Shown piece by piece: positions 1-64,000 of a stretch of DNA of 64,000 bases. The notes beneath the pieces are model-generated. The model did no database searches. It was not told the origin of the DNA and saw nothing but the letters and a program-made list of their open reading frames with translations. Each line of letters begins with the position of its first letter. Position 1 is the stretch's first letter. Source of the stretch: Planctomycetota bacterium (GTDB taxonomy: Bacteria; Planctomycetota; J058; J103); contig BPJM01000003.1 in the NCBI GenBank assembly GCA_026004615.1, positions 372,001 through 436,000 of the forward strand. The letters are read 5' to 3'. The translations under genes and the position numbers were made by a program.

Positions 1-594
1 GCTGAGCCGCAGCACCGCCCGCCGGAAGGTGGGCCGGTCGATCGGCACCCCGTGCGCCGCCAGCACCGCCGCCGCGCTTGCCACGGTGACCGCAGCCGAG
101 GTGCCGAGCCCGAGCTTGGTCCGCTCGCCGCTGGCCAGCTCCTGGCTGCCGGCACTGCTGTCGAGCTGCAGCTCGAGCCCCTGCGGCCGCAGCCCCAGGG
201 CCGCCACGTACCGGTAGGCCAGCTCGAGCGCCGCGCCCACCACCCGCCAGCGCCCCAGGGCACCGGACTGTCCGGCGGTGCCCGCCCCGCCGTGCCACAG
301 CGCGAGCGCCTGGCGCACCGGGTGCGGCGGCTCGCCCTCGCCGCAGGGCGCCCCGGCGAGCCAGAGCTGTCCGTCGGCCTCGGGTCCGCTCAGCACCAAC
401 CGGCCCGCGCTGCCGGTGAGGTCCTCGACCCTGACGCCGCCTTCGGGCCGGGGCAGCACCATGGCCCGGACCAGTCGTTCCAGCCCCGCGACGACGCCGA
501 GGCCCCGGGGCTCCAGGACCCCGTACTCGCCGGCGAGCACGAGCTTGAGCGGCACCCGCAGCTCCAGCGCCCTGCCGCCCATGCTATGCCTCAT
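1..594 (-). CDS. mvaK2: Phosphomevalonate kinase (partial, 3' end outside window)
   Basis: GHMP-family kinase that phosphorylates 5-phosphomevalonate to 5-diphosphomevalonate in the cytoplasm. The first 198 residues are visible and the frame is open to the left edge. Residues 16-27 (LKLVLAGEYGVL) form the N-terminal GHMP substrate/entry motif, and residues 160-168 (KLGLGTSAA) form the glycine/serine-rich ATP-binding loop in the form typical of phosphomevalonate kinases. The ATG (594-592) shares one base with the TGA of the decarboxylase gene (TGATG), so the two are almost certainly translationally coupled; a second ATG lies four codons in. It is the last visible gene of the mevalonate operon. 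The C-terminal GHMP domain is not in view, so intactness cannot be judged. Confidence 0.9.
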   Translation of the reverse strand, partial: MRHSMGGRALELRVPLKLVLAGEYGVLEPRGLGVVAGLERLVRAMVLPRPEGGVRVEDLTGSAGRLVLSGPEADGQLWLAGAPCGEGEPPHPVRQALALWHGGAGTAGQSGALGRWRVVGAALELAYRYVAALGLRPQGLELQLDSSAGSQELASGERTKLGLGTSAAVTVASAAAVLAAHGVPIDRPTFRRAVLRLS

Positions 595-1595
595 CAGCTG
601 GCTGGCCTGCCCGCCGCCGCGGGGCGCTCCAGGATCTCGACCCCGCCGCCGGCCCGGCAGCAGAGCACCCGGAGCACGCCGGGCTCCGCCCGCAGCCGCC
701 GCGCCACCTCCTCCAGCTGCTCGGCACGGCATAGCGCCGCGACGTTGGGGCCGGCATCGACGGTGAAGTAGGCCTCGCAGCCCTCGGCCCGCCAGGAGGC
801 GAACCGACTCACCAGCCGTGCGGTCTCCGCTCGCCAGTACACCAGCGGCGGATCGGCCGCCGCCGCCGTCATGTGCATCTTGGTGGCGCTCGCCTCGGCG
901 AGCAGCCCCAGCCGGCCGAAGTCGCGCGCCGCCACCGCGCGCCGTGCCTCCAGCAGGTCCGATTCCGCCGTCGCCTCCCAGTGCAGGTATGCTGGCGCCC
1001 GGCACGCGCGCTCCATGCCGGCGCTGGAGCCCACGGCCTTCTCGCCCGCGTCGATGATCGCGATCGCCATCGCGAGCGGCCAGGCCTGCGGGGTGCAGAG
1101 CTGCTCGGCGTACGAGTCGGAGCCGTCCGTGCGGCTGCCGCGATGCCAGATCACCAGCCCGCCGAAGATGGAGCGCGCCGCCGAGCCCGAGCCGCGCCGT
1201 GCCAGCACCGACAGCTCGCGCGGGCTGAGCTCCAGGCCCGCTGCGGCCGCCGCCGCCGCCGCGAGCGCGGCGAAGCCCGCGGCGCTGGAGGCGAGCCCGG
1301 CGCCGAGCGGCACCGTGCTGGTGGAGATCACGCGCGCGCCGAGCCGCAGGCCCGCCTGCTCGCGCACCAGGTCGAGAAGCGCCGAGACGCGCTCCAGCTC
1401 CCGGCCGGTGCGCTCGCGGCCGTCGATCTCGAGTCGATCGCGCTCGCACGCGCCGAACTCGACCGTGGTCTCCGCCCCCAGCCCCTCGAGCGTGAGCGAG
1501 AGGCTGCCGTTGCGCGGCAGGCGCAGCCGCTCGTCGCGCTTGCCCCAGTACTTGATCAGCGCGATGTTGGTGTTGGCCCGGGCGGTGGCGCGCAT
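594..1595 (-). CDS. mvaD: Diphosphomevalonate decarboxylase
   Basis: Catalyses ATP-dependent decarboxylation of 5-diphosphomevalonate to isopentenyl diphosphate. The 333-residue length is normal for the family. Residues 8-19 (NTNIALIKYWGK) are the hallmark N-terminal motif, residues 96-106 (PLGAGLASSAA) the phosphate-binding loop, residues 134-141 (RGSGSAAR) the following conserved segment, and Asp280 in TVDAGPN matches the family's catalytic aspartate. The start lies 21 nt after the mevalonate kinase stop, and the stop overlaps the next gene's start by one base. All recognisable catalytic motifs are intact. Together with its neighbours it shows that this organism makes isoprenoid precursors by the classical mevalonate route. 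Confidence 0.95.
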   Translation of the reverse strand: MRATARANTNIALIKYWGKRDERLRLPRNGSLSLTLEGLGAETTVEFGACERDRLEIDGRERTGRELERVSALLDLVREQAGLRLGARVISTSTVPLGAGLASSAAGFAALAAAAAAAAGLELSPRELSVLARRGSGSAARSIFGGLVIWHRGSRTDGSDSYAEQLCTPQAWPLAMAIAIIDAGEKAVGSSAGMERACRAPAYLHWEATAESDLLEARRAVAARDFGRLGLLAEASATKMHMTAAAADPPLVYWRAETARLVSRFASWRAEGCEAYFTVDAGPNVAALCRAEQLEEVARRLRAEPGVLRVLCCRAGGGVEILERPAAAGRPAS

Positions 1596-1616
1596 CCCTG
1601 CTCCCCCTGCGCTGAG

Positions 1617-2558
1617 CTAGGCGATCGTGGTGACGAACGCATCGAGTGCCCCCAGGCCCCGCGCGGCGCCGAGCACGCGTTCTTCCAGCGCTGGTCCGGC
1701 ATCCGGGGGCAACAGCGCCAGGGTGGCGCCGCCGCCTCCGGCGCCGCTCAGCTTCGCCCCCAGCGCACCGGCCGCGCGCATGACCGCGCAGCACCCATCC
1801 TGCTCGGGGGAGCTGAGCCCGAGCGCGGCGAGCGCGGCGTGCGCCTGGTCCATGAGCCGGCCGAGCGCGCCGGCCGGCGGTGGCTCGCCGCTCGCCGCGT
1901 GCCCCGCCTCGACGAACCACTGGCGCGCACTCTCGACGAGCTGGCGCGAGGTCGCGAGGAACTCGGTGAAGCGCGGATCGCCGGCCTGCTGCAAGGCGCG
2001 GACGCCGGCGACGAGCGAGGCGGTGGTGCCGCGCCGCGGCAGCACCGCCACCGCGAGCCGCAGGGGCACCCGCGGCCGGAGAAAGCGCGGCCGCTGGCCG
2101 CGCTCGAACAGCACCGTCCGCTCGTAGGCGATGCAGGTGGCGTCGATGCCCGAGGGCGTGCCGTGCGCGATCTCCTCGAGCACATTCGCCCGCCGCGCGA
2201 GCACGAACGCATCCGCGCCGGGCGCGATCGCGCGCACCAGCGCCACCGCGAGCGCCGCCGAGGAGCCGAGCCCCGCTCCCAGCGGGATCGTGGAGCGCAG
2301 CCGCACCCGCAGCGGCTCCTCGCTCCGGCCGGCGAGTTCGAGCGCGCGGGCGACCATGCGGCGCACCAGCGACTCGGCGGCGGGATCGAGCGGCGGTCCT
2401 TGCTCGGCCAGCAGGGTGAACGGGCGCGGCGCCTGGGGCGCGGGCTCCAGCGCCACCCGCAGGCGGACGGCCACCAGCGGCACCGCGATCGCCGGCACGC
2501 GGTGGACCACGGCGTGCTCGCCGAACAGGATCGCCTTGCCGCACGCCTCGCCGATCAT
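1617..2558 (-). CDS. mvk: Mevalonate kinase
   Basis: GHMP kinase converting mevalonate to 5-phosphomevalonate. I place the start at the ATG at 2558 (313 residues), because the GHMP motif GKAILFGEHAVV begins at residue 7; the open frame continues far upstream but without similarity. Residues 91-102 (IPLGAGLGSSAA) are the ATP-binding loop, residues 132-139 (HGTPSGID) carry the conserved catalytic aspartate, and a GAKLSGAGGGG glycine-rich motif sits near the C terminus. It lies 88 nt downstream of the HMG-CoA reductase stop and 21 nt upstream of the decarboxylase, in one transcription unit. Confidence 0.95.
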   Translation of the reverse strand: MIGEACGKAILFGEHAVVHRVPAIAVPLVAVRLRVALEPAPQAPRPFTLLAEQGPPLDPAAESLVRRMVARALELAGRSEEPLRVRLRSTIPLGAGLGSSAALAVALVRAIAPGADAFVLARRANVLEEIAHGTPSGIDATCIAYERTVLFERGQRPRFLRPRVPLRLAVAVLPRRGTTASLVAGVRALQQAGDPRFTEFLATSRQLVESARQWFVEAGHAASGEPPPAGALGRLMDQAHAALAALGLSSPEQDGCCAVMRAAGALGAKLSGAGGGGATLALLPPDAGPALEERVLGAARGLGALDAFVTTIA

Positions 2559-2646
2559 GGCGTCTTCCCTGCTGGCGGCGCCCGCGCACCCCACGGCACA
2601 CGCAACTTCGCCGCCTGTGCCGCGGGCGCGGTGCGAGATCGCCCGC

Positions 2647-3933
2647 TCAGCGCGACTCGCAGCCCCGGCGGTGCAGCCGCATGTGGCCGCGCTGGATGCC
2701 CTCCTGCGCCAGCGCGCGCAGCGCCGCCAGGTTCTGCGCGAGGCCGACCGCGGCGGCGATGCGGGCGAGTTCCTGCGCCGAGCCCGCGCCCACCAGCGCT
2801 CGCGCCGCCACCACCGAGGGGTGCACCCGCGCGCGCCCGCCCACGGTACCGAGCGCCAGCGGCACCTCGATCTCGCCCAGCAGATCGCCTGTCTGCTGGT
2901 CCTCGCGCCAGGTGGCGAGCGGCGCGTAGCGCCCCGAGCGCGCGGCATAGGCGTGCGCCCCCGCCTCGGCGGCGCGCCAGTCCTGTCCGGTCGCGATGAG
3001 CAGGGCGTCGATGCCGTTCATGACGCCCTTGTTGTGGGTGGCGGCGCGGTAGGGATCGAGCTCCGCGAACAGCGACGCCTCGTGCACCCCGCGCACCCCG
3101 GCCGCGCCGAGCACCGCGCGCGGCACGCGCCCGCGCGCCCGCGCCAGCCGCCGATCGCACAGATTCGTCAGGATCCGCATCCCGACGCGGCCGCCCAGGC
3201 AGTCCGCCACCAGGGGCGCCACCGCCTCGCACATCGAGTTCACGATGTTGGCGCCCATGGCGTCGCGCACATCGACCTCCAGCTCGAACACCACCATCGC
3301 GCCCTGGGGCTGCGCCCGGAGCACGCGCGTGGCGAAGCCGCGCGCCCCGCCGCCGGCCGCCACCAGGCGCGGGTGGCGCGCGTTCGCCGCCGCCAGGATC
3401 TCGGCGCGCCGCGCTGCCAGCCGCTGCGTGCCCTGCTCGAGCTCGCGCACCTCGAGCAGCAGCACCTGGCCGAGCATGAGCGGCTCGGTGGCGCTGGTCT
3501 CGATGCCGCCGCCCGCGCGCAACAGCTTCGCGCCGAAGCTCGCCGCCGCCACCACCGAGGGCTCCTCGATCGCCAGCGGCACCGGCACCTCCCGCCCGTC
3601 GATCAGAAAGTGGCGGGCGATCCCCAGGGGCAGCGGCAGCAGTCCGACCACGTTCTCGATGAGCCGATCGGCCACCTCCAGCGGCAGCGGATCGGCGCGC
3701 CCCAGCGCCGCCAGCACCTGCTCGTCGAGCCCGGTCTCCGCGCGCAACAGCGCGATGCGCTCCTCGATCGAGAGGTGGTAGAACTTGGGCGGCTGTCCGG
3801 CCTGCTCCGGCACGCCGCTCGTCGCGGCGGCCGGCCGGGCGGGTGCGAGTGCAGGTGCGGGCGCCGCCGCCGGCCCCGGTCCCCCCACCCCGTGCGACCG
3901 CCGCTCCTCGACCATCAGCCTGCGCTCGCTCAT
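2647..3933 (-). CDS. mvaA: Hydroxymethylglutaryl-CoA reductase, class II
   Basis: Reduces (S)-HMG-CoA to mevalonate, the committed step of the pathway. The 428-residue soluble protein has no membrane segments and matches class II (bacterial) enzymes. Class II catalytic positions can be seen: Glu in EEPSVVAAAS, Lys in THNKGVMNGID, Asp in GQDWRA and His in GHMRLH near the C terminus. About 48 N-terminal residues rich in Ala and Pro precede the conserved FYHLSIEERI and look like a disordered extension. The ATG overlaps the stop of the type 2 isomerase gene by 4 nt (ATGA), so coupling is likely. HMG-CoA synthase is not in the window. Confidence 0.95.
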   Translation of the reverse strand: MSERRLMVEERRSHGVGGPGPAAAPAPALAPARPAAATSGVPEQAGQPPKFYHLSIEERIALLRAETGLDEQVLAALGRADPLPLEVADRLIENVVGLLPLPLGIARHFLIDGREVPVPLAIEEPSVVAAASFGAKLLRAGGGIETSATEPLMLGQVLLLEVRELEQGTQRLAARRAEILAAANARHPRLVAAGGGARGFATRVLRAQPQGAMVVFELEVDVRDAMGANIVNSMCEAVAPLVADCLGGRVGMRILTNLCDRRLARARGRVPRAVLGAAGVRGVHEASLFAELDPYRAATHNKGVMNGIDALLIATGQDWRAAEAGAHAYAARSGRYAPLATWREDQQTGDLLGEIEVPLALGTVGGRARVHPSVVAARALVGAGSAQELARIAAAVGLAQNLAALRALAQEGIQRGHMRLHRRGCESR

Positions 3934-5303
3934 GGCTCCTCCCGCTCCAGCTTCAGTCCTCGCAAAGCTGCGATGTCTCTGCAGCCCGTGCAGAACATGG
4001 CGACGCGGAGTTGCTCGATCAGCAGCCGCACGAGCTGCTCCAGCTGCTCTTCCGACCGCACCGCCGCTTGCAGAAACGGCCGCGCGATGCCCACCAGGTC
4101 CGCGCCCAGCGCGATGGCCTTGGCCGCCTGGATGCCGTCGGTGATCCCGCCCGAGGCGATCACGATCCGGTCCGGCAGCGCCGCCCGGCAGACCTGCAAG
4201 GAGACCGCGGTCGGCACGCCCCAGCCGGCGAAGGACTCCCCCAGCGCGGCCAGCACCGGGTCGGCGGCGCGGTAGGATTCCACCCGCGACCAGCTGGTGC
4301 CGCCGGCACCTGCGACGTCGACTCCGGCCAGGCGGGTCGTCGCGACCCAGCGCGCGATCTCGGGGCCGATGCCGTTGCCGACCTCCTTGAGCAGCACCGG
4401 GAACGGCAGCTGCTCCGCCAGCGCGGCGATCTTGGCGCGCAGGCCGGAGAAGTCCACGTCCCCTTCGGGCTGCACGGCCTCCTGGAGCGGATTGCAGTGC
4501 AGCACCAGAGCATCCGCCCCCACCAGCTCGACGGCGCGCGCGCACGCCTGTGCATCGAGCCCGTAGTTGAGCTGCACGGCACCCAGGTTGCCGAACAGCA
4601 GCACGTCCGGACACAGCTCGCGCACGGCATAGGTGTCGAGCAGGCTCGGATCGGCGAGCAGCGCCCGCTCGGAGCCCAGGCCGAGCGCCAGCCCGTGGCG
4701 CTGGGCCACCCGCGCCAGCCGCTGGTTGACCACCTTCGCCAGCTCGCTGCCCCCGGTCATGCACGAGATCAGCAGCGGCGCCCGCAGCGTGCGGCCGAGC
4801 AGGCGCACCGACACATCGATCGCGCGCTTGTCCAGCTCCGGCAGGGCCAGGTGCGGCAGCCGCCAGCGCTCCAGCCCGGTCCGCACCCCGCGCGCCGCTA
4901 CGTCCTCATCGCGGCAGATGCGGAGGTGGTCCGCCTTGCGGTGGCGGGTGATGAAGCGCTCCAGCGCCGCGGCGCGGGCCGGCTCGAGCTGCTCCAGCCG
5001 CAGGAGCACCCCCGCATCGCCGGCAGCGGCGCCCGCCAGCACCGCCGGCAGCACCAGTTCGCCCTCCGCGGTTGCGAGCGCCACCTCCCACCGGCTGCCC
5101 GGCGCGGGTCCGGGCGGCGCGGCGGCGCCTGGCGCGGGCTGCCACCGGATCAGCACCGCCTCGGCGGACAGCGCGGTGGCCAGGGCGCGGAGCGCGCCGG
5201 TATCCTGTCCGCTGCCGGCGCCGCCGCCCGGCGGGCGCAGCACCGCCTGGACGGCGGGCTCCAGCCGGATCCACCCCGCGCGCTCGCCCTCGCCTGCGGC
5301 CAT
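3930..5303 (-). CDS. fni: Isopentenyl-diphosphate delta-isomerase, type 2, with N-terminal extension
   Basis: FMN- and NADPH-dependent isomerase interconverting isopentenyl and dimethylallyl diphosphate. The family core begins only near residue 120 (HRKADHLRI) and runs through LPHLALPEL, PLLISCMTGG, LLFGNLGA, LLKEVGNGIG, the VAGAGGTSW segment and the FMN-phosphate region IASGGITDGIQAAKAIALGA to MFCTGCRD. Normal members are about 340-350 residues; this one is 457 because of a 115-residue N-terminal segment that I do not recognise. The ATG at 5303 follows GGAGAGG by a few bases; an earlier in-frame ATG lies near 5402. It is first in the mevalonate operon and overlaps the reductase by 4 nt. Confidence 0.92.
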   Translation of the reverse strand: MAAGEGERAGWIRLEPAVQAVLRPPGGGAGSGQDTGALRALATALSAEAVLIRWQPAPGAAAPPGPAPGSRWEVALATAEGELVLPAVLAGAAAGDAGVLLRLEQLEPARAAALERFITRHRKADHLRICRDEDVAARGVRTGLERWRLPHLALPELDKRAIDVSVRLLGRTLRAPLLISCMTGGSELAKVVNQRLARVAQRHGLALGLGSERALLADPSLLDTYAVRELCPDVLLFGNLGAVQLNYGLDAQACARAVELVGADALVLHCNPLQEAVQPEGDVDFSGLRAKIAALAEQLPFPVLLKEVGNGIGPEIARWVATTRLAGVDVAGAGGTSWSRVESYRAADPVLAALGESFAGWGVPTAVSLQVCRAALPDRIVIASGGITDGIQAAKAIALGADLVGIARPFLQAAVRSEEQLEQLVRLLIEQLRVAMFCTGCRDIAALRGLKLEREEP

Positions 5304-5508
5304 ATCCTCTCCGCCCCTGGCGCCGCTCGCCCTCGGCTCGGCGAAAGCACGGGCGGTCCGGCACCGACCCGCGCCTCCCCCTCCAGGGCGCGGCGCCCGC
5401 ATGGAGCCACCATGCTAGCAGAAACTCCGGCGGATGCGAGAGCCGGTCGCGCGCGGGCGAGCGGCGCGGCTGCGGGGTGCGCAAAGGCCGGCGCGCGGCC
5501 GCTCGCGT

Positions 5509-7053
5509 TCAACCGGTGCTGCGGGCGCAGGCGAGCAGCGGGTCGGCGCGGCGGGCCGGCGGGGCGCGGTGGGTCGGGGGATGGGGTCTGGCCGGCGGCG
5601 CCGGCGGCTCGGCGGCGGGTGGGCTGGGATCGCCCGCCGGCGCCCGGCCCGGGGGGCGCGCCCGAGGTCCGAACAGCACCCGCACGAGCAGGCGCGGCCG
5701 CAGCAGCGCCCTGCCGGGGCGCACCAGGCCCAGCACCTCGCCGAGGGTCAGGCAGGCGAGCCGGTCGCGGGTGGCCGCCGCCATGACGCGGCGCAGGTAG
5801 CGCTGCGCCAGCCGGGCGCGCAGCCCGGGCCTGGCGGCGCCCCGGGCCGCCAGCGCGGGCAGGTCGGCGCCGAGCGCGATCTGCCAGGCCGGCTCGAACA
5901 CCTCCGGCAGCGAGCGCTGCACGCGGGCGGCGAACTGCGGCGGCAAGCCGGGATCGTGCGCGCCCGGACGGGGCGGCGGCAGCGCCCGCAGCATCGCGGC
6001 CAGCCGCGCCGCCTCCAGCGCGGCGACGCTCATGCCCTGGCCGTAGAACGGGTTCAGCGTGCACAGCGCGTCGCCGAGCACGATCAGCCCTTGGGGCCAC
6101 GGCGCGATCCGCTCCAGGTGGCGCCGGCGGTTGTCGAGGGCGCGGTAGCCGTAGATCGGGCCGAGTGGCTCGGCCTCGGCGATCGTCCGGTAGATCTCCG
6201 GCACGCGCAGGCTGCGCGCGAACTCCAAAAAGCCCCGCTCGTGCAGCGGCGGGTGATCGCCCCCCAGCCCCGCGAGGGTGACCAGCCAGCGCTCGCCCTC
6301 CACCGCCAGCAAGAAGCCGCCGCGGGGCGAGTGCGGCGCCGCGGCGGTCACCGACAGCGCCTTGTAGGGCGCCGCGCCGGGCCGCCGCCGGTACAGCCGC
6401 GTCGCGTAGCCGCCACCGGGGTCGAACACCGTCTCCGCGGGCCGCGGGTGGCCGAGCGCTTCGAGCCAGTCGCCGATGGCCGAATCGCGCCCGCTCGCAT
6501 CGATCACCAGATCCGCATAGAGGCAGACCGTGCCCGCCGGCGCGCCGCGCCGCTCGCGCGGGCGGGCGCGCACGCCGCGCACCGCGCCGTGCCCACGCTC
6601 GGCGATCAGTCCCCGGGCCTCCAGGCCGTGCACCACGCGCACGCCCGGCTGGGCGAGCACGCGGCGGCGCAGCACCGCCTCCAGCAGCGGGCGGGTGCAC
6701 AGGTGGCTGCGCAGCGCGGAGGCAAAGCGCACCAGCCAGCCCTCGGGCACGTTCCAGCGGAACTGCGGGGAGGACCAGTCGATGGGCTCGGCGCCCGCGG
6801 CCTCCAGCTCCGCGCCCAGGCCGGGGAACAGCCCCTCCAGCGCGCGCGCTCCGCCCGGCAGCAGCACGTGCGAGTGGCGGCCCTGCGGCACGCCGGGCCG
6901 GCGGGCGGGTGGGGCGTGGGGCTCGGGCGCGCGGTCGCGCTCGATGATCGTGACCGTGGCGAAGCGCTTCGCCAGGGCGCCCGCCGCCGCCAGGCCCGCC
7001 ACCCCCGCCCCGATCACGATCGCGCTGCCCGCGCGCGCCGGCTGCCGCTCCAT
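5509..7053 (-). CDS. FAD-dependent oxidoreductase/monooxygenase family protein
   Basis: A 514-residue flavoprotein of the squalene/phenol-hydroxylase-like superfamily. Residues 12-20 (VIGAGVAGL) form the dinucleotide-binding fold, followed by an acidic IIERD end of the second strand. GVPQGRHSHVLLPGG is typical of this subgroup, LVIDASGRDS is the DG-like central motif, and GDALCTLNPFYGQGMSVAALEA is the second FAD-binding GD motif. No signal peptide or clear membrane anchor is seen. The ATG at 7053 follows GGGAGGGG. It lies 205 nt upstream of, and on the same strand as, the mevalonate operon, so it may tailor an isoprenoid, but the substrate cannot be read from the sequence. Confidence 0.8.
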   Translation of the reverse strand: MERQPARAGSAIVIGAGVAGLAAAGALAKRFATVTIIERDRAPEPHAPPARRPGVPQGRHSHVLLPGGARALEGLFPGLGAELEAAGAEPIDWSSPQFRWNVPEGWLVRFASALRSHLCTRPLLEAVLRRRVLAQPGVRVVHGLEARGLIAERGHGAVRGVRARPRERRGAPAGTVCLYADLVIDASGRDSAIGDWLEALGHPRPAETVFDPGGGYATRLYRRRPGAAPYKALSVTAAAPHSPRGGFLLAVEGERWLVTLAGLGGDHPPLHERGFLEFARSLRVPEIYRTIAEAEPLGPIYGYRALDNRRRHLERIAPWPQGLIVLGDALCTLNPFYGQGMSVAALEAARLAAMLRALPPPRPGAHDPGLPPQFAARVQRSLPEVFEPAWQIALGADLPALAARGAARPGLRARLAQRYLRRVMAAATRDRLACLTLGEVLGLVRPGRALLRPRLLVRVLFGPRARPPGRAPAGDPSPPAAEPPAPPARPHPPTHRAPPARRADPLLACARSTG

Positions 7054-7254
7054 GGCCCCCTCCCCGTGCTGCGTGCCGCGGCTGCGGGCACAGAGCAACC
7101 GCCGCACCATCGGGCCTGCCGGCCGGGCGCGGGCGCCGGGCCGCGGCGCCACGGCCCGGCGCCCGCGCCCGGCGCAACCGCGGTTTGTGCCTTGCAATCG
7201 GCGTTGCCCCGCGGTGAGAATCCGGGGTCCTGGACCCTGGGGCGGGGAGGCGCG

Positions 7255-7689
7255 ATGGAGAGCGAACGGAAGGAGCGCTGCGAGATCCAGGTGCTGGGGC
7301 TCAACTTCTGGGGCAAGCACGGGGTGTTCGAGGAGGAGCGGCGCGAGGGGCGCCACTTCCAGGTCGACCTGGTCGCGGAGCTGGAGCGGGTGCCGGGCCT
7401 GCAGACCGACCGGCTGGAGGACACCGTCGACTACCGGCAGCTGGCGGGCATCGTCGAAGAGATCGGCCAGGGCGAGAGTTTCCGGCTCACCGAGCGGCTC
7501 GCGGCGGCGATCGCCGAGCGGTGCCTGCAGCTGCCCCGCGTCCGCAGCGTCGAGGTCACGGTGCGCAAGCGGACCACCGGCGTGCCGGGCCGGCCGGCCT
7601 GGGTCGGGGTGCGGCTGGTGCGGACGCGCGGGCCGGGGCCGGGCGCCTCGCCGGCGGCGTGCGAGCAGCCTGCTCCGCGCGCGTGCTGA
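7255..7689 (+). CDS. folB: Dihydroneopterin aldolase
   Basis: Cytoplasmic folate-pathway enzyme cleaving 7,8-dihydroneopterin to 6-hydroxymethyl-dihydropterin and glycolaldehyde. Residues 16-30 contain the family pattern GKHGVFEEERREG, then a DTVDYRQL segment, the LTERLAAAIAE helix and a VTVRKRTTGVPG segment near the end of the core. The 144 residues include a 20-residue Pro/Ala-rich tail beyond the usual 120. The ATG follows GGGGAGG at normal spacing. It is monocistronic and divergent from the FAD oxidoreductase; its stop codon lies inside a hairpin shared with the convergent gene. Confidence 0.92.
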   Translation: MESERKERCEIQVLGLNFWGKHGVFEEERREGRHFQVDLVAELERVPGLQTDRLEDTVDYRQLAGIVEEIGQGESFRLTERLAAAIAERCLQLPRVRSVEVTVRKRTTGVPGRPAWVGVRLVRTRGPGPGASPAACEQPAPRAC

Positions 7690-7706
7690 GCGGGCGCGCG
7701 CTCAGC
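7685..7706. terminator. Hairpin across two convergent stop codons
   Basis: GCTGAGCG (7685-7692) and CGCTCAGC (7699-7706) are perfect 8-bp arms around a 6-nt loop. The left arm contains the folB stop and the right arm the stop of the facing small-protein gene. There is no T-run, so it would be a non-canonical bidirectional terminator or a 3'-end stabiliser. Confidence 0.5.
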
Positions 7707-7890
7707 CCGCCGCGCTGGCGCCGCCGTTCGCCTGCCCGCTCGCTTCGAGGTCGGGCGCCTCGAACTCCCGCATGTCGCGCAGGTGCTGCTCGGAGCCCGG
7801 GGTGGTGAGCACCTTGTAGACGCACCAGGCGAGCAGCCCCACGACGAAGCCGACCGACAGGCTCATGATCAGCCAGCCACCCGGGGTCAT
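7702..7890 (-). CDS. Small membrane protein, partner of the sodium symporter
   Basis: A 62-residue protein with one N-terminal membrane segment (about residues 5-28, LIMSLSVGFVVGLLAWCVYK) followed by an acidic, cytoplasmic-looking tail. Its ATG overlaps the transporter's stop by 4 nt (ATGA), which implies translational coupling and probably fixed stoichiometry. Two-gene symporter systems with a small second subunit are known (MetP/MetS type), and this protein has the same position and size. Its sequence is not obviously MetS-like, however, so the role as accessory subunit is inferred from position, size and topology. Confidence 0.75.
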   Translation of the reverse strand: MTPGGWLIMSLSVGFVVGLLAWCVYKVLTTPGSEQHLRDMREFEAPDLEASGQANGGASAAG

Positions 7891-9503
7891 GGCTGCGCCT
7901 CCGCCCGCGCGCGCGCCTCGGCGCGGCGCCAGCGCCGCACCGCCTGCGCGGTCAACAACAGGAACAACAAGAGCACCAGCCCGATCAAGGCCACGGTCGA
8001 GGCGACCGCCGGCTCCTCGGCGATCCGGCGCGCGTAGCTGCCGGCGTTCTGATACACCCACGCCGCGAAGATCGCCAGGAGGTAAAGGGGGGAGATGTAC
8101 TTGATCACGAACATGACGAAGCGGGGGATCCGGATCTCGGCGCCGCGGTTGAGTTCCTCGTAGCCGCGCTCGGTGCCCATCACCCAGGCGAACAAGAACA
8201 CCTGGATGGTGGCGACGATGTAGATGCAGACCGAGCCGACCCAGAAGTCGATCGTGTCCAGCGCGACGGCGTTCTTGGAGAAGTAGACGACGAAGCCGGC
8301 GCCGATTGCGGTGATGAAGCCGAGCAGCGCCACCGAGGCGCGCCGTCCGATGCCCAGCGCCTCCTCGAGCATCGCGATCCCGGGCTGGAGCATGGACAGC
8401 GAGCTCGTCACCGCTGCCAGGAACAACAGCCCGAAGAACAGCGTCCCCACCAGCTGGCCGAGCGGCATCGCGTTGAACACCATGGGCAGCGTCATGAAGC
8501 CGAGATCGAACACCGAGCCGACGGCGCGGCTCGCATCCGCCGGTCCGAGGAAGATGAACGCCGCCGGCACGACGATCATGCCGCCCAGCGCCACCTCGCA
8601 GAACTCGTTGCCCGCCGCCGCGGTCACCGAGCTGAGCGCGATGTCGTCGTCCTTGCGGAGGTAGCTGGCGTAACAGAGCACGATGCCGAAGCCGACCGAG
8701 AGCGAGAAGAAGATCTGCCCCGCCGCCTCGAGCCACATCTGCGCGTTGCCGAGCGCCTCGAGGAACGACTGGTGGTCGGTGCGGGGATTCCACATGAAGC
8801 CGAGGCCGTTGAGCACGTTCTGCTCGGGCAGCGCGGGGTTGGGGGTGTCCAGGGTCAGCACCCGCACCAGCACCACCAGCGCGCACAGCACCAGCGCCGG
8901 CATGGCCCAGCGGCAGAACCACTCGATGCCGCGCACCAGTCCGCGGTAGATCAAGAAGAAGTTGAGCGCGAAGCAGAGCACCAGGAAGAACAGCGCGGAG
9001 TCGACCGGCGAGTCGCGCGCCGCCGTGAAGGCAGCGCCGTTCTCCCCGAGCCCCACGAAGCTGGCGAAGAAGCTCGTGTATGCGGTCTTGTCGCTGCCGA
9101 GCGCCATCTGGCCGGTGGCGAACTTCCAGGCGTAGCCCAGGCACCACGCCTCGATGTACACGTAGTACATGTAGACGCCGATCGGGATGAGCAGCGCCAG
9201 CGCCCCCAGATAGGGCGAGATGCGGTGCGGCCACACGGCGCGGAAGATGCCGGGCGCGGAGTTGTAGCCGCGCGTGCCGCCGTAGCGGCCGAGCGCCCAT
9301 TCCGCCCAGGCGATGGGCAGTCCGAGCAGCAGCAGCGCCGTGAAGTACGGGACCATGAAGGCGCCGCCCTCGTACTGCGCTGCCTTGCCGGGGAAGCGCA
9401 GGAAGTTGCCCAGGCCGACCGCGCTGCCGGTGACCGCGAGGATCACCCCCAGCCGCGTTCCCCACTGCTCCTTGGTCCGTGTCGTCCCGCTCGGCTCTGC
9501 CAT
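7887..9503 (-). CDS. Neurotransmitter:sodium symporter (SLC6/NSS) family transporter
   Basis: Inner-membrane sodium-coupled amino-acid or amine importer of the LeuT fold, 538 residues, with about 12 hydrophobic segments. The first segment contains the NSS signature around VTGSAVGLGNFLRFP, where bacterial homologues bind Na+ and substrate. GGGAF in LeuT-like proteins is EGGAF here. The start is the ATG at 9503, directly before residues that precede helix 1; the open frame upstream shows no similarity. It forms a two-gene unit with the small membrane protein downstream. The substrate cannot be deduced. Confidence 0.92.
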   Translation of the reverse strand: MAEPSGTTRTKEQWGTRLGVILAVTGSAVGLGNFLRFPGKAAQYEGGAFMVPYFTALLLLGLPIAWAEWALGRYGGTRGYNSAPGIFRAVWPHRISPYLGALALLIPIGVYMYYVYIEAWCLGYAWKFATGQMALGSDKTAYTSFFASFVGLGENGAAFTAARDSPVDSALFFLVLCFALNFFLIYRGLVRGIEWFCRWAMPALVLCALVVLVRVLTLDTPNPALPEQNVLNGLGFMWNPRTDHQSFLEALGNAQMWLEAAGQIFFSLSVGFGIVLCYASYLRKDDDIALSSVTAAAGNEFCEVALGGMIVVPAAFIFLGPADASRAVGSVFDLGFMTLPMVFNAMPLGQLVGTLFFGLLFLAAVTSSLSMLQPGIAMLEEALGIGRRASVALLGFITAIGAGFVVYFSKNAVALDTIDFWVGSVCIYIVATIQVFLFAWVMGTERGYEELNRGAEIRIPRFVMFVIKYISPLYLLAIFAAWVYQNAGSYARRIAEEPAVASTVALIGLVLLLFLLLTAQAVRRWRRAEARARAEAQP

Positions 9504-9978
9504 CGCCGTCCCACCGCTATGCGGTCCTCGGTTCCGGCCGCGGACCGGCCGGAAGGCGCTCAGGATACCGTTCCGGCGGCGAGGGGCAAGACGCGACTGG
9601 CCGTGGCCCGGGAGGCCTTCCGATGGAAGGGCTCGTTCGTGCACGGCCAGGGGCAGAGGCGAGGCTGTGCAGCGAGAGGCTGGTGCTGCAAGTCGGCTCC
9701 GCTGTCGGCAGCAGCGCACCGGCGGCGGGCGGAGCAGGGGACGGTGGCCCGCCCTGCCGCTCCAGAAGAGAAGCGCGGCGCGGGCGGCTCGGCGGAGCGG
9801 CGGGTGCTCGCCGAGGCGCGCGGGCGCCGGCTGCCGCTTCCGAAAGAGCGCGGCGCGGGGCTCGTGCGCGGGGGGCCGTTGTCTGCGAGAAGACAGGCGC
9901 CCGCCAGCGGCGGGGCCACGGCGGGCCGGGCCGCTGGCGGGCGCACTCGAACTCCCGCGGGCAGGTGGCTCGGGCCCG
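9504..9978. other. Intergenic region between the WD40 gene and the symporter gene
   Basis: This 475-nt region has no convincing gene on either strand; open frames crossing it are G+C-driven and show no motif. The left part must hold the symporter promoter. The right part holds the large inverted repeat listed separately. A smaller TGTCT/AGACA hairpin lies near 9880-9895. Confidence 0.5.
9897..9944 (-). terminator. 14-bp inverted repeat downstream of the WD40 gene
   Basis: GCGCCCGCCAGCGG (9897-9910) pairs perfectly with CCGCTGGCGGGCGC (9931-9944) around a 20-nt loop. It starts 34 nt past the WD40 stop on the minus strand and is followed by a modest pyrimidine stretch, so it could terminate that transcript. 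No true T-tract is present. Confidence 0.45.
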
Positions 9979-11922
9979 CTAGGGCGCGAGCTGCCAGACC
10001 AGCGCGGTCGTGTCCCAGCTTCCGGAGAGAGCAAGCTTGCCGTCGGGGCTGAAGGCGACGGAGGCGACGGGGCCCTGGTGCCCCTCGAAGGAGCGGATCC
10101 GGCGGCCGGTCTCTACGTCCCACAGCGCGAGGGTCTTGTCCTTGCTTCCGGAGAGCGCGAGCTTGCCGTCGGGGCTGAAGGCGACGGAGCGGACCGGGCC
10201 CTGGTGGCCCTGGAAGGTGCGGATCCGGCGGCCGGTCGCGACGTCCCAGAGCGCCAGCGTCTCGTCGTCGCTCCCCGAGAGCGCGAGCTTGCCGTCGGGG
10301 CTGAAGGCGACGGAGTAGACCGAGCCCTCGTGCCCCTCGAAGGTGCGGATCCGGCGGCCGGTCGCGACGTCCCAGAGCGCCAGCGTCTCGTCGTCGCTCC
10401 CCGAGAGCGCGAGCTTGCCGTCGGGGCTGAAGGCGACGGAGCGGACCGTGCCCTCGTGCCCCTCGAAGGTGCGGATCCGTCGGCCGGTCTCGACCTCCCA
10501 CAGCGCGAGGATCTCGTCGTGCCTCCCCGAGAGAGCAAGCTTGCCGTCGGGGCTGAAGGCGACGGAGGCGACGGGGCCCTGGTGCCCCTCGAAGGAGCGG
10601 ATCCGGCGGCCGGTCGCGACCTCCCAGAGCGCGAGGGTCGCGTCTGTACTCCCCGAGAGCGCGAACTTGCCGTCGGGGCTGAACGCCAGGGACGTGACCC
10701 AGTGCCTGTGCCCCTCGAAGGTGCGGATCCGGCGGCCGGTCGCGACGTCCCACAGCGCAAGGGTCTTGTCCAGACTCCCCGAGAGCGCGAGCTTGCCGTC
10801 GGGGCTGAAGGCGACGGAGTTGACCTCGTACTGGTGCCCCTCGAAGGAGCGGATGCGGCGTCCGGTCGCGACGTCCCAGAGCGCCAGCGTGTCGTCGTAG
10901 CTGCCCGAGAGAGCAAGCTTGCCGTCGGGGCTGAAGGCGACGGAGGCGACGGCGCCCTGGTGCCCCTCGAAGGAGCGGATCCGGCGGCCGGTCGCGACGT
11001 CCCACAGCGCGAGGGTCTCGTCGTGGCTGCCCGAGAGTGCGAGCTTGCCGTCGGGGCTGAAGGCGACCGAGGTCACGATGCTCTCGTGGCCCTCGAAGGT
11101 GCGGATCCGGCGGCCGGTCGCGATCTCCCACAGCGCGAGGGTCCTGTCCCAGCTCCCCGAGAGTGCGAGCTTGCCGTCGGGGCTGAAGGCGACGGACGCG
11201 ACCGCCCGTCTGTGCCCCTCGAAGGAGCGGATGCGGCGTCCGGTCGCGACGTCCCAGAGCGCCAGCGTGTCGTCGTAGCTGCCCGAGAGAGCGAGCTTGC
11301 CGTCGGGGCTGAAGGCGACGGAGTTGACCTCGTACTGGTGCCCCTCGAAGGTGCGGATCGGGCGGCCGGTCTCGACGTCCCAGAGCGCCAGCGTCTCGTC
11401 GTCGCTCCCCGAGAGCGCGAGCTTGCCGTCGGGGCTGAAGGCGACGGAGTAGACGGGGCCCTTGTGCCCCTCGAAGGTGCGGATCCGGCGGCCGGTCGCG
11501 ACCTCCCAGAGCGCCAGCGTCTTGTCGGAGCTGCCCGAGAGAGCGAGCTTGCCGTCGGGGCTGAAGGCGACGGAGTACACGGCGCCCTCGTGCCCCTCGA
11601 AGGAGCGGATCCGGCGGCCGGTCGCGACGTCCCACAGCGCGAGGGTCTCGTCGTGGCTCCCCGAGAGAGCGAGCTTGCCGTCGGGGCTGAAGGCGACAGA
11701 CGTGACCGGTCCGCCATGACGCCAGCGCGCGCTTCCCAGTCGCGCGATCGCACCCGGAGGCAGCGGATCGCCGTAGAGGTCGAGCCGCTGCTGCGCCGTG
11801 TCCGGTGCGGGCGGAGTCGCCCCGCCCTGCTCCGGCGGCTGCGCGAGAGCCGCGTGGCTCAACAGCAGCGCCGCCGCCATCCCGATCGCCAGGCGATACT
11901 TTATATGTATTCTTCCGGGCAT
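9979..11922 (-). CDS. Secreted 14-repeat WD40 protein
   Basis: A 647-residue protein with an N-terminal signal peptide (hydrophobic residues 9-26, cleavage probably after ALAQ), a 40-residue linker, then 14 WD40 repeats filling residues 70-647. Thirteen repeats are exactly 42 residues, and the last is cut to 32, ending VWQLAP. Fourteen repeats would make two seven-bladed propellers. The framework (SVAFSPDGKLALSGS, TLALWDVATGRRIR, FEGH) is nearly invariant, while a few residues after each GH and within GSxDxT vary. The ATG at 11922 follows GGGGGGAA at 7-8 nt; the first codons are A+T-rich compared with the rest. The likely role is extracytoplasmic protein binding. It is monocistronic, and the partner is unknown. 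Confidence 0.9.
   Translation of the reverse strand: MPGRIHIKYRLAIGMAAALLLSHAALAQPPEQGGATPPAPDTAQQRLDLYGDPLPPGAIARLGSARWRHGGPVTSVAFSPDGKLALSGSHDETLALWDVATGRRIRSFEGHEGAVYSVAFSPDGKLALSGSSDKTLALWEVATGRRIRTFEGHKGPVYSVAFSPDGKLALSGSDDETLALWDVETGRPIRTFEGHQYEVNSVAFSPDGKLALSGSYDDTLALWDVATGRRIRSFEGHRRAVASVAFSPDGKLALSGSWDRTLALWEIATGRRIRTFEGHESIVTSVAFSPDGKLALSGSHDETLALWDVATGRRIRSFEGHQGAVASVAFSPDGKLALSGSYDDTLALWDVATGRRIRSFEGHQYEVNSVAFSPDGKLALSGSLDKTLALWDVATGRRIRTFEGHRHWVTSLAFSPDGKFALSGSTDATLALWEVATGRRIRSFEGHQGPVASVAFSPDGKLALSGRHDEILALWEVETGRRIRTFEGHEGTVRSVAFSPDGKLALSGSDDETLALWDVATGRRIRTFEGHEGSVYSVAFSPDGKLALSGSDDETLALWDVATGRRIRTFQGHQGPVRSVAFSPDGKLALSGSKDKTLALWDVETGRRIRSFEGHQGPVASVAFSPDGKLALSGSWDTTALVWQLAP
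9982..11715 (-). repeat. Array of 126-bp tandem coding repeats
   Basis: Thirteen complete units and one partial unit of 126 bp encode the WD40 repeats. The stretch encoding SPDGKLALSG recurs every 126 bp almost without change even at synonymous positions, which points to recent amplification or gene conversion. Some sub-blocks recur in different combinations: QYEVNS occurs in repeats 4 and 8, and SYDDT in repeats 4 and 7. Confidence 0.95.
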
Positions 11923-12463
11923 GACATGTTCCCCCCTGATCTGTCCAGGCCCGCCAGCTCCCCCGGCGGCGCCCTGCACCGAGTCCCGTCTGCGAGCGTT
12001 GCACTCGACAGAGTTGCGCTGCAGGCGCTCGGTTGCGACCGAACGCAGTCACGTTCGGCGCGGCGATCTTGCGCCGGCCGCGGCCCGCGGTCAAGCAGTC
12101 GCCGGAGCGGTGGCGCGCCGGCTGAGGCGCAGGGAGCCGTCGCATGCCGGGCGGAGCGAGCCCCCGCCGCGCGCCGCCCTCCCGGCCGGCTGCCACCTCC
12201 CCCGCGCGGCGGGCTGCCGGCCGCAAGCCTCCCGCTCCCGCGAACAGCGCTGCCGTCCCCGCGTCCTGAGACAGGCCCGCGGCGCGGGGCTGGTGCGCCG
12301 CGGGCCGCTGCGGCCGGCGGCCCGTCCCGCTCGGGCGGCACCGGCTGCGTTCCGCGCCCGCCCCGTGGGCCCAAGCTGCCTCGTTCCGCGCGGGCAGATC
12401 GCCTCGGCCAGGGCAGCGCGCAGCGCCGGGATCGGGCGAACCGGCCCGGATACAGCCCGGCGT
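11923..12463. other. Intergenic region upstream of the WD40 gene
   Basis: This 541-nt stretch has no supportable gene. It contains the upstream region of the minus-strand WD40 gene, including CCGAACG (12039-12045) inverted as CGTTCGG (12052-12058) with a 6-nt gap, about 120 nt before the start codon, which might be an operator. Further on, a 10-bp perfect stem, CCCGCGGCGC/GCGCCGCGGG (12276-12285/12295-12304), lies about 160 nt beyond the end of the amidohydrolase operon and may be its terminator. Confidence 0.4.
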
Positions 12464-13258
12464 TCAGCGCGCGCCGGCCGCCCGCCCGCCCGGCGGCGGG
12501 CTGCCGCGCGCGGGCGCCAGGGCGCGGTGCGCCAGCTGCCCCAGGGCTTCGAGGCAGCTGGCGCCGAGCAGCCGGATCAGCCGCTGCCACCGCGGGCCCC
12601 CCCGGCGGCGCAGGCGCTGGTTGATCTCGAGCTCGATCGCCAGATAGCGCGCCGGCGGCAGCCGCCGGCGCAGCGCGCTGCCCAACCCATCGCTCCGGCC
12701 GCGGTAGGGGTAGTTGCGCCGCAGCCGCAGCCGCGGCGCGCGCGCGCGCACCGCGCGCTGCCAGGCGAGACAGAACGCCTTTTCGCGGCGCCGCCGCGGA
12801 TCGTAGAGCCAGCCCACCTCGCAGCGGCGCACCCGCCCCCGCCGCACCGGGGTGAAGGTGTGCACCCCGACATGGACCACCGTGCGGCCAGCGGCGAGCA
12901 GCGCCGCGATGTGCGCCTGCACCCGGCGGCGGTGCGGCCGGTAGCACCGCTCGAGGATCCGCTCCCGCTCGGCGGGCGGCAGCGACCGGGTCAGTTCCGA
13001 GAACAGCGCGCGGCGGTTGTGCTCCGAGCGGTTGGGATCGACCAGCAGCCGCGTGGTGTGCACCGCGAACAGGGGCACCCCCGCCGCGCGGGCCAGCGCC
13101 CGCGCCAGCTCGAGCGCCCCCGGATCCCAGCCGCGGTGGCTCGCCAGCAGCCGCTCGCGGCCACGGAACAGCGCCGCCCAGCGCCGCGGCACCCGGTTGC
13201 CGGCGTGCTCGCAGCTCACCACCAGCGCCGGCGGGACCTCGAACAGCGGTTCGGCCAT
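12464..13258 (-). CDS. N-formylglutamate amidohydrolase-family protein
   Basis: A 264-residue member of the N-formylglutamate amidohydrolase (HutG-like) family. Near the N terminus, LVVSCEHAGNRVPRRW resembles the metal-binding start of the family. DPNRSEHNRRALFS, HVGVHTFTP and ARYLAIELEINQRL match later conserved blocks that hold zinc ligands and catalytic acid residues. No histidine-degradation genes are nearby. Instead it is the last gene of an operon with an RLAN/ATP-grasp ligase, a GCS2-like ligase and a C39-like peptidase, so hydrolysis of an N-acyl or amide bond in an unknown product is a better guess than histidine breakdown. It starts 69 nt after the GCS2-like gene. Confidence 0.8.
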   Translation of the reverse strand: MAEPLFEVPPALVVSCEHAGNRVPRRWAALFRGRERLLASHRGWDPGALELARALARAAGVPLFAVHTTRLLVDPNRSEHNRRALFSELTRSLPPAERERILERCYRPHRRRVQAHIAALLAAGRTVVHVGVHTFTPVRRGRVRRCEVGWLYDPRRRREKAFCLAWQRAVRARAPRLRLRRNYPYRGRSDGLGSALRRRLPPARYLAIELEINQRLRRRGGPRWQRLIRLLGASCLEALGQLAHRALAPARGSPPPGGRAAGAR

Positions 13259-13327
13259 AAAAGGGTCCCCGGCAGCACACCGCGCGCAGCTGCACCCCGC
13301 GCGCGCGGCGCGCCCCCCTTAGCCCGC

Positions 13328-14674
13328 TCAGCCCGCCGGCACGAACATGCGGCCCTGCTCCAGACACTCGGCGAGCTGCCGGTAGACCGCGCGCAGCCGC
13401 TCGCGCGAGGGCTCGCCCTCGCCCAGCGCCGCCAGGATGCGGCGGGCGAGCGGGCCGCGGGTGAGGATGGTCTCCAGTGCCGGCCGCCACGGTTCGCTGC
13501 CGGGGCGGCCCGGCGGCAGCACGAGCTCGGCCAGGTGCTGCCACAGCTCGCCCGCGCGCACCCCGCGGGCGCTCTGCAGCCCGAAGACCCGCAGGTACTC
13601 CACGTCGTCGATGCGCGCCTGCTCGGCCTCGCGCACGCACGCGAGGAAGATGGGCACCAGCCGCTCGACCGGCCAGCGCCGCTGCTCGCCGAACTCGACC
13701 CAGCGCTGCTCGACCAGCGCTCGCAGCACCCGCACCACCAGCTCGGCGATCGCCAGGTCGGCGCGCGGGCACTCCTGTACATCGAGCAGCCGCACCTCGA
13801 TGCTGCCGCGGCTGAAGCGGGCGATCGCGCCGCGGGCGTTGAGCCATTCGTGCTGCAGCGTGCCGTCCGGATCGAGCGGCGCGATGTCGCGGTAGATCGG
13901 CCGCAGCACTTGCTCGTGATAGTCCGCCTCGGTGAACACGGGCTCGGGGATCACCGCCCCCATGACCGAGGCGACCCGCCGCGCGTTCGTGCGGTAGACC
14001 TCCAGCCGCTGGTCCAGGCTGGGCGCGCGCCGGCCCTCCCAGATCGGCGAGCTGGCAGCGAGCGCCGGCAGGATCGGCAGCACCAGCCGCACCGCGGCGT
14101 GCAGCCGCCCGAACTCCGCATCGTCCGCGAACGGCAGGTTGAGGTGGGTGCTCTGCAGGTTGGCCCAGCCGTGGGCCCGGCAGTCGAAGATGCGGTGGAA
14201 GGCCTCGTAGACGGCGCTGTACTCGTGCGGCCAGAGCCGCGTCTGGGTGCGGGGGTCCATCCACGGGTGCATGCCGCCGGGCAGCAGCCGGCCGCCGAGC
14301 GGGGCGAGCAGCGCCCCGATCCGGCGGACGTGCTGCTCGAAGGCGGGCAGCATGCGGGCGAGCGACGGGGTGGGCTCGGCCAGCTTGAGCTCGATCACAT
14401 GGAGCACCAGCTCGTTGGACCAGCGGAGCGGGCCCACCTCGACCTCGCACTCGAGCGCGCCCGCCACCGCCTCCAGCACCCGGTCGGCGACCGGCAACAC
14501 CTCGAGGGTGTCGGCCTCCACGATCATGTACTCGCACTCGATGCCCACCGCCTGGAACAGGCCCAGCCGCTGTGGCGGCCCGGCCACATCCCCGGGCTTG
14601 CCCGCGCCAGCGGTGTCCTCGGCCGGCGGCTGGCCCCACCCCCCCGCCGCGGCCGGCAGACCCGGCTCGCTCAT
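13328..14674 (-). CDS. GCS2-family carboxylate-amine ligase (glutamate-cysteine ligase-like)
   Basis: A 448-residue protein of the glutamate-cysteine ligase family 2. After a 38-residue Gly/Pro/Ala-rich leader, QAVGIECEYMIV marks the first metal/ATP-binding strand. LVLHVIELKLAEP, GGMHPWMDPRTQ, GWANLQSTHLNLPF and the late RGSIEVRLLDVQECP segment follow family order. Members form an amide bond between a carboxylate (often glutamate) and an amine using ATP. Its ATG overlaps the preceding ATP-grasp ligase stop by 4 nt, so two mechanistically similar ligases are made together. This argues for stepwise assembly of one product rather than ordinary glutathione synthesis; no glutathione synthetase is present. 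Confidence 0.85.
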   Translation of the reverse strand: MSEPGLPAAAGGWGQPPAEDTAGAGKPGDVAGPPQRLGLFQAVGIECEYMIVEADTLEVLPVADRVLEAVAGALECEVEVGPLRWSNELVLHVIELKLAEPTPSLARMLPAFEQHVRRIGALLAPLGGRLLPGGMHPWMDPRTQTRLWPHEYSAVYEAFHRIFDCRAHGWANLQSTHLNLPFADDAEFGRLHAAVRLVLPILPALAASSPIWEGRRAPSLDQRLEVYRTNARRVASVMGAVIPEPVFTEADYHEQVLRPIYRDIAPLDPDGTLQHEWLNARGAIARFSRGSIEVRLLDVQECPRADLAIAELVVRVLRALVEQRWVEFGEQRRWPVERLVPIFLACVREAEQARIDDVEYLRVFGLQSARGVRAGELWQHLAELVLPPGRPGSEPWRPALETILTRGPLARRILAALGEGEPSRERLRAVYRQLAECLEQGRMFVPAG

Positions 14675-16143
14675 ACCGCGCGCCTCCCCTCCGCCCGCGC
14701 CTCGAGCCGGCGGTGAAAGTAGCCCAGCACCCGCTCGTACAGCGCGTCCTTGAGCACCGCGTCCTCGCAGCCCACATCGAGATTCGGGTTGTCGTTGATC
14801 TCGATCACCAGCACCCGCCCGTCCGGGGTCTGCTTCACGTCCACGCCGTACAGGCCGTCGCCGACCAGGTTGGCCGCCCGCACCGCGGTCTGCACCAACC
14901 GGCGCGGCGCCTCCTCGGCGGCCACCGCATCGGCGCGCCCGTAGGTCAGCCGCCCCCGCCGGTCACGGCCGATGATCCGCCAGTCGTCCTTGGCCATGTG
15001 GTAGCGGCAGACGTGGAGCACCCGTCCGTCCAGCACCCCCACCCGCCAGTCGAACGCGGTCGGCACGAACCGCTGCGCCAGGATCAGATCGGAACGCTCC
15101 AGCAGCCGCGCCGCCTCGCGGTGCAGCGCCGCCTCGTCCTCGATCTTGATCACCCCCTGCGAGAACGAGCTGTCCGGCTGCTTGAGCACGCACGGAAAGC
15201 CGAGCGCCGGGCCGACCTGATCGAGGTTGTCGCGGTAGACGATCAGCGTCTCCGGCGTCGGGATCCGGTGGCGGCGCAGCAGCTCGGCCAGGTAGACCTT
15301 GTTCGAGCACCGGATGATCGAGCGCGGATCATCGACCACCACCAGACCGCTGGCCTGCGCGCGCTGCGCGAAGCGGAAGGTGTAGTGGTTGACCGCGGTG
15401 GTGGCGCGGATGAACAGCGCGTCGTACTCGGCCAGCCGGCCGAAGTCATCCCGCGTGATCAGCTCGGCGGCGATGCCGAAGCGGCGCGCCACCCGCACGA
15501 ACTTCTGCAGCGTGCGCGGCTGCGAGGGCGGATGGAGCTCGTCCGGATCGTGCAGGATCGCCATCGTGTAGCGCGGTACCTTGCGGCGCGGCGCGGCATG
15601 CCAGCGCCGCGCCAGGTATTCGCGCGCGGTGGCGACCACGAAGGCGCGATGGCCCGGCGGGATGTCGCTCGCGGCGATGGGAGCGAGCCGCTCCAGCCGC
15701 CAGCGCTGGTCCTTGACGAAGTGGGCGCGCAACAGCGGCGCCGGAAAGAGGTTGAACAGCTGCAGGCTCAGCCGCTCGTAGCGCCGCGCCAGGTTCTTGC
15801 CGAAGTAGATGCTGAGCGCGAAGTGGGTGGAGCGCAGCCGCGCCAGGCTCTGCTGGATGAGCTCGTCCACCTCCTCGGACAGCAGCCGCACCGTGCCCGG
15901 GGACTTGAGCTCCTGGATGGTCTGCAGGCTGGGCAGCGGGCGGTGGCCGCGCGCCTCGGCCAGCAGCGACACGTAGTAGCCGCTGGACTGGTAGCGGTAG
16001 GACCGGCACAGGTTGAACACCTTGGTGCCGGGCGGGCCGCCGCCCGCCGGATCCGTCAGGTACTCCCGGGCGGAGACCACCGGCACCCCCGGGATGTCCA
16101 GCGGCCAGTTCTCGGGCGTGTTGACGACGAGCAGTTCGGGCAT
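14671..16143 (-). CDS. RimK-like ATP-grasp ligase with N-terminal RLAN domain
   Basis: A 490-residue amidoligase. The N-terminal part (about residues 1-160) looks like the RLAN domain that accompanies some RimK-like enzymes: it begins MPELLVVNTPENWP and contains FNLCRSYRYQSSGYYVSLLAEARGH as two adjoining blocks. The C-terminal half is an ATP-grasp fold: KVYLAELLRRHRIPTP, the nucleotide-binding lysine in FPCVLKQPDSSFSQGV, and the Mg2+-binding VIEINDNPN near the end. Such enzymes form ATP-driven amide bonds through an acyl-phosphate. It lies 22 nt after the C39-like gene and is coupled to the GCS2-like ligase. The substrates are unknown. Confidence 0.87.
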   Translation of the reverse strand: MPELLVVNTPENWPLDIPGVPVVSAREYLTDPAGGGPPGTKVFNLCRSYRYQSSGYYVSLLAEARGHRPLPSLQTIQELKSPGTVRLLSEEVDELIQQSLARLRSTHFALSIYFGKNLARRYERLSLQLFNLFPAPLLRAHFVKDQRWRLERLAPIAASDIPPGHRAFVVATAREYLARRWHAAPRRKVPRYTMAILHDPDELHPPSQPRTLQKFVRVARRFGIAAELITRDDFGRLAEYDALFIRATTAVNHYTFRFAQRAQASGLVVVDDPRSIIRCSNKVYLAELLRRHRIPTPETLIVYRDNLDQVGPALGFPCVLKQPDSSFSQGVIKIEDEAALHREAARLLERSDLILAQRFVPTAFDWRVGVLDGRVLHVCRYHMAKDDWRIIGRDRRGRLTYGRADAVAAEEAPRRLVQTAVRAANLVGDGLYGVDVKQTPDGRVLVIEINDNPNLDVGCEDAVLKDALYERVLGYFHRRLEARAEGRRAV

Positions 16144-16165
16144 GGGCGGTTCCAGGCGATCGGGT

Positions 16166-16957
16166 CTAGCCGGCCGGCGGTACCGGGGCGGCGGGCGCTG
16201 CGGGGGGCAGGCTCCGCTCCGCCGCGCCGCCTGCCCGCGGCGCCAGGGGCTCCAGGATCAGCAGGTTGGCGTCGTAGGTCAGGATGCCGAGCAGGATCGC
16301 GCCCACCACCCGCTCGATGGGGATCTCGTAGAGGTGGTCGGTCGACAGCGGGTTGGGCAGCCAGGGGTCCGCCACCAGCACCGTGCGGCTCGGCCGGTCG
16401 TAGCCGCACAGCACCACGAAGTGGCCCTGCGGCTCGCCGCGCAGATCGTCCTCCTCGTTGTCCGGGCCGTACTCGCGCATCGAGCGGTAGAGGTAGGTGG
16501 CGCTGAGTCCGGTCAGGATCGGGACCCTGCGGTCGAGGTAGCGCCGGATCAGCCGCGGGCTCAGGTCCTCGAACGCCACCCGTCCGCCCCGCCGCAGGTA
16601 CTCCAGGTAGCCGCGGGTCGCGAGCTGGAACTTGGGATCGGACTTGTAGGCGAGCTGGCGCTCCAGCCGCTCGGCCAGCGGCGGCGCGCCCGGGCGGAAC
16701 CAGGTCGGATCGAAGATCTGCAGGTTGTAGGTATAGATGGTGGCGCGAAACCCGCGCTCCAGCGCATGGCAGGCGAGGAAGACCGCGAGGGTGCCGCCGT
16801 CTTCCAGCCGGTGCACCTCCTCGATCAGCTGCGCCAGCGGCAGCTCCAGCCCGTAGTAGCGGTAGATCGCGTGCAGGCAGGTCGGCCCGCAGGTGGTCTC
16901 ATCCGGCTGGCGCAGGATCTCGAGCTGCAGCCGGGTGCGCAGCGCCTGCTCGCCCAT
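16166..16957 (-). CDS. C39-like papain-fold cysteine peptidase
   Basis: A 263-residue protein with the papain-like C39 pattern. QPDETTCGPTCLHAI (residues 17-31) supplies the catalytic Cys, EPQGHFVVLCGYD the catalytic His, and VLVADPW the third residue. There is no signal peptide or ABC-transporter domain, so unlike bacteriocin-exporter C39 domains it is likely cytoplasmic. The C terminus has a Pro/Ala tail. Its position, 6 nt after pdxT and 22 nt before an ATP-grasp ligase, suggests it trims or transfers peptides for the same pathway, perhaps acting as an amidase or transamidase. That role is inferred. Confidence 0.82.
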   Translation of the reverse strand: MGEQALRTRLQLEILRQPDETTCGPTCLHAIYRYYGLELPLAQLIEEVHRLEDGGTLAVFLACHALERGFRATIYTYNLQIFDPTWFRPGAPPLAERLERQLAYKSDPKFQLATRGYLEYLRRGGRVAFEDLSPRLIRRYLDRRVPILTGLSATYLYRSMREYGPDNEEDDLRGEPQGHFVVLCGYDRPSRTVLVADPWLPNPLSTDHLYEIPIERVVGAILLGILTYDANLLILEPLAPRAGGAAERSLPPAAPAAPVPPAG

Positions 16958-16963
16958 GGCGGC

Positions 16964-17722
16964 CTAGAGCTCCTCGAGCAGGTAGCGGTGCAGCCGCAGG
17001 TCCGCGGTCAGCTCGGGGTGGAAGGCGGCGAGCACCAGCCGCCGCCAGCGCACCAGCACCGGCTCGCCGCCGTGCCGGCCCAGCACCTCGACCTCCGGGC
17101 CGAGCGCCACGAAGCGGGGCGCGCGGATGAACACGCCCTCGAACCGCTCGGGCGGCGGCGCGGCCCGGGGCGACGGCTCCGCCGCGAGCCGCGCCGCGAA
17201 GGCGGCGAAGCTGCCCGCGAGCTCCACCGGCCCGCGGAACGAATCGAGCTGGCGGCCGTAGGCGTTGCGCTCCACCTCCACGGGCGCCAGCCCGAGCCGC
17301 ACCGGCTGGCGGCCGGTGCGCGGCCCGCCGCCGGCGGGCTCGCGCCCGAGCAGGATCGCCCCGGCGCAGGTGCCGAGGGCGGCCAGCTCGCCGCTGCCGA
17401 GCCGCGCGGCGAGCGCGGCGCCGAAGCCCTGCTGCTCCAGGAAGTGCGACAGCACGGTGGACTCCCCGCCCGGCAGGATCAGGTAGCGGAGTCCCTCGAG
17501 GTCCTCGGCGCGCCGCACCAGGCGCGGCTCCACCCCCAGCCGCGCGAGCGCCCGCGCATGCGCGGCGAACGAGCCCTGCACGGCGAGCACCCCGGCGGCC
17601 AGGGGCCGCTGCTGGCCCTCTGGCGGCGGGCCAGGGTCCGGAGCCGAGCCAGCCCCCGCCGGGGGCTGCGCCACCAGATCGCGCCGGCTGCACAGCGCGC
17701 CGGCGCGCGCGCCGCTCACCAT
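16964..17722 (-). CDS. pdxT: Pyridoxal 5'-phosphate synthase glutaminase subunit
   Basis: Glutamine amidotransferase that supplies ammonia to PdxS for de novo vitamin B6 synthesis. [12 protein letters not shown] marks the start of the fold, [13 protein letters not shown] the oxyanion region, [10 protein letters not shown] the nucleophilic Cys, and [12 protein letters not shown] the His-Glu pair. The ATG at 17722 overlaps the pdxS stop by 7 nt. This start gives about 43 residues before the conserved core, longer than usual, so a downstream start is possible. Adjacent pdxS confirms the assignment. Confidence 0.93.
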
Positions 17723-18618
17723 CCGCGTCCCGCCAGCAGTTCCTGGGGCTCCAGCCGCCGCACATCGAGCCCCGGCATCGGCGCCCCGCCCGCCATGCGC
17801 GCGGCCTCGAGCACCGCGGCCGGGTCCTGGTGGTGGGTGACGGCGTGCACGATGGCGCGCGCGCGCTGGGGCGGATCGGCGCTCTTGAAGATGCCCGAGC
17901 CGACGAAGACCGCCTCCGCGCCCAGCTGCATCATGAGCGCCGCATCGGCGGGGGTCGCCACCCCGCCGGCGGCGAAGTTGGGCACCGGCAGCCGCCCGCC
18001 CAGCTCCGCCACCTGGAGGTAGACCTCCACCGGGGCGCCGTCCGCCTTGGCGCGCGCGGCGATCTCCTCCTTGCGCAGCCCCACCAGCTGGCGCATCTCG
18101 CTCTGGATGCGGCGCAGGTGCCGCACCGCCTCGACGATGTTGCCGGTGCCGGCCTCGCCCTTGGTGCGGATCATGGCGGCGCCCTCCGCGATGCGGCGCG
18201 CCGCCTCGGCCAGGCACGTCGCCCCGCACACGAACGGCACCTGGAAGTCGTGCTTCCAGACGTGGCACATCTCATCGGCCGGGGTCAACACCTCGCTCTC
18301 GTCGACGAAGTCGACCCCCAGCTGCTCCAGGAGCTGCGCCTCGACGAAGTGGCCGATGCGGCACTTGGCCATGACGGGGATGGAGACCGCCCCGAGGATC
18401 TCCTCGATGATCGCCACCGCCGCCATGCGCGCCACCCCGCCCTCGCGCCGGATGTCGGCGGGCACGCGCTCCAGCGCCATCACCGCGGCGGCGCCGGCGT
18501 CCTCGGCGATGCGCGCCTGCTCGGCGTTCACCACGTCCATGATGACGCCGCCCTTGAGCATCTCGGCGAGCCCGACCTTGAGCTTGAAGTCGTAGGTCCT
18601 CAGCGGCGTACGTTCCAT
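17716..18618 (-). CDS. pdxS: Pyridoxal 5'-phosphate synthase subunit PdxS
   Basis: TIM-barrel enzyme that makes pyridoxal phosphate from ribose 5-phosphate, glyceraldehyde 3-phosphate and ammonia. At 300 residues it has the standard length. [17 protein letters not shown], the [17 protein letters not shown] segment, [15 protein letters not shown] (active-site lysine) and TKGEAGTGN (second lysine) are intact. It is the promoter-proximal gene of a six-gene operon continuing into the peptidase and two amidoligases. A good sigma70 promoter lies about 37-66 nt upstream. Confidence 0.97.
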
Positions 18619-18654
18619 CGCGCGACCTCACGAGCCGTTGCGCACAGAGGCTCG

Positions 18655-18684
18655 AGTATACGGCCGGCGGCATCGGAGCGTCAA
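18655..18684 (-). promoter_or_regulatory. Sigma70-type promoter of the pdxS operon
   Basis: On the minus strand, TTGACG (18684-18679) is separated by 18 nt from TATACT (18660-18655). Transcription would start near 18648, giving about a 30-nt leader to the pdxS ATG. Confidence 0.65.
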
Positions 18685-18707
18685 CGGCGCGGGTGCCCGG
18701 CGGCGTC

Positions 18708-18736
18708 TTTGCGCCCGGGCCGCGGGGGCGTATGCT
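18708..18736 (+). promoter_or_regulatory. Possible promoter of the oligopeptidase gene
   Basis: TTTGCG (18708-18713), 17-nt spacer, TATGCT (18731-18736), divergent from the pdxS promoter. The -35 element is weak. The leader would be about 45 nt. Confidence 0.35.
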
Positions 18737-18785
18737 CTGGCGGCGCGGCGGGGCGGGGGCTTCGCCGAGGGGGAGGGCCAGCCAC

Positions 18786-21125
18786 ATGGCGGGCGGTCCG
18801 GCTCACGGGGCGGCGGTTGGGGCGAGGCGGCTGGCGCCCTGGTGCGCAGCCGTGGTCGGAGCGGCCTGCGGGCTCTTGGGGCTGTGCTCCGCGGGGGGGG
18901 CGCTGGCGCAGGCCGGCCCCGGGGCGCCGCCGGCGGCCCCGCGCGCAGGGCCGCGGCCGGCCACCCCCACGGCTGCCCCCGCGCTCGCCCCGCCGCTGGC
19001 CGAGCCGCGCCCGGTCACCCTGAGCGCGCACGGCCGGGTGCGGACCGATCCGTATGCCTGGCTGCGCAATCGCGACGACCCGGCGGTGCTCGCCTACCTG
19101 GAGGCGGAGAACCGGTACGCCGAGGCGTTCATGCAGCCGCACACCGCGCTGCTCGAGCGGCTCTACCAGGAGATGCTCGCCCGCATCGAGCAGGACGACG
19201 AGACGGTGCCCTACCGGCACGGGCCGTACCTGTACTGGTCGCGCTGGGAGGCGGGCAAGCAGTACCCGGTGCACCTGCGCCGGCGGGCCGACAGCGCCGA
19301 GGCGCCGCCCGAGACCGTGCTCGACGAGAACGCGCTCGCCGACGGCAGCGAGTACCTGGCGGTGGGCACCCTCGCGCCCAGCCCCGACCACCGCCTGCTC
19401 GCCTACACCGTCGATGTGCGCGGCGACGAGCGGTACGAGCTGCGGGTGCGCGAACTGCCGGCAGGGCGCGAGCTGCCGGTGGGGATCAGCGAGGTGGCCG
19501 AGGTGGTGTGGGCCAGCGACAGCCGCACGCTCTACTACACGGTGCTCGATGCGGCGCATCGGCCCTACCGCGTCATGGCCCACACGCTCGGCGCACCGGC
19601 CGGCGGGGACCGGCTGGTGTACGAGGAGCGGGATCCCGCGTTCTACCTGGACCTGGAGCGCACGCGCAGCGGCCGCTTCATCGTGCTGAGCGCCCAGAGT
19701 GCGGACACCACCGAGCTGTGGCTGCTCGACGCGCAGGCGCCGCGGGCGCTGCCGTTCCCGGTCACCGGGCGGCGCAAGGGGGTGGAGTGCGCGCTCGCGC
19801 ACCAGGGCGAGCAGCTGTATCTGCTCACCAACGCGGACGGGGCGTTCAACTTCAAGCTGCTGCGGGCGCCCTTGGCGGAGCTGTGGCCCGCCGCCCGCCA
19901 GGAGTCCCCAGGCAACGGCGCGCCGCCGGTCCGCTGGCAGGAGGTCATCCCGCACCGGCCCGAGGTGCTGCTGGAGCGGCTGGAGGCGTTCGCGCGCCAC
20001 CTGGTGGTGCTGGAGCGGCAGGCGGGACAGCTCCAGGTGCGCGTGCTCCAGACCGGCCCCGCTCCGGCGGTGGGCGGCAAGAGCGGAGGCGAGGGGGCGC
20101 CCGGCGGCGAGCCGCCGCCGGTGGCCGAACACCGGGTGCGCTTCGACGAGCCGTGCTACACGGTCGGCTTCGGGCCGAACCCGGAGTACGACACCGAGGT
20201 GGTGCGGCTGGAGTACACCTCCCTCACCACGCCCGAGACCGTCTACGACTACGACCTGGCGCGGCGGCGGCTGGTGCTGCGCAAGCGGCGGCGGGTGCCG
20301 GGCTACGATCCGGCGCGGTATGTGGCCGAGCGGCTGTGGGCGCGCGCGCCCGACGGGGTCGAGGTGCCGGTCTCGCTGGTGCGCCGGCGCGATCGCGACC
20401 CGCACGGCCGCGGGCCGCTGTATCTCTACGGCTACGGCGCCTACGGCATCCCGAGCGATCCCTGGTTCAGCGCCGCGCGGCTGAGCCTGCTCGAGCGCGG
20501 CTTCGCCTTCGCCATCGCGCACGTGCGGGGCGGGGGCGAGCTGGGCCGGCGCTGGTACGAGGCGGGCAAGCTTGAGCACAAACCGAACACCTTCACCGAT
20601 TTCATCGCCTGCGCCGAGGAGCTGATCGCCCGGCGGTACACGCGGCCCGAGCGGCTCGTCATCGCGGGCGGCAGCGCCGGGGGGCTGTTGATCGGGGCGG
20701 TGCTCAACCTGCGGCCCGAGCTGTTCGGCGCTGCGGTGGCCGAGGTGCCGTTCGTGGACGTGCTCGACACGATGTCGGACCCGAGCCTGCCGCTCACCGT
20801 CACCGAATACGACGAGTGGGGCGATCCGCTGGCGGATCCGCAGACCTACGACCGGATCGCCGCCTTCTCGCCGTACGACAACGTGCGGCCGCAGCGCTAT
20901 CCGCCGCTGCTGGTGACCGCGGGGCTGCACGACCCGCGCGTGGGCTACTGGGAGGCGGCCAAGTGGGTGGCGCGGCTGCGCGCGACCAGACAGGGCGAGC
21001 AGCCGCTGCTGCTGCGCGTGGACATGGGGACGGGGCACCTGGGGGCCTCGGGCCGCTTCGATGCGCTGCGCGAGCAGGCCTTCGAGTACGCCTTCGTGCT
21101 GGTGGTGCTGGGGCTCGGGGACTGA
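18786..21125 (+). CDS. ptrB: Oligopeptidase B (prolyl oligopeptidase family, S9A), apparently exported
   Basis: Serine peptidase that cleaves short peptides after basic residues. This start (ATG behind GGGGGAGGG) gives 779 residues: a hydrophobic signal-like segment (about 12-45), a Pro/Ala linker, an N-terminal beta-propeller, and a C-terminal alpha/beta-hydrolase domain. The catalytic Ser is in GGSAGGLL, Asp in TAGLHDPRVGYWEAAKW and His in GTGHLGASGRFD; the HDPRV-YW-AKW wording is diagnostic of oligopeptidase B. Classical oligopeptidase B is cytoplasmic, so the leader suggests a periplasmic form. A Gly/Pro-rich insert lies near residues 425-450. Confidence 0.9.
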   Translation: MAGGPAHGAAVGARRLAPWCAAVVGAACGLLGLCSAGGALAQAGPGAPPAAPRAGPRPATPTAAPALAPPLAEPRPVTLSAHGRVRTDPYAWLRNRDDPAVLAYLEAENRYAEAFMQPHTALLERLYQEMLARIEQDDETVPYRHGPYLYWSRWEAGKQYPVHLRRRADSAEAPPETVLDENALADGSEYLAVGTLAPSPDHRLLAYTVDVRGDERYELRVRELPAGRELPVGISEVAEVVWASDSRTLYYTVLDAAHRPYRVMAHTLGAPAGGDRLVYEERDPAFYLDLERTRSGRFIVLSAQSADTTELWLLDAQAPRALPFPVTGRRKGVECALAHQGEQLYLLTNADGAFNFKLLRAPLAELWPAARQESPGNGAPPVRWQEVIPHRPEVLLERLEAFARHLVVLERQAGQLQVRVLQTGPAPAVGGKSGGEGAPGGEPPPVAEHRVRFDEPCYTVGFGPNPEYDTEVVRLEYTSLTTPETVYDYDLARRRLVLRKRRRVPGYDPARYVAERLWARAPDGVEVPVSLVRRRDRDPHGRGPLYLYGYGAYGIPSDPWFSAARLSLLERGFAFAIAHVRGGGELGRRWYEAGKLEHKPNTFTDFIACAEELIARRYTRPERLVIAGGSAGGLLIGAVLNLRPELFGAAVAEVPFVDVLDTMSDPSLPLTVTEYDEWGDPLADPQTYDRIAAFSPYDNVRPQRYPPLLVTAGLHDPRVGYWEAAKWVARLRATRQGEQPLLLRVDMGTGHLGASGRFDALREQAFEYAFVLVVLGLGD

Positions 21126-21209
21126 GGGCCGCCGGGCCGGCCGCGGCCAGGAGCGCCGGGTGCGTGGCGCGCGGCGCCACGCCGGCACGGGCGAGGGAGG
21201 GAGGCGATC

Positions 21210-22181
21210 ATGCGGGTGCTGCTCGTCGGCGCGGGCGCGGTCGGACAGGTCTACGGGCGGCATCTGGCGCTCGGCGGCGCCGAGGTCTCCTTCCTGCTCA
21301 AGCCGAAGCACCTCGAGGCGGCGCGGCGCGGCTTCGCCATGTATCCGTACAACGACCGCCGCCACCGCACCGAGCCGGTGCGGTTTGCGTGCTTCGGGGT
21401 GCTGGGCAGCATGAGCGAGGTGCGGGCCGGGCGCTGGGATCAGGTCTGGCTGTGCGTCTCCTCCGACGCGCTGCGCGCGGGCGGCTGGTTTGCGGAGCTG
21501 CTGGAGGCGATCGGCGGGGCGGCGGTGGTGACGCTGCAGGTCGGGCTCGGCGATGCCGAGTGGGTGGCGGAGCGCGCCGGGGCCGAGCGCGTGCTGTTCG
21601 GGCTGATCACCTTTCTGGCCTGGCCGGGGCCGCTCGGCGGCGAAGGGCTGCCCGAGCCGGGGATCTGCTACTGGGTGCCGCCGCTGGTGCCGACGCTGCT
21701 CCAGGGGCCGGCGCCGCCGGTCGCGGCCGCGCTCGGGGCGCTGCGGCGCGGGGGGCTGCCGGCGCGGGCGGCGCGCGGGGTGGTGCAGCAGGCGGCGCTG
21801 TCGGCGGCGATGGTCAGCACCGGCGTCGCGGCGCTGGAGCTGGCGGGCTGGCGGTTCGGCGCGCTGGTGCGGGGGCCGTGGCTCGGGCTCGGCCGGCGCG
21901 CGGCGCGCGAGGCGGTGGCGATCGCGGCCGGGTATTACGGGCGGCGGCCGCCGCGGCTCGTGCCGCAGCTGTTCCAGCCGTGGCTGGTGCGGGCGCTCAT
22001 GCCGCTGGTGCGCTGGGTCGTGCCCTTCGACATGGAGCGCTACCTCCAGGTGCACTTCAGCAAGGTCGGCCGGCAGACCCGCCAGCACCTGGAGCGCCTG
22101 ATCGCGGAGGGCCGCCGCCAGGGCCTGCCGGCCGGCGCGCTCCAAGAGCTGCACCGCCGGCTCGGCCCGCCCGCCCGCTGA
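21210..22181 (+). CDS. Ketopantoate reductase (PanE/ApbA) family protein
   Basis: A 323-residue NAD(P)H-binding protein. Residues 5-12 (LVGAGAVG) form the Rossmann loop, followed by LALGGAEVSFLLKPKHLEAARRG split around the second strand, as in ketopantoate reductases. The C-terminal half is helical and contains VVQQAALSAAMVSTGVAALE, where the family normally has a K-x4-N catalytic pair; I cannot see a clear lysine there, so the substrate may differ from ketopantoate. It starts 85 nt after the oligopeptidase with a GGGAGGGAGG ribosome-binding site. Confidence 0.75.
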   Translation: MRVLLVGAGAVGQVYGRHLALGGAEVSFLLKPKHLEAARRGFAMYPYNDRRHRTEPVRFACFGVLGSMSEVRAGRWDQVWLCVSSDALRAGGWFAELLEAIGGAAVVTLQVGLGDAEWVAERAGAERVLFGLITFLAWPGPLGGEGLPEPGICYWVPPLVPTLLQGPAPPVAAALGALRRGGLPARAARGVVQQAALSAAMVSTGVAALELAGWRFGALVRGPWLGLGRRAAREAVAIAAGYYGRRPPRLVPQLFQPWLVRALMPLVRWVVPFDMERYLQVHFSKVGRQTRQHLERLIAEGRRQGLPAGALQELHRRLGPPAR

Positions 22182-22209
22182 GCCCGGCGCCCGCCCGGCG
22201 CGGGGGCTC
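22180..22209. terminator. Hairpin between convergent genes
   Basis: GAGCCC (22180-22185) pairs with GGGCTC (22204-22209), with an inner GCGCC/GGCGC pairing. It overlaps the ketopantoate reductase-like stop and lies 20 nt from the facing endonuclease III stop, so it may serve both. Confidence 0.4.
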
Positions 22210-22229
22210 GTAGTACGGCCGCAGCGCGG

Positions 22230-22928
22230 CTAGCCGGCGCGGCGGGATCCGGTGCGGGTGCGCCGGCGCGGCCGCGCGCGCCGGGCGGCCTCGTGGCGGC
22301 CGCGGCGGCGGGGCGCGGCCCAGCTGCAGATGGGGCAGCGCGCGGGATCGTGGCCGCGCGCCGGGCAGTGCTCGCGGCCGAACAGGATCATCTGGAGATG
22401 GCGCTTGCCCCACTGCTCGGGCGGAAAGAGTTTCTTGAGATCGCGCTCGGTCCGCTCGCGGCTGCGGCCCGCGCTCAGACCCCAGCGCGCCGCCAGCCGG
22501 TGGATGTGGGTGTCGACCGGGAAGGCCGGCTCGCCGAACGCCTGCACCATCACCACCGAGGCCGTCTTGTGCCCCACTCCGGGCAGCCGCTCGAGCGCCG
22601 CGAGATCGCGCGGCACCTGTCCGGCGTGCTCGCGCACGAGCCGCTCGGCCATCGCCTTGAGGTGCCGGGCCTTGGTCGGCGCCAGGCCCACCTGGCGGAT
22701 CAGCTCCTGGATCTCGGCCAGCTGCAGGCGCGCGAGCGAGGCGGCGTCGGGGGCGCGGGCGAACAGCCGCGGGGTGATCTCGTTGACCTTCTTGTCGGTG
22801 CTCTGCGCGCTGAGCACGACCGCGACCAGCAGCGTGAAGGGGTCGCGGTGGCGCAGGGGCACGGCGGGTTCCGGGTAGAGGGTATCGAGGATCTGCGCGA
22901 TGCGCTGGACCTTGTCCGCCCGCCTCAC
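22230..22928 (-). CDS. nth: Endonuclease III-family DNA glycosylase/AP lyase
   Basis: Base-excision repair enzyme removing oxidised pyrimidines. With the GTG start at 22928, behind GAGGGAGG, it is 232 residues. Conserved points: LLVAVVLSAQSTDKKVN, the helix-hairpin-helix LPGVGHKTASVV with the catalytic Lys, and FPVDTHIHRL with the catalytic Asp. The C-terminal iron-sulphur region reads C-x9-C-x2-C (from EHCPARGHD to CPICSW) and lacks the fourth cysteine of the classical C-x6-C-x2-C-x5-C pattern. A basic tail follows. It is convergent with the reductase-like gene. Confidence 0.88.
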   Translation of the reverse strand: MRRADKVQRIAQILDTLYPEPAVPLRHRDPFTLLVAVVLSAQSTDKKVNEITPRLFARAPDAASLARLQLAEIQELIRQVGLAPTKARHLKAMAERLVREHAGQVPRDLAALERLPGVGHKTASVVMVQAFGEPAFPVDTHIHRLAARWGLSAGRSRERTERDLKKLFPPEQWGKRHLQMILFGREHCPARGHDPARCPICSWAAPRRRGRHEAARRARPRRRTRTGSRRAG

Positions 22929-23315
22929 CGCTCGCCCTGGCCTCCCTCGCCACCCGGCCGCGCCGTCTGCGCGCTCGGCGCGCTCGCCCTCGGAGCGGCC
23001 GTGCCCGCCGGCTGCGGGATCCGGCCCGGCCCGGGCGGGCGCTGCCCAATGTAGGCGAAAGCGGCGGCCCCGCAACACTGGCATCCAGAAACCCAGAGGC
23101 GTTATGCCTTGTACAACATGAACACATACACCGTTTCTTGCCGACCGTGGGCCCGGGCTCTGCACGGCAAGCGGCCCGCAGCGCTCGCCGGCCCGGGGCT
23201 CAAGCCGATCCGTGCGACCCCGATGCGAGCGAGCCGCGGCGTGACACACTCCGTCACTCGGTCCAGGTATGGCGGTTGCTAGAGGCCCGCGCGTCTCGGG
23301 GGGAGGGATCGGGCG
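22929..23315. other. Divergent intergenic region between nth and the DCC-family gene
   Basis: Apart from the two 5' ends, no gene is supported here. Positions 23085-23140 are strikingly A+T-rich for this genome and include the palindrome TTGTACAA. GTGAC/GTCAC (7-nt gap) lies near 23240-23260. This is the most probable place for divergent promoters, but no clear -35/-10 pair can be named. Confidence 0.4.
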
Positions 23316-24044
23316 GTGTGGAGCCAGGAGCGGATCGGGGCGGAGTGCGGGGGCGGCGGGATCGGATGCGCGCAGGCGGGGGATTCCGGGCCGTGCAGGC
23401 TCGGCGAGCCCGAGCCACCGCGCGTCCAGCAGCGCCTGCAGTCGGGACGCCGAGCGGCGGCGCCGGCGCCGCCGCCGCCGCGGGCGACTGCCCACCGCCC
23501 CGAGCTCGCTGCCGCCCCCTGCCCGGCGCTGCCCGGCGCCGACGCCACCCCGGCCGCCGGCCACCGCCCGGCGCTGCGGCTGCACTCGGCAGGGGCCGCG
23601 GCGAGGGGGCTGCCGGACACGCCAGCGCACCGCCACCTGGTGCTCTACGACGGCATGTGCGGGTTCTGCGCGCAGCTGCTCGATGCGCTGCTCGGCCGCG
23701 AGCGGCGCGAGGCGCTGGTGTTCGCAGCCCTGCAGAGCGATCTGGCGGTGCGGGTGCTGGCGCGCCACCACCTCTACCCGGAGCCGGTCGACATGCTGTA
23801 TGTGGTGCTCGACTACCAGGGGCCCGGCGAGCGGCTGCTCAGCCGTGCCGAGGCGCTCGGCTACGTGCTGCGACAGCTGGGCTGGCGCGGGCGGCTGGCG
23901 GCGGGTCTGCTCGGGGCGCTGCCCGCGGGGCTGCGCGGCGGGCTGTACCGCCGCTTCGCCAGCCGGCGCCACCACCGCTTCGGCCGCTTCAGCATGCGGC
24001 TGGTGCCGGGCCCGCAGTACCGCCATCTGTTCCTCGACCTCTGA
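23316..24044 (+). CDS. DCC-family (DUF393) thiol-disulfide oxidoreductase-like protein
   Basis: The C-terminal 140 residues form a DUF393/DCC domain: LVLYDGMCGFCAQLLDALL has the family CxxC with YDG before it, then FAALQSDLAVRVLARH, VDMLYVVLDYQG and a Gly/Arg-rich end. The GTG at 23316 follows GGGGGAGGG at good spacing and gives 242 residues, of which the first 100 are low-complexity Ala/Pro/Arg. No better internal start was found, so the extension may be real or the start may be wrong. Domain function is assumed to be redox; no partner is nearby. Confidence 0.75.
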   Translation: MWSQERIGAECGGGGIGCAQAGDSGPCRLGEPEPPRVQQRLQSGRRAAAPAPPPPRATAHRPELAAAPCPALPGADATPAAGHRPALRLHSAGAAARGLPDTPAHRHLVLYDGMCGFCAQLLDALLGRERREALVFAALQSDLAVRVLARHHLYPEPVDMLYVVLDYQGPGERLLSRAEALGYVLRQLGWRGRLAAGLLGALPAGLRGGLYRRFASRRHHRFGRFSMRLVPGPQYRHLFLDL

Positions 24045-24211
24045 GCCGGCCGGCGCGCCGGTGCACCCCCGCCCCCAGTCCGGCAGCGCCCCCCGCGCGG
24101 CGCGAATGCACCCGCGGCCCCGGCGTCCAACTGCCGCGGCCTCCCGCGCGTAGACAGGGCGTACGCTGCGGCGCCGACGCCGCGCCATTCGTTGCGTTCG
24201 GGGGAGATACC

Positions 24212-24826
24212 ATGACCCGCAGAGTCGCGATCCACGCCGCCGCCACCCTGCTGGCGCTGGGGCTCGCCGCGCCCGCGCGCGCGCAGGGCGGACCCATGCC
24301 GACGCCGGCCGAGATCGAGCGGCGCATCAAGCAGGAGATCGAGCGGTTGCCCAGCGCCACCGCCACGAACGACGCGCTCGCGATCCGCTACAAGCAGGTG
24401 CCGACCGATCCCAAGGAGGTGATCCGGCGCGCCGTCGCCGCCGGCCAGCTGCCGCCGGGGATCGACCCCGACCAGGCGGTGCAGCAGTTCCTGCCGGTGG
24501 CGCGCCCCTACATCGAGAAGGCGATGGGCGAGATCGGCACCGTCAAGGTCCTGCGGCCGCTCGCCTACCGGTCCCAGAAGCTGCCGGCCGGCGAGTACGT
24601 CTTCGGGCTGCTCATGCAGGGCGTGCAGCCGATCGGCATCCGGATCGCGGATGCGCGCACCGGCGCCGAGCTGCGCATCCCGCTGCGCTCCGGCCGCGCC
24701 GCCGAGCCCCATCCGGTGCTGCTGGTGGAACTCGACCCGAGCCGTAGCGGCGGCAAGCCGGCGCACGAGGTGCGGATCGGGTTTGACCGCCTGGAGGGCA
24801 GGGCCGGCAAGTTGCTCGAGCAGTGA
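24212..24826 (+). CDS. Secreted protein of unknown function
   Basis: A 204-residue protein with a clear signal peptide (hydrophobic residues 8-20, cleavage after PARA). The mature part begins with a charged helix containing AEIERRIKQEIERLPS, then a helical middle, and ends in a beta-rich half containing EYVFGLLMQGVQPIGIRI and HEVRIGFDRLEG. No cysteines or catalytic pattern are seen, and I do not recognise the family. The ATG follows GGGGGAGA at good spacing. It is followed directly by a hairpin, so it is probably transcribed alone. Confidence 0.75.
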   Translation: MTRRVAIHAAATLLALGLAAPARAQGGPMPTPAEIERRIKQEIERLPSATATNDALAIRYKQVPTDPKEVIRRAVAAGQLPPGIDPDQAVQQFLPVARPYIEKAMGEIGTVKVLRPLAYRSQKLPAGEYVFGLLMQGVQPIGIRIADARTGAELRIPLRSGRAAEPHPVLLVELDPSRSGGKPAHEVRIGFDRLEGRAGKLLEQ

Positions 24827-24844
24827 CCGGCCGCGGGGGGCCGG
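24827..24844 (+). terminator. Hairpin after the secreted protein gene
   Basis: CCGGCC (24827-24832) and GGCCGG (24839-24844) with a 6-nt loop, starting at the base after the stop codon. There is no T-run. Confidence 0.35.
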
Positions 24845-24872
24845 CGCCGCGCCGCCACCCGCGCTCGTCCAA

Positions 24873-24886
24873 CCCGCACGTGCGGG
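24873..24886. promoter_or_regulatory. 14-bp palindrome upstream of the response-regulator promoter
   Basis: CCCGCACGTGCGGG is a perfect palindrome ending 13 nt before the -35 box. Its position suits an activator or dimeric regulator site. Confidence 0.4.
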
Positions 24887-24899
24887 AAGGGATGCGTCT

Positions 24900-24929
24900 T
24901 TGACAGTAGGTCGCGCCCGCGCGTATAAT
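24900..24929 (+). promoter_or_regulatory. Perfect-consensus sigma70 promoter
   Basis: TTGACA (24900-24905), an 18-nt spacer and TATAAT (24924-24929) match both consensus hexamers exactly, a rarity in such G+C-rich DNA. It drives the response regulator, with a leader of about 50 nt. Confidence 0.85.
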
Positions 24930-24985
24930 CGCGCCGCGACACCGGGTGGCTGGCACGGCGCTGGCGCTCGCGGGAGGCAGCTGCG

Positions 24986-25708
24986 TTGACGAAGCAGAAA
25001 CTGATCCTCGTCGCCGACGACGAAGATGTGATCCGCCAGCTCCTCAAGCGCTGCCTCATGCGGGAGGGCTACCGGGTCGCGACCGCGGAGGACGGCCGGC
25101 AGGCGATCGAGCTCGTGAACAAGGAGTTCGTCAACGCGGTCGTCACCGATATCAAGATGCCGGGCGCCGACGGGCTGGAGGTGCTCAAGCACACAAAGAC
25201 CGTCAGCCCCGACACCGAGGTGCTCATCATGACCGCGTACGCCTCGACCGAGACCGCGATCGAGGCCGTGCGCCATGGCGCGTTCGACTACTTCCTCAAG
25301 CCCTTCGACCATCTCGACGACGTGGTGCGCCGCATCCGCCAGGCGCTCGACCACCAGAGCCTGGTCATCCACAACCGCGAACTGAGCCGCAAGCTCGAGG
25401 AGATGAACCGCGCGCTGAAGAATCTGGTCGTCGACCGCACGCGCGAGCTCCACCAGCGGAGCGAGCAACTGCAGGCCCAGGTCGAGCAGGCGCGGCGCGT
25501 CGCGGTGCGCCTGAAGACCGCCTACGATGCGCTGGCGGGCGAGGTGCAGCGGGCCATCCAGGCGCTCGGGGAGCTGGCTGCGAGCGGGGGCGAACATGCC
25601 ATCGCCAGCTCGCTCGGCCGGCTCGCCGAACAGCTGCGCTCTGCGCTCGAGAGCACGCCCGATGCCTGGCTCGAACCCGCCGCGCCGACCGTCGAGCGGG
25701 GGGAGTGA
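24986..25708 (+). CDS. Response regulator: receiver domain plus coiled coil, no output domain
   Basis: A 240-residue protein. Residues 1-125 form a CheY-like receiver: acidic pocket ADDED (10-14), phosphoacceptor Asp55 in VVTDIKMPG, switch region IMTAYAST, and Lys in YFLKPFD. Residues 127-195 form a long coiled coil, and the C terminus is helical. There is no DNA-binding, HD or cyclase domain. The start is TTG, selected because GGGAGG lies 9 nt upstream and the receiver begins immediately. No kinase gene is adjacent. It probably acts through protein contacts. Confidence 0.9.
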   Translation: MTKQKLILVADDEDVIRQLLKRCLMREGYRVATAEDGRQAIELVNKEFVNAVVTDIKMPGADGLEVLKHTKTVSPDTEVLIMTAYASTETAIEAVRHGAFDYFLKPFDHLDDVVRRIRQALDHQSLVIHNRELSRKLEEMNRALKNLVVDRTRELHQRSEQLQAQVEQARRVAVRLKTAYDALAGEVQRAIQALGELAASGGEHAIASSLGRLAEQLRSALESTPDAWLEPAAPTVERGE

Positions 25709-25738
25709 GCCGCTCGCTCCGCCGGCCGTCACCGCGTC

Positions 25739-25770
25739 GCGGCCGCGGCGCCTGTGCCGCGCGCGGCCGC
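25739..25770. terminator. Hairpin between convergent regulator and MFS genes
   Basis: GCGGCCGCG (25739-25747) pairs with CGCGGCCGC (25762-25770) around a 14-nt loop, midway between the two stops. It is probably bidirectional. Confidence 0.45.
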
Positions 25771-25774
25771 CCGC

Positions 25775-27136
25775 TCAGCCCGGTGGCTCCGCCGCGGGCG
25801 CAGCCGCTGCAGGACGGCGCAGCGCGATCCAGCCCCAGGCGAGGCCCGCCAGCACGACGAACACCGGCACGATCAGCGTGCCCGCGAGCAGGCCACGGCC
25901 CGCCGCCTGAGCGCCCTCACCCAGCAGCTGGCGGACGGCATCGGAGACGGCACCGATGGCTGCGGGTGAGATCGCATCGCCCAGCAGGTGCATGACCAGG
26001 ATGCTGGCGGCGACCGCGCTGGCGCGCATCGAGGGCGCGACCGCCTCCAGGATCGCACCGTTGACCGGACCGGAGATCGCGAACAGCAGTATCTCGGCGA
26101 GGAACAGGCACGCCAGGCAGGCCGGCGGCCAGCCCAGCAGCAGCGCGCCGGCTACGAACGGCGCCGCCAGCAGGCTCGCCAGCCCCGCGAGCGCCGCATA
26201 CGCCTCGGGCTGGCGCAGCCGCCACCGATCGGCCAGCCAGCCACCGGCAAACGTGCCGGCGAATCCCCCGACCACCGTCACCGCGCCGATCCACAGATTG
26301 GCCTGCTCCAGTGCCATCCCGCGCACCCGGTGCAGGAAGGTCGGCATCCAGACCGCCAGACCGCCGACGGCGAAGGTGTATGCGGTGTAGCCCGCCACCA
26401 GCGCGCAGTAGCGGCGGTTGCGGGCGAGCTCGCGCCAGCATCGAAGGAGCGAGGGTGCTGGCTCACCCGCGGCTGGGTCCGCTCCCTCGAACGCGCCCCG
26501 CGGCGGCTCGCGCACCGTCAGCTGCAGTAGCGCCAGCAACAGCCCCGGCAGCCCGGCCAGGAAGAACACCGCGCGCCAGCCCCAGCGCGCCTCCACCACC
26601 CCACCCAAGATGAAGCCGAGCGCGGCGCCCACCGGCGCGGCGGCGTAGAAGACCGCCAGCGCCCGGGCGCGCTGCTGCGGCGGGAACCAATCGGCGATCA
26701 GCGTCGGGGCGATCGTGGCGTAGGAGGCCTCGCCCACGCCCACCGCGGCGCGCGTGGCGAGCAGCACCCCGAAGGAAGGCGCCAGCCCCCCGGCTGCCGT
26801 GGCCGCGCTCCACAGCGCCACCCCGGCGGCGATGGTGCGCTTGCGGCTGAAGCGGTCGCCGAGCCAGCCGAACACCGGCGAGGTGAACATGAACACCACC
26901 AGGAAGGCCGAGGCGAGCAGGCCCGCCTCGGCGTCGCCGATCCCGAGGTCGCGCTGGATCGGCGCGAGCACCGCGAAGACGACGTACCGGTCGAGGAAGT
27001 GGACCAGGTTGATCAGCGCCAGCACCCCGAGCCCGTAGCGCGCCCCTCCGGAGGGCGAAAGGGCCGGCGCCGGCAGAGCTCCGGCCGGCCCGGGCGCCGC
27101 TTGCTGCGGGCTGCTCGCGGCTTGTGCAGGCTTCAC
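25775..27136 (-). CDS. MFS transporter, Spinster-like
   Basis: Inner-membrane carrier of about 12 helices (453 residues from a GTG at 27136; no ATG lies closer than residue 75 of a longer frame). The first helix region reads LALINLVHFLDRYVVFAVLAP split over helix 1. The loop GWLGDRFSRKRTI is the MFS motif A, and GVGEASYATIAPTLIADWFP is the helix 4-5 segment typical of the Spinster/hexuronate-like branch. No adjacent metabolic genes suggest a substrate. The start is uncertain because the upstream ribosome-binding site is weak. Confidence 0.87.
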   Translation of the reverse strand: MKPAQAASSPQQAAPGPAGALPAPALSPSGGARYGLGVLALINLVHFLDRYVVFAVLAPIQRDLGIGDAEAGLLASAFLVVFMFTSPVFGWLGDRFSRKRTIAAGVALWSAATAAGGLAPSFGVLLATRAAVGVGEASYATIAPTLIADWFPPQQRARALAVFYAAAPVGAALGFILGGVVEARWGWRAVFFLAGLPGLLLALLQLTVREPPRGAFEGADPAAGEPAPSLLRCWRELARNRRYCALVAGYTAYTFAVGGLAVWMPTFLHRVRGMALEQANLWIGAVTVVGGFAGTFAGGWLADRWRLRQPEAYAALAGLASLLAAPFVAGALLLGWPPACLACLFLAEILLFAISGPVNGAILEAVAPSMRASAVAASILVMHLLGDAISPAAIGAVSDAVRQLLGEGAQAAGRGLLAGTLIVPVFVVLAGLAWGWIALRRPAAAAPAAEPPG

Positions 27137-27353
27137 CGCGCAGCTACCATCATGGGCTTCTCCGGACGGCGGAGCGAGCGGGCACGCGTCCCGTTCGGGG
27201 GAGCCGGCCGGGGCGCCGGTGCGCACCGCCCGCGGGCGGCGCCGCTCCCAGGCGCAGGCGCTCCGCCGGCTCGCCTGCCGGTGACGAGCACGGTTATACC
27301 AGAGTCCGCCGCCCTCGGCTCCGGTCGGGTCGCGAACGCGAGGGGCATCCTGG

Positions 27354-29102
27354 ATGGCACGGCGCGGCACCCTCCGGCGGCACCTGGCGCGGCATGCCCG
27401 CAGCTATCTGCTCGGCGCGCTGGCGCTCATCCTGGTGAATCTGTGCGACGTGGCGCTGCCGCTGGTGCTCAAGCTCGCCATCGACGACATCGTCGTGCTC
27501 GGCGGGCTGCTGCCGCTGGTGCTGGTGGCAGGGGTGTACGCGGCGCTGGTGCTGGCGCTGGGGACCTGGCGCTATCTGTGGCGCCGCTACTTCTTCGGCG
27601 CCTCGCACCGCATCGCCAACGAGCTGCGCGCCGAGCTGTTCGCGCAGCTCGAGCGCATGGACCAGGCCTGGTTCGACCGCCAGCGCACCGGCGACCTCAT
27701 GAGCCGCGCCACCAACGACCTGGAAGCGGTGCGGATGTTCTGCTCGGTGGGCTTGTTGCTCACCCTCGACACCCTCATGTACTTCGTGCTCATCCCGCCC
27801 GCCATGGTGGGGCTGAGCGGCGAGCTCGCGCTGTGGGCGCTGTTGCCGCTGTTGCCGGTGCCGTTCGTGGTGCACGGGCTGGGGCGCGCGATCCGGCGCC
27901 GCTTCGGCGAGGTGCAGGAATCCTTCGGCCGCATGAGCGCGGCGGTCGAGGAGGCGATCGGCGGGGTGCGCGTGATCAAGAGCTTCGCCCAGGAGCCCCA
28001 CTTCCTCGCCCGCTTCGGAGAGCTGAACCGCCGCTACCGCGCCGACAACATGCGGCTGCAACGGGTGCACGGCATGCTGCAGCCGGTGGTCGAGCTGCTG
28101 ATGGCGGTGGCGGTGGTGGTGGTGATCGCGGTCGGCGGTCCGATGGCGATCGCGGGCGAGATCTCGGTCGGCGACTTCGTCGCCTTCCACGCATTCCTGC
28201 TCAAGCTCGGCTGGCCGCTGCGCGCGGTCGGCTTCACGGTGAGCCTGTACCAGCGCGGCATGGCGTCGATGGCGCGGCTGGAGGAGGTGCTGCAGGCGGT
28301 GCCGGCGATCCGCGACGGGGAGCAGACCGAGGCGGCGGCGGTGGCGGTCGGCCGGGGCGAGATCGAGATCCGCGGACTCACCTTCCGCTATCCGGGCAGC
28401 GAGCGGCCGGCGCTGCAGGACGTGAACCTGCGCATCCCGGCCGGCTGGACGGTGGCGCTGGTGGGCGCGGTGGGCGCCGGCAAGTCGACCTTGCTCGATC
28501 TGATCCTGCGGCTCTATGAGCCGCCGCCCGAGACGGTGCTGCTGGATGGGCGGTGCGTCCGCCGCTGGCCGGTGGCGGTGCTGCGGGCCGCGATCGGCTA
28601 CGTGCCGCAGGAGACGTTTTTGTTCGCCGAGACGATCGCCGACAACGTTGCGCTGGGAGCGGCGCAGGCGTCCGAGCCCGCGATCCGGCGGGCGCTGGAG
28701 CGGGCGCAGATCCTGGCCGAGGTCGAGCGGCTGCCGGGCGGGCTCGAGGCGCGGCTCGGCGAGCGGGGGATCGACCTGAGCGGCGGCCAGCGCCAGCGGC
28801 TGGCGATCGCGCGGGCGCTGGTGCGCGAGCCCCGGGTGCTGCTGCTCGATGACTGCCTGTCGGCCGTGGACGCCGAGACCGAGGCGGCGATCCTCGGCGG
28901 CCTCAAGCAGGCGCTGCGCGGCCGCACGGCGGTGATCGCCAGCCACCGGCTGGCGGCGATCCAGCACGCCGACTGGATCGTGGTGCTCGAGGCCGGCCGC
29001 GTGGTCGAGCAGGGCCGGCACGCCGAGCTGCTCGGGCGCGGCGGGCTCTATGCCGCCATGTGGCGCCGGCAGCGGCTGGAACGGGCGCTGGAGGTGGGCT
29101 GA
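27354..29102 (+). CDS. ABC exporter half-transporter with degenerate ATP site (MdlA-like)
   Basis: A 582-residue membrane-spanning plus ATPase polypeptide. Six helices occupy residues 15-300. The nucleotide-binding domain has Walker A GAVGAGKST, signature LSGGQRQRLAIARAL, Walker B LLLLDDCLSAVD and switch IASHRLAA. The residue after the Walker B Asp is Asp instead of the catalytic Glu, so this site probably hydrolyses ATP poorly, as in one partner of heterodimeric exporters such as MdlA. The second half-transporter starts 1 nt after its stop. The substrate is unknown; drug or lipid export is typical. Confidence 0.92.
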   Translation: MARRGTLRRHLARHARSYLLGALALILVNLCDVALPLVLKLAIDDIVVLGGLLPLVLVAGVYAALVLALGTWRYLWRRYFFGASHRIANELRAELFAQLERMDQAWFDRQRTGDLMSRATNDLEAVRMFCSVGLLLTLDTLMYFVLIPPAMVGLSGELALWALLPLLPVPFVVHGLGRAIRRRFGEVQESFGRMSAAVEEAIGGVRVIKSFAQEPHFLARFGELNRRYRADNMRLQRVHGMLQPVVELLMAVAVVVVIAVGGPMAIAGEISVGDFVAFHAFLLKLGWPLRAVGFTVSLYQRGMASMARLEEVLQAVPAIRDGEQTEAAAVAVGRGEIEIRGLTFRYPGSERPALQDVNLRIPAGWTVALVGAVGAGKSTLLDLILRLYEPPPETVLLDGRCVRRWPVAVLRAAIGYVPQETFLFAETIADNVALGAAQASEPAIRRALERAQILAEVERLPGGLEARLGERGIDLSGGQRQRLAIARALVREPRVLLLDDCLSAVDAETEAAILGGLKQALRGRTAVIASHRLAAIQHADWIVVLEAGRVVEQGRHAELLGRGGLYAAMWRRQRLERALEVG

Positions 29103-29103
29103 G

Positions 29104-30945
29104 GTGGCAGACGGCGTGCACGCGGCGCACGAGGACGATCTTCTCCTCGGCAAGGCGTTCGACATGGTGCTCGCGCGCCGGCTCGCGGGCTATGTGCGCC
29201 CGTACCTGCGCCTGGTGGCGGTGGGGCTCGGCCTGACGGTGGTGCTCGCCGGCGCGCAGTCCCTGGTGCCCTACCTGCTCGGGCTCGCGGTCGACGAGGG
29301 AATCGTCGCGGGCGAGCACGGGGCGTTGTGGCGGCTCGGGGGACTGCTGCTCGGGATCGAACTCGTCTGCTTCGGCGCTGCCTTCGCCCACCTGTGGGTG
29401 CTGCAGCTGCTCGGCCAGAACATCATGGTCGATCTGCGCGACGAGCTGATGCGGCATCTGTCCCGCCAGTCGATGGCGTTCTACGCCCGGCAGCCGGCCG
29501 GCCGGCTGGTCACCCGGGTGACCAGCGATGTCGGCACGATCGCGGAGCTGTTCACCAGCGGGCTGGTGACGGTGCTGGGGGATCTTTTGACGGTGGTGCT
29601 GGCCGGGGGGTTCCTGTTGTGGCTGGAGTGGCGGCTGGCGCTGCTGGTGTTCGCGATCCTGCCGCTCGTGGTGGGGGTGACCTGGTTGCTCAAGGGCCGG
29701 ATCCGGGACGCCTTTCGCCGCATGCGGCGGCTGGTGGCACGGCTCAACGCCACGGTGGCCGAGACGGTCGGAGGCATGCAGGTCGTGCAGGCGCTCGGCG
29801 GCGAGCGGCAGCGGCTGGAGCGCTTCCTGCAGACCAACGACGAACACCTGGAGGCGGCGCTCGGCGCCGTGCACTACAACGCGCTCTACGCCTCGCTGAT
29901 CACCGTGCTGACGGGCGCCGCGGTGGCAGCGCTGCTGCTGGCGGGCGGGCAGCGCGCCCTCGGCGGCGGGCTGCAGATCGGGGTGCTGGTGGCGGTGATC
30001 ACCTACGCCCAGCGGCTGTACATGCCGATCCGCGACCTCGCGGAGAAGTACACCCTGTTCCAGGCCGCCATGGCGGGCGCGGAGCGGGTGTTCCGGCTGC
30101 TCGATACCGAGATCGAGGTCGCCGACCCGCCCCGGCCGCGGCCGCTGCCCGAACCCGCCCGGGGCGCCATCGAGTTCCGCCAGGTCTCCTTCCGCTATCC
30201 CGAGGCGGGCGCGCGCGCCGCCGGCGCGGTGGCCGGCAGCGGCCGGCCGCAGGCGCTGTACGAGGTCAGCTTCCGGGTCGAGCCGGGAGAGCGGGTCGCG
30301 ATCGTGGGGCACACCGGCGCCGGCAAGTCCACCATCATCAACCTGCTCGGCCGGTTCTACGACCCGACCGCGGGCCAGGTGCTGCTCGACGGGGTGGATG
30401 TGCGCGAGGTGGCGCAGCGCGAGCTGCGGCGGCGTATCGGGATCGTGCACCAGGAGGTGTTCATCTTCAGCGGCACGGTGCTGGACAACATCCGCATGGG
30501 CAGCAGCTGGATCGACGAACAGGCCGCGGTGCGGGCGGCGCAGGCGGTCGGCGCCGACGCCTGGATCCAGCGGCTGCCGCATGGCTACCATAGCGAGCTG
30601 CCCGAACGCGGGGCGACGCTCTCGGTCGGCGAAAAGCAGCTGCTGAGCTTCGCCCGGGCGCTCGCGCACGACCCCCCGGTGCTCGTGCTCGACGAGGCGA
30701 CCGCCTCCGTCGACCCCGAGACGGAGGCGGTCTTGCAGCAGGCGCTCGGACAGCTGCTCCAGGGGCGGACCGCGATCGTGATCGCGCACCGGCTCGCCAC
30801 CATCCGCCACGTCGATCGCATCCTGGTGCTGCACGAGGGGCGGCTGCGCGAACAGGGCAGCTGGGACGAGCTGCTGGCCAGGCGGGGGCTGTTCTACCGG
30901 CTCCATCAGCTGCAGCTCGCGAGTGCACCCCTGAGCGCGAGCTGA
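29104..30945 (+). CDS. ABC exporter half-transporter with canonical ATP site (MdlB-like)
   Basis: A 613-residue partner of the preceding gene. The GTG start at 29104 lies behind GGAGG and one base after the upstream stop. Six helices are followed by an ATPase domain: Walker A GHTGAGKST, signature LSVGEKQLLSFARAL (LSVGE rather than LSGGQ), Walker B VLVLDEATASVD with the catalytic Glu, and IAHRLATI. A Gly/Ala-rich insert (GARAAGAVAGSG) lies just before the ATPase core. The pairing of a degenerate and a canonical site is the hallmark of heterodimeric type IV exporters. Confidence 0.92.
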   Translation: MADGVHAAHEDDLLLGKAFDMVLARRLAGYVRPYLRLVAVGLGLTVVLAGAQSLVPYLLGLAVDEGIVAGEHGALWRLGGLLLGIELVCFGAAFAHLWVLQLLGQNIMVDLRDELMRHLSRQSMAFYARQPAGRLVTRVTSDVGTIAELFTSGLVTVLGDLLTVVLAGGFLLWLEWRLALLVFAILPLVVGVTWLLKGRIRDAFRRMRRLVARLNATVAETVGGMQVVQALGGERQRLERFLQTNDEHLEAALGAVHYNALYASLITVLTGAAVAALLLAGGQRALGGGLQIGVLVAVITYAQRLYMPIRDLAEKYTLFQAAMAGAERVFRLLDTEIEVADPPRPRPLPEPARGAIEFRQVSFRYPEAGARAAGAVAGSGRPQALYEVSFRVEPGERVAIVGHTGAGKSTIINLLGRFYDPTAGQVLLDGVDVREVAQRELRRRIGIVHQEVFIFSGTVLDNIRMGSSWIDEQAAVRAAQAVGADAWIQRLPHGYHSELPERGATLSVGEKQLLSFARALAHDPPVLVLDEATASVDPETEAVLQQALGQLLQGRTAIVIAHRLATIRHVDRILVLHEGRLREQGSWDELLARRGLFYRLHQLQLASAPLSAS

Positions 30946-31005
30946 ACGCGCAGCTCTCCGCGCGACCGCCCGCGCGTGCGGCGGCCGCGCCGCGCCCTCC
31001 CTCGG

Positions 31006-31034
31006 TGGACGCAACGACCGGCAGGAGTTAGACT
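31006..31034 (+). promoter_or_regulatory. Candidate promoter of the coiled-coil gene
   Basis: TGGACG (31006-31011), 17-nt spacer, TAGACT (31029-31034). The -10 lies inside the inverted repeat GTTAG-A-CTAAC (31027-31037), which could be an operator. Confidence 0.5.
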
Positions 31035-31086
31035 AACAAAGAAGTGAGCCGCGCGCTGGCGGTTCGCCGAGCGAGGGAGGGAGCCC

Positions 31087-31683
31087 GTGGACGCAGAGCG
31101 CACCTACACGAAGGAGGAGCTGGAGCGCGAGGTCGCCGCCATGGAGCGCGCGTGCCGCGCGGCGGCCGAACGCGCGCTCAAGGAGACCGAACGGCGGGCG
31201 CGCGCGGTCATCGCCGAGCTGCGGGCCGAGATCAAGGCGCTGCGCTCGCGGGTGGCGCAGCTGGAGGGCGAGGGCCGCGGCGGCGGGGAGCGGCTGTACA
31301 CCCAGGCCGAGGTGGACGAGCTCCGGGTCAAGATCGAAAAGGAGTGCTTCACCGAGGCGCGCCAGGCGATCGAGGAGACCGAGCGGCGGGCGCGCGAGGC
31401 GATCGCGCGCTGGCGCCGCCGCGCGCAGCAGCTGGGCGACCAGCAGGCCGAGGCCGAGGAGACCGAGGAAGAGCAGCGCCAGGCCGCGGCGGCCACGGCC
31501 GACGAGTACGACCTCAGCAAGTACCGCTACAGCGAGGGCGTGCTGCAGTCCGTGATGAAGAAGTACGGGATCGAGGACGCCCAGAAGCTCATCGAGGCCG
31601 CCGCCCAGTTCGACAATGGCGACCGCTACCTCAACCGCGGCGAGCTGGAGCAGGGCGCCGAGGCGCTGAAGTCCGCCTCCTGA
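31087..31683 (+). CDS. Coiled-coil protein with internal duplication
   Basis: A 198-residue soluble, highly charged protein with no signal peptide. Two similar helical segments follow each other: ERTYTKEELEREVAAMERAC ending in ETERRARAVI (about residues 4-45), and ERLYTQAEVDELRVKIEKEC ending in ETERRAREAI (about 68-105). Each shares the xRxYTxxE start, a Cys at the same place and the ETERRAR end. An acidic linker and a small C-terminal domain (DLSKYRYSEGVLQSVMKKYG) follow. The GTG start lies behind GGGAGGGAG. Family and function are not recognised. Confidence 0.8.
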   Translation: MDAERTYTKEELEREVAAMERACRAAAERALKETERRARAVIAELRAEIKALRSRVAQLEGEGRGGGERLYTQAEVDELRVKIEKECFTEARQAIEETERRAREAIARWRRRAQQLGDQQAEAEETEEEQRQAAAATADEYDLSKYRYSEGVLQSVMKKYGIEDAQKLIEAAAQFDNGDRYLNRGELEQGAEALKSAS

Positions 31684-31864
31684 GCCCGCCATCGGTGCCA
31701 GGCAACCGCGGCTGTCGCACCGGCGTCCAGGTCGCTGCCCGCCCCGCGCACAGGGGTCGCGCGGGCGATTGACGCAGCCACCGCTGGCGGGTACACCGGG
31801 GGGCGGCCTGAGCCCGCCGGCGGGCGGCGGGCGCTGCCTGATGCCCGGTCCTGGAGGAGTCCCG

Positions 31865-32749
31865 ATGCGAGCGAGCCTCGGCCGGCGGGCGGGCGCGGTG
31901 GTGCTGGCGGTGCTGGCGAGCGCCTGCGGCAGCCGCAACAGCGTCCTGCTCGAGGACGAGGTGGGGCGGCGGTTCGACGACGCCACGGCGCTGCTCCAGG
32001 AGGGCGAGCAGCACTTCGCGCGGCGCGAGGACCGGGTCCAGGTCCACTTCGCGATCGCGCGCTGGGAGGAGGCGGCGCGCACCGACCCGACCCGGCCGGA
32101 CGTCTGGCTCAAGCTCAGCTATGCGTACTACTGGCTGGCGCACGGCCATCTCCGGTTCGCGGGCGGTGAGGAGGAGGCGATGCGGCGGGCCTACGACAAG
32201 GGCATCGTCGCCGCCGAGCATGCGCTCAAGCTGCTCGCCCCGCAGTTCGCCGCCCGCGTCAAGGCGGGCGAGAGCTGGGAGGAGGCGGTCAAGACCGCGG
32301 GCGCCGAGGCGCTGCCGGCGCTGTACTGGTACGCGACCAACCTCGGCAAGTGGGCGCTCCTGGAGGGGATCGTCAAGACGCTGCGCTACAAGAACCGCAT
32401 CTTCGCCATCATGAGCCGCGTGCACGAGCTGGACGAGCGGTTCTGGTATGCGGGCCCGCACCGGTACTTCGGCGTCTACTACACCAAGATCCCGTTTCCC
32501 GGCGGCGACCTGGAGAAGTCGCGGCAGCACTTCGAACGGGCCGTCGCGCTGGCGCCGCACTACCTGGAGACCAAGGTGCTGTTCGCCTCCGAATACGCGG
32601 TCAAGGCGCAGGACGAGGAGCTGTTCCGCCGGCTGCTCGGCGAGGTGCTGGCGACCCCCGATGATGTGTTGCCGGATCTCGTGCCGGAGAACCGCGTCGC
32701 CAAGAAGACCGCGCAACAGCTGCTGGATTCCATCGAGGAGTACTTCTGA
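31865..32749 (+). CDS. TatT-family TRAP-associated lipoprotein (set 1)
   Basis: A 294-residue lipoprotein: signal peptide and lipobox LASAC (Cys22). The mature part is helical with TPR-like pairs such as WLKLSYAYYWLAHGHLRF and SRQHFERAVALAPHYLETK. This is the TatT (T component) type that partners DctP-like proteins in TRAP systems such as Treponema Tp0956/Tp0957. It is followed by dctP, dctQ and dctM genes in order. The ATG lies behind GGAGGAG. It probably sits in the periplasm, handing ligand to or from the binding protein. Confidence 0.85.
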   Translation: MRASLGRRAGAVVLAVLASACGSRNSVLLEDEVGRRFDDATALLQEGEQHFARREDRVQVHFAIARWEEAARTDPTRPDVWLKLSYAYYWLAHGHLRFAGGEEEAMRRAYDKGIVAAEHALKLLAPQFAARVKAGESWEEAVKTAGAEALPALYWYATNLGKWALLEGIVKTLRYKNRIFAIMSRVHELDERFWYAGPHRYFGVYYTKIPFPGGDLEKSRQHFERAVALAPHYLETKVLFASEYAVKAQDEELFRRLLGEVLATPDDVLPDLVPENRVAKKTAQQLLDSIEEYF

Positions 32750-32800
32750 GCCTGCGGGCGCACCGCGTCCGGATTGCTGGCGCGAGGAGGACGACGGGTC

Positions 32801-33856
32801 ATGCACCGGCCTCGCAACGTCGTGCTCGTGCCGTGGCTGCTGGCCACGGTGCTCGGCCTCGGCCTGGGGGCGGCACCGCCGGTGCCGGCCGCCGAGTTCA
32901 CGCTCAAGATCGCCACCGTCGCGCCCGACCGCACCCCGTGGGCGGAGCTGCTCGCGCGCTACGAGAAGGAGGTGGAGAAGTCCTCCGGCGGCCGGCTCGA
33001 GGTGCGGGTCTACCTCGGCGGCATCAAGGGGGACGAGCAGAGCATCGTGCGCCAGGTCTTCCGCGGCGACAGCCTGCAGATGGGCGGGGTGAGCACCGCT
33101 GCCATGGCGACCGTGGTGCCCGACGTCGACATCCTGGAGCTGCCCTACCTGTTCGACAGCCCCGAAGAGGCCGACCGCATCCTGGACGGGCCGGCGCGGC
33201 CGATCCTCGAGCGCATGCTCGAGGCCAAGGGGATGAAGCTGCTCATGTACTCGGAGAACGGCTACCGCAGCTTCGGCACCCGCTTCGGCTTCGTGCGGCG
33301 GCCCGCCGACCTCAAGGCGCGCAAGATGCGCAGCCAGGAGAGCGAAGTCCACGTGGAGACCTACCGCGCGCTGGGCGCGAGCCCCATCGGGATCGCGGTC
33401 AGCGAGGTGCTGTCGGCGCTGGAGACCGGGGTCGTGGAGGGCTTCGACAACACCCCGCTCTTTACCTTCGCCTCCGGCTGGTACCAGGCCATCTCCTACT
33501 ACACGGTGAGCGAGCACATCTACCAGCCCGCCCTGCTGGTGGTGAACAAGGCGTGGTGGGACGCGCTGCCGCCCGAGCTGCAGCAGGTGCTGCTGGCGCC
33601 GGCGGCGCGGCTGCAGCAGAAGGGGCGCGAGGCGGTGCGGGCGCTGCAGCCGGCGCTCCTGGAGAACTTCGAGGCGGTCGAGGTCAAGGTCTACCGGCTG
33701 ACCGAGCAGGAGAAGGAGGCGTTCCGCGCCGCCACCCGTCCGGTGTGGGACCGGCGGCGTGCGAGCGCCGGGCCGGACGGCAAGGCGCTGCTCGACGCCA
33801 TCCTGAAGGCCAAGCAGCAGGCGCCCGCCGGCGCGCCGGGCGGATCGAGCGGCTAG
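32801..33856 (+). CDS. TRAP transporter substrate-binding protein, DctP family (set 1)
   Basis: A 351-residue periplasmic binding protein. The signal peptide ends near VPAA|E. The mature N terminus FTLKIATVAPDRTPWAEL and RLEVRVYLGGIKGDEQS match DctP (TatP-like). The arginine-containing ligand region FGFVRRPADLKARKMRSQES and later SEVLSALETGVVEGFDNTP follow family order. The ATG at 32801 has GAGGAGG 10 nt upstream; an in-frame TTG lies 9 codons earlier. In systems with a T component the ligand is suspected to be hydrophobic, but it is not identifiable here. Confidence 0.92.
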   Translation: MHRPRNVVLVPWLLATVLGLGLGAAPPVPAAEFTLKIATVAPDRTPWAELLARYEKEVEKSSGGRLEVRVYLGGIKGDEQSIVRQVFRGDSLQMGGVSTAAMATVVPDVDILELPYLFDSPEEADRILDGPARPILERMLEAKGMKLLMYSENGYRSFGTRFGFVRRPADLKARKMRSQESEVHVETYRALGASPIGIAVSEVLSALETGVVEGFDNTPLFTFASGWYQAISYYTVSEHIYQPALLVVNKAWWDALPPELQQVLLAPAARLQQKGREAVRALQPALLENFEAVEVKVYRLTEQEKEAFRAATRPVWDRRRASAGPDGKALLDAILKAKQQAPAGAPGGSSG

Positions 33857-33860
33857 CGAC

Positions 33861-34838
33861 GTGGCGGCCGCGGGCGGCCAGCCGGCCTCCGTCGCGCCCC
33901 GCCCCGCTGCTGGTCCGTGGGCGGCGGCCGCCGCCGCGCTGGATGCCCGCATCTACGCGCTCGAGCGGTTGCTGGTCACCGCCTGCCTGCTCGCGATGAC
34001 CACCACCGTCACCCTGGATATCGTCCACCGCTCGTTCTCCTCGCCCCGCAGCCAGATCGCCGACAAGCTCGCAGCGCTCTGGGGCTGGATCGCCGGCCCG
34101 CCGCCGCCCGCGGTCACGCAGGCGCTGCACCAGGCGGTGGCGCCGGCGGTGCTGGCGGCGCTCGCCTTCGCGTGCGGCTGGGGCGCGTTCGCCGCCGCGC
34201 GCCAGCACGCGGGCCGGCCCGCCCCGCGCGCGCTGGGAGCGGCGGCGGGGCTCGGCGCGGTGGCGGGCGGCTGGGCGCTGGTGCAGCTGGTGGTGCACGT
34301 GCCGAGCCGCTGGGTCTGCCTGGGAATCGTGGTGGCGGGCTGCTGCGGCTACGCCGGGCGCGCCGCGCGCCGCCGCGCGCCCGGCGCCGTGCTGATGGCG
34401 CTGGCGGTGGGCGCGCTCGGCGGCTGGGGCTGCACGCAGCTGCCGCCGGACTACATCTGGAGCCGGGAGCTGTCGCTGGTGCTGCTGACCTGGGTGGCCT
34501 TCCTCGGCGGCAGCATGGCGACACGCGACAATGCGCACATCGTCGTCGGGGCGCTGGCGCGCGCGGTGCCGGCGCCGCTGCGGCCGTGGAGCCGGGCGCT
34601 GGGGCTGCTGGTCACCACCGCCGCCTGCGCCTGGCTGACCGCACTCGCCGTCGAGCACATCTTCGGCCCGCGCGGCGACTGGTTCTCCGGCGAGCGCCGG
34701 CCGGCGACCGGACTGCCCGCCTGGACCATCACCATGGCGGCGCTGGTCGCCTTCGCCCTCATGACGCTGCGCTTCGGCGCGCGTGCGCTCGAGGCGTTCC
34801 TCCATCCCCGCCCCCCCGAGGAAAAGGCGCTGCTGTGA
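33861..34838 (+). CDS. TRAP transporter small permease, DctQ family, enlarged (set 1)
   Basis: Normally DctQ has four helices and 160-200 residues; this one has 325. The first helix (LLVTACLLAMTTTVTLDIVHR) and the later SLVLLTWVAFLGGSMATRDNAH block are recognisable DctQ. Between them about 130 residues carry extra hydrophobic segments (around AVLAALAFACGWGAF, LGAVAGGWALVQLVV, WVCLGIVVAGCCGY), so six to seven helices are likely. The GTG start is 4 nt after the dctP stop, and its own stop overlaps dctM by 4 nt (GTGA). Confidence 0.8.
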   Translation: MAAAGGQPASVAPRPAAGPWAAAAAALDARIYALERLLVTACLLAMTTTVTLDIVHRSFSSPRSQIADKLAALWGWIAGPPPPAVTQALHQAVAPAVLAALAFACGWGAFAAARQHAGRPAPRALGAAAGLGAVAGGWALVQLVVHVPSRWVCLGIVVAGCCGYAGRAARRRAPGAVLMALAVGALGGWGCTQLPPDYIWSRELSLVLLTWVAFLGGSMATRDNAHIVVGALARAVPAPLRPWSRALGLLVTTAACAWLTALAVEHIFGPRGDWFSGERRPATGLPAWTITMAALVAFALMTLRFGARALEAFLHPRPPEEKALL

Positions 34839-36409
34839 TCACCGCGAGCCTGGTGCTGGCGCTGCTGGTGCTGCTCGCGCTGCGGGTGCCGCTGTTCGTC
34901 ATCCTCGGGACGGTCACGGTGGCAGGCTATCTGGTGAGCGGCGAGGTGACGCGACTGCTGGATGCCCCGCTGATCGAGCGGATCCGGGAGCTGACCGACA
35001 AGCCGCCGCTGCTGGCCATCCCGTTCTTCGTGCTCAGCGGCACCATCATGGCGCGGGGCGCCATCGCTCGCCGCCTGGTCGATGTGGCGAGCGCGCTGTT
35101 CAGCTTCGTGCCGGGCGGGCTGGGGATCGCCACCGTCGCCGCCTGCATGTTCTTCGCCGCCATCAGCGGTTCCAGCCCCGCGACCGTCATCACGATCGGC
35201 AGCGTCATGTACCCGGCGCTGGTCGCCCAGGGCTACCGGGAGCGATTCGCCAACGGGCTGGTCACCAGCGCCGGCACGCTGGGCATCCTCATCCCGCCCA
35301 GCATCCCGATGATCGTCTACGCGATCTTCGCCAGCGCCACCACCATCGTGCAGGTCGAGGACCTGTTCCTCGCCGGGCTCGGGCCGGGGCTGCTGATCGG
35401 CGGCATGTTCATGGTCTACTGCGCGATCACCGGTCGGCTCAAGGGCGAGCGGCTGCGCCTGCCGCGCCCCCGCGAGGTCGCGCGCGCCATGCGCAAGGGG
35501 ATCTGGGCGCTCATGCTGCCGGTGCTCATCCTCGGCGGGATCTATTCCGGGCTGTTCACCGCCACCGAGGCGGCGGCGGTGAGCGTGGTCTACGCGCTCG
35601 GGGTGGAACTCGTGATCCATCGCGAGCTGCGCCTGGAGGACATCCCGCGCGTGTTCGGCGAGGCGACGGTGCTGATGGGCAGCCTCCTGGTGATCTTCGC
35701 GATGGCGGTCGGCCTCAACGGGCTGTTCGCCGACCTGGAGCTGCCGCAGCGCGCGGCCGCGTGGCTGGCCGCGCAGGAGCTGACGCCGGTCGGCTTCCTG
35801 CTCGCGCTCAACGGGCTGTTGCTGCTGGTGGGCTGCGTCATGGACATCATGAGCGCGATCATGATCCTGGTGCCGCTGCTCGCGCCGATGGGCGACGCCA
35901 TGGGCATCGACCCCATCCACCTCGGGGTCGTCTTCATCGTGAACCTGGAGCTGGGATATCTGACCCCGCCGCTGGGGCTCAACCTGTTCGTCAGCTCGAC
36001 GCTCTTCGGCACCAGCCTGGGCGCGGTGATCCGTGCCGTGGCGCCGTTCACCGCCATCCTGCTCCTCGCCCTGCTGATCGTCACCTACGTGCCGACGGTC
36101 TCGCTCGGACCGGTCAACCTGCTCAAGGGCCGGCCGTTCTATGCCCCCTTCCCCGAGGCCCGGCCGTCGGCCGCCGAGCCCGGCGCCCCGGCCGCGCCGG
36201 CAGCCCGGCCCGGCGTCCGCACCCTGGAGGAGCTCATGCGCGGCGCCGCCTACCGCTCGATCATGGACGAGGACGAGGGTGAACCGAAGCCGGAACAGCC
36301 GCCGGCGCCGGGGCCGGCCGCCGAGCCCGCACCGCCGAGCAGCCCCCCCGGGGACGGCGGCGCACCGCCGGCGCCGCCGGCGGCGGGCAGGGGCGGCGCA
36401 GACCGCTGA
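34835..36409 (+). CDS. TRAP transporter large permease, DctM family (set 1)
   Basis: Twelve-helix ion-coupled transporter subunit. PPLLAIPFFVLSGTIMARG, the FFAAISGSSPATVITIGS hairpin, LGILIPPSIPMIVYAI and LELGYLTPPLGLNLF are classic DctM motifs. The core ends near residue 430. A further 90 residues form a Pro/Ala/Glu-rich cytoplasmic tail unlike most members (524 residues in total). The GTG start is coupled to dctQ. It is the last gene of TRAP set 1 and convergent with the alpha/beta hydrolase. Confidence 0.92.
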   Translation: MITASLVLALLVLLALRVPLFVILGTVTVAGYLVSGEVTRLLDAPLIERIRELTDKPPLLAIPFFVLSGTIMARGAIARRLVDVASALFSFVPGGLGIATVAACMFFAAISGSSPATVITIGSVMYPALVAQGYRERFANGLVTSAGTLGILIPPSIPMIVYAIFASATTIVQVEDLFLAGLGPGLLIGGMFMVYCAITGRLKGERLRLPRPREVARAMRKGIWALMLPVLILGGIYSGLFTATEAAAVSVVYALGVELVIHRELRLEDIPRVFGEATVLMGSLLVIFAMAVGLNGLFADLELPQRAAAWLAAQELTPVGFLLALNGLLLLVGCVMDIMSAIMILVPLLAPMGDAMGIDPIHLGVVFIVNLELGYLTPPLGLNLFVSSTLFGTSLGAVIRAVAPFTAILLLALLIVTYVPTVSLGPVNLLKGRPFYAPFPEARPSAAEPGAPAAPAARPGVRTLEELMRGAAYRSIMDEDEGEPKPEQPPAPGPAAEPAPPSSPPGDGGAPPAPPAAGRGGADR

Positions 36410-36438
36410 GCCGCGGCCGGAGCCGGGCTGTGCGCGGC

Positions 36439-36456
36439 GGCCGCAGGCGTGCGGCC
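36439..36456. terminator. Tetraloop hairpin between convergent genes
   Basis: GGCCGCA (36439-36445), loop GGCG, TGCGGCC (36450-36456), between the dctM stop and the hydrolase stop. Probably a bidirectional terminator. Confidence 0.5.
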
Positions 36457-36465
36457 AGCACGCGC

Positions 36466-37731
36466 TCAGTGCTGCGCGAGCCAGCGCACCAGCGCGGGCC
36501 AGACATCCTGCGGAGCGCGGTCGCCGATGACCAGATCGAGGTGGCCGTGGTCGACCCGCAGCAGCGTCTTGTCGGGGGTGGCGAGCGCGGAGAACTCCGC
36601 CTCGATCGCGTCGTCGTTGGCGATCTTGTCGAAGCGGCCTGCCACCCAGAGCACCGGGGCCGCGATGAAGCGGTGGCTGTCGGCATAGCTGAGCGGGGCG
36701 CGCACCGGATCGAGCACGTGCGCCTCGCGCATGTCGCGCGTGCGGATGGCGTCCAGGTACTGGCGCACCGCGCCCGCCGGCAGATCGTCGGCGGCCGCGG
36801 CCAGCGCCTGGTACGACGTCGCCGGGTCGATGCTGCCGGGCAGCATGAACTGCGCGCTGAGCAGGCTGTTGCCGATCGTGGCCGCCACCCAGAGCAGGTA
36901 CGCCCGCACCGCCGGCCCCACGTGGGGCAGTTGCGGCAGATCGACGGTGAGCGCGTGCACGACCTCGGAGGCGGGGATGCGCTCCAGCGGCAGCAGCGCC
37001 AGGTTGGCCGCCGGGCTCCAGGCGAGCGAGCTCAGCACCACGTTCACGTCCCAGTACAGGTCGGGATCGAGCCGCGGCAGCACCAGCGGCCAGCGCAGCC
37101 GGGCGGGACTGCCGATCGCGATCACGCCGCGGATCTCGGCGGCGCGCCGCGCCGCCAGCGCGGGCTCGGCCCGCATCCGCCAGCCGTGCACCGGCTCCAG
37201 GCGCAGCCGCCCGCCGCGCAGCACCAGCCGCAGGCTGACCGGCACCCGCGCGCGCTCGATGCCCGCTGCCCAGGCAAGCGCGACCATGCCTCCCATGCTG
37301 TGGCCGAGCAAGAACGGCCGCGCCCCGCCGCTGGCAGCGCGCACGCGATCCAGGATCGCCGGCAGGTCGAAGGCGACCAGCGCGTCGAAGCTGGACTCGC
37401 CCGCGTCATCGGAGGCGAGCTGCCCGCGGCCGGCGTAGCGGAAGTTGGCGCACCAGACGTCGTAGCCGAGGCCGGCCAGGTACTCGCCGAGCGCGCGCCC
37501 GGGCAGGAGGAACTCCTGCGCATTGGCGCCGATGCCATGGAGCAGCACCACCGGGGTGCCGCCCGGGTTGTGCAGCCGTACCAACCGCAGCGTCACGCCA
37601 TCCGCGGTCTGTGCCTGCTCGAACTGCACGGACCAGCCCTGCGCATGGGCCGTGGCTGCCCAGCCGGAAAGCAGCAGGCACGCTCCTGCCGCCCGTGCTG
37701 CCCGCCGCAGCAAGGTCCTCTCCGCTCGCAT
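36466..37731 (-). CDS. Exported alpha/beta hydrolase (lipase-like)
   Basis: A 421-residue protein with a signal peptide (hydrophobic 12-28, cleavage after AHA). PVVLLHGIGANAQEF is the oxyanion-hole HG motif, FLLGHSMGGMVALAW contains the nucleophile elbow Ser, GRFDKIAND supplies a candidate Asp, and VDHGHLDLVIG the His. The long lid-like insertion between the nucleophile and the Asp resembles acid-lipase-type hydrolases. The ribosome-binding site is strong (GAGGAGG). Its location between two TRAP sets suggests it may release the ligand they carry. That link is only positional. Confidence 0.82.
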   Translation of the reverse strand: MRAERTLLRRAARAAGACLLLSGWAATAHAQGWSVQFEQAQTADGVTLRLVRLHNPGGTPVVLLHGIGANAQEFLLPGRALGEYLAGLGYDVWCANFRYAGRGQLASDDAGESSFDALVAFDLPAILDRVRAASGGARPFLLGHSMGGMVALAWAAGIERARVPVSLRLVLRGGRLRLEPVHGWRMRAEPALAARRAAEIRGVIAIGSPARLRWPLVLPRLDPDLYWDVNVVLSSLAWSPAANLALLPLERIPASEVVHALTVDLPQLPHVGPAVRAYLLWVAATIGNSLLSAQFMLPGSIDPATSYQALAAAADDLPAGAVRQYLDAIRTRDMREAHVLDPVRAPLSYADSHRFIAAPVLWVAGRFDKIANDDAIEAEFSALATPDKTLLRVDHGHLDLVIGDRAPQDVWPALVRWLAQH

Positions 37732-37980
37732 CGGCTACCTCCTCGCCGAATCGCGCGGCCAGGGGCACGCTCCGCGCACACCATCCGGCCGCAGAGCCCG
37801 GCTTTCGCGAGGAGGGGATGGTAAGGCGGTGGGAGGGCGGGCGGCAAGCCCGCGGTTGCGGCTCGCCAGCAGCCAGCGCGCCGCTCGCCACCCAGCTGCC
37901 CACACCGCCTTGGACCAGCCTGCGGCTTGTCCACACTGCCCACAGCCCGAATACGGATAGGGAGTTACATACTTCCCGGG

Positions 37981-38006
37981 CCAACGGTCTACGCCTCTGC
38001 CGTTGG
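37981..38006. promoter_or_regulatory. Inverted repeat, possible operator
   Basis: CCAACGG (37981-37987) and CCGTTGG (38000-38006) are perfect arms separated by 12 nt, about 110-135 nt before the predicted start of transcription of TRAP set 2. Confidence 0.4.
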
Positions 38007-38018
38007 TCCTGGGGCGGA

Positions 38019-38057
38019 CATTTCGATTGGGCGAGAGGTGCGGCCATTTCGATTGGG
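38019..38057 (+). repeat. 13-bp direct repeat, possible regulator sites
   Basis: CATTTCGATTGGG occurs exactly at 38019-38031 and 38045-38057, a 26-bp period. The second copy ends 23 nt before the -35 box of TRAP set 2. The A/T content is unusual here, which makes chance less likely. Confidence 0.55.
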
Positions 38058-38080
38058 TTGCTACACGGCCACCCTGCGTG

Positions 38081-38109
38081 TTGACCTGCTCGGGGAGCTG
38101 CTGTATCCT
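38081..38109 (+). promoter_or_regulatory. Promoter of TRAP set 2, near-leaderless
   Basis: TTGACC (38081-38086), 17-nt spacer, TATCCT (38104-38109). The lipoprotein ATG is at 38118, so transcription would begin at or next to the start codon; no ribosome-binding site is present. Confidence 0.6.
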
Positions 38110-38117
38110 GCGCCGCC

Positions 38118-39068
38118 ATGCGATCCGGACCGACGAGGCGCGACGGCGCGGTGCGGCTGGCGGCGGTTGCATGGCTGGTCGCGGCCGCCGCGGCCGGCTG
38201 CAACACCACCCGCTTCATGGCCAACAGCATGGTCGGCATGCTCGAGGCCTCCAAGCTCGCCTTCAACCGCGAGCGCAGCGTCGAGCAGGCGCGCGAGGCG
38301 CTGCCGGCGGCGGCGAGCACGATCGACGGGCTGATCGTGGCCTCGCCGCACAACCCGGAGCTGTTGCTCGCCGGCGCGGAGACCCACGCCACCGGTGCCT
38401 TCGGCCTGATCGAGCCGGACGACCCCGAGCGCGCCCGGATCATGTACGACAAGGCGCGGCGGTACGCCGCGCGGGCACTCGCCGAACAGGACGCGGAGCT
38501 GGCAGAGACGGTGGTGCGCGGGCGGCTGGAAGAGGTCCAGCGCGCGCTGGCCGAGATCGAGCCCGGCGACGAGCGGATCCCGGCGCTGTTCTGGACCGCG
38601 TTCGCCTGGGGCAGCTACATCAATCTGTCGCTCGACCGGCCCGACGTGGTGGCGGCGCTGCCGGCGGTGGTCGCCATCATGGAGCGGCTCGCCGAGGTGG
38701 CGCCGGACTACTTCCATGCCGGACCGCACCTGTTCCTGGCGGTCTACTACAGCTCGCGCGGCCCGGCGGTGGGCGGCGAACTGGAACGGGCGCGGCGGCA
38801 CTACCACGAGGTCTTCACGCGCACGCGCGGGCGGCTGCTCATGCCGTACGTGCTGTATGCGCAGCTGTACTGCGTGGCGCTGGGCGGCAGCGAGCCCGAG
38901 CGGGCGCGCGCGCAGTTCACCAAGGCGCTGCGCTGGGTGCTGGACGCCCCGGATGACATCCATCCGGACCAGATCCTGGCGAATGCGATCGCCAAGCGGC
39001 GCGCGGCGGAGCTGTTGCCGGAGCTGGACGACCTGATCTTCCCGCCGCTGCCGCCGGAAGACGGCTAG
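38118..39068 (+). CDS. TatT-family TRAP-associated lipoprotein (set 2)
   Basis: A 316-residue lipoprotein with a signal peptide and lipobox AAAAGC (about Cys32). Helical TPR-like pairs follow, with the family's SLDRPDVVAALPAVVAIMER and FHAGPHLFLAVYYSSRG segments; the latter corresponds to WYAGPHRYFGVYYTKIP in the set 1 paralogue. The two T components are clearly related but divergent. It heads the second T-P-Q-M set. The start codon is decided by the promoter position and signal peptide, since no ribosome-binding site is seen. Confidence 0.85.
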   Translation: MRSGPTRRDGAVRLAAVAWLVAAAAAGCNTTRFMANSMVGMLEASKLAFNRERSVEQAREALPAAASTIDGLIVASPHNPELLLAGAETHATGAFGLIEPDDPERARIMYDKARRYAARALAEQDAELAETVVRGRLEEVQRALAEIEPGDERIPALFWTAFAWGSYINLSLDRPDVVAALPAVVAIMERLAEVAPDYFHAGPHLFLAVYYSSRGPAVGGELERARRHYHEVFTRTRGRLLMPYVLYAQLYCVALGGSEPERARAQFTKALRWVLDAPDDIHPDQILANAIAKRRAAELLPELDDLIFPPLPPEDG

Positions 39069-39201
39069 CGGTCGGGCTCGCGGCCGCAGCCGGCGGGCTC
39101 GGTGCGGCAGCAGCGGGCGCGCGCAGGACACGGTCACGGAACAGCCGGCGCACCGAGGCGGCGCGGACAGCCTCCGGCGCGCGCAGGGGGGAGGTGCCGA
39201 G

Positions 39202-40260
39202 GTGGGACGCATGGTGCGGCAGGCGGTTTGGGGTGCGCTCGGTCTGGCGGTGCTGGCCGCCCTGGCCCCGGTGCCGGCGGAGGCGCAGCGGCGCGGGCGG
39301 CGCGGGGCCGAGGAGCTGAAGCTGGCGCTGCTCGCTCCGGAGGGCACGAGCTGGGCCCGGCTCATGCACGAGTTCGACGCCGAGCTGCGCCGCCGCTCGG
39401 GCGAGGCGCTGGGGCTGCGGCTGTACCTGGGCGGGGTCCAGGGCGACGAGAAGGTGGTGCTGCGCAAGATCAAGGTGGGACAGCTGCACGGCGGCGCCTT
39501 CACCGGGATGGGCATGGGCGAGATCGTCTCCGAGGTGCGGGCGCTGGAGCTGCCGTTCCAGTACGACAGCTACGCCCAGGTCGACCACGTGCGCCAGCGG
39601 CTCGATGCGCGGCTGCGCGAGAGGTTCCGCGCCGGCGGCTACGAGCTGCTGGGGTGGTTCGAGCTGGGGTTCGTGCACCTGTTCTCGACCCGGCCCATCC
39701 GGACCGTGCAGGACGTGCGCTCCGCCAAGCCGTGGGTCTGGGAGGGCGATCCGCTGGCGGAGGCCTATTTCAAGGCCTTCGAGGTGAGCCCGACCCCGCT
39801 GCCGCTGCCGGATGTGCTGACCTCGCTGCAGACCGGGCTGATCGACACCGTCTACCAGTCGCCCATGGCGTGCGTGGGCTTTCAGTGGTACACCAAGCTC
39901 TCGTACATGAGCGATCTGCCGCTGGCCTGCGCCACCGGGGGGTTGTTGCTCAAGCGGTCGGTCTTCGAACGGCTGCCGCGCGAACACCAGGAGCTGCTCC
40001 GCGAGCTGGGCGAGCAGTACAGCGCCCGGGTCATCCAGCTCACGCGCGAGGAGAACGAGGCCGCCAAGCAGACGCTGCAGGAGCACGGCATCCGGATCGT
40101 GCCCTTCGATGCCGCCGAGAGCGCCACCTTCCGCGAGTACGGCAAGCAGGTCAGCTACCAGCTCGCCGGCGAGGGCACCGGCAAGCTGTTCCCGCGGGCG
40201 CTGCTCGACGAGGTGTACGCCTGGCTGGCGGAGACGCGCGACAAGGCCGGGGCGGACTGA
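39202..40260 (+). CDS. TRAP transporter substrate-binding protein, DctP family (set 2)
   Basis: A 352-residue periplasmic protein: signal peptide ending at AEA|Q, an Arg-rich start, then ELKLALLAPEGTSWARLMHE and LRLYLGGVQGDEKVVLRKIK matching the TatP-like branch. GLIDTVYQSPMACVGFQWY replaces the more usual TGxVDG segment, so its ligand probably differs from that of set 1. The GTG at 39202 is preferred over an ATG three codons in because GGGGGAGG lies 8 nt upstream of it. It stands 133 nt after the T component. Confidence 0.88.
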   Translation: MGRMVRQAVWGALGLAVLAALAPVPAEAQRRGRRGAEELKLALLAPEGTSWARLMHEFDAELRRRSGEALGLRLYLGGVQGDEKVVLRKIKVGQLHGGAFTGMGMGEIVSEVRALELPFQYDSYAQVDHVRQRLDARLRERFRAGGYELLGWFELGFVHLFSTRPIRTVQDVRSAKPWVWEGDPLAEAYFKAFEVSPTPLPLPDVLTSLQTGLIDTVYQSPMACVGFQWYTKLSYMSDLPLACATGGLLLKRSVFERLPREHQELLRELGEQYSARVIQLTREENEAAKQTLQEHGIRIVPFDAAESATFREYGKQVSYQLAGEGTGKLFPRALLDEVYAWLAETRDKAGAD

Positions 40261-40275
40261 GGAGGCCATTCGGCC

Positions 40276-40962
40276 TTGGTCCGCGTGCTGCTCGCGCTGT
40301 GTCGCCTGCTCGATGGGGGGCTGTACGCCCTCGAACTGCTGGTCGTCTCCCTCGGCCTGGCGCTGATGGTGGGGCTGTATTCCGCCCAGGTGCTCATGCG
40401 CAACCTGGAGTGGGGCGGGGTGCCCTGGTTCCAGACCGTGGTGCAGCACCTGGTGCTGTGGGTCGGCATGCTCGGCGCCTCGCTCTGCGTGCGCGACCGC
40501 AAGCACATCGCCGTCGAGGTCATCGCCAAATCCGCCACGGCGGGCGGCCGCCGGGTGGTGGAGGGCCTGGTGGACGCCTCCACCATGCTGCTCTGCCTGC
40601 TGCTGGCCTTCATCGCCTGGCGCTACATCGGGTTCTACGAGCGGGATCCCGCGCTCGGGATGAAGGTGCTGTTCGAGCTGGGCGGCGTCCAGGTGCAGCG
40701 CTGGTGGAGTCTGTGCGTGGTCCCCGCCGCCTTCGTGCTCATGGCGTTCCGTTACCTGCGACTGCTGCTCGAGAGCATCTTCGCCGAACACCTCGAGACG
40801 GCCGAGGACGAGATCCGGCGCGAGATGCACACCTATGAGCGGCGGCTGTCGAGCGAGGAGTGGGAGCCGGGCGAGCCGCCGGCGGCGCGCCCGGAAGGAC
40901 GAGCTGCAGGCGGGCCCGCGCCACCCCCGGCGCAGCCCGGCGGTGCCGAGGACGCCCGGTGA
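40276..40962 (+). CDS. TRAP transporter small permease, DctQ family (set 2)
   Basis: A 228-residue protein of normal four-helix DctQ type: an ELLVVSLGLALMVGLYSAQV first helix, then LVLWVGMLGASLCVRDRKHI with the typical RDRKHI loop, two more helices, and a 60-residue acidic then Pro/Ala-rich cytoplasmic tail. The TTG start is chosen because GGAGG sits 10 nt upstream, right after the dctP stop. Its stop overlaps dctM by 4 nt. Confidence 0.88.
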   Translation: MVRVLLALCRLLDGGLYALELLVVSLGLALMVGLYSAQVLMRNLEWGGVPWFQTVVQHLVLWVGMLGASLCVRDRKHIAVEVIAKSATAGGRRVVEGLVDASTMLLCLLLAFIAWRYIGFYERDPALGMKVLFELGGVQVQRWWSLCVVPAAFVLMAFRYLRLLLESIFAEHLETAEDEIRREMHTYERRLSSEEWEPGEPPAARPEGRAAGGPAPPPAQPGGAEDAR

Positions 40963-42287
40963 TCGGCGGCGAGTTCTACTTCGACCTGGCGCCCGGGCTG
41001 TGCCTGTTCCTCGGCGTGCTGCTGGTGCTGTACGCCATGATCGGCAAGCCGCTCTACGCGGTGATCGCCGGCGCGGCGCTGCTGCTCCACGTCTATGCGC
41101 AGATCGACCTCACGGCGATCTTCATCGAAGTGGCGACCCTGGTCGATCAGCCCTATTACATCGCGATCCCCATGTTCGTGCTCGCCGGGACGCTGCTCGC
41201 GGAGAGCAACGCACCGGTGCGGCTGGTGCGCGTGGCGAGTGCGCTGTTCGGCTGGATGCCGGGCGGGCTGGCGGTCGTGGCCACCTTGACCTGCGCGTTC
41301 TTTACCGCGTTCACCGGTGCCAGCGGTGTCACCATCGTGGCGCTGGGAGGGCTGCTCTACCCGGTGCTGCGCAAGGAGCGGTATCCGGAGGGCTTCTCCA
41401 TCGGGCTGCTCACCACCGGCGGCAGCCTCGGACTGCTCTTCCCGCCGAGCCTGCCGATCATCGTCTATGCGCTGATCGGGGGGGTCGATCTGGACAAGCT
41501 GTTCGTCGCCGGCATCGTGCCGGGGCTCTTGCTGGTGGCGGTGATCGGCGGCTACGGGGTGGCGGTGGGAGCCTGGCGGGGCGTGCCCCGGCAGGCCTTC
41601 CACCTCGGCACCGCGCTGCGCGCGGTGCGCGGTGCGATCTGGGAGCTGCCCATCCCCCTGCTCATCGTGGTCGCCATCTACGGCGGGTTCGTGACCGCGA
41701 CCGAGGCGAGCGCGATCGTGGCGCTGTACTGCCTGCTCGTCGAGGTGGTCATCCTGCGCGACCTCAAGCTGCGCGACCTGCCGGTGGTGATGCGCAAGAC
41801 CGCAGAACTGGTGGGCGCCATCCTGGTCATCCTGATCATGGCGCTGGGGCTCAAGAACTACATCATCGACGCCGAGATCCCGCAGGCGATGCTCGCGCTC
41901 ATGCAGGAGCACATCGACAGCCGGCTGACCTTCCTGCTGGTGCTCAACGGGTTCTTGATCCTGGTCGGCTTCCTCTTGGACATCTTCAGCGCCATCCTGG
42001 TCGTGGTGCCGCTGGTGGCGCCGCTGGCGATCGAATACGGGGTCGATCCGGTCCATCTCGGCATCATCTTCCTGACCAACCTGGAGATCGGCTACATGAC
42101 GCCGCCGGTCGGGATCAACCTGTTCCTGGGCAGCCTGCGCTTCGAGCGGCCCATGGTGGAGGTGGCGCGCCATGCGCTGCCGTTCCTGGGGCTGTTGGTC
42201 GGCTGCCTGCTGCTGATCACCTACGTGCCCGACCTCAGCCTGTGGCTGGTGGGGCTGCTGGAGACGGCGAAGGCAGCGGGACCGTAG
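40959..42287 (+). CDS. TRAP transporter large permease, DctM family (set 2)
   Basis: A 442-residue multi-helix transporter. YYIAIPMFVLAGTLLAES, FFTAFTGASGVTIVALGG, LGLLFPPSLPIIVYALIG and LEIGYMTPPVGINLFLG are DctM signature segments. There is no long C-terminal tail, unlike set 1. The GTG start overlaps dctQ (GTGA). The nitrilase fusion gene follows 97 nt later on the same strand and may be co-transcribed. Confidence 0.93.
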   Translation: MIGGEFYFDLAPGLCLFLGVLLVLYAMIGKPLYAVIAGAALLLHVYAQIDLTAIFIEVATLVDQPYYIAIPMFVLAGTLLAESNAPVRLVRVASALFGWMPGGLAVVATLTCAFFTAFTGASGVTIVALGGLLYPVLRKERYPEGFSIGLLTTGGSLGLLFPPSLPIIVYALIGGVDLDKLFVAGIVPGLLLVAVIGGYGVAVGAWRGVPRQAFHLGTALRAVRGAIWELPIPLLIVVAIYGGFVTATEASAIVALYCLLVEVVILRDLKLRDLPVVMRKTAELVGAILVILIMALGLKNYIIDAEIPQAMLALMQEHIDSRLTFLLVLNGFLILVGFLLDIFSAILVVVPLVAPLAIEYGVDPVHLGIIFLTNLEIGYMTPPVGINLFLGSLRFERPMVEVARHALPFLGLLVGCLLLITYVPDLSLWLVGLLETAKAAGP

Positions 42288-42384
42288 CGTCTGGGCTTGC
42301 CGGCGGGCCCGCCCGGCGGTGGCAGCGCCGGCGGCGCGCGGTCATGATGCGCCCGCGGGCCCGGTGCCCGAGGAGGAGTGCAGG

Positions 42385-43602
42385 GTGGCCGAACTGCGGG
42401 TGGCGGTGGTGCAGAGCGAGCCCCTGTTCGGCGAGCGCGAGCGCAACGCGGAGCAGCTGCGCGCGCTGTGCGCCGGGCTGCGCGCCGAGCTGGTGGTGCT
42501 GCCCGAACTCTGCACCACCGGCTATCGCTTCGCCGCGCCCCAGGAGGTCGAGGAGCTGGCCGAGCCCGCCAGCGGCGGGCCGAGCGTGGCGCTGTTTGAG
42601 GAGCTGGCGCGACAGACGGGTGCTACCGTGGTCGGCGGCTTCGCCGAGCGCGGTCCCGGCGGCCGCGCCTACAACGCTGCCGCGGTCTGCTATCCGAGCG
42701 GGCTGGTGTGCGTGTACAGAAAGCTGCACCTGTTCGGCGAGGAACCGCGCTGGTTCGCCCCCGGCGAGGATCTGCCCCCGGTGGTGCACACCCCGTGCGG
42801 GCTGCGGGTAGGCGTCATGATCTGCTTCGACTGGCTGTTCCCCGAGGTGATGCGCTACCTGGCGCTGGAGGGCGCGGACCTGGTCGCCCATCCGGCCAAC
42901 CTGGTGCTGCCCTGGTGCCCCGACGGCATGCCGATCCGCTGCCTGGAGAACGGCGTGTTCGCCGCGACCGCGGACCGGGTTGGCGCCGAGGCGCGGCCGG
43001 CCGGGGCCGAGCCGCTGCGGTTCATCGGCCGCTCGCAGATCGTCGCACCCGACGGCACGCGGCTGGCGGCGCTGGGCGAGCGGCAGACCGGCGTCGCGCT
43101 CGCCGCGGTCGATCTCGATCGGGCCCGCTGCGGCCGGCTGGGCGCGGCGGGCCGGCCGCTGGAGCTGCGGCGCGCCGACCGCCTGGAGCTGCGCGCGCGG
43201 CCGGGACCGGGCTGGCCCGCGGTGCGGCCGTATGCGCTCCTGTCGCACCAGACGCCGGATGGCGCGGTGCACTACGATCTGCTGCTGGAGCGGGGCGGGC
43301 TGCTGCGCGCCTGGCGGCTCGGCGAACCGCCGCGCCCTGGGCTGCCTGCCGAACGCAGCTTCGACCACCGGCTCGCCTACCTGGAGTACGAGGGGGAGCT
43401 CGGAGGGGGGCGCGGGCGGGTGCGGCGGCTGGAGCGCGGGCGGTACCGGGTGCTCGAGGAGAGCCCGCGCCGCCTGCGCTTCGTGCTCGAGCCCGAAGCG
43501 GCGGGCGGCGCGGCGGGGCGCCCGGCGCCGCCACCGCAGCGGTCGGCGCTGGCGCTGGTCCACGAGCAGGGCGCGCGCTGGCGGCTGGAGGCGGCGGGGT
43601 GA
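42385..43602 (+). CDS. Nitrilase-family amidohydrolase fused to a LigD_N-like domain
   Basis: A 405-residue protein, cytoplasmic. Residues 1-260 form a carbon-nitrogen hydrolase: Glu in VVLPELCTTGYRF, Lys in YRKLHLFGEE and nucleophilic Cys in VGVMICFDWLFPE complete the triad. Residues about 280-400 resemble the LigD N-terminal 3'-phosphoesterase fold: HYDLLLERGGLLRAWRL, FDHRLAYLEYEGEL, GGGRGRVRRLERGRYRV, then a strand and RWRLEAAG. The Arg of the usual HYDFRLE motif is Leu here, so phosphoesterase activity is doubtful. The GTG start lies behind AGGAGGAG. Its stop overlaps the ceramidase-like gene (GTGA). Amide or nitrile substrate unknown. Confidence 0.85.
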   Translation: MAELRVAVVQSEPLFGERERNAEQLRALCAGLRAELVVLPELCTTGYRFAAPQEVEELAEPASGGPSVALFEELARQTGATVVGGFAERGPGGRAYNAAAVCYPSGLVCVYRKLHLFGEEPRWFAPGEDLPPVVHTPCGLRVGVMICFDWLFPEVMRYLALEGADLVAHPANLVLPWCPDGMPIRCLENGVFAATADRVGAEARPAGAEPLRFIGRSQIVAPDGTRLAALGERQTGVALAAVDLDRARCGRLGAAGRPLELRRADRLELRARPGPGWPAVRPYALLSHQTPDGAVHYDLLLERGGLLRAWRLGEPPRPGLPAERSFDHRLAYLEYEGELGGGRGRVRRLERGRYRVLEESPRRLRFVLEPEAAGGAAGRPAPPPQRSALALVHEQGARWRLEAAG

Positions 43603-45305
43603 GGCGGGGCCGCGCGCTGCTCGCCGCGCTGGGCTGCGGGCTGGGGCTGTTGCTCGCGGGCTGCCGCGCCACCGGCGGCCCGTTCGTGCTCCAGGGGGCA
43701 TTCACCGATCCGGCGCCGGCACCGCTGCTCGCCGGTGTCGGCGAGGTCGAGTTCACCCCGGGGCCCGGCTATCCGCTCGCCGGTTACGGCGGCGGGGCGC
43801 GCCGGCGCTGCTGGCCGTTGTACTTCGGCGCCGGCTGGCCGGGCCGGCTCGCGCTCGATCTGCACCAGCGCTGCGCAGCGGCGGCGCCGGACCTGCTCGC
43901 CGACATGCTGGAGCCGGCGCGCGGGGTGCATGACCCGCTGCGGGCCCGCGCGCTGGTGCTGCAGGCGGGAGGCGCGGCGCTGGCGCTGGTGCGGCTCGAC
44001 GCGGTGGTGGGCTCCGAGGAGCTCTACCGGCGTGTGCTCGAGCGGGTGGCCGATCTCGGCCTGCGGCCGGAGGCGGTCATCGTCGCCGCCAACCACACCC
44101 ACTCCGGCGTCGGCGCCTACATGCGGGAGCGGGCCGCACGCCTGGCCGGCACCGACAACTTCCGGCCAGAGGTGCTGGAGCGGCTGGCTGCCGCCTGCGC
44201 GGGCGCCATCCGGCAGGCGTGGGCGGCGCGCCGCCCGGCGGCGATCGGCTTTGCGAGCGCATGGGACCGCGGCCCGGACGGCAGGCCGCTGGTGGCGGAG
44301 AACCGCCGCAGCCGCTACCTGCCCGCGGTCGCCCAGGACGCGCTCGATCCGGAGATCGGGCTCGTGGTGGTGCGCGAGCTAGCGCCGGCCAGCGGCTCGT
44401 CCGCCGGGGCGCCGCGGCATCCCGGGCGGCTGCTCGCGGTGCTGGTCAACTATGCGGTCCACCCGACCGTGCTCGGACCGGACAACCTGTACTACTCGGC
44501 CGACCTGGCCGGGGCGATCGAGCGCCAGCTGGAGGCGCGGCTCGCCCTGGCCGAGGGGCAGGCGCAGCCGCCCGCGGTGCTGTTCTTCAACGGCGCAGAG
44601 GGGGACATCGGCCCGCGCGGCGGCCACGGCGGCCTCAGAGACTGCGAACGGCTGGGGCGGCTGCTCGCCGAACAGGTGGTGCCCGCCGTGCGCGCGGCGC
44701 CGGTGGCGGCGCGCGCGGCGCTCGCGGCGGCGGCCGGCGAACGCGCGCTCGGCGATCCCTACCTGGTGCTCGCGCTCGGCAGCCGGCGCGCCTTCATCGA
44801 GGCGCACGAGCAGCTCGGCTGGCGGCTGCTGACGGCGCCGCTCACCCTGCCGTTCAACCTCGTGCTGTGGGCGCTCGGCTTTCCGGAGGCGCGGCTGGCG
44901 GTGCACCCCGATCTGAGCGCCGGGGTGTGGATCGACCTCGCACCCTATGCCCTCACCGAGACCTACCGCTTCCACGCGCTCGCCATCCGCACCGAGGGGG
45001 CCGGCAGCGCCGCGCTGCTCACCGTGCCCGGCGAGGCGGTGCATGCGCTGGGGGTGCGGCTCAAGCTGCTGGCCCGGCTGGCGGGCGCCACGCACGTCTT
45101 CGTGCTGGGGCTCGCCAACGGTGCCCTCGGGTATGTCGCGACCGAAGAGGTCTACGAGCAGGGCGGCTACGAGGCGATGATGACGCTATATGGGTGGGAC
45201 CTCGCCGCGCGCGTGACCGATTCGCTCCGGGCGTGCCTGGCGGCGATCGGCTTCGGTGTGCCCGCTGCGCGCCAGAGCCGGCGGGGCGGCCCGGGCGGCG
45301 ACTGA
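43599..45305 (+). CDS. Neutral/alkaline ceramidase-like lipoprotein
   Basis: A 568-residue exported protein with lipobox LLLAGC (about Cys22). The mature part starts GVGEVEFTPGPGYPLAGYGG, the typical N terminus of neutral ceramidases. AANHTHSGVGAYM carries the zinc-binding His residues, LVNYAVHPTVLGPDNL another zinc His, and FFNGAEGDIGPR the GDxxP-like catalytic block. Members hydrolyse N-acyl bonds of sphingolipids or related amides, some only small amides. The GTG start is coupled to the nitrilase fusion. An N-acyl amide attacked outside and an amide attacked inside is a plausible pairing, but that is inferred. Confidence 0.85.
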   Translation: MRRGRALLAALGCGLGLLLAGCRATGGPFVLQGAFTDPAPAPLLAGVGEVEFTPGPGYPLAGYGGGARRRCWPLYFGAGWPGRLALDLHQRCAAAAPDLLADMLEPARGVHDPLRARALVLQAGGAALALVRLDAVVGSEELYRRVLERVADLGLRPEAVIVAANHTHSGVGAYMRERAARLAGTDNFRPEVLERLAAACAGAIRQAWAARRPAAIGFASAWDRGPDGRPLVAENRRSRYLPAVAQDALDPEIGLVVVRELAPASGSSAGAPRHPGRLLAVLVNYAVHPTVLGPDNLYYSADLAGAIERQLEARLALAEGQAQPPAVLFFNGAEGDIGPRGGHGGLRDCERLGRLLAEQVVPAVRAAPVAARAALAAAAGERALGDPYLVLALGSRRAFIEAHEQLGWRLLTAPLTLPFNLVLWALGFPEARLAVHPDLSAGVWIDLAPYALTETYRFHALAIRTEGAGSAALLTVPGEAVHALGVRLKLLARLAGATHVFVLGLANGALGYVATEEVYEQGGYEAMMTLYGWDLAARVTDSLRACLAAIGFGVPAARQSRRGGPGGD

Positions 45306-45347
45306 GGCGGCAGGGCGGCGGCTTCGCAGCGCAACAGGGAGGTGGCG

Positions 45348-47015
45348 GTGGCGCTCGGGTTTCCCGGACTCGGCCGCTGGGCAGCCGGTATGGCCGCGGC
45401 GCTGCTCGCGGTGGCGGCGATCCCCTACGCGGTGGTGCGCAGCGCAGCGCGGCTGGAACCGGCGTCGCTGCGCTATGTGAGCGGCCCGGAGCCCGAGACC
45501 CTCGATCCGGCGCAGGCGACGGCGGTGCTGGAGGTGCGGCTGCTGGCGGCGCTGTTCGAGGGGCTGTTCCGGCTCGATCCCGCCACGCTCGCGCCCGTGC
45601 CGGCAGCGGCACGCTCGTTCGAGGTGGAGCCGGACGCACGGCGGTACGTGTTCCGGCTGCGCGAGGGGCTCAGCTGGTCGGATGGCAGCGAGCTGGTGGC
45701 AGAGGATTTTCTGTTCGCGTGGCGGCGCGCGGCGGAGCCCGCCACCGGGGCGCCGCTCGCCGCGGAGGCGGCGGCGGTGGCCGCCGCGGCGCGCGCCCCG
45801 GACCGGCACACGATCGAGATCGCGCTCCCGACGCCCCGGCCCGAGCTGCCCGCGCTGCTGACCCTGCCCTGCTTCCTGCCGGTGCCGCGCACGGCGATCG
45901 CGCGCCACGGCGAGGGCTGGACGCGGCCCGGGCACATGGTCTCCAACGGTCCATTCCGGCTGGAGCGGTGGGATCCCGGGCGCGGGCTGCGGCTGGTGCG
46001 CAACCCGTACTACCATAGCCCGGCGCGGCTGGAGTCCATCGACGCGCTCACGATTGCGGCCGCCGCGCTCGGCGAGGCGACCGCGCTGCGGCTGTATGAA
46101 GCCGGCGAGGTCGATCTGGTGTTCGGCGTGCCCGACGGCGCGCTCCCTCGCCTGCGCGGGCGGCCCGACCTCGAGGAGGGCCCGGGGCTCGGCACGGTAT
46201 TGCTGCGGATGAACCTCGAGCGGCCGGCGCTGGGGGCAGCCGGGCTGCCGCGCCCGACGCCCTTCGCGGACGCGCGGGTGCGCCTGGCGCTGGCACTGGC
46301 GATCGAGCGCGAGGCGCTGGTGAAGAGCGTGCTGCGCGGGGCGGGCAGCCCGGCGGCGACCCTGGTCCCCGAGGGACTGGCGGGCTATCGCTCGCCGCCG
46401 CCGCCGGGGGGCGGGCTGGAGCGCGCGCGGGCGCTGCTCGCCGAGGCGCGCGCCGCCGGTGCGCTGGTGGGACCGCTCGCCTTCGAGCTGTTGTTCGCCG
46501 CCTCCGACGAGGCGGCGCGCCACGGCGCCGAGGTGCTGGCCGCGCACTGGGGGCAGGCGCTCGGGGCGCGGGTGCGGCTGCGCCCGATGGAGCGCAAGGC
46601 CTACTTCCGCACCATGCGGCGGCGCGACTACGACATGGCGTGGGGCAGCTGGATCGCCGACTATCCCGACCCGGAGAACTTCCTCGGCATCTTCCGCGCC
46701 CACAGCGGCAACAACCGCACCGGCTTCGCCGACGCGCGCTTCGAAGAGCTGCTCGAGCGCGCGCGCGCGGCCGCGCAGTCCGCCGAGCGGTTGCACTGGC
46801 TCGCGCAGGCGGAGGCGCGGCTGCTCTCGCTGGCGCCGTGCGCGCCGCTGTACCGCACGCATCGGGTCTGGCTGCGGCGCCCGGGCCTCGAGGGGCTCGT
46901 CGCCAATCCGCTCCACCTGGTCGACTGGCACCGGGTCCACTGGGCGGTGGGTGCGCGCGGTGAGCCGCCCCGGGGTGGCACGGCCCACCAGGCAGCCGCA
47001 GGGGAGCGGCCGTGA
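45348..47015 (+). CDS. ABC transporter peptide-binding protein, OppA family (SBP_bac_5)
   Basis: A 555-residue extracytoplasmic solute-binding protein held by an N-terminal hydrophobic anchor (about residues 10-30) without a lipobox. RYVSGPEPETLDPAQATA, the LFEGLFRLDP segment, FRLREGLSWSDGSELVAEDF, YDMAWGSWIADYPDPENFL and APLYRTHRVWL are OppA-family landmarks. I use the GTG at 45348, 5 nt after AGGGAGG; another GTG two codons earlier would touch that site. Its stop overlaps the permease gene (GTGA). Oligopeptide or nickel-chelate-type ligands are usual; the true ligand is unknown. Confidence 0.9.
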   Translation: MALGFPGLGRWAAGMAAALLAVAAIPYAVVRSAARLEPASLRYVSGPEPETLDPAQATAVLEVRLLAALFEGLFRLDPATLAPVPAAARSFEVEPDARRYVFRLREGLSWSDGSELVAEDFLFAWRRAAEPATGAPLAAEAAAVAAAARAPDRHTIEIALPTPRPELPALLTLPCFLPVPRTAIARHGEGWTRPGHMVSNGPFRLERWDPGRGLRLVRNPYYHSPARLESIDALTIAAAALGEATALRLYEAGEVDLVFGVPDGALPRLRGRPDLEEGPGLGTVLLRMNLERPALGAAGLPRPTPFADARVRLALALAIEREALVKSVLRGAGSPAATLVPEGLAGYRSPPPPGGGLERARALLAEARAAGALVGPLAFELLFAASDEAARHGAEVLAAHWGQALGARVRLRPMERKAYFRTMRRRDYDMAWGSWIADYPDPENFLGIFRAHSGNNRTGFADARFEELLERARAAAQSAERLHWLAQAEARLLSLAPCAPLYRTHRVWLRRPGLEGLVANPLHLVDWHRVHWAVGARGEPPRGGTAHQAAAGERP

Positions 47016-47983
47016 TCGCGCTGGTGGTGCGGCGGCTGGGGGTGCTCGTGCTCACGCTGCTCGTGACGGCGGCGCTGTCGTTCGCGCTGCTGCACGCCGC
47101 TCCCGGAGGGCCGTTCGACCGCGAACGCAGCGTGCCGCCCGAGGTCGAGGCGGCGCTCGCCCGCCACTACGGCCTGGACCGACCCGTGCTGCTCGATCTG
47201 GAGGCGCTCGGGCGCGGCGAGCTCGGGCGCGCGTTCGCCGACACCCAGCTGGGGCGGTGGCTCGGCGGGCTGCTGCGCGGCGAGCTGGGGCCGTCGCTGC
47301 AGCACCGCGGACTTGCGGTCGAACAGCTGCTCGCGGCGGGCCTGCCCGTCTCCGCCGCGGTCGGACTGCTCGGCCTGGAGGTGGCGCTGGTGCTGGGGCT
47401 GGGCGGAGGCCTGCTGGCAGCGGCCCGGCACGGCCGCATGGCCGACCGGCTGGTGCGCGCGGCGGCCTCGGCGGCGCTCGCGGTGCCGCCGTTTCTGCTG
47501 GCGGTGGCGCTCGCGCTGATCTTCGGACTCGGACTCGGCTGGCTGCCGGTCGCCGGGTGGGGACAGCCCCGGCACCTGGTGCTCCCGGCGCTGGCGCTCG
47601 GGATCCCCTACGGGGCGGTGATCGCCCGGCTGGTGCGCAGCGCGGTGCTCGAGGTGCTGGCCGAGCCCTTCGTGCGCACCGCACGCGCCAAGGGGCTCGG
47701 CGGGACGGCGGTGCTGCTGCGCCACGCGCTGCGGCCCGCCCTGGTACCGGTGGTGCAGTACCTGGGGCCGCTGGCTGCCGGCCTGGTGACCGGTTCGGTC
47801 GCCGTCGAGACGGTCTTCAACCTGCCCGGGGTGGGGATCCATTTCGTCGCGGGCGCGCTCAACCGCGACTACCCGCTGGTGATGGGGACGGTGCTATTGT
47901 ATGCGGGCAGCCTGCTGGTGCTGAATGCCCTGGCCGATCTGGTGGCGCTGTGGCTCGACCCGCGGGGGCGGCAGCATGGCTGA
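47012..47983 (+). CDS. ABC transporter permease, OppB family
   Basis: A 323-residue inner-membrane subunit. An N-terminal helix is followed by the OppB-type periplasmic segment (HYGLDRPVLLDLEALG), five more helices, and the ATPase-contacting EAA loop ARAKGLGGTAVLLRHALRPAL split at GLGG. FNLPGVGIHFV near the end is typical. The GTG start is coupled to the binding protein. The partner permease follows after 18 nt, but no ATPase genes follow. Confidence 0.92.
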   Translation: MIALVVRRLGVLVLTLLVTAALSFALLHAAPGGPFDRERSVPPEVEAALARHYGLDRPVLLDLEALGRGELGRAFADTQLGRWLGGLLRGELGPSLQHRGLAVEQLLAAGLPVSAAVGLLGLEVALVLGLGGGLLAAARHGRMADRLVRAAASAALAVPPFLLAVALALIFGLGLGWLPVAGWGQPRHLVLPALALGIPYGAVIARLVRSAVLEVLAEPFVRTARAKGLGGTAVLLRHALRPALVPVVQYLGPLAAGLVTGSVAVETVFNLPGVGIHFVAGALNRDYPLVMGTVLLYAGSLLVLNALADLVALWLDPRGRQHG

Positions 47984-48001
47984 GGCGCCGCTCGAGCCCG
48001 G

Positions 48002-48823
48002 GTGGCGGCGGGCAGGCGGCTCAAGGGGCGCGCCGCGGCTGGCGCTGGCTACGCGCTCGCGGTGCTCGCGCTCCTGGCCGCGCTCGCCGGCTGGCTCGTG
48101 CCCGAGCCGGACCGCCAGGCGCTGGAGCAGAGCCTGGTGCCGCCCTGCCTGGCGCACCCGGCGGGCACCGACCTCATGGGGCGGGACCTGTTGGCGCGCA
48201 CCCTGCACGGCCTGCGGCTGTCGTTGCTGATCGGGCTGCTCGCCAGCGCGCTCGCGGTCGCGATCGGGCTCGTGGTCGGCATGCTCGCGGGCTATGCCGG
48301 AGGCTGGCTGGATGCGCTGCTCATGCGCACGGTCGACGTGCTCTACGGGCTACCCTACATCGCGCTCGTGGTGGTGCTCATGATGGTGCTGGGGCGCGGG
48401 GTGGCGAATCTCCTGGTGGCGCTGGCGGCGGTGGGCTGGCTGACCACCGCGCGCATCGTGCGCGCGGAGGTGCGGCGGTTGCGCGCGCGGGAGTTCGTCG
48501 AGGCGGCGCGGGTGCTGGGGGCGGGGCCGCTGCGCGTGCTCGCGCGCCACCTCGCGCCGAACCTGCTGGGGATCGTCCTCGTCTATGCAGCGCTGAGCGT
48601 GCCGGCGGCGATCCGCCAGGAGGCGCTGCTGTCCTTTCTCGGTCTGGGGGTCGAACCCCCGCAGGCGAGTCTGGGTTCGCTGCTGCGCGAGGGGCTGGGG
48701 GCGCTGTCGGTGTTGGGGGCGGAGTGGTGGCTGCTCGCGGCGCCGGCCGGCGTGCTGATCGCGCTGGTGGGCGCACTGAATGCGCTGGCCGACTGGGCGA
48801 GCGCGCGCAGGACCGGGCCGTGA
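48002..48823 (+). CDS. ABC transporter permease, OppC family
   Basis: A 273-residue permease. PPCLAHPAGTDLMGRDLLAR is the DppC/OppC segment (HPLGTDxxGRD), and ARVLGAGPLRVLARHLAPNL the EAA loop; LSFLGLGVEPPQASLGSLL is the final conserved block. The first in-frame start after the oppB stop is the GTG at 48002; its ribosome-binding site is weak. Its stop overlaps an ECF sigma factor gene (GTGA) instead of leading into oppD/oppF. Confidence 0.88.
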   Translation: MAAGRRLKGRAAAGAGYALAVLALLAALAGWLVPEPDRQALEQSLVPPCLAHPAGTDLMGRDLLARTLHGLRLSLLIGLLASALAVAIGLVVGMLAGYAGGWLDALLMRTVDVLYGLPYIALVVVLMMVLGRGVANLLVALAAVGWLTTARIVRAEVRRLRAREFVEAARVLGAGPLRVLARHLAPNLLGIVLVYAALSVPAAIRQEALLSFLGLGVEPPQASLGSLLREGLGALSVLGAEWWLLAAPAGVLIALVGALNALADWASARRTGP

Positions 48824-49536
48824 GCGCCGAGCCCGCAGACCGGGGGCGCGGGGCCGGAGCGCGGCGCGCCGCTGCAGCCGGGCAGCCCCGCGAGGCAGCA
48901 CAGCACGTGCAGGCGGCTGGCGGCGCGCCTGGGCCGCGCCGGCGCGCGGACCCGGCGCTGGCCGATGACGCCGCGCAAGCGCTCATGCTCGCGTTCCAGC
49001 GGGGCGAGCCGGGCGCATTCGAGGAGCTGGTGCGCCTGGTGAGCCCGAGCGTGTTCGCGCTCGGCTACCGCTACGGGCTGGACGCGGCGGCGGCGGAGGA
49101 CCTGGTGCAGGAGACGCTGCTCCGGGTCTACCGGGCGCGGCGCCGCTACCGGCCCGAGGCGCGCTTTTCGGCGTGGCTGTTGCGGATCGCCACCAATGTG
49201 ATCATCAGCGCGGCGCGCCAGCGCAAGCGGCGGCCGACGGTGAAGCTGCAGGGCGCCGGAGCCGTCTCGAACGAGGGCGATCCGCCACTCGCCGACGAGC
49301 GAACCCCCGGACCGCCCGAGCGCCTGCAGGCGGACGAACGCGCGGCCAAGGTGCGCGAGGCGCTGGCGGAGCTGCCCGCCTCGCAGCGCACCGCGCTCGT
49401 GCTCAACCGCTTCCACGGCCTGTCGTACGACGAGGTGGCGCAGGCGCTGGGACTGGGGGTGCCGGCGGTCAAATCCCTGCTGTTCCGCGCCCGGCACAAC
49501 CTCAAGCGGCGGCTGGAGCGGTTCATGGAACCGTGA
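48820..49536 (+). CDS. ECF-type RNA polymerase sigma factor
   Basis: A 238-residue sigma factor. A 50-residue Ala/Arg-rich leader precedes region 2: FQRGEPGAFEELVRLVSPSV, DLVQETLLRVYRARRRYRPE and FSAWLLRIATNVIISAARQ (core and -10 binding). Region 4 follows: LAELPASQRTALVLNRFHGL, YDEVAQALGLGVPAVKSLLF (helix-turn-helix for -35) and RARHNLKRRLERF. The GTG start overlaps oppC by 4 nt; the next in-frame Met is near residue 56, just before region 2, and could be the true start. The zf-HC2 anti-sigma gene lies 99 nt downstream. Confidence 0.9.
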   Translation: MSAEPADRGRGAGARRAAAAGQPREAAQHVQAAGGAPGPRRRADPALADDAAQALMLAFQRGEPGAFEELVRLVSPSVFALGYRYGLDAAAAEDLVQETLLRVYRARRRYRPEARFSAWLLRIATNVIISAARQRKRRPTVKLQGAGAVSNEGDPPLADERTPGPPERLQADERAAKVREALAELPASQRTALVLNRFHGLSYDEVAQALGLGVPAVKSLLFRARHNLKRRLERFMEP

Positions 49537-49635
49537 GCGAGACGCCGGGCGGAGCCCGCTCGCCGCGGGGGCGAAACCGTGGCGGCAGCACGGCGTTTGC
49601 GATGGGGGAGGCTGTGGGACGGTGAGGACGGGGCG

Positions 49636-51195
49636 GTGAAGGGGCCGTGCCGGGAGTTCCGCCAGGATCTGGTGGCCTATCTCGACGGGGAGCTCGGCGG
49701 CGAGGCCGCGCAGGCGCTGGCGCGCCATCTCGAGGCGTGTGCGGACTGCCGGCGCGAGGCGCTGGCGCTGGAGCGCACCGCGCGCGCGCTCCAGGCGCTG
49801 CAGGTACCCGCGCTGCCGCCCGGGCTCGAGGAGCGGGTGCTCGCGCGGGTGCGCCGCGAGGGCGGCCCGGTGTGGCCTGTGCTCCGGGTGCGGTGGGCGG
49901 GGCGGCTGGTGGCGGCGGCGGCGGCGGTACTGCTCGCGGGGCTGGCGGTGCTGCTCGTGGCGCGGCCCGCGCACCGCGGGCCGGCGCCACGAGCAGGTGC
50001 AGCGGCGGGCCAGGGGGCTGGCCTTGCCGCGGCGCCCGCCGCAGCGGAGCAGGCGCCCGCGCTCGCCGCGCGGCCTGAGGAGGGGGCGCTGGCGGGCTTG
50101 GAGCTGGAGCCCGAAGCGGAGCAGGAACTGCTGCTGGCGCTAGACGTGCTCGAGAAATGGGAGGTGGTCGAGGCGCTGGAGCTGCTCGAGACGCTCGAGG
50201 AGCTGGAGGACCCGAGCTGGCTGCTGTCTGGGCGGGGAGAGCGGTTGATGGCGAGCCGGGTGGCTGCGGCGCGCAGGCGGTGGCTGCTGGCGCTCGGCGC
50301 AGCGGCGGTGTGCGCGACACTGAGCGGGCCGGCTAGGGGCTCGGAGGGCGAGGGCCGAGCGCCGCCGCCCCGGCCGGCGGAGGCGGAGGTCGCGCCGCCG
50401 GCGGACGGGCAGGGCACGGCGCCGCTGCAGGAGCGGCTGCGGCGCGCGCGCGAGCGCTGGCAGCGGCTTTCGCCCGAGCAGCGCCAGGCGCTGCTGGAGC
50501 GCTTCCGGCGCTGGCGCGCGATGCCCGAGACCGAGCGCCGCGCCCTGCGGGAACGGCTGGAGCGGCTGCGCGCCATGGACGAGGAGGCGCGCGCGCGGCT
50601 GGAGCGCCGGCACGAGGCGATGCGCCGCCAGCTGGAGCGATGGCTGGAGCGACTGCCCCCCGAACAGCGCGCGGAGCTGCAGGCGCTGCCGCCCGAGGCG
50701 CGGCGCGAGCGGTTGCGTGCGCTGCACGCCCAGGAGATGGAGCGGGCGGTGCTGCGCCGGCTGGGAGAGTTGCCGCCGGCGGTGCGCGAGCAACTGCAGG
50801 GGCTCGCGCGCGTCGAAGACCGGCTGCGGGTGTTGCGGAGGCTGCTGGCGGAGCGCCAGCACGAGGAGCGGCGGCGGCGGTTGCTGGAGCTGTTGCCGCC
50901 GGCGGAACGGGCCCGCCTCGCGGAGGCGACGCCGGCTGAGCAGCGCCGCCAGTTCGAGCGGTTGCGCCGCCGGCTGGGCGAGCTGCCTGCGCCGCTGCGC
51001 GAGCGGCTGCGCGCGCTGCCGCCGGAGCAGCGCCGGCAGCTGCTGCGCGAGTGGCTCGAGCGGGCACTCGACGAGCATGACCCGCCGCCGGGGGGGGCGC
51101 GCGGCGGCGAGCGTACGCGCGAGCATGCCCCGGGCCGCGAGCGACGCCCGCATCGGGGTGCGCCGCGCGCGGCGCCGGCGCCCACCGAGCGCTGA
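49636..51195 (+). CDS. Anti-sigma factor (zf-HC2) continuous with a DUF3106-like periplasmic domain
   Basis: One open frame of 519 residues from the GTG at 49636. Residues 1-45 hold the zinc-binding anti-sigma domain with the HLEACADC (H-x3-C-x2-C) motif. A membrane segment (VAAAAAVLLAGLAVLLVA) and an acidic Leu/Glu helix follow. At residue 205 a second Met starts what looks like an independent signal peptide (RRRWLLALGAAAVCATLSG), then 300 residues of Arg/Glu/Leu-rich helix with repeated LPPEQR/LPPEAR motifs, as in DUF3106 proteins. In related loci these are usually two genes. The internal ATG (50248) sits in TTGATG with GGGGAGA upstream, so independent initiation is possible. Confidence 0.78.
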   Translation: MKGPCREFRQDLVAYLDGELGGEAAQALARHLEACADCRREALALERTARALQALQVPALPPGLEERVLARVRREGGPVWPVLRVRWAGRLVAAAAAVLLAGLAVLLVARPAHRGPAPRAGAAAGQGAGLAAAPAAAEQAPALAARPEEGALAGLELEPEAEQELLLALDVLEKWEVVEALELLETLEELEDPSWLLSGRGERLMASRVAAARRRWLLALGAAAVCATLSGPARGSEGEGRAPPPRPAEAEVAPPADGQGTAPLQERLRRARERWQRLSPEQRQALLERFRRWRAMPETERRALRERLERLRAMDEEARARLERRHEAMRRQLERWLERLPPEQRAELQALPPEARRERLRALHAQEMERAVLRRLGELPPAVREQLQGLARVEDRLRVLRRLLAERQHEERRRRLLELLPPAERARLAEATPAEQRRQFERLRRRLGELPAPLRERLRALPPEQRRQLLREWLERALDEHDPPPGGARGGERTREHAPGRERRPHRGAPRAAPAPTER

Positions 51196-51230
51196 GCCGG
51201 CTCGTGCCGGGGAGCCGGCTCAGCGCTCGG
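51185..51230. terminator. 19-bp perfect inverted repeat
   Basis: CCGAGCGCTGAGCCGGCTC (51185-51203) is repeated inverted at 51212-51230 around an 8-nt loop. It includes the stop codon of the DUF3106 frame and lies between convergent genes. This is the longest perfect stem I found in the window; no T-run is present. Confidence 0.6.
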
Positions 51231-51364
51231 CCGTTCTCGCGGGTGGCGGCGCGGCCGGGGGGCGGCTTTCTCTTCTGCGGGCCTGCGGCGCGGCGAGCAG
51301 GGGGCACAGCTGCCGCCCGCGCGCCGGCCGCCCGCAGCAAGGCGGGCGAGCTGGCCGGGGCAGC

Positions 51365-52957
<1,593 letters not shown>

Positions 52958-52966
52958 GGCGTGCCT

Positions 52967-52995
52967 ATTGTACGCCGCGCGCGGACAGCGGCCAA
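52967..52995 (-). promoter_or_regulatory. Promoter of the FHA-kinase gene, near-leaderless
   Basis: On the minus strand TTGGCC (52995-52990), 17-nt spacer, TACAAT (52972-52967). The ATG is at 52957, so the leader is at most a few bases. Confidence 0.5.
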
Positions 52996-53049
52996 CCCGA
53001 GCTGCCCTGGCTGGCGGGCGCCGGCGCCGCCTGGTAACCTGGCGCCGCC

Positions 53050-54990
53050 ATGCGCACCGGCCGTAGGGGCCAGCTCGCCCTCGGAGCGCCGCGGTGGCGT
53101 CTCGCGCCAGCGCGCGGCGGTGCCGGCCGGCTGCTCCTGTTCGCGCTCACGGGGGCGCTGGTGGCACCGGCTGCGCGCGCCGTGCAGGACGTGGTGATCA
53201 CCACCGGTCCGCCGAGCGGTCTGTACCACCCGCTGGGACTGGCCATCGGCGAGGTGTTGGACGGTGTCGCGGGCGGTGCGGTGTTCAAGGCGCACGTGGC
53301 GACCAGCCCCGGCTCGGCGGCCAACCTCCGCCGCCTGGTACGCGGCGAGGCCCAGTTCGCCATCGTGCAGGGGGACGTGCTCTACCTGGCGACCGCCGGT
53401 TCGCCGGCCTTTCCAGAGCCGCTCGGCAGCGTGCGGGCGCTGGCGGTGCTCTACCCCGAGGCGGTGCACCTGATCGCACGGCGGCAGGCCGGGATCCGAA
53501 CCATCGATGACCTGCGCGGCAAGCGCGTCGCGGTGGGCGAGGAGGGAAGCGGCACCGCGCTCACGGTGCGGGGACTGCTGCAGGCGGCGGGGCTGGGCCT
53601 GCAGGCCTTGCAGGCGCGGAGAGTTGCGCCCGCCGCAATGCTCGCGGAACTGGCGGCGGGCACCCTGGACGCCGGGTTCGTGGTCTCGGCGGTGGGCGCC
53701 CCGGCGCTGGTGGAGCTGTTCGAGCGCACGGAGTGCACCCTGGCGCCGCTGGTCGGCGGCGGGCTGCAGGGGGTGATCGAGACCACACCCTACCTCTACC
53801 CGAGCACGATCCCGCCAGGGACGTATCCAGGGCAGCGCGAGCCGGTCGCCACCGCGGGGATGGACGCCATCCTGGTGACCACCGAGGAGGCGCCCGCCGA
53901 CCTGGTGTACGAGGTGGTGGCACAGCTGCACCGCCATGCCGGCTCGCTCGCAGCCCGCCTGCCGTCCGGGGTCGCGGTGTTGCCGGGCGGCGCCGTCGAG
54001 CGGTTGCCGGTGGCGCTCCACCTCGGCGCCATGAGCTACTATCGGGCCGAGGGGCAGCTGGAGCGGCCGCTGCGGGTGCATGTCGGCGTCTTCGTGCGGG
54101 ATGTGTGGGGGCTGGACATCAAGCACGGCAGCTGGAGCGCTGACTTCGAGATCTGGTTCAAGTGGCGCGGCCGCCTCGATGCCGACAACGACGCCTTCGA
54201 CTTCGACCTCATCAACGGGGTGATCCTCGAGCGTACGCGCACGGACGTCGAACGGCTGGGCGGCTGGACGCGGGTGGTCTACCGGGTGCGCGCCGAGATG
54301 CGCGCCAGCTTTCTCCTGCACAACTATCCCTTCGACACCCAGGCCCTGAGCATCCAGATCGAGCACCCGAGCATGACCACGCGCGAGCTGCTGCTGGTGC
54401 CGGACCAGTTCGTCGGCAGCGACATCCGCAACCTCCGCAAGACGGGCTACGCGCCCGGCCTCAAGATCGGCGACTGGGAGGTGTACGACGTGGGCGAGCG
54501 GGTGCTGGAGCACACCTATCCGAGCGACTTCGGATCGCTCATCGAGCCGGGCGGCGGCAGCCGCTATGCGCGCTATGTGTTCGCGATCGCGCTCAAGCGC
54601 CACCTGTGGTCGTACCTGCTCAAGTTCTCCATCCCCCTGGTGCTGATCGCGCTCATGAGCTATGCCGTCTTCTTCATGCACCCCGAGGCGTACGAGACGC
54701 AGATCCTGGTGATCATCTGGGTGCTGTTCACCGCCGTCGAGTTCCACATCTACCAGTCGGAGAACCTGCCGGAGATCGGCTACATGGTCACCGCCGACAT
54801 GTTCTTCATCTGGACGTATGTCGCGGTGCTGCTGCTGCTGGTGGCGACGCTGGTCCGCCACCACATCTACACCCACACCGAGCGAGCGCGGGCGGAAGAG
54901 GCGGTGCGCGGGATCACGCGCGCGGGCCGGCTATTGTACCCGCTGGTGTTCTTCGGCCCGATCGCCGCCCTCATCGCATGGAGCCGCTGA
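53050..54990 (+). CDS. TAXI-type binding domain fused to a pentameric ligand-gated ion channel
   Basis: A 646-residue inner-membrane protein. Signal peptide residues 1-44 (cleavage after ARA). Residues 46-330 are a TAXI-family solute receptor (TTGPPSGLYHPLGLAIGE, ATSPGSAANLRRL, RVAVGEEGSGTALTVRGLL). Residues 338-515 are a Cys-loop/Pro-loop type extracellular domain with HNYPFDTQALSIQIEHP (Pro-loop at 426-431) and no disulfide. Four membrane helices follow: M1 about 521-543 with a proline, M2 548-567, M3 578-602, M4 625-645. The predicted topology (N and C termini outside) suits a pentameric channel. It probably opens an ion pore when the TAXI or channel site binds a small ligand. No TRAP permease is adjacent. 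Confidence 0.87.
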   Translation: MRTGRRGQLALGAPRWRLAPARGGAGRLLLFALTGALVAPAARAVQDVVITTGPPSGLYHPLGLAIGEVLDGVAGGAVFKAHVATSPGSAANLRRLVRGEAQFAIVQGDVLYLATAGSPAFPEPLGSVRALAVLYPEAVHLIARRQAGIRTIDDLRGKRVAVGEEGSGTALTVRGLLQAAGLGLQALQARRVAPAAMLAELAAGTLDAGFVVSAVGAPALVELFERTECTLAPLVGGGLQGVIETTPYLYPSTIPPGTYPGQREPVATAGMDAILVTTEEAPADLVYEVVAQLHRHAGSLAARLPSGVAVLPGGAVERLPVALHLGAMSYYRAEGQLERPLRVHVGVFVRDVWGLDIKHGSWSADFEIWFKWRGRLDADNDAFDFDLINGVILERTRTDVERLGGWTRVVYRVRAEMRASFLLHNYPFDTQALSIQIEHPSMTTRELLLVPDQFVGSDIRNLRKTGYAPGLKIGDWEVYDVGERVLEHTYPSDFGSLIEPGGGSRYARYVFAIALKRHLWSYLLKFSIPLVLIALMSYAVFFMHPEAYETQILVIIWVLFTAVEFHIYQSENLPEIGYMVTADMFFIWTYVAVLLLLVATLVRHHIYTHTERARAEEAVRGITRAGRLLYPLVFFGPIAALIAWSR

Positions 54991-56242
54991 GACCGCCGCG
55001 CCGCGCCGCCTCGCTCCGCACCAGGTCGACCAGCGAGCCGCGGGCCGGATGGCCGAGGGGCCGGTAGGCGAGGATGGCCGCCATGAGGAGCGACTCGGCG
55101 AGCTGGAAGGTGGGGGCATCGCGCAGCGCCTGGAGGTAGCGCGGCAGCTGCTCGCGGAGCCAGGCCGCCTCGCCAGCCCACGCGGCAGTCCGGGGCAGGC
55201 CGGTGCTGGCGGCCAGGCGCGTGCTGCACAGCGCTCGATAGACATACCACGACCAGCGGTGGCCGAACTTGCCCCACATCGTCACCGCTCCCGGCGGCAG
55301 GTCGAACTGATAGTCCTGCCGGTCGGCGGGCAGCACGGTCGCGAGCTCCTCGCGCCGGTCCGGCTCGTAGCGCGCCGCGTACTGCTGGAGCGCACGGGTG
55401 GCGCTGGGGGCAAGCGCGCGTCCGGCGCGCGCCAGCACGTCGCGCGCCTCCAGGAGCAGCCACGCGCTCATCTCCGACAGCCCCGGCACGGTGTGCCGCT
55501 GCCGCCAGCCGCGGCGCACCCGGGGGTACCAGACCCCGGCCTCGAGATCGAAGGTGTCGCCGAACCAGCGCGCGGCCCGCTCGATCGCCGCGGCGCCCTC
55601 GGGGCTGGGCACCGGGGGGACGCTCTCCAGCACCAGCAGCGCGAGCAGGCAGTCCTGGCTCGCCGAGGTGCGCGCCGCCTGCGGGCCGATCAGCACCGAG
55701 GAGAAGCTGCCGTCGGGGTTCTGGATGGCGAGCAGAAAGGCGCGGGTGCGGGCGGCGGCCTCGTGCAGCTCCGCCCCCAGCCGCAGCCACGCCATGCCGA
55801 CCGCCGTGCCGACCCAGCCGCTCGGCTCGCCGCCGCCGATGGTGTCGGCGCTCAGATCGAGCGGCCAGCCGCCGTGCGGCGCCTCGAGCCCCGTGCCCGG
55901 AAACGGTGCCGCGAGCGCGCCCTGGAGGCAGTAGGCGATCTGGTGGCGCAGCCGCTCGCGGTCGGCCGGCTCGAAGCACGCTGCCAGGGCGGCTGCCGCC
56001 TCGCCGGTGGTCCAGTAATCCGGCGCGGCGTGGATCATGTGGCCGAAGGTGCCCCCGGGTGCCTGGCGCGCGAGCAGCTCGGCGCGCAGGTAGTGGACCG
56101 CGCGCGCCTCGGGGCTGCGCGCGCGGGTCACGAACCACCACGCCACGGCGCCGGCGGCGCCGAACAGCAGCAGCACGAGCACGAGCAGGCGCACGCCGCC
56201 GGCGGCAGGACAGCGGTGGACGCAGCGGTGGGGCGGTGCCAT
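54971..56242 (-). CDS. Membrane-anchored alpha/alpha-toroid-like protein of unknown function
   Basis: A 423-residue protein with one N-terminal membrane segment (about 18-40, VRLLVLVLLLFGAAGAVAWW), the rest extracytoplasmic. Repeated Trp/Gly helical pairs (TTGEAAAALAACF, GWVGTAVGMAWLRLGAEL, NPDGSFSS, SASQDCLLALLVLE, SEMSAWLLLEARD) resemble the six-hairpin toroid of terpene cyclase/prenyltransferase-like or pectate lyase-like folds. No DxDD or other catalytic motif is seen. Its 3' end overlaps the channel gene's 3' end by 20 nt on the opposite strand. No function is assigned. Confidence 0.65.
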   Translation of the reverse strand: MAPPHRCVHRCPAAGGVRLLVLVLLLFGAAGAVAWWFVTRARSPEARAVHYLRAELLARQAPGGTFGHMIHAAPDYWTTGEAAAALAACFEPADRERLRHQIAYCLQGALAAPFPGTGLEAPHGGWPLDLSADTIGGGEPSGWVGTAVGMAWLRLGAELHEAAARTRAFLLAIQNPDGSFSSVLIGPQAARTSASQDCLLALLVLESVPPVPSPEGAAAIERAARWFGDTFDLEAGVWYPRVRRGWRQRHTVPGLSEMSAWLLLEARDVLARAGRALAPSATRALQQYAARYEPDRREELATVLPADRQDYQFDLPPGAVTMWGKFGHRWSWYVYRALCSTRLAASTGLPRTAAWAGEAAWLREQLPRYLQALRDAPTFQLAESLLMAAILAYRPLGHPARGSLVDLVRSEAARRGGLSGSMR

Positions 56243-56347
56243 CGGCCCTTTCCTCTTGGCTCGGCTGCGCGGCGGGCTGCCCAGCCTTCCTCCGCCAGTC
56301 TATCCCCTGGCTCGATGGTGTCCATGCCGGCGGGTACGATCGGGCGC

Positions 56348-57133
56348 ATGAGGCCCGAGTCCAGCCCGCCGCAGCGGCCCTGGGACCCTGCCCTGGAGGA
56401 GCTGGCGCGCGCGATCGTGCGCGGCGGCGGGGCGGCGGCTCTGACCGGGGCCGGCATCTCGGTGGCGAGCGGGATCCCGGATTTCCGCAGTCCAAGGGGA
56501 CTGTGGAGCCGCTTCGATCCGATGGAGTACGCGACGATCGAGGCGTTTCGCGCCGATCCGGAGAAGGTCTGGCGCTTTCTGCGCGAGCTGGAGCGGATCG
56601 TGCGCGGGGCGCGGCCCAACGCCGCGCACCGCGCGCTGGCGGCGCTGGAGGAGCAGGGCTGGCTGGAGGGGATCGCGACCCAGAACGTCGACGGCCTGCA
56701 CCAGGCGGCGGGCAGCCGGCGGGTGATCGAGCTGCACGGCAGCGGGCGGGCGCTGGTCTGCCTGGGCTGCGGGCGGCGCTATCCGGCTGCCGAGCGCGCG
56801 GGGCTCGGCGATCCGCCGCGCTGTCGCTGCGGCCGGATCCTCAAGCCCGACGCGGTGCTGTTCGGCGAGATGCTGCCGCTGGGCGCCTACGAGCGCGCGC
56901 TGGCGCTGGTGCGGGGGGTGCCGGTGCTGCTCGTGATCGGGACCTCGGCCGCGGTCTACCCGGTGGCCGAGCTGCCCCGCGAGGCACGCGCCGCCGGGGC
57001 GCTGGTGTGCGAGTTCAACCTGGAGCCGACCGAGCTCACCGGCGGGGTGGCGCAGCTGACGATCCGGGGGCCGGCCGACCGGACGCTGCCGGCGCTGCTC
57101 GAGGCGGTCGCGCGGCGGTCGCGCGGGAGCTGA
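56348..57133 (+). CDS. NAD-dependent protein deacylase, sirtuin family
   Basis: A 261-residue cytoplasmic enzyme removing acyl groups from lysines with NAD+. ALTGAGISVASGIPDFRSPRG split after ISVA is the NAD pocket, TQNVDGLHQAAG the second NAD motif, VIELHGS supplies the catalytic His, and CLGCG with a later CRCG the four zinc ligands (C-x2-C and C-x-C). GTSAAVYPVAELP and CEFNLEPTE close the fold. It leads a tight three-gene unit with a kynureninase-like enzyme (16 nt downstream) and an SDR. Confidence 0.93.
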   Translation: MRPESSPPQRPWDPALEELARAIVRGGGAAALTGAGISVASGIPDFRSPRGLWSRFDPMEYATIEAFRADPEKVWRFLRELERIVRGARPNAAHRALAALEEQGWLEGIATQNVDGLHQAAGSRRVIELHGSGRALVCLGCGRRYPAAERAGLGDPPRCRCGRILKPDAVLFGEMLPLGAYERALALVRGVPVLLVIGTSAAVYPVAELPREARAAGALVCEFNLEPTELTGGVAQLTIRGPADRTLPALLEAVARRSRGS

Positions 57134-57149
57134 GGAGGGCAGCGGCGCC

Positions 57150-58448
57150 GTGCCGGCCGAGCGGGGTGTAGCCCGGGGCAGCGAGCGAAGCCAGCCGGTG
57201 ATCGCCTCGGCCATGGCGCTGCGCGCCCATCCCAACCCGTTGTGGCCGCACTACCGCCGCTTCCGCGTCGCCGAGCGGCTGCTCCTGACGGGACACTCCC
57301 ATCAGGCGTGGCCCGACGTGGCGCTGCGCGGGCTGGTGCGCGCGTTCGCCGACGCGGCGGCCCATGTGGATGCGAAGTGGGAGCGCGCGTTCGCGGTCGC
57401 CGAGCGGGTGCGGCGCGGATATGCCGCCTGGCTTGCCGACCGCGAGGGCTCCTACGCGCTCGGCACCAGCGTGCACGAGCTGCTGGTCCGGTTCCTCAGC
57501 GCGCTGCCGCTGCGCGAGCGCCCGCGGCTGGTGACGACCGACGGCGAGTTCCACTCGCTGCGCCGCCAGCTCGAGCGGTTGGGCGAGGAGGGGATCGAGA
57601 TCGTGCGCGTCGCCGCCCGGCCCGCCGCCGATGTGGGCGAGCGAATGGCGGCGGCGGTGGACGAACAGACCGCGGCAGCGCTCGTCTCGGCGGTCTTCTT
57701 CGAGACGGCGGAGATCGCCGGCGCGCTGCCCGCGCTGGCGGCGCGCTGCGAGGCGGTGGGGGCGGAACTCCTGGTCGATGTCTACCATGCGCTCGGGGTG
57801 CTGCCGTATCCGCTGGCGGCGCACGGACTGGAGCGCGCCTTTGTCACCGGTGGGGGCTACAAGTATCTGCAGCTCGGCGAGGGCAACGCATTCCTGCGCG
57901 TGCCGCCGGGCTGCCGGCGGCGCCCGGTGGTCACCGGCTGGTTCGCGGAGTTCGCCGGGCTAGCCGAGCAGGCCGGCCGGCCGCAGCCGCGGCCGGGTGC
58001 GGCGCGGGCAGCAGCGGCCGTGCAGTATCCCGAGGAGGGTGCGGCGCGGTTCGCCGGCGCGACCTACGAGCCGGCGAGCCACTACCGCGCGGCGGCGGTG
58101 CTGGATTTCTTCGATCGCGCTGGACTGCGCCCGGAGCTGTTGCGGCAGAGCTATCTGCATCAGCTCGCGGTGCTGGCTGAGGGCATCGCCGCCCTGGATG
58201 CGGATCCGCGCCTGCTGGCGCCGGCGAGCGCAGTGCCGCTGCCGGCGCGAGGGGGCTTTCTGGCCTATCGCACGCCGGTGGCGGCGGCGATCTGCCGGGG
58301 GCTGCGCGTACGCGGGGTGCACGCCGATCACCGCGGGGCGGTGCTGCGGTTGGGGCCGGCACCGTATCTGAGCGACCAGCAGCTCCTGCAGGCGGTGGCG
58401 GCGCTCGGCGAGGTGCTGCGGGAGCAGGGCGAGGCCGGAGGAGGCTGA
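57150..58448 (+). CDS. Kynureninase-like PLP-dependent enzyme (aminotransferase class V fold)
   Basis: A 432-residue fold type I PLP enzyme. LLLTGHSHQAWPDVA resembles the kynureninase N-terminal substrate loop, LLVDVYHALGVLPYP holds the PLP-pairing Asp, and FVTGGGYKYLQLGEGNAFL contains the Schiff-base Lys in kynureninase-like context. The GTG start at 57150 lies behind GAGGAGGG; GTG and ATG codons 17-22 residues later are alternatives. True kynureninase would split kynurenine or 3-hydroxykynurenine, but no other tryptophan-degradation or quinolinate genes are nearby. Confidence 0.8.
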   Translation: MPAERGVARGSERSQPVIASAMALRAHPNPLWPHYRRFRVAERLLLTGHSHQAWPDVALRGLVRAFADAAAHVDAKWERAFAVAERVRRGYAAWLADREGSYALGTSVHELLVRFLSALPLRERPRLVTTDGEFHSLRRQLERLGEEGIEIVRVAARPAADVGERMAAAVDEQTAAALVSAVFFETAEIAGALPALAARCEAVGAELLVDVYHALGVLPYPLAAHGLERAFVTGGGYKYLQLGEGNAFLRVPPGCRRRPVVTGWFAEFAGLAEQAGRPQPRPGAARAAAAVQYPEEGAARFAGATYEPASHYRAAAVLDFFDRAGLRPELLRQSYLHQLAVLAEGIAALDADPRLLAPASAVPLPARGGFLAYRTPVAAAICRGLRVRGVHADHRGAVLRLGPAPYLSDQQLLQAVAALGEVLREQGEAGGG

Positions 58449-58461
58449 GGGGGAACTGCCC

Positions 58462-59223
58462 ATGCACGTGGTGGTGACCGGAGCTTCACGGGGGATCGGC
58501 GAGGCGCTGGCGCGCGCCTTCGCGGCGGGCGGCGACGCGGTGACGCTGGTGGGGCGCAACCGCGCCGCCCTGGAGCGGGTCGCCGCCGAGCTCGCCGGCG
58601 TGCCCAGCTGCGTGATCCAGGCCGACCTGGCCGACCTCGAGGCGGCGACGGCGTGGCTGCCCGAGGCGGAGGCGGCGCTCGGCCCGATCGACGTCCTGGT
58701 CAACAATGCCGGCGTGCAGATCGTGGCTCCCACCCACAAGGTCCCGGTCGCCGAGGGCGAGCGGCTGCTGCGGCTGGATTTGCTGGCACCCATGCGGCTG
58801 GTGCAGGCGGTGCTGCCGGGCATGCTCGCCCGCGGCCGCGGCACCATCGTCGACGTGGTGAGCGTGGCGGCGCTGGCACCCACCCCCGGGACCTACCACT
58901 ACAACGCCGCCAAGGCGGGGCTCGCCGCCGCCTCGGAGAGCCTGCGGGGCGAGCTGCGCGGCACCGGGGTGCACGTGGTGACGGTCTACCCGGGTCCGGT
59001 GCCCACCGACATGGGCCGCGCCGGACTGGAGGCGTTCGGCGGCGGGCTCGCGGCGCGCTGGGTGCCCTGGGGACGGGCCGAGGTGCTGGCGCGGCGCGTG
59101 GTGCAGGCGGTGCGCCGGCGCCGCGCGCGCGTGATCTATCCGCGCAGCTACGCGGTGGCGCGCCACCTGCCGGCGCTCGCCCGCTGGCTGCTCGACCGGT
59201 TCGGGCCGCGGCCGCGCGGCTGA
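58462..59223 (+). CDS. Short-chain dehydrogenase/reductase
   Basis: A 253-residue classical SDR: VVTGASRGIGEALARAF is the glycine-rich NAD(P) site with Arg favouring NADP, VLVNNAGVQIV the NNAG motif, DVVSVAALAP the catalytic Ser, and YHYNAAKAGL the YxxxK pair. It starts 13 nt after the kynureninase-like gene and ends the unit. The substrate is unknown. Confidence 0.9.
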   Translation: MHVVVTGASRGIGEALARAFAAGGDAVTLVGRNRAALERVAAELAGVPSCVIQADLADLEAATAWLPEAEAALGPIDVLVNNAGVQIVAPTHKVPVAEGERLLRLDLLAPMRLVQAVLPGMLARGRGTIVDVVSVAALAPTPGTYHYNAAKAGLAAASESLRGELRGTGVHVVTVYPGPVPTDMGRAGLEAFGGGLAARWVPWGRAEVLARRVVQAVRRRRARVIYPRSYAVARHLPALARWLLDRFGPRPRG

Positions 59224-59224
59224 G

Positions 59225-59241
59225 CGGCCGGTTGCCGGCCG
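59225..59241. terminator. Hairpin between convergent genes
   Basis: CGGCCGG (59225-59231), TTG loop, CCGGCCG (59235-59241), starting 1 nt after the SDR stop and 9 nt from the facing gene's stop. Possibly bidirectional. Confidence 0.45.
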
Positions 59242-59249
59242 GCGCACGC

Positions 59250-59622
59250 TCAGGCGCTGCTGCCGCCGCTGCCCGTACCATCCTGGCACCGGCGCGCCGG
59301 GGGAAAGGTGCCGGTGATCTGGTCCAGCCGCTGGCGCAGCTGCTCCGCCCGGCTGGAAGGGGGGCGGGCCGCCGGCGCGCCGGTGTGCGCCCCGGTGGCG
59401 GGACCCTCGTCGCGCACCGTGCCCGAATAGATCACGCGTTCGCCCGCGACGGCGCTGAAGCGCGCGTCGCCGGGACACTGCAGCACCGCCAGCACGGCGG
59501 TGAAACTCGCCAGGCTCGCGGAACTCGAGATCCGTGGTGTTGCCGTCGGCGTCCTTGAGGCAGACGATGCCCTTGTTCTGTACCACGTACCAGCGCGCTT
59601 CGTATTCGACGATGTTCGGCAT
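59250..59622 (-). CDS. Small protein of unknown function, frameshifted
   Basis: The ATG at 59622 follows GGGAGGG and reads MPNIVEYEARWYVVQNKGIV, then CLKDADGNTTDLEF. At about 59517-59524 the sensible reading changes by one base to ASLASFTAVLAVLQCPGDAR and ERVIYSGTV, ending at 59250. The join reads naturally (DLEF then ASLASF), whereas the original frame degenerates into Arg-rich text. The corrected product would be about 123 residues. A one-base sequence error or a recent frameshift mutation are both possible. The family is not recognised. Confidence 0.6.
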
Positions 59623-59818
59623 GGCGGCCCTCCCAAGGGATGGCGAGCAACTCCGGCCCTGAGCCGAGCGCGGGCGCCGGCGGCCTGACCGGCAGCTGTC
59701 CGAAGCCGGAGCGGGCCAGCGGAACCTGCGCCGAAGCTCGCGGCGGCAAGCCCCCGCGCGCGATCCGAGGGGAGATGCTATGGCAGTGCGGCGAGCGGTG
59801 TCAAAGGAGGGGCAGGAG

Positions 59819-60493
59819 CTAGGAGCTCGCATTCGGCTGGCCGATCGCCCGGCGCAGCTCCAGCAAGAACCGGCGCAGGCCCTCGTGCACCGCGGCGCGC
59901 AGCCGCACCGGGCTCGCGCCCGGCTCCAGTTCGAAATACGCCTGCAGGCGTACATGCAGGTGCGGGCTCGCCAGGCACGTCACGTAGGCGGTCCACATCG
60001 AGTCGATCGCGAACGCCCAGTGGTTGACCGGCGTGTCTGGACGCAGCTCGCCGGCAGCGATCCCGGCGCGGATCATCGCCCGGTACTGCTCGGCGGCACG
60101 CGCCTCGGTCTGCCGGTGCAGCTCGGGGGGTAGGATCGCCTCGCCGCGGCCGGCCACCTGCAGGTAGAGCAATGCGTAATGCGGGTGCTGCTCGATGTAC
60201 TCGGCGCCGGCCAGAAAGATCCGCTCCAGGGTGGCGAAGAAACCGCCGCCGCCGGCCAGCGCCTGTTCGTGGATCTCCGCCATCTCGCGCAGCGCCACGC
60301 GGGCGCAGGTCGCCAAGAGATCCTGCTTGTCATGGAAGTAGTCGTAGAGCGAGCCACGCGAGACACCGCATGCCGCCGACAGATCGCGGATGTTGGCGCC
60401 ATCCAGCCCCTTGGCGGCGAACACCCGGGCTGCGGCCTCCAACACCCGCCGGCGCTTTTCCGGCTCCAGCCGCTCGAACATGGGGCTCGGCAC
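59819..60493 (-). CDS. TetR-family transcriptional regulator
   Basis: A 224-residue repressor-type protein. EKRRRVLEAAARVFAAKGLDG with NIRDLSAACGVSRGSLYDYF forms the N-terminal helix-turn-helix; KQDLLATCARVAL begins the ligand-binding domain. The GTG at 60493 is chosen because AGGAGGT lies 6 nt upstream; the ATG four codons later would be 20 nt away from it. No adjacent efflux or metabolic gene lies divergently, so the target is unclear. It may control itself or the ferritin region. Confidence 0.92.
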   Translation of the reverse strand: MPSPMFERLEPEKRRRVLEAAARVFAAKGLDGANIRDLSAACGVSRGSLYDYFHDKQDLLATCARVALREMAEIHEQALAGGGGFFATLERIFLAGAEYIEQHPHYALLYLQVAGRGEAILPPELHRQTEARAAEQYRAMIRAGIAAGELRPDTPVNHWAFAIDSMWTAYVTCLASPHLHVRLQAYFELEPGASPVRLRAAVHEGLRRFLLELRRAIGQPNASS

Positions 60494-60783
60494 CAGCGCA
60501 CCTCCTGCGAGTACGGCTCCCGATCGCCGAGCGACCCGCACGCCCGGGGGCTGCCCTCGGCACACCGCGGGCGGTATGCTAGCCGAGCACGCCGACAGCG
60601 GCCAGGTCGCGCGGCCGGGCACCGCGCTGCGCAAGCCGGCGCCGCGCAGCCGCGCCTTCGGGCAGCGACTGGCCTCGAAATGCCTTGGCGGCTGCGCTGG
60701 CGAGGCCGGGCAGACGGTGCGCCGCGGCCGCCCTGGACCGGCCGCGGCGCCGGCGGGGGCGCGCTGCCCGCTCGCGCCGCGGG

Positions 60784-61278
60784 CTAGCTCTCCGCGCGCT
60801 TGCCCAGGTGGCGGTCGATGAAGTAGAGCGAGGTGCTGCTCTCGCCCACCATCTTGACCTGCGCCACGATCTCGCCGACGGTCCTCTCCTCCTCGACCTG
60901 CTCGTCGAGGAACCACTGCAGCAGCGGTAGCGCGGCGTAGTCCTTCTCCGCGCTCGCGCGCTCGTAGAGCTGGTGGATGGCGGCGCTGACCTGCTGTTCG
61001 TGTGCCAGCGCCGCCTCGAATACCTGGAGCAACGATCCGTAGTCGGAGCGGGGGGCCTGCACCGCCGCCAGGCGCACCCGCCCGCCGCGGTCGAGCACGT
61101 GGTCATAGAACTTCATCGCGTGCTCGAGCTCCTCTTTGGCCTGCGCGCGCAGCCAGGCGGCCGCACCCACCAGGTTGTTCGCCTCGCAGAACTCCGCCAT
61201 CGCCAGGTAGGTGTAGGCCGAGAACAGCTCCAGGTTGATCTGTTCGCTGATGGCCTGCTGCATGGCGTCGCTGATCAT
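60784..61278 (-). CDS. ftnA: Bacterial non-haem ferritin
   Basis: A 164-residue subunit of the 24-mer iron-storage shell. The ferroxidase residues fall at the same numbers as in E. coli FtnA: Glu17, Glu50, His53, Glu94, Gln127 and Glu130. Four long helices are predicted and no haem-ligand Met of bacterioferritin is obvious. Stores iron as ferric mineral in the cytoplasm. A sigma70 promoter lies about 75-105 nt upstream. Confidence 0.95.
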   Translation of the reverse strand: MISDAMQQAISEQINLELFSAYTYLAMAEFCEANNLVGAAAWLRAQAKEELEHAMKFYDHVLDRGGRVRLAAVQAPRSDYGSLLQVFEAALAHEQQVSAAIHQLYERASAEKDYAALPLLQWFLDEQVEEERTVGEIVAQVKMVGESSTSLYFIDRHLGKRAES

Positions 61279-61353
61279 GTCGATCTCCTCGCAGACGCAC
61301 CGGCGCCAGCAGTGCGCCGGCGTCCTCGCTTGCCTGGCCCTCGTGAGGAAGGC

Positions 61354-61382
61354 ATGGTAAGCCGCGGCCGGTGGAGCGTCAA
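61354..61382 (-). promoter_or_regulatory. Promoter of the ferritin gene
   Basis: On the minus strand TTGACG (61382-61377), 17-nt spacer, TACCAT (61359-61354). The leader of about 70 nt contains a bulged hairpin near 61292-61322 (GACGC..CGGCGC against GCGCCGGCGTC), which may affect translation. Confidence 0.55.
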
Positions 61383-61473
61383 CGCTGCGGGCTCGCCGGG
61401 CCGGCCGCGCTCTACCTTCGCCGCGCCGGCGCGGGCGGCCGGGACCACAGGCGCCGGAGTGGGGTGGGCCGGG

Positions 61474-61546
61474 TGAGGGCGCAGGGGATCGAACCCTGGA
61501 CCCGCGGCTTAAAAGGCCGCCGCTCTACCGGCTGAGCTACGCCCTC
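61474..61546 (-). tRNA. tRNA-Lys(UUU)
   Basis: A 73-nt cloverleaf: 7-bp perfect acceptor GAGGGCG/CGCCCTC, D arm GCTC/GAGC, anticodon stem GCGGC/GCCGC with loop CTTTTAA (anticodon TTT), variable GGGTC, T arm CAGGG-TTCGATC-CCCTG and discriminator A. The 3' CCA is not encoded. The overlapping predicted promoter places transcription initiation at the mature 5' end. Confidence 0.97.
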
Positions 61547-61855
61547 GGCGCGAGTCTAATGGGCTCGAGCCGCCCTGGCAACCGGGCAATCGCCCGCGGC
61601 GGCGCGATGTGCGGCCTCGCACCAGCGCCCGACACGGCCCGCGAACTCGCCCTCCCTCGCTGCCGCTGCACGAGCGGTGCGGACGCCGCGCAGGTGCGCG
61701 GCCGGGCCGCGGGGACATTGTGGGAGGGGGCGTCTGCCCGTATCATGCCCGGCCTCACCAGGGCCCTGGGAGGTGCCCGGGCAAGAGCCCCGCGGCCGGG
61801 GCGGGGCAGCGGGGGCTATACGGTCCCGCGGCGGCGCGCCGGCGGAGGTGGGTGC
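61547..61855. other. Intergenic region between tRNA-Lys and tsaB
   Basis: This 309-nt region has no supportable gene. The left end holds the tRNA promoter. The right end should hold the tsaB promoter, which I cannot identify. Confidence 0.5.
61553..61581 (-). promoter_or_regulatory. Promoter of tRNA-Lys
   Basis: On the minus strand TTGCCA (61581-61576), 17-nt spacer, TAGACT (61558-61553), with start expected at or 1 nt before the tRNA's first base (61546). Confidence 0.65.
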
Positions 61856-62546
61856 ATGATCGCACTCGGCATCGAGACCTCGGGGCGCGTCGGGGGCGCC
61901 GCGCTGCTCGAGGCAGCGGGGCCGGGTGCGGCGCCACGCGTGCTGGCGGAGTGCCGCATCGCCGAGCGATTGCGGCACGGCGAGGGCCTGCTGGGGGCGA
62001 TCGCGGCGTGCTTCGCCGAGGCGGGGCTGGGGCGCGAGGCGCTGGGACTGGTGGTCGCCGGCACCGGGCCGGGCAGCTACACCGGGCTGCGGGTCGGGCT
62101 CGCGCACGCGCGCGCACTCGCCTTCGCGCACGAGCTGCCGCTGCTCGGGGTGCCCAGCTTCGATGCGATGGCCGAGGCACTGCCGGCAGAGCTGTGGCGG
62201 AAGGTCGCTGCGGTCCTGCTCGCGCGCAACGCCTATCAGGGCTACGTCTACGGAGCGCTGTATCGCCCCGCCGGGGAGCGGGCTGGAGCGCGAGGGGGAG
62301 ATCTGGGTCCGGCCGGCCGAGGCCGCACTGCCGGCCCGGGTGCGCCCGCTCCTGGTGGTCGGGGATGCTCCCGAGGAGTATCCGCAGGTCTTTCGCGATC
62401 CGCAGGTGGTGGCGGCGCCGGCGGAATACGCCCATGCCCCGCCGGCGGCACTGGCGGCATGCGGGCTGCGGGCGTGGTTCGCCGGGGTGCGCCAGCGACC
62501 AGAGTCCGTCCTGCCGCTGTACCTCCGCCCGCCGCTCGGCGTCTGA
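61856..62546 (+). CDS. tsaB: tRNA threonylcarbamoyladenosine biosynthesis protein TsaB, frameshifted
   Basis: Scaffold protein that works with TsaD and TsaE to make t6A37 in tRNAs. LGIETSGRVGGAAL and GTGPGSYTGLRVGLAHARALA (over two blocks) are TsaB hallmarks; LLARNAYQGYVYGALYRPA continues the fold. At the GGGG run 62273-62276 the frame must shift by one base; beyond it the other frame reads GSGLEREGEIWVRPA and ends LPLYLRPPLGV at 62546. Removing one G restores a protein of about 229 residues, the family's usual length. Because tsaB is normally essential, a sequencing or assembly error in the G-run is likelier than a pseudogene. The ATG follows GGAGG. Confidence 0.88.
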
Positions 62547-62651
62547 GCAGCTCCGCACCTGCGGCGTCAAGTCGCGGCGCGGCCGGCACCGATCCATCCG
62601 GAGGGTTGTCGCCGCGGCTGGGGCGAGCACTGCCGGGCGGAGGGCGGCGGC

Positions 62652-63878
62652 ATGCACGCGGCGCGCGTGTGGGCCGAGGTGCGGCTGGATCGGCTGGCGC
62701 ACAACCTGGGGTGCCTCAGGCGCGCGCTGGCGCCCGGGGTCCAGCTGATGGCCGTCGTCAAGGCGGATGCGTACGGGCACGGAGCAGTGCCGGTGGCGCG
62801 CGCCTTGCTCGCGGCCGGGGCGGACCGGCTCGGGGTGGGCGATTCGACCGAGGCGCTGGAGCTGCGCGCGGCCGGCGTCCGGGCTCCGATCCACGTGCTC
62901 GGCGCCCTCATCGAGGCGGAGATCGACGACGTCATCCGCCACCGCGTCACCCCGACGGTGCATTCGCTGGCACGCGTGCACCTGTTGGTGCGCCGGGCGC
63001 GGGCGCTGGGGCGCGCGGTGCCGGTGCACATCATGGTCGACACCGGGATGGGCCGCCTGGGGGTGCGGCCGGAGAGCGCACGCCGGCTCGCGGCGGCGGT
63101 GGCGGGCGCGGCGCCATGGCTGGTGCTCGAGGGCGTGGCGACCCACCTCAGCGCCGCGGACGCCGAGGACGAGGCCTTCACCCGCGAGCAGCTCGTGCGC
63201 TTCGGCCAGACGCTGCGCGATCTGCGCGCGGCCGGCCTGGTGCCGCCCCTGGTGCACGCCGCCAACAGCGCCGGACTGCTGCGCTACCCCGCCTCCCACC
63301 ACACGCTCTGCCGGCCCGGGATCGCGCTGTACGGGATGGAGCCCTCGCCCCATGTGCGCGCGCCGGGCCCGGGATTGCTGCCGGTGCTCGCACTGAAGAG
63401 CCAGGTGGTGTTCCTCAAGCGGGTCGAGGCCGGCACCCCGCTCAGCTATGGCGCGACCTACCGGACCTCCCGCCCCACCGTGATCGCCACGGTTCCCGTG
63501 GGCTACAACGACGGCTATCCGCTCGCGCTGTCCAACCGCGCCGAGGCGCTGGTACGCGGCCGGCGGGTGCCGGTGGTGGGCCGGGTGACGATGGACTACC
63601 TGCTGCTCGATGTGGGCGGGGTGCCTGGGGTGCACGTGGGCGAGGTGGTGACGCTGATCGGCGCCCAGGGCGGCGAGGAGATCCGGGTCGAGGAGCTGGC
63701 GGCGCGCGCGGGCACGCTGCCCTACGAGATCACCTGCCGGCTCGGCCGGCGCGTGCGCCGGCTCTATCTCGAGGGGCCGGCGCCGGTCCGCCGTGCCGCC
63801 GGGGCGGGGCGCCGCCACGAGCCCGCGCCGGCGCCCGGCCGGCGGCGCCCACGCGCCGGCGGCGCGGAGTGCGCCTGA
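62652..63878 (+). CDS. alr: Alanine racemase
   Basis: PLP enzyme making D-alanine for peptidoglycan. MAVVKADAYGHGA contains the Schiff-base Lys37, HIMVDTGMGRLGV and EGVATHLSAADAEDEAFT are barrel landmarks, CRPGIALYGMEP the phosphate-binding region, LSYGATYRTSRPTVIATVPVG over two blocks holds the catalytic Tyr, and GRVTMDYLLLDVG the C-terminal domain. The 408 residues include a 35-residue Arg/Pro/Ala tail. It lies 105 nt after tsaB on the same strand. Confidence 0.95.
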   Translation: MHAARVWAEVRLDRLAHNLGCLRRALAPGVQLMAVVKADAYGHGAVPVARALLAAGADRLGVGDSTEALELRAAGVRAPIHVLGALIEAEIDDVIRHRVTPTVHSLARVHLLVRRARALGRAVPVHIMVDTGMGRLGVRPESARRLAAAVAGAAPWLVLEGVATHLSAADAEDEAFTREQLVRFGQTLRDLRAAGLVPPLVHAANSAGLLRYPASHHTLCRPGIALYGMEPSPHVRAPGPGLLPVLALKSQVVFLKRVEAGTPLSYGATYRTSRPTVIATVPVGYNDGYPLALSNRAEALVRGRRVPVVGRVTMDYLLLDVGGVPGVHVGEVVTLIGAQGGEEIRVEELAARAGTLPYEITCRLGRRVRRLYLEGPAPVRRAAGAGRRHEPAPAPGRRRPRAGGAECA

Positions 63879-63977
63879 GGGCAAGCGCGCTGGGCTGGCA
63901 ACCACCAGGGTGCGCGGGGGCCGGGGCCGGGGTGCGCCCCGGTTGAAGCCCCGGGCACGAGCGGCTAGCCTCCAGCC

Positions 63978-64000
63978 ATGCGGCTGCGTCTGCTCGCCTC
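63978..64000 (+). CDS. Possible start of a further gene (cut by the window edge)
   Basis: An ATG at 63978 opens a frame reading MRLRLLA, which could begin a signal peptide. Only seven complete codons are visible and no strong ribosome-binding site precedes it. Confidence 0.2.

Follow-up and report, generated by a model that had tools for sequence, protein, structure and literature searches.

Identity and fold of the fusion protein

The frame at 53050-54990 raises the question of whether a periplasmic TAXI-type solute receptor has been joined, in one polypeptide, to a pentameric ligand-gated ion channel (pLGIC) subunit and whether the product would work as a solute-gated channel, as proposed in the initial annotation. 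In the window, i.e., the whole 64,000-nucleotide stretch of planctomycetal DNA that was analyzed, the frame runs on the forward strand with an ATG start, 646 aa, and zero internal stops. It encodes, in order, a putative signal peptide, a complete TAXI solute-binding domain, a linker about 5 residues long, and an entire pLGIC subunit:

53050..54990, forward strand: TAXI-pLGIC fusion gene; ATG start, 646 aa plus stop
53050..53181, forward strand: putative N-terminal signal peptide (residues 1-44), recognized by eye from a hydrophobic stretch, then ARA before VQD
53182..54054, forward strand: TAXI (NMT1_3/TIGR02122) solute-binding domain (residues 45-335), from profile matches and a structure match
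54055..54069, forward strand: linker from the TAXI C terminus to strand beta-1 of the extracellular domain (residues 336-340), from the domain ends and a strand predicted at 341
54070..54600, forward strand: pLGIC extracellular (periplasmic) beta-sandwich domain (ECD; residues 341-517), from AlphaFold2 and Foldseek
54325..54342, forward strand: Pro-loop YPFDTQ (residues 426-431) with the invariant P427 and D429, from alignment
54604..54675, forward strand: M1 (residues 519-542), from AlphaFold2
54691..54762, forward strand: M2 pore helix (residues 548-571), from AlphaFold2 and the M2 alignment
54790..54876, forward strand: M3 (residues 581-609), from AlphaFold2
54883..54984, forward strand: M4 (residues 612-645), from AlphaFold2

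Both TAXI profiles match the protein well above their cut-offs: TIGR02122 (TRAP_TAXI) with E = 1.1e-67 and 228 bits (cut-off, 84) and Pfam NMT1_3 over residues 50-335 with E = 3.9e-55 and 187.9 bits (cut-off, 27), spanning model positions 1-289 of 289. The closest solved structure to this domain is that of TtGluBP (1us4; E = 1.2e-39). The channel half is matched by NF033918 (LGIC_1) at 5.7e-13 and 52.3 bits, where the cut-off, set for a narrow subfamily, is 500, and by TIGR00860 at 3.5e-10, far below the curated cut-off. GLIC chains match it by sequence at about 1e-12, with an identity of only about 19-20%. Of the two channel profiles named in the initial annotation, Neur_chan_memb gives a marginal match to the channel half alone (2.7e-6; 28.3 bits; cut-off, 28.1) and 26.6 bits with the whole protein, whereas Neur_chan_LBD matched neither the fusion protein nor the channel half, and the ECD was therefore assessed by fold.

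AlphaFold2, run on a 70-sequence alignment, predicts a beta-sandwich ECD and four long helices for the channel half, with pLDDT mostly 90-97, and a Foldseek search of the PDB with this half retrieves GLIC with E = 4.0e-21 and a TM of 0.80 of the target. For the TAXI half, where the alignment holds only two sequences, the model is poor; a low-confidence helix is predicted at residues 24-38, inside the putative signal peptide. Both halves show a codon bias like that of coding sequence (GC3, 0.91 and 0.94). Profile matches to both parts within one frame, together with the GLIC-like predicted fold, confirm that the fusion of a TAXI receptor to a pLGIC is real; neither of the two outcomes named beforehand as fatal to the initial annotation occurred. 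Both domain identities were thus read correctly at the outset, and the domain bounds and M2 position first given were right to within a few residues.

Gating interface and pore

The invariant P427 and D429 of the Pro-loop are present, as is the pre-M1 R517, and the gating interface further retains Y522, P574 (M2-M3), and Y578. When M2 is aligned without gaps to GLIC and homologs for numbering, the window copy has E549 at -2', L553 at 2', W557 at 6', F560 at 9', E564 at 13', and I567 at 16'. Leu at 2', Trp at 6', and Glu at 13' are each found in 1 of 70 homologs, the window copy itself. The usual residues are Ser or Gly at 2', Gly or Thr at 6', and Phe or Ala at 13'; a few homologs have Leu, Ile, or Val at 6' or Met, Ile, or Val at 2'. 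Positions 2', 6', and 13' face the pore in the geometry of GLIC, and a ring of five Trp residues at 6' should therefore narrow or close a GLIC-like pore. Because each of the three residues is unique among the 70 homologs, it is doubtful that a homopentamer of the window subunit would conduct ions. The proposal of a solute-gated channel thus fares better for the family, for which ligand gating can fairly be assumed, than for this copy, the pore residues of which, overlooked in the initial annotation, speak against it.

The source genome contains three TAXI-pLGIC genes, on separate contigs. The second intact copy (the C4 paralog; L012:5346-7256, reverse strand) encodes 636 aa, matches NMT1_3 at 6.1e-47 and Neur_chan_memb at 5.3e-11, and has an ordinary pore, with Gly at 2', Ala at 6', Leu at 9', and Val at 13'. 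It carries Ala-Arg at -1'/0', an anion-type motif (PMC549065); position -2' of the window copy is Glu, the residue found in GLIC. Selectivities read from these residues are putative. The third copy, at the end of contig C2 (L013:1-3500), is broken into several frames. This may be an assembly fault, because an adjoining mutase-like gene also looks broken across frames; intact relatives exist elsewhere.

It is possible, if somewhat unlikely, that the window copy serves as a regulatory subunit or one that does not conduct, which would sense solute through its TAXI domain and either work only in heteropentamers with the C4 (and C2) paralogs or act as a receptor without ion flow. The contrast between its bulky or charged residues at 2', 6', and 13' and the ordinary pore of the C4 paralog points in this direction, as do the presence of three such genes in one genome and the conservation of the remainder of the protein, gating interface included. 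However, the paralogous genes lie on separate contigs, and the few homologs with less usual residues at 6' and 2' weaken the argument from the pore. In our view, a heteropentamer with the C4 paralog is at least as likely for the window copy as a conducting homopentamer.

Candidate ligand and proposed coupling to the channel

In the alignment, TAXI pocket residues Y59, S89, Q107, E137, G168, and T169 match TtGluBP, and Y59 and Q107 correspond to Tyr45 and Gln93 of VcGluP, the two key affinity residues of that protein, mutation of which cuts glutamate affinity 213- and 990-fold (PMC11574862). The proposed ligand is an amino acid or a related organic acid, and the retained polar residues of the pocket make the glutamate/glutamine class most likely for the window copy. 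This assignment is a guess: V211 stands where VcGluP has its sandwiching Tyr200, and the kept residues are widespread among TAXI proteins (Y45, 78%; Q93, 54%; PMC11574862). A fourth fusion, of 663 aa, is encoded in a separate assembly from a different family of the phylum (G089; Planctomycetota JACPWG; L041 = L059). None of the positions equivalent to Y45, S75, Q93, and E125 keeps its residue in this homolog, where almost the entire pocket differs, so that the family would have no common ligand. We know of no physiological ligands for most bacterial pLGICs, and a TAXI domain with a recognizable glutamate-type pocket offers a concrete candidate for one of them.

The window gene probably encodes a periplasm-facing pLGIC subunit in which a covalently attached TAXI Venus flytrap serves as the sensor, in place of the free binding protein of TRAP systems. 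In the assembled pentamer, an amino acid or related organic acid would bind between the two TAXI lobes, and lobe closure would act through the 5-residue linker on strand beta-1 of the ECD. From beta-1, the movement would pass by way of the conserved Pro-loop, the pre-M1 Arg, and the M2-M3 interface to the pore helices and so change gating and, with it, ion flow. A mechanical link of this kind is favored because the linker has only about 5 residues and joins beta-1 directly; being stiff, the linkage makes it possible to ask if closure of the flytrap can drive a pentameric channel.

Alternatively, the TAXI domain may only capture and concentrate solute and hand it over to the ordinary inter-subunit site of the ECD, in which case closure would not be the gating step. 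A role of this kind was proposed for PBP-I fusions and PBP-II neighbor genes of bacterial pLGICs (Tasneem 2005; PMC549065), but the short linker would leave little room for a hand-over and the direct joint to beta-1 fits mechanical coupling better, making this alternative quite improbable here. A wider proposal would be a family of amino-acid-gated channels with a TAXI flytrap gating a pentameric Cys-loop-type pore, in which some paralogs are specialized to conduct and another is pore-plugged and regulatory, together forming a natural bacterial heteromeric receptor. This proposal is tentative and, taken as a whole, unlikely; if true, it would describe a heteromeric receptor made from two parts not previously reported together.

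Relation to known systems

GLIC is the best match to the channel half by both sequence and fold. The window protein shares with it and with other prokaryotic pLGICs (NF033918, LGIC_1) the ECD beta-sandwich, the four transmembrane helices, the Pro-loop, the pre-M1 Arg, and the M2-M3 Pro, whereas GLIC is without an N-terminal domain and has other residues at 2', 6', and 13'. The PBP-I-pLGIC fusions (L050, L079, L101, L111, and L171-L175) also have a bilobed periplasmic solute-binding domain N-terminal to a pLGIC, but this domain is a type I PBP (Peripla_BP_6/ANF_receptor) rather than TAXI, and their channel halves are separate in the tree. The Peripla_BP_6 and ANF_receptor profiles did not match the window protein, with L171-L175 being positive. 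A flytrap-type amino-acid-binding domain on an ion channel is also found in iGluR, although the likeness is by analogy only: iGluR is a tetrameric P-loop channel with a pore fold unrelated to that of pLGICs. The Ca-sensitive DeCLIC is a pLGIC with an additional N-terminal periplasmic domain, which differs in consisting of two jelly-roll lobes that bind calcium and in not being a solute-binding protein (PMC12664993).

Among TAXI proteins, TtGluBP and VcGluP have the entire TAXI domain and the polar pocket residues in common with the window protein but are free proteins that serve a fused TRAP permease. In TAXI-GltS fusions, TAXI is likewise N-terminal to a non-TRAP membrane protein, although the partner is a Na+/glutamate symporter and not an ion channel; these fusions, the known case of TAXI joined to a non-TRAP protein, are a precedent for TAXI leaving TRAP through fusion (PMC12344293).

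The statement in the initial annotation that binding-protein-like extra domains occur on channel homologs is borne out by the PBP-I fusions and PBP-II neighbor genes described in 2005 (PMC549065). In a 2016 inventory, a word search turned up nothing on fused, N-terminal, or periplasmic domains (PMC4795631). According to a 2025 paper, "little is known" about pLGIC N-terminal domains, and DeCLIC is the only pLGIC in which such a domain is partly characterized (PMC12664993). No report of a TAXI- or PBP-II-pLGIC fusion was found in the open literature searched, with subscription papers and preprints lying outside it; InterPro may already list the architecture. PBP-fused pLGICs are already known, the TAXI version is real and little-known, and, judging from sequence, its function as a solute-gated channel is plausible.

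Genomic context and transport partners

Two genes flank the fusion gene:

51365..52957, reverse strand: divergent neighbor with FHA (1.1e-20), Ser/Thr kinase (Pkinase, 7.1e-40), and DUF4388 domains
54971..56242, reverse strand: convergent neighbor that shares 20 bases with the 3' end of the fusion gene; matches no Pfam family

The divergent FHA kinase is thus where it had been placed, but it was rejected as a functional partner: the two genes share only a divergent orientation, and the other fusion copies have no such neighbor. The C4 paralog lies about 20 bases behind a same-strand gene for a DeoC/LacD-family aldolase and faces a phosphofructokinase gene in convergent orientation (L012:3977-8296), and the G089 fusion gene has a divergent OmpR-type regulator beside it. 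Across these fusion genes, with an FHA kinase, aldolase/phosphofructokinase, and an OmpR-type regulator as the respective neighbors, there is no conserved operon partner that would hint at the target of channel signaling. The sole Rfam match in the window is a tRNA gene at 61474-61546 on the reverse strand.

TAXI systems work with a fused TRAP membrane protein (PMC12344293). In the source genome, which is 77.7% complete, no free TAXI protein was found, the only TAXI matches being the fusions, and a search with TIGR02123 recovered no TAXI-type fused permease; the only two genes that it matched, weakly at 37 and 26 bits (cut-off, 321), are both DctM genes. The TAXI domain would therefore be without a partner in a transport role, in line with the original reading, although, with the assembly incomplete, a permease or a free TAXI gene may yet lie in the missing part. 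The accompanying statement that no TRAP permease lies beside the gene is correct for the adjacent genes, but two DctP-type TRAP operons (31769-36406 and 38118-42284) are located 11-21 kb upstream of the fusion in the window. Each has genes for TatT (the TRAP T-component), DctP, and DctM and a DctQ-like ORF.

Recurrence, distribution, and phylogeny

A profile made from the three intact fusions is matched in a single frame over positions 2-596 and 3-596 by both complete copies in the source genome. Although that genome is a single metagenome-type assembly of 17 contigs with a third copy broken at a contig end, an assembly chimera, or a merger of adjacent genes through a missed stop, can be dismissed with near certainty, since the same architecture is present in the intact paralog and in the G089 homolog.

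Matches to pLGICs at E of ≤1e-6 were found in 26 of 392 sampled Planctomycetota genomes; among the matches inspected, the TAXI fusion occurs only in the source genome (G000) and in G089, and a PBP-I fusion occurs in G069 (L050). The latter protein (L050:4624-6933; Peripla_BP_6) is strongly diverged from other PBP-I fusions. No TAXI fusion spanning both domains was found among the matches listed for 398 Pseudomonadota genomes (best three candidates per genome), and all five of the long-frame pLGICs examined from that phylum (L171-L175) are PBP-I fusions. An alignment-based scan of genome contigs provided 80 GTDB loci, one with TAXI (the G089 protein) and three with PBP-I; the viral contigs searched contained no relatives. 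Long N-terminal extensions in L112, L064, L065, L078, L062, L115, and L134 were read as upstream false starts, and no Pfam domains were found in those of L064, L078, L112, and L115.

Within a tree built from 50 channel halves, one clade (90/77) unites the four TAXI-fused proteins with the unfused L060 (Ectothiorhodospiraceae), and the PBP-I-fused channel halves sit apart from it, which suggests that solute-binding proteins have been joined to pLGICs at least twice. Because L060 falls inside the clade, for which support is moderate, a single TAXI fusion followed by loss in L060 and more than one gain are both possible; a tree of the TAXI domains alone left the monophyly of the fused ones unsettled.

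Two plain pLGIC genes stand in tandem in another planctomycete (G304; L047:6203-8092). Related planctomycetes of the same class as the source genome encode tandem double-TAXI proteins (L147:6659-8410, L148:8526-10300, L182, L183, L184, and L188), several of which have a lipoprotein-like N terminus; behind those in L147 and L148, a similar secreted protein is encoded.
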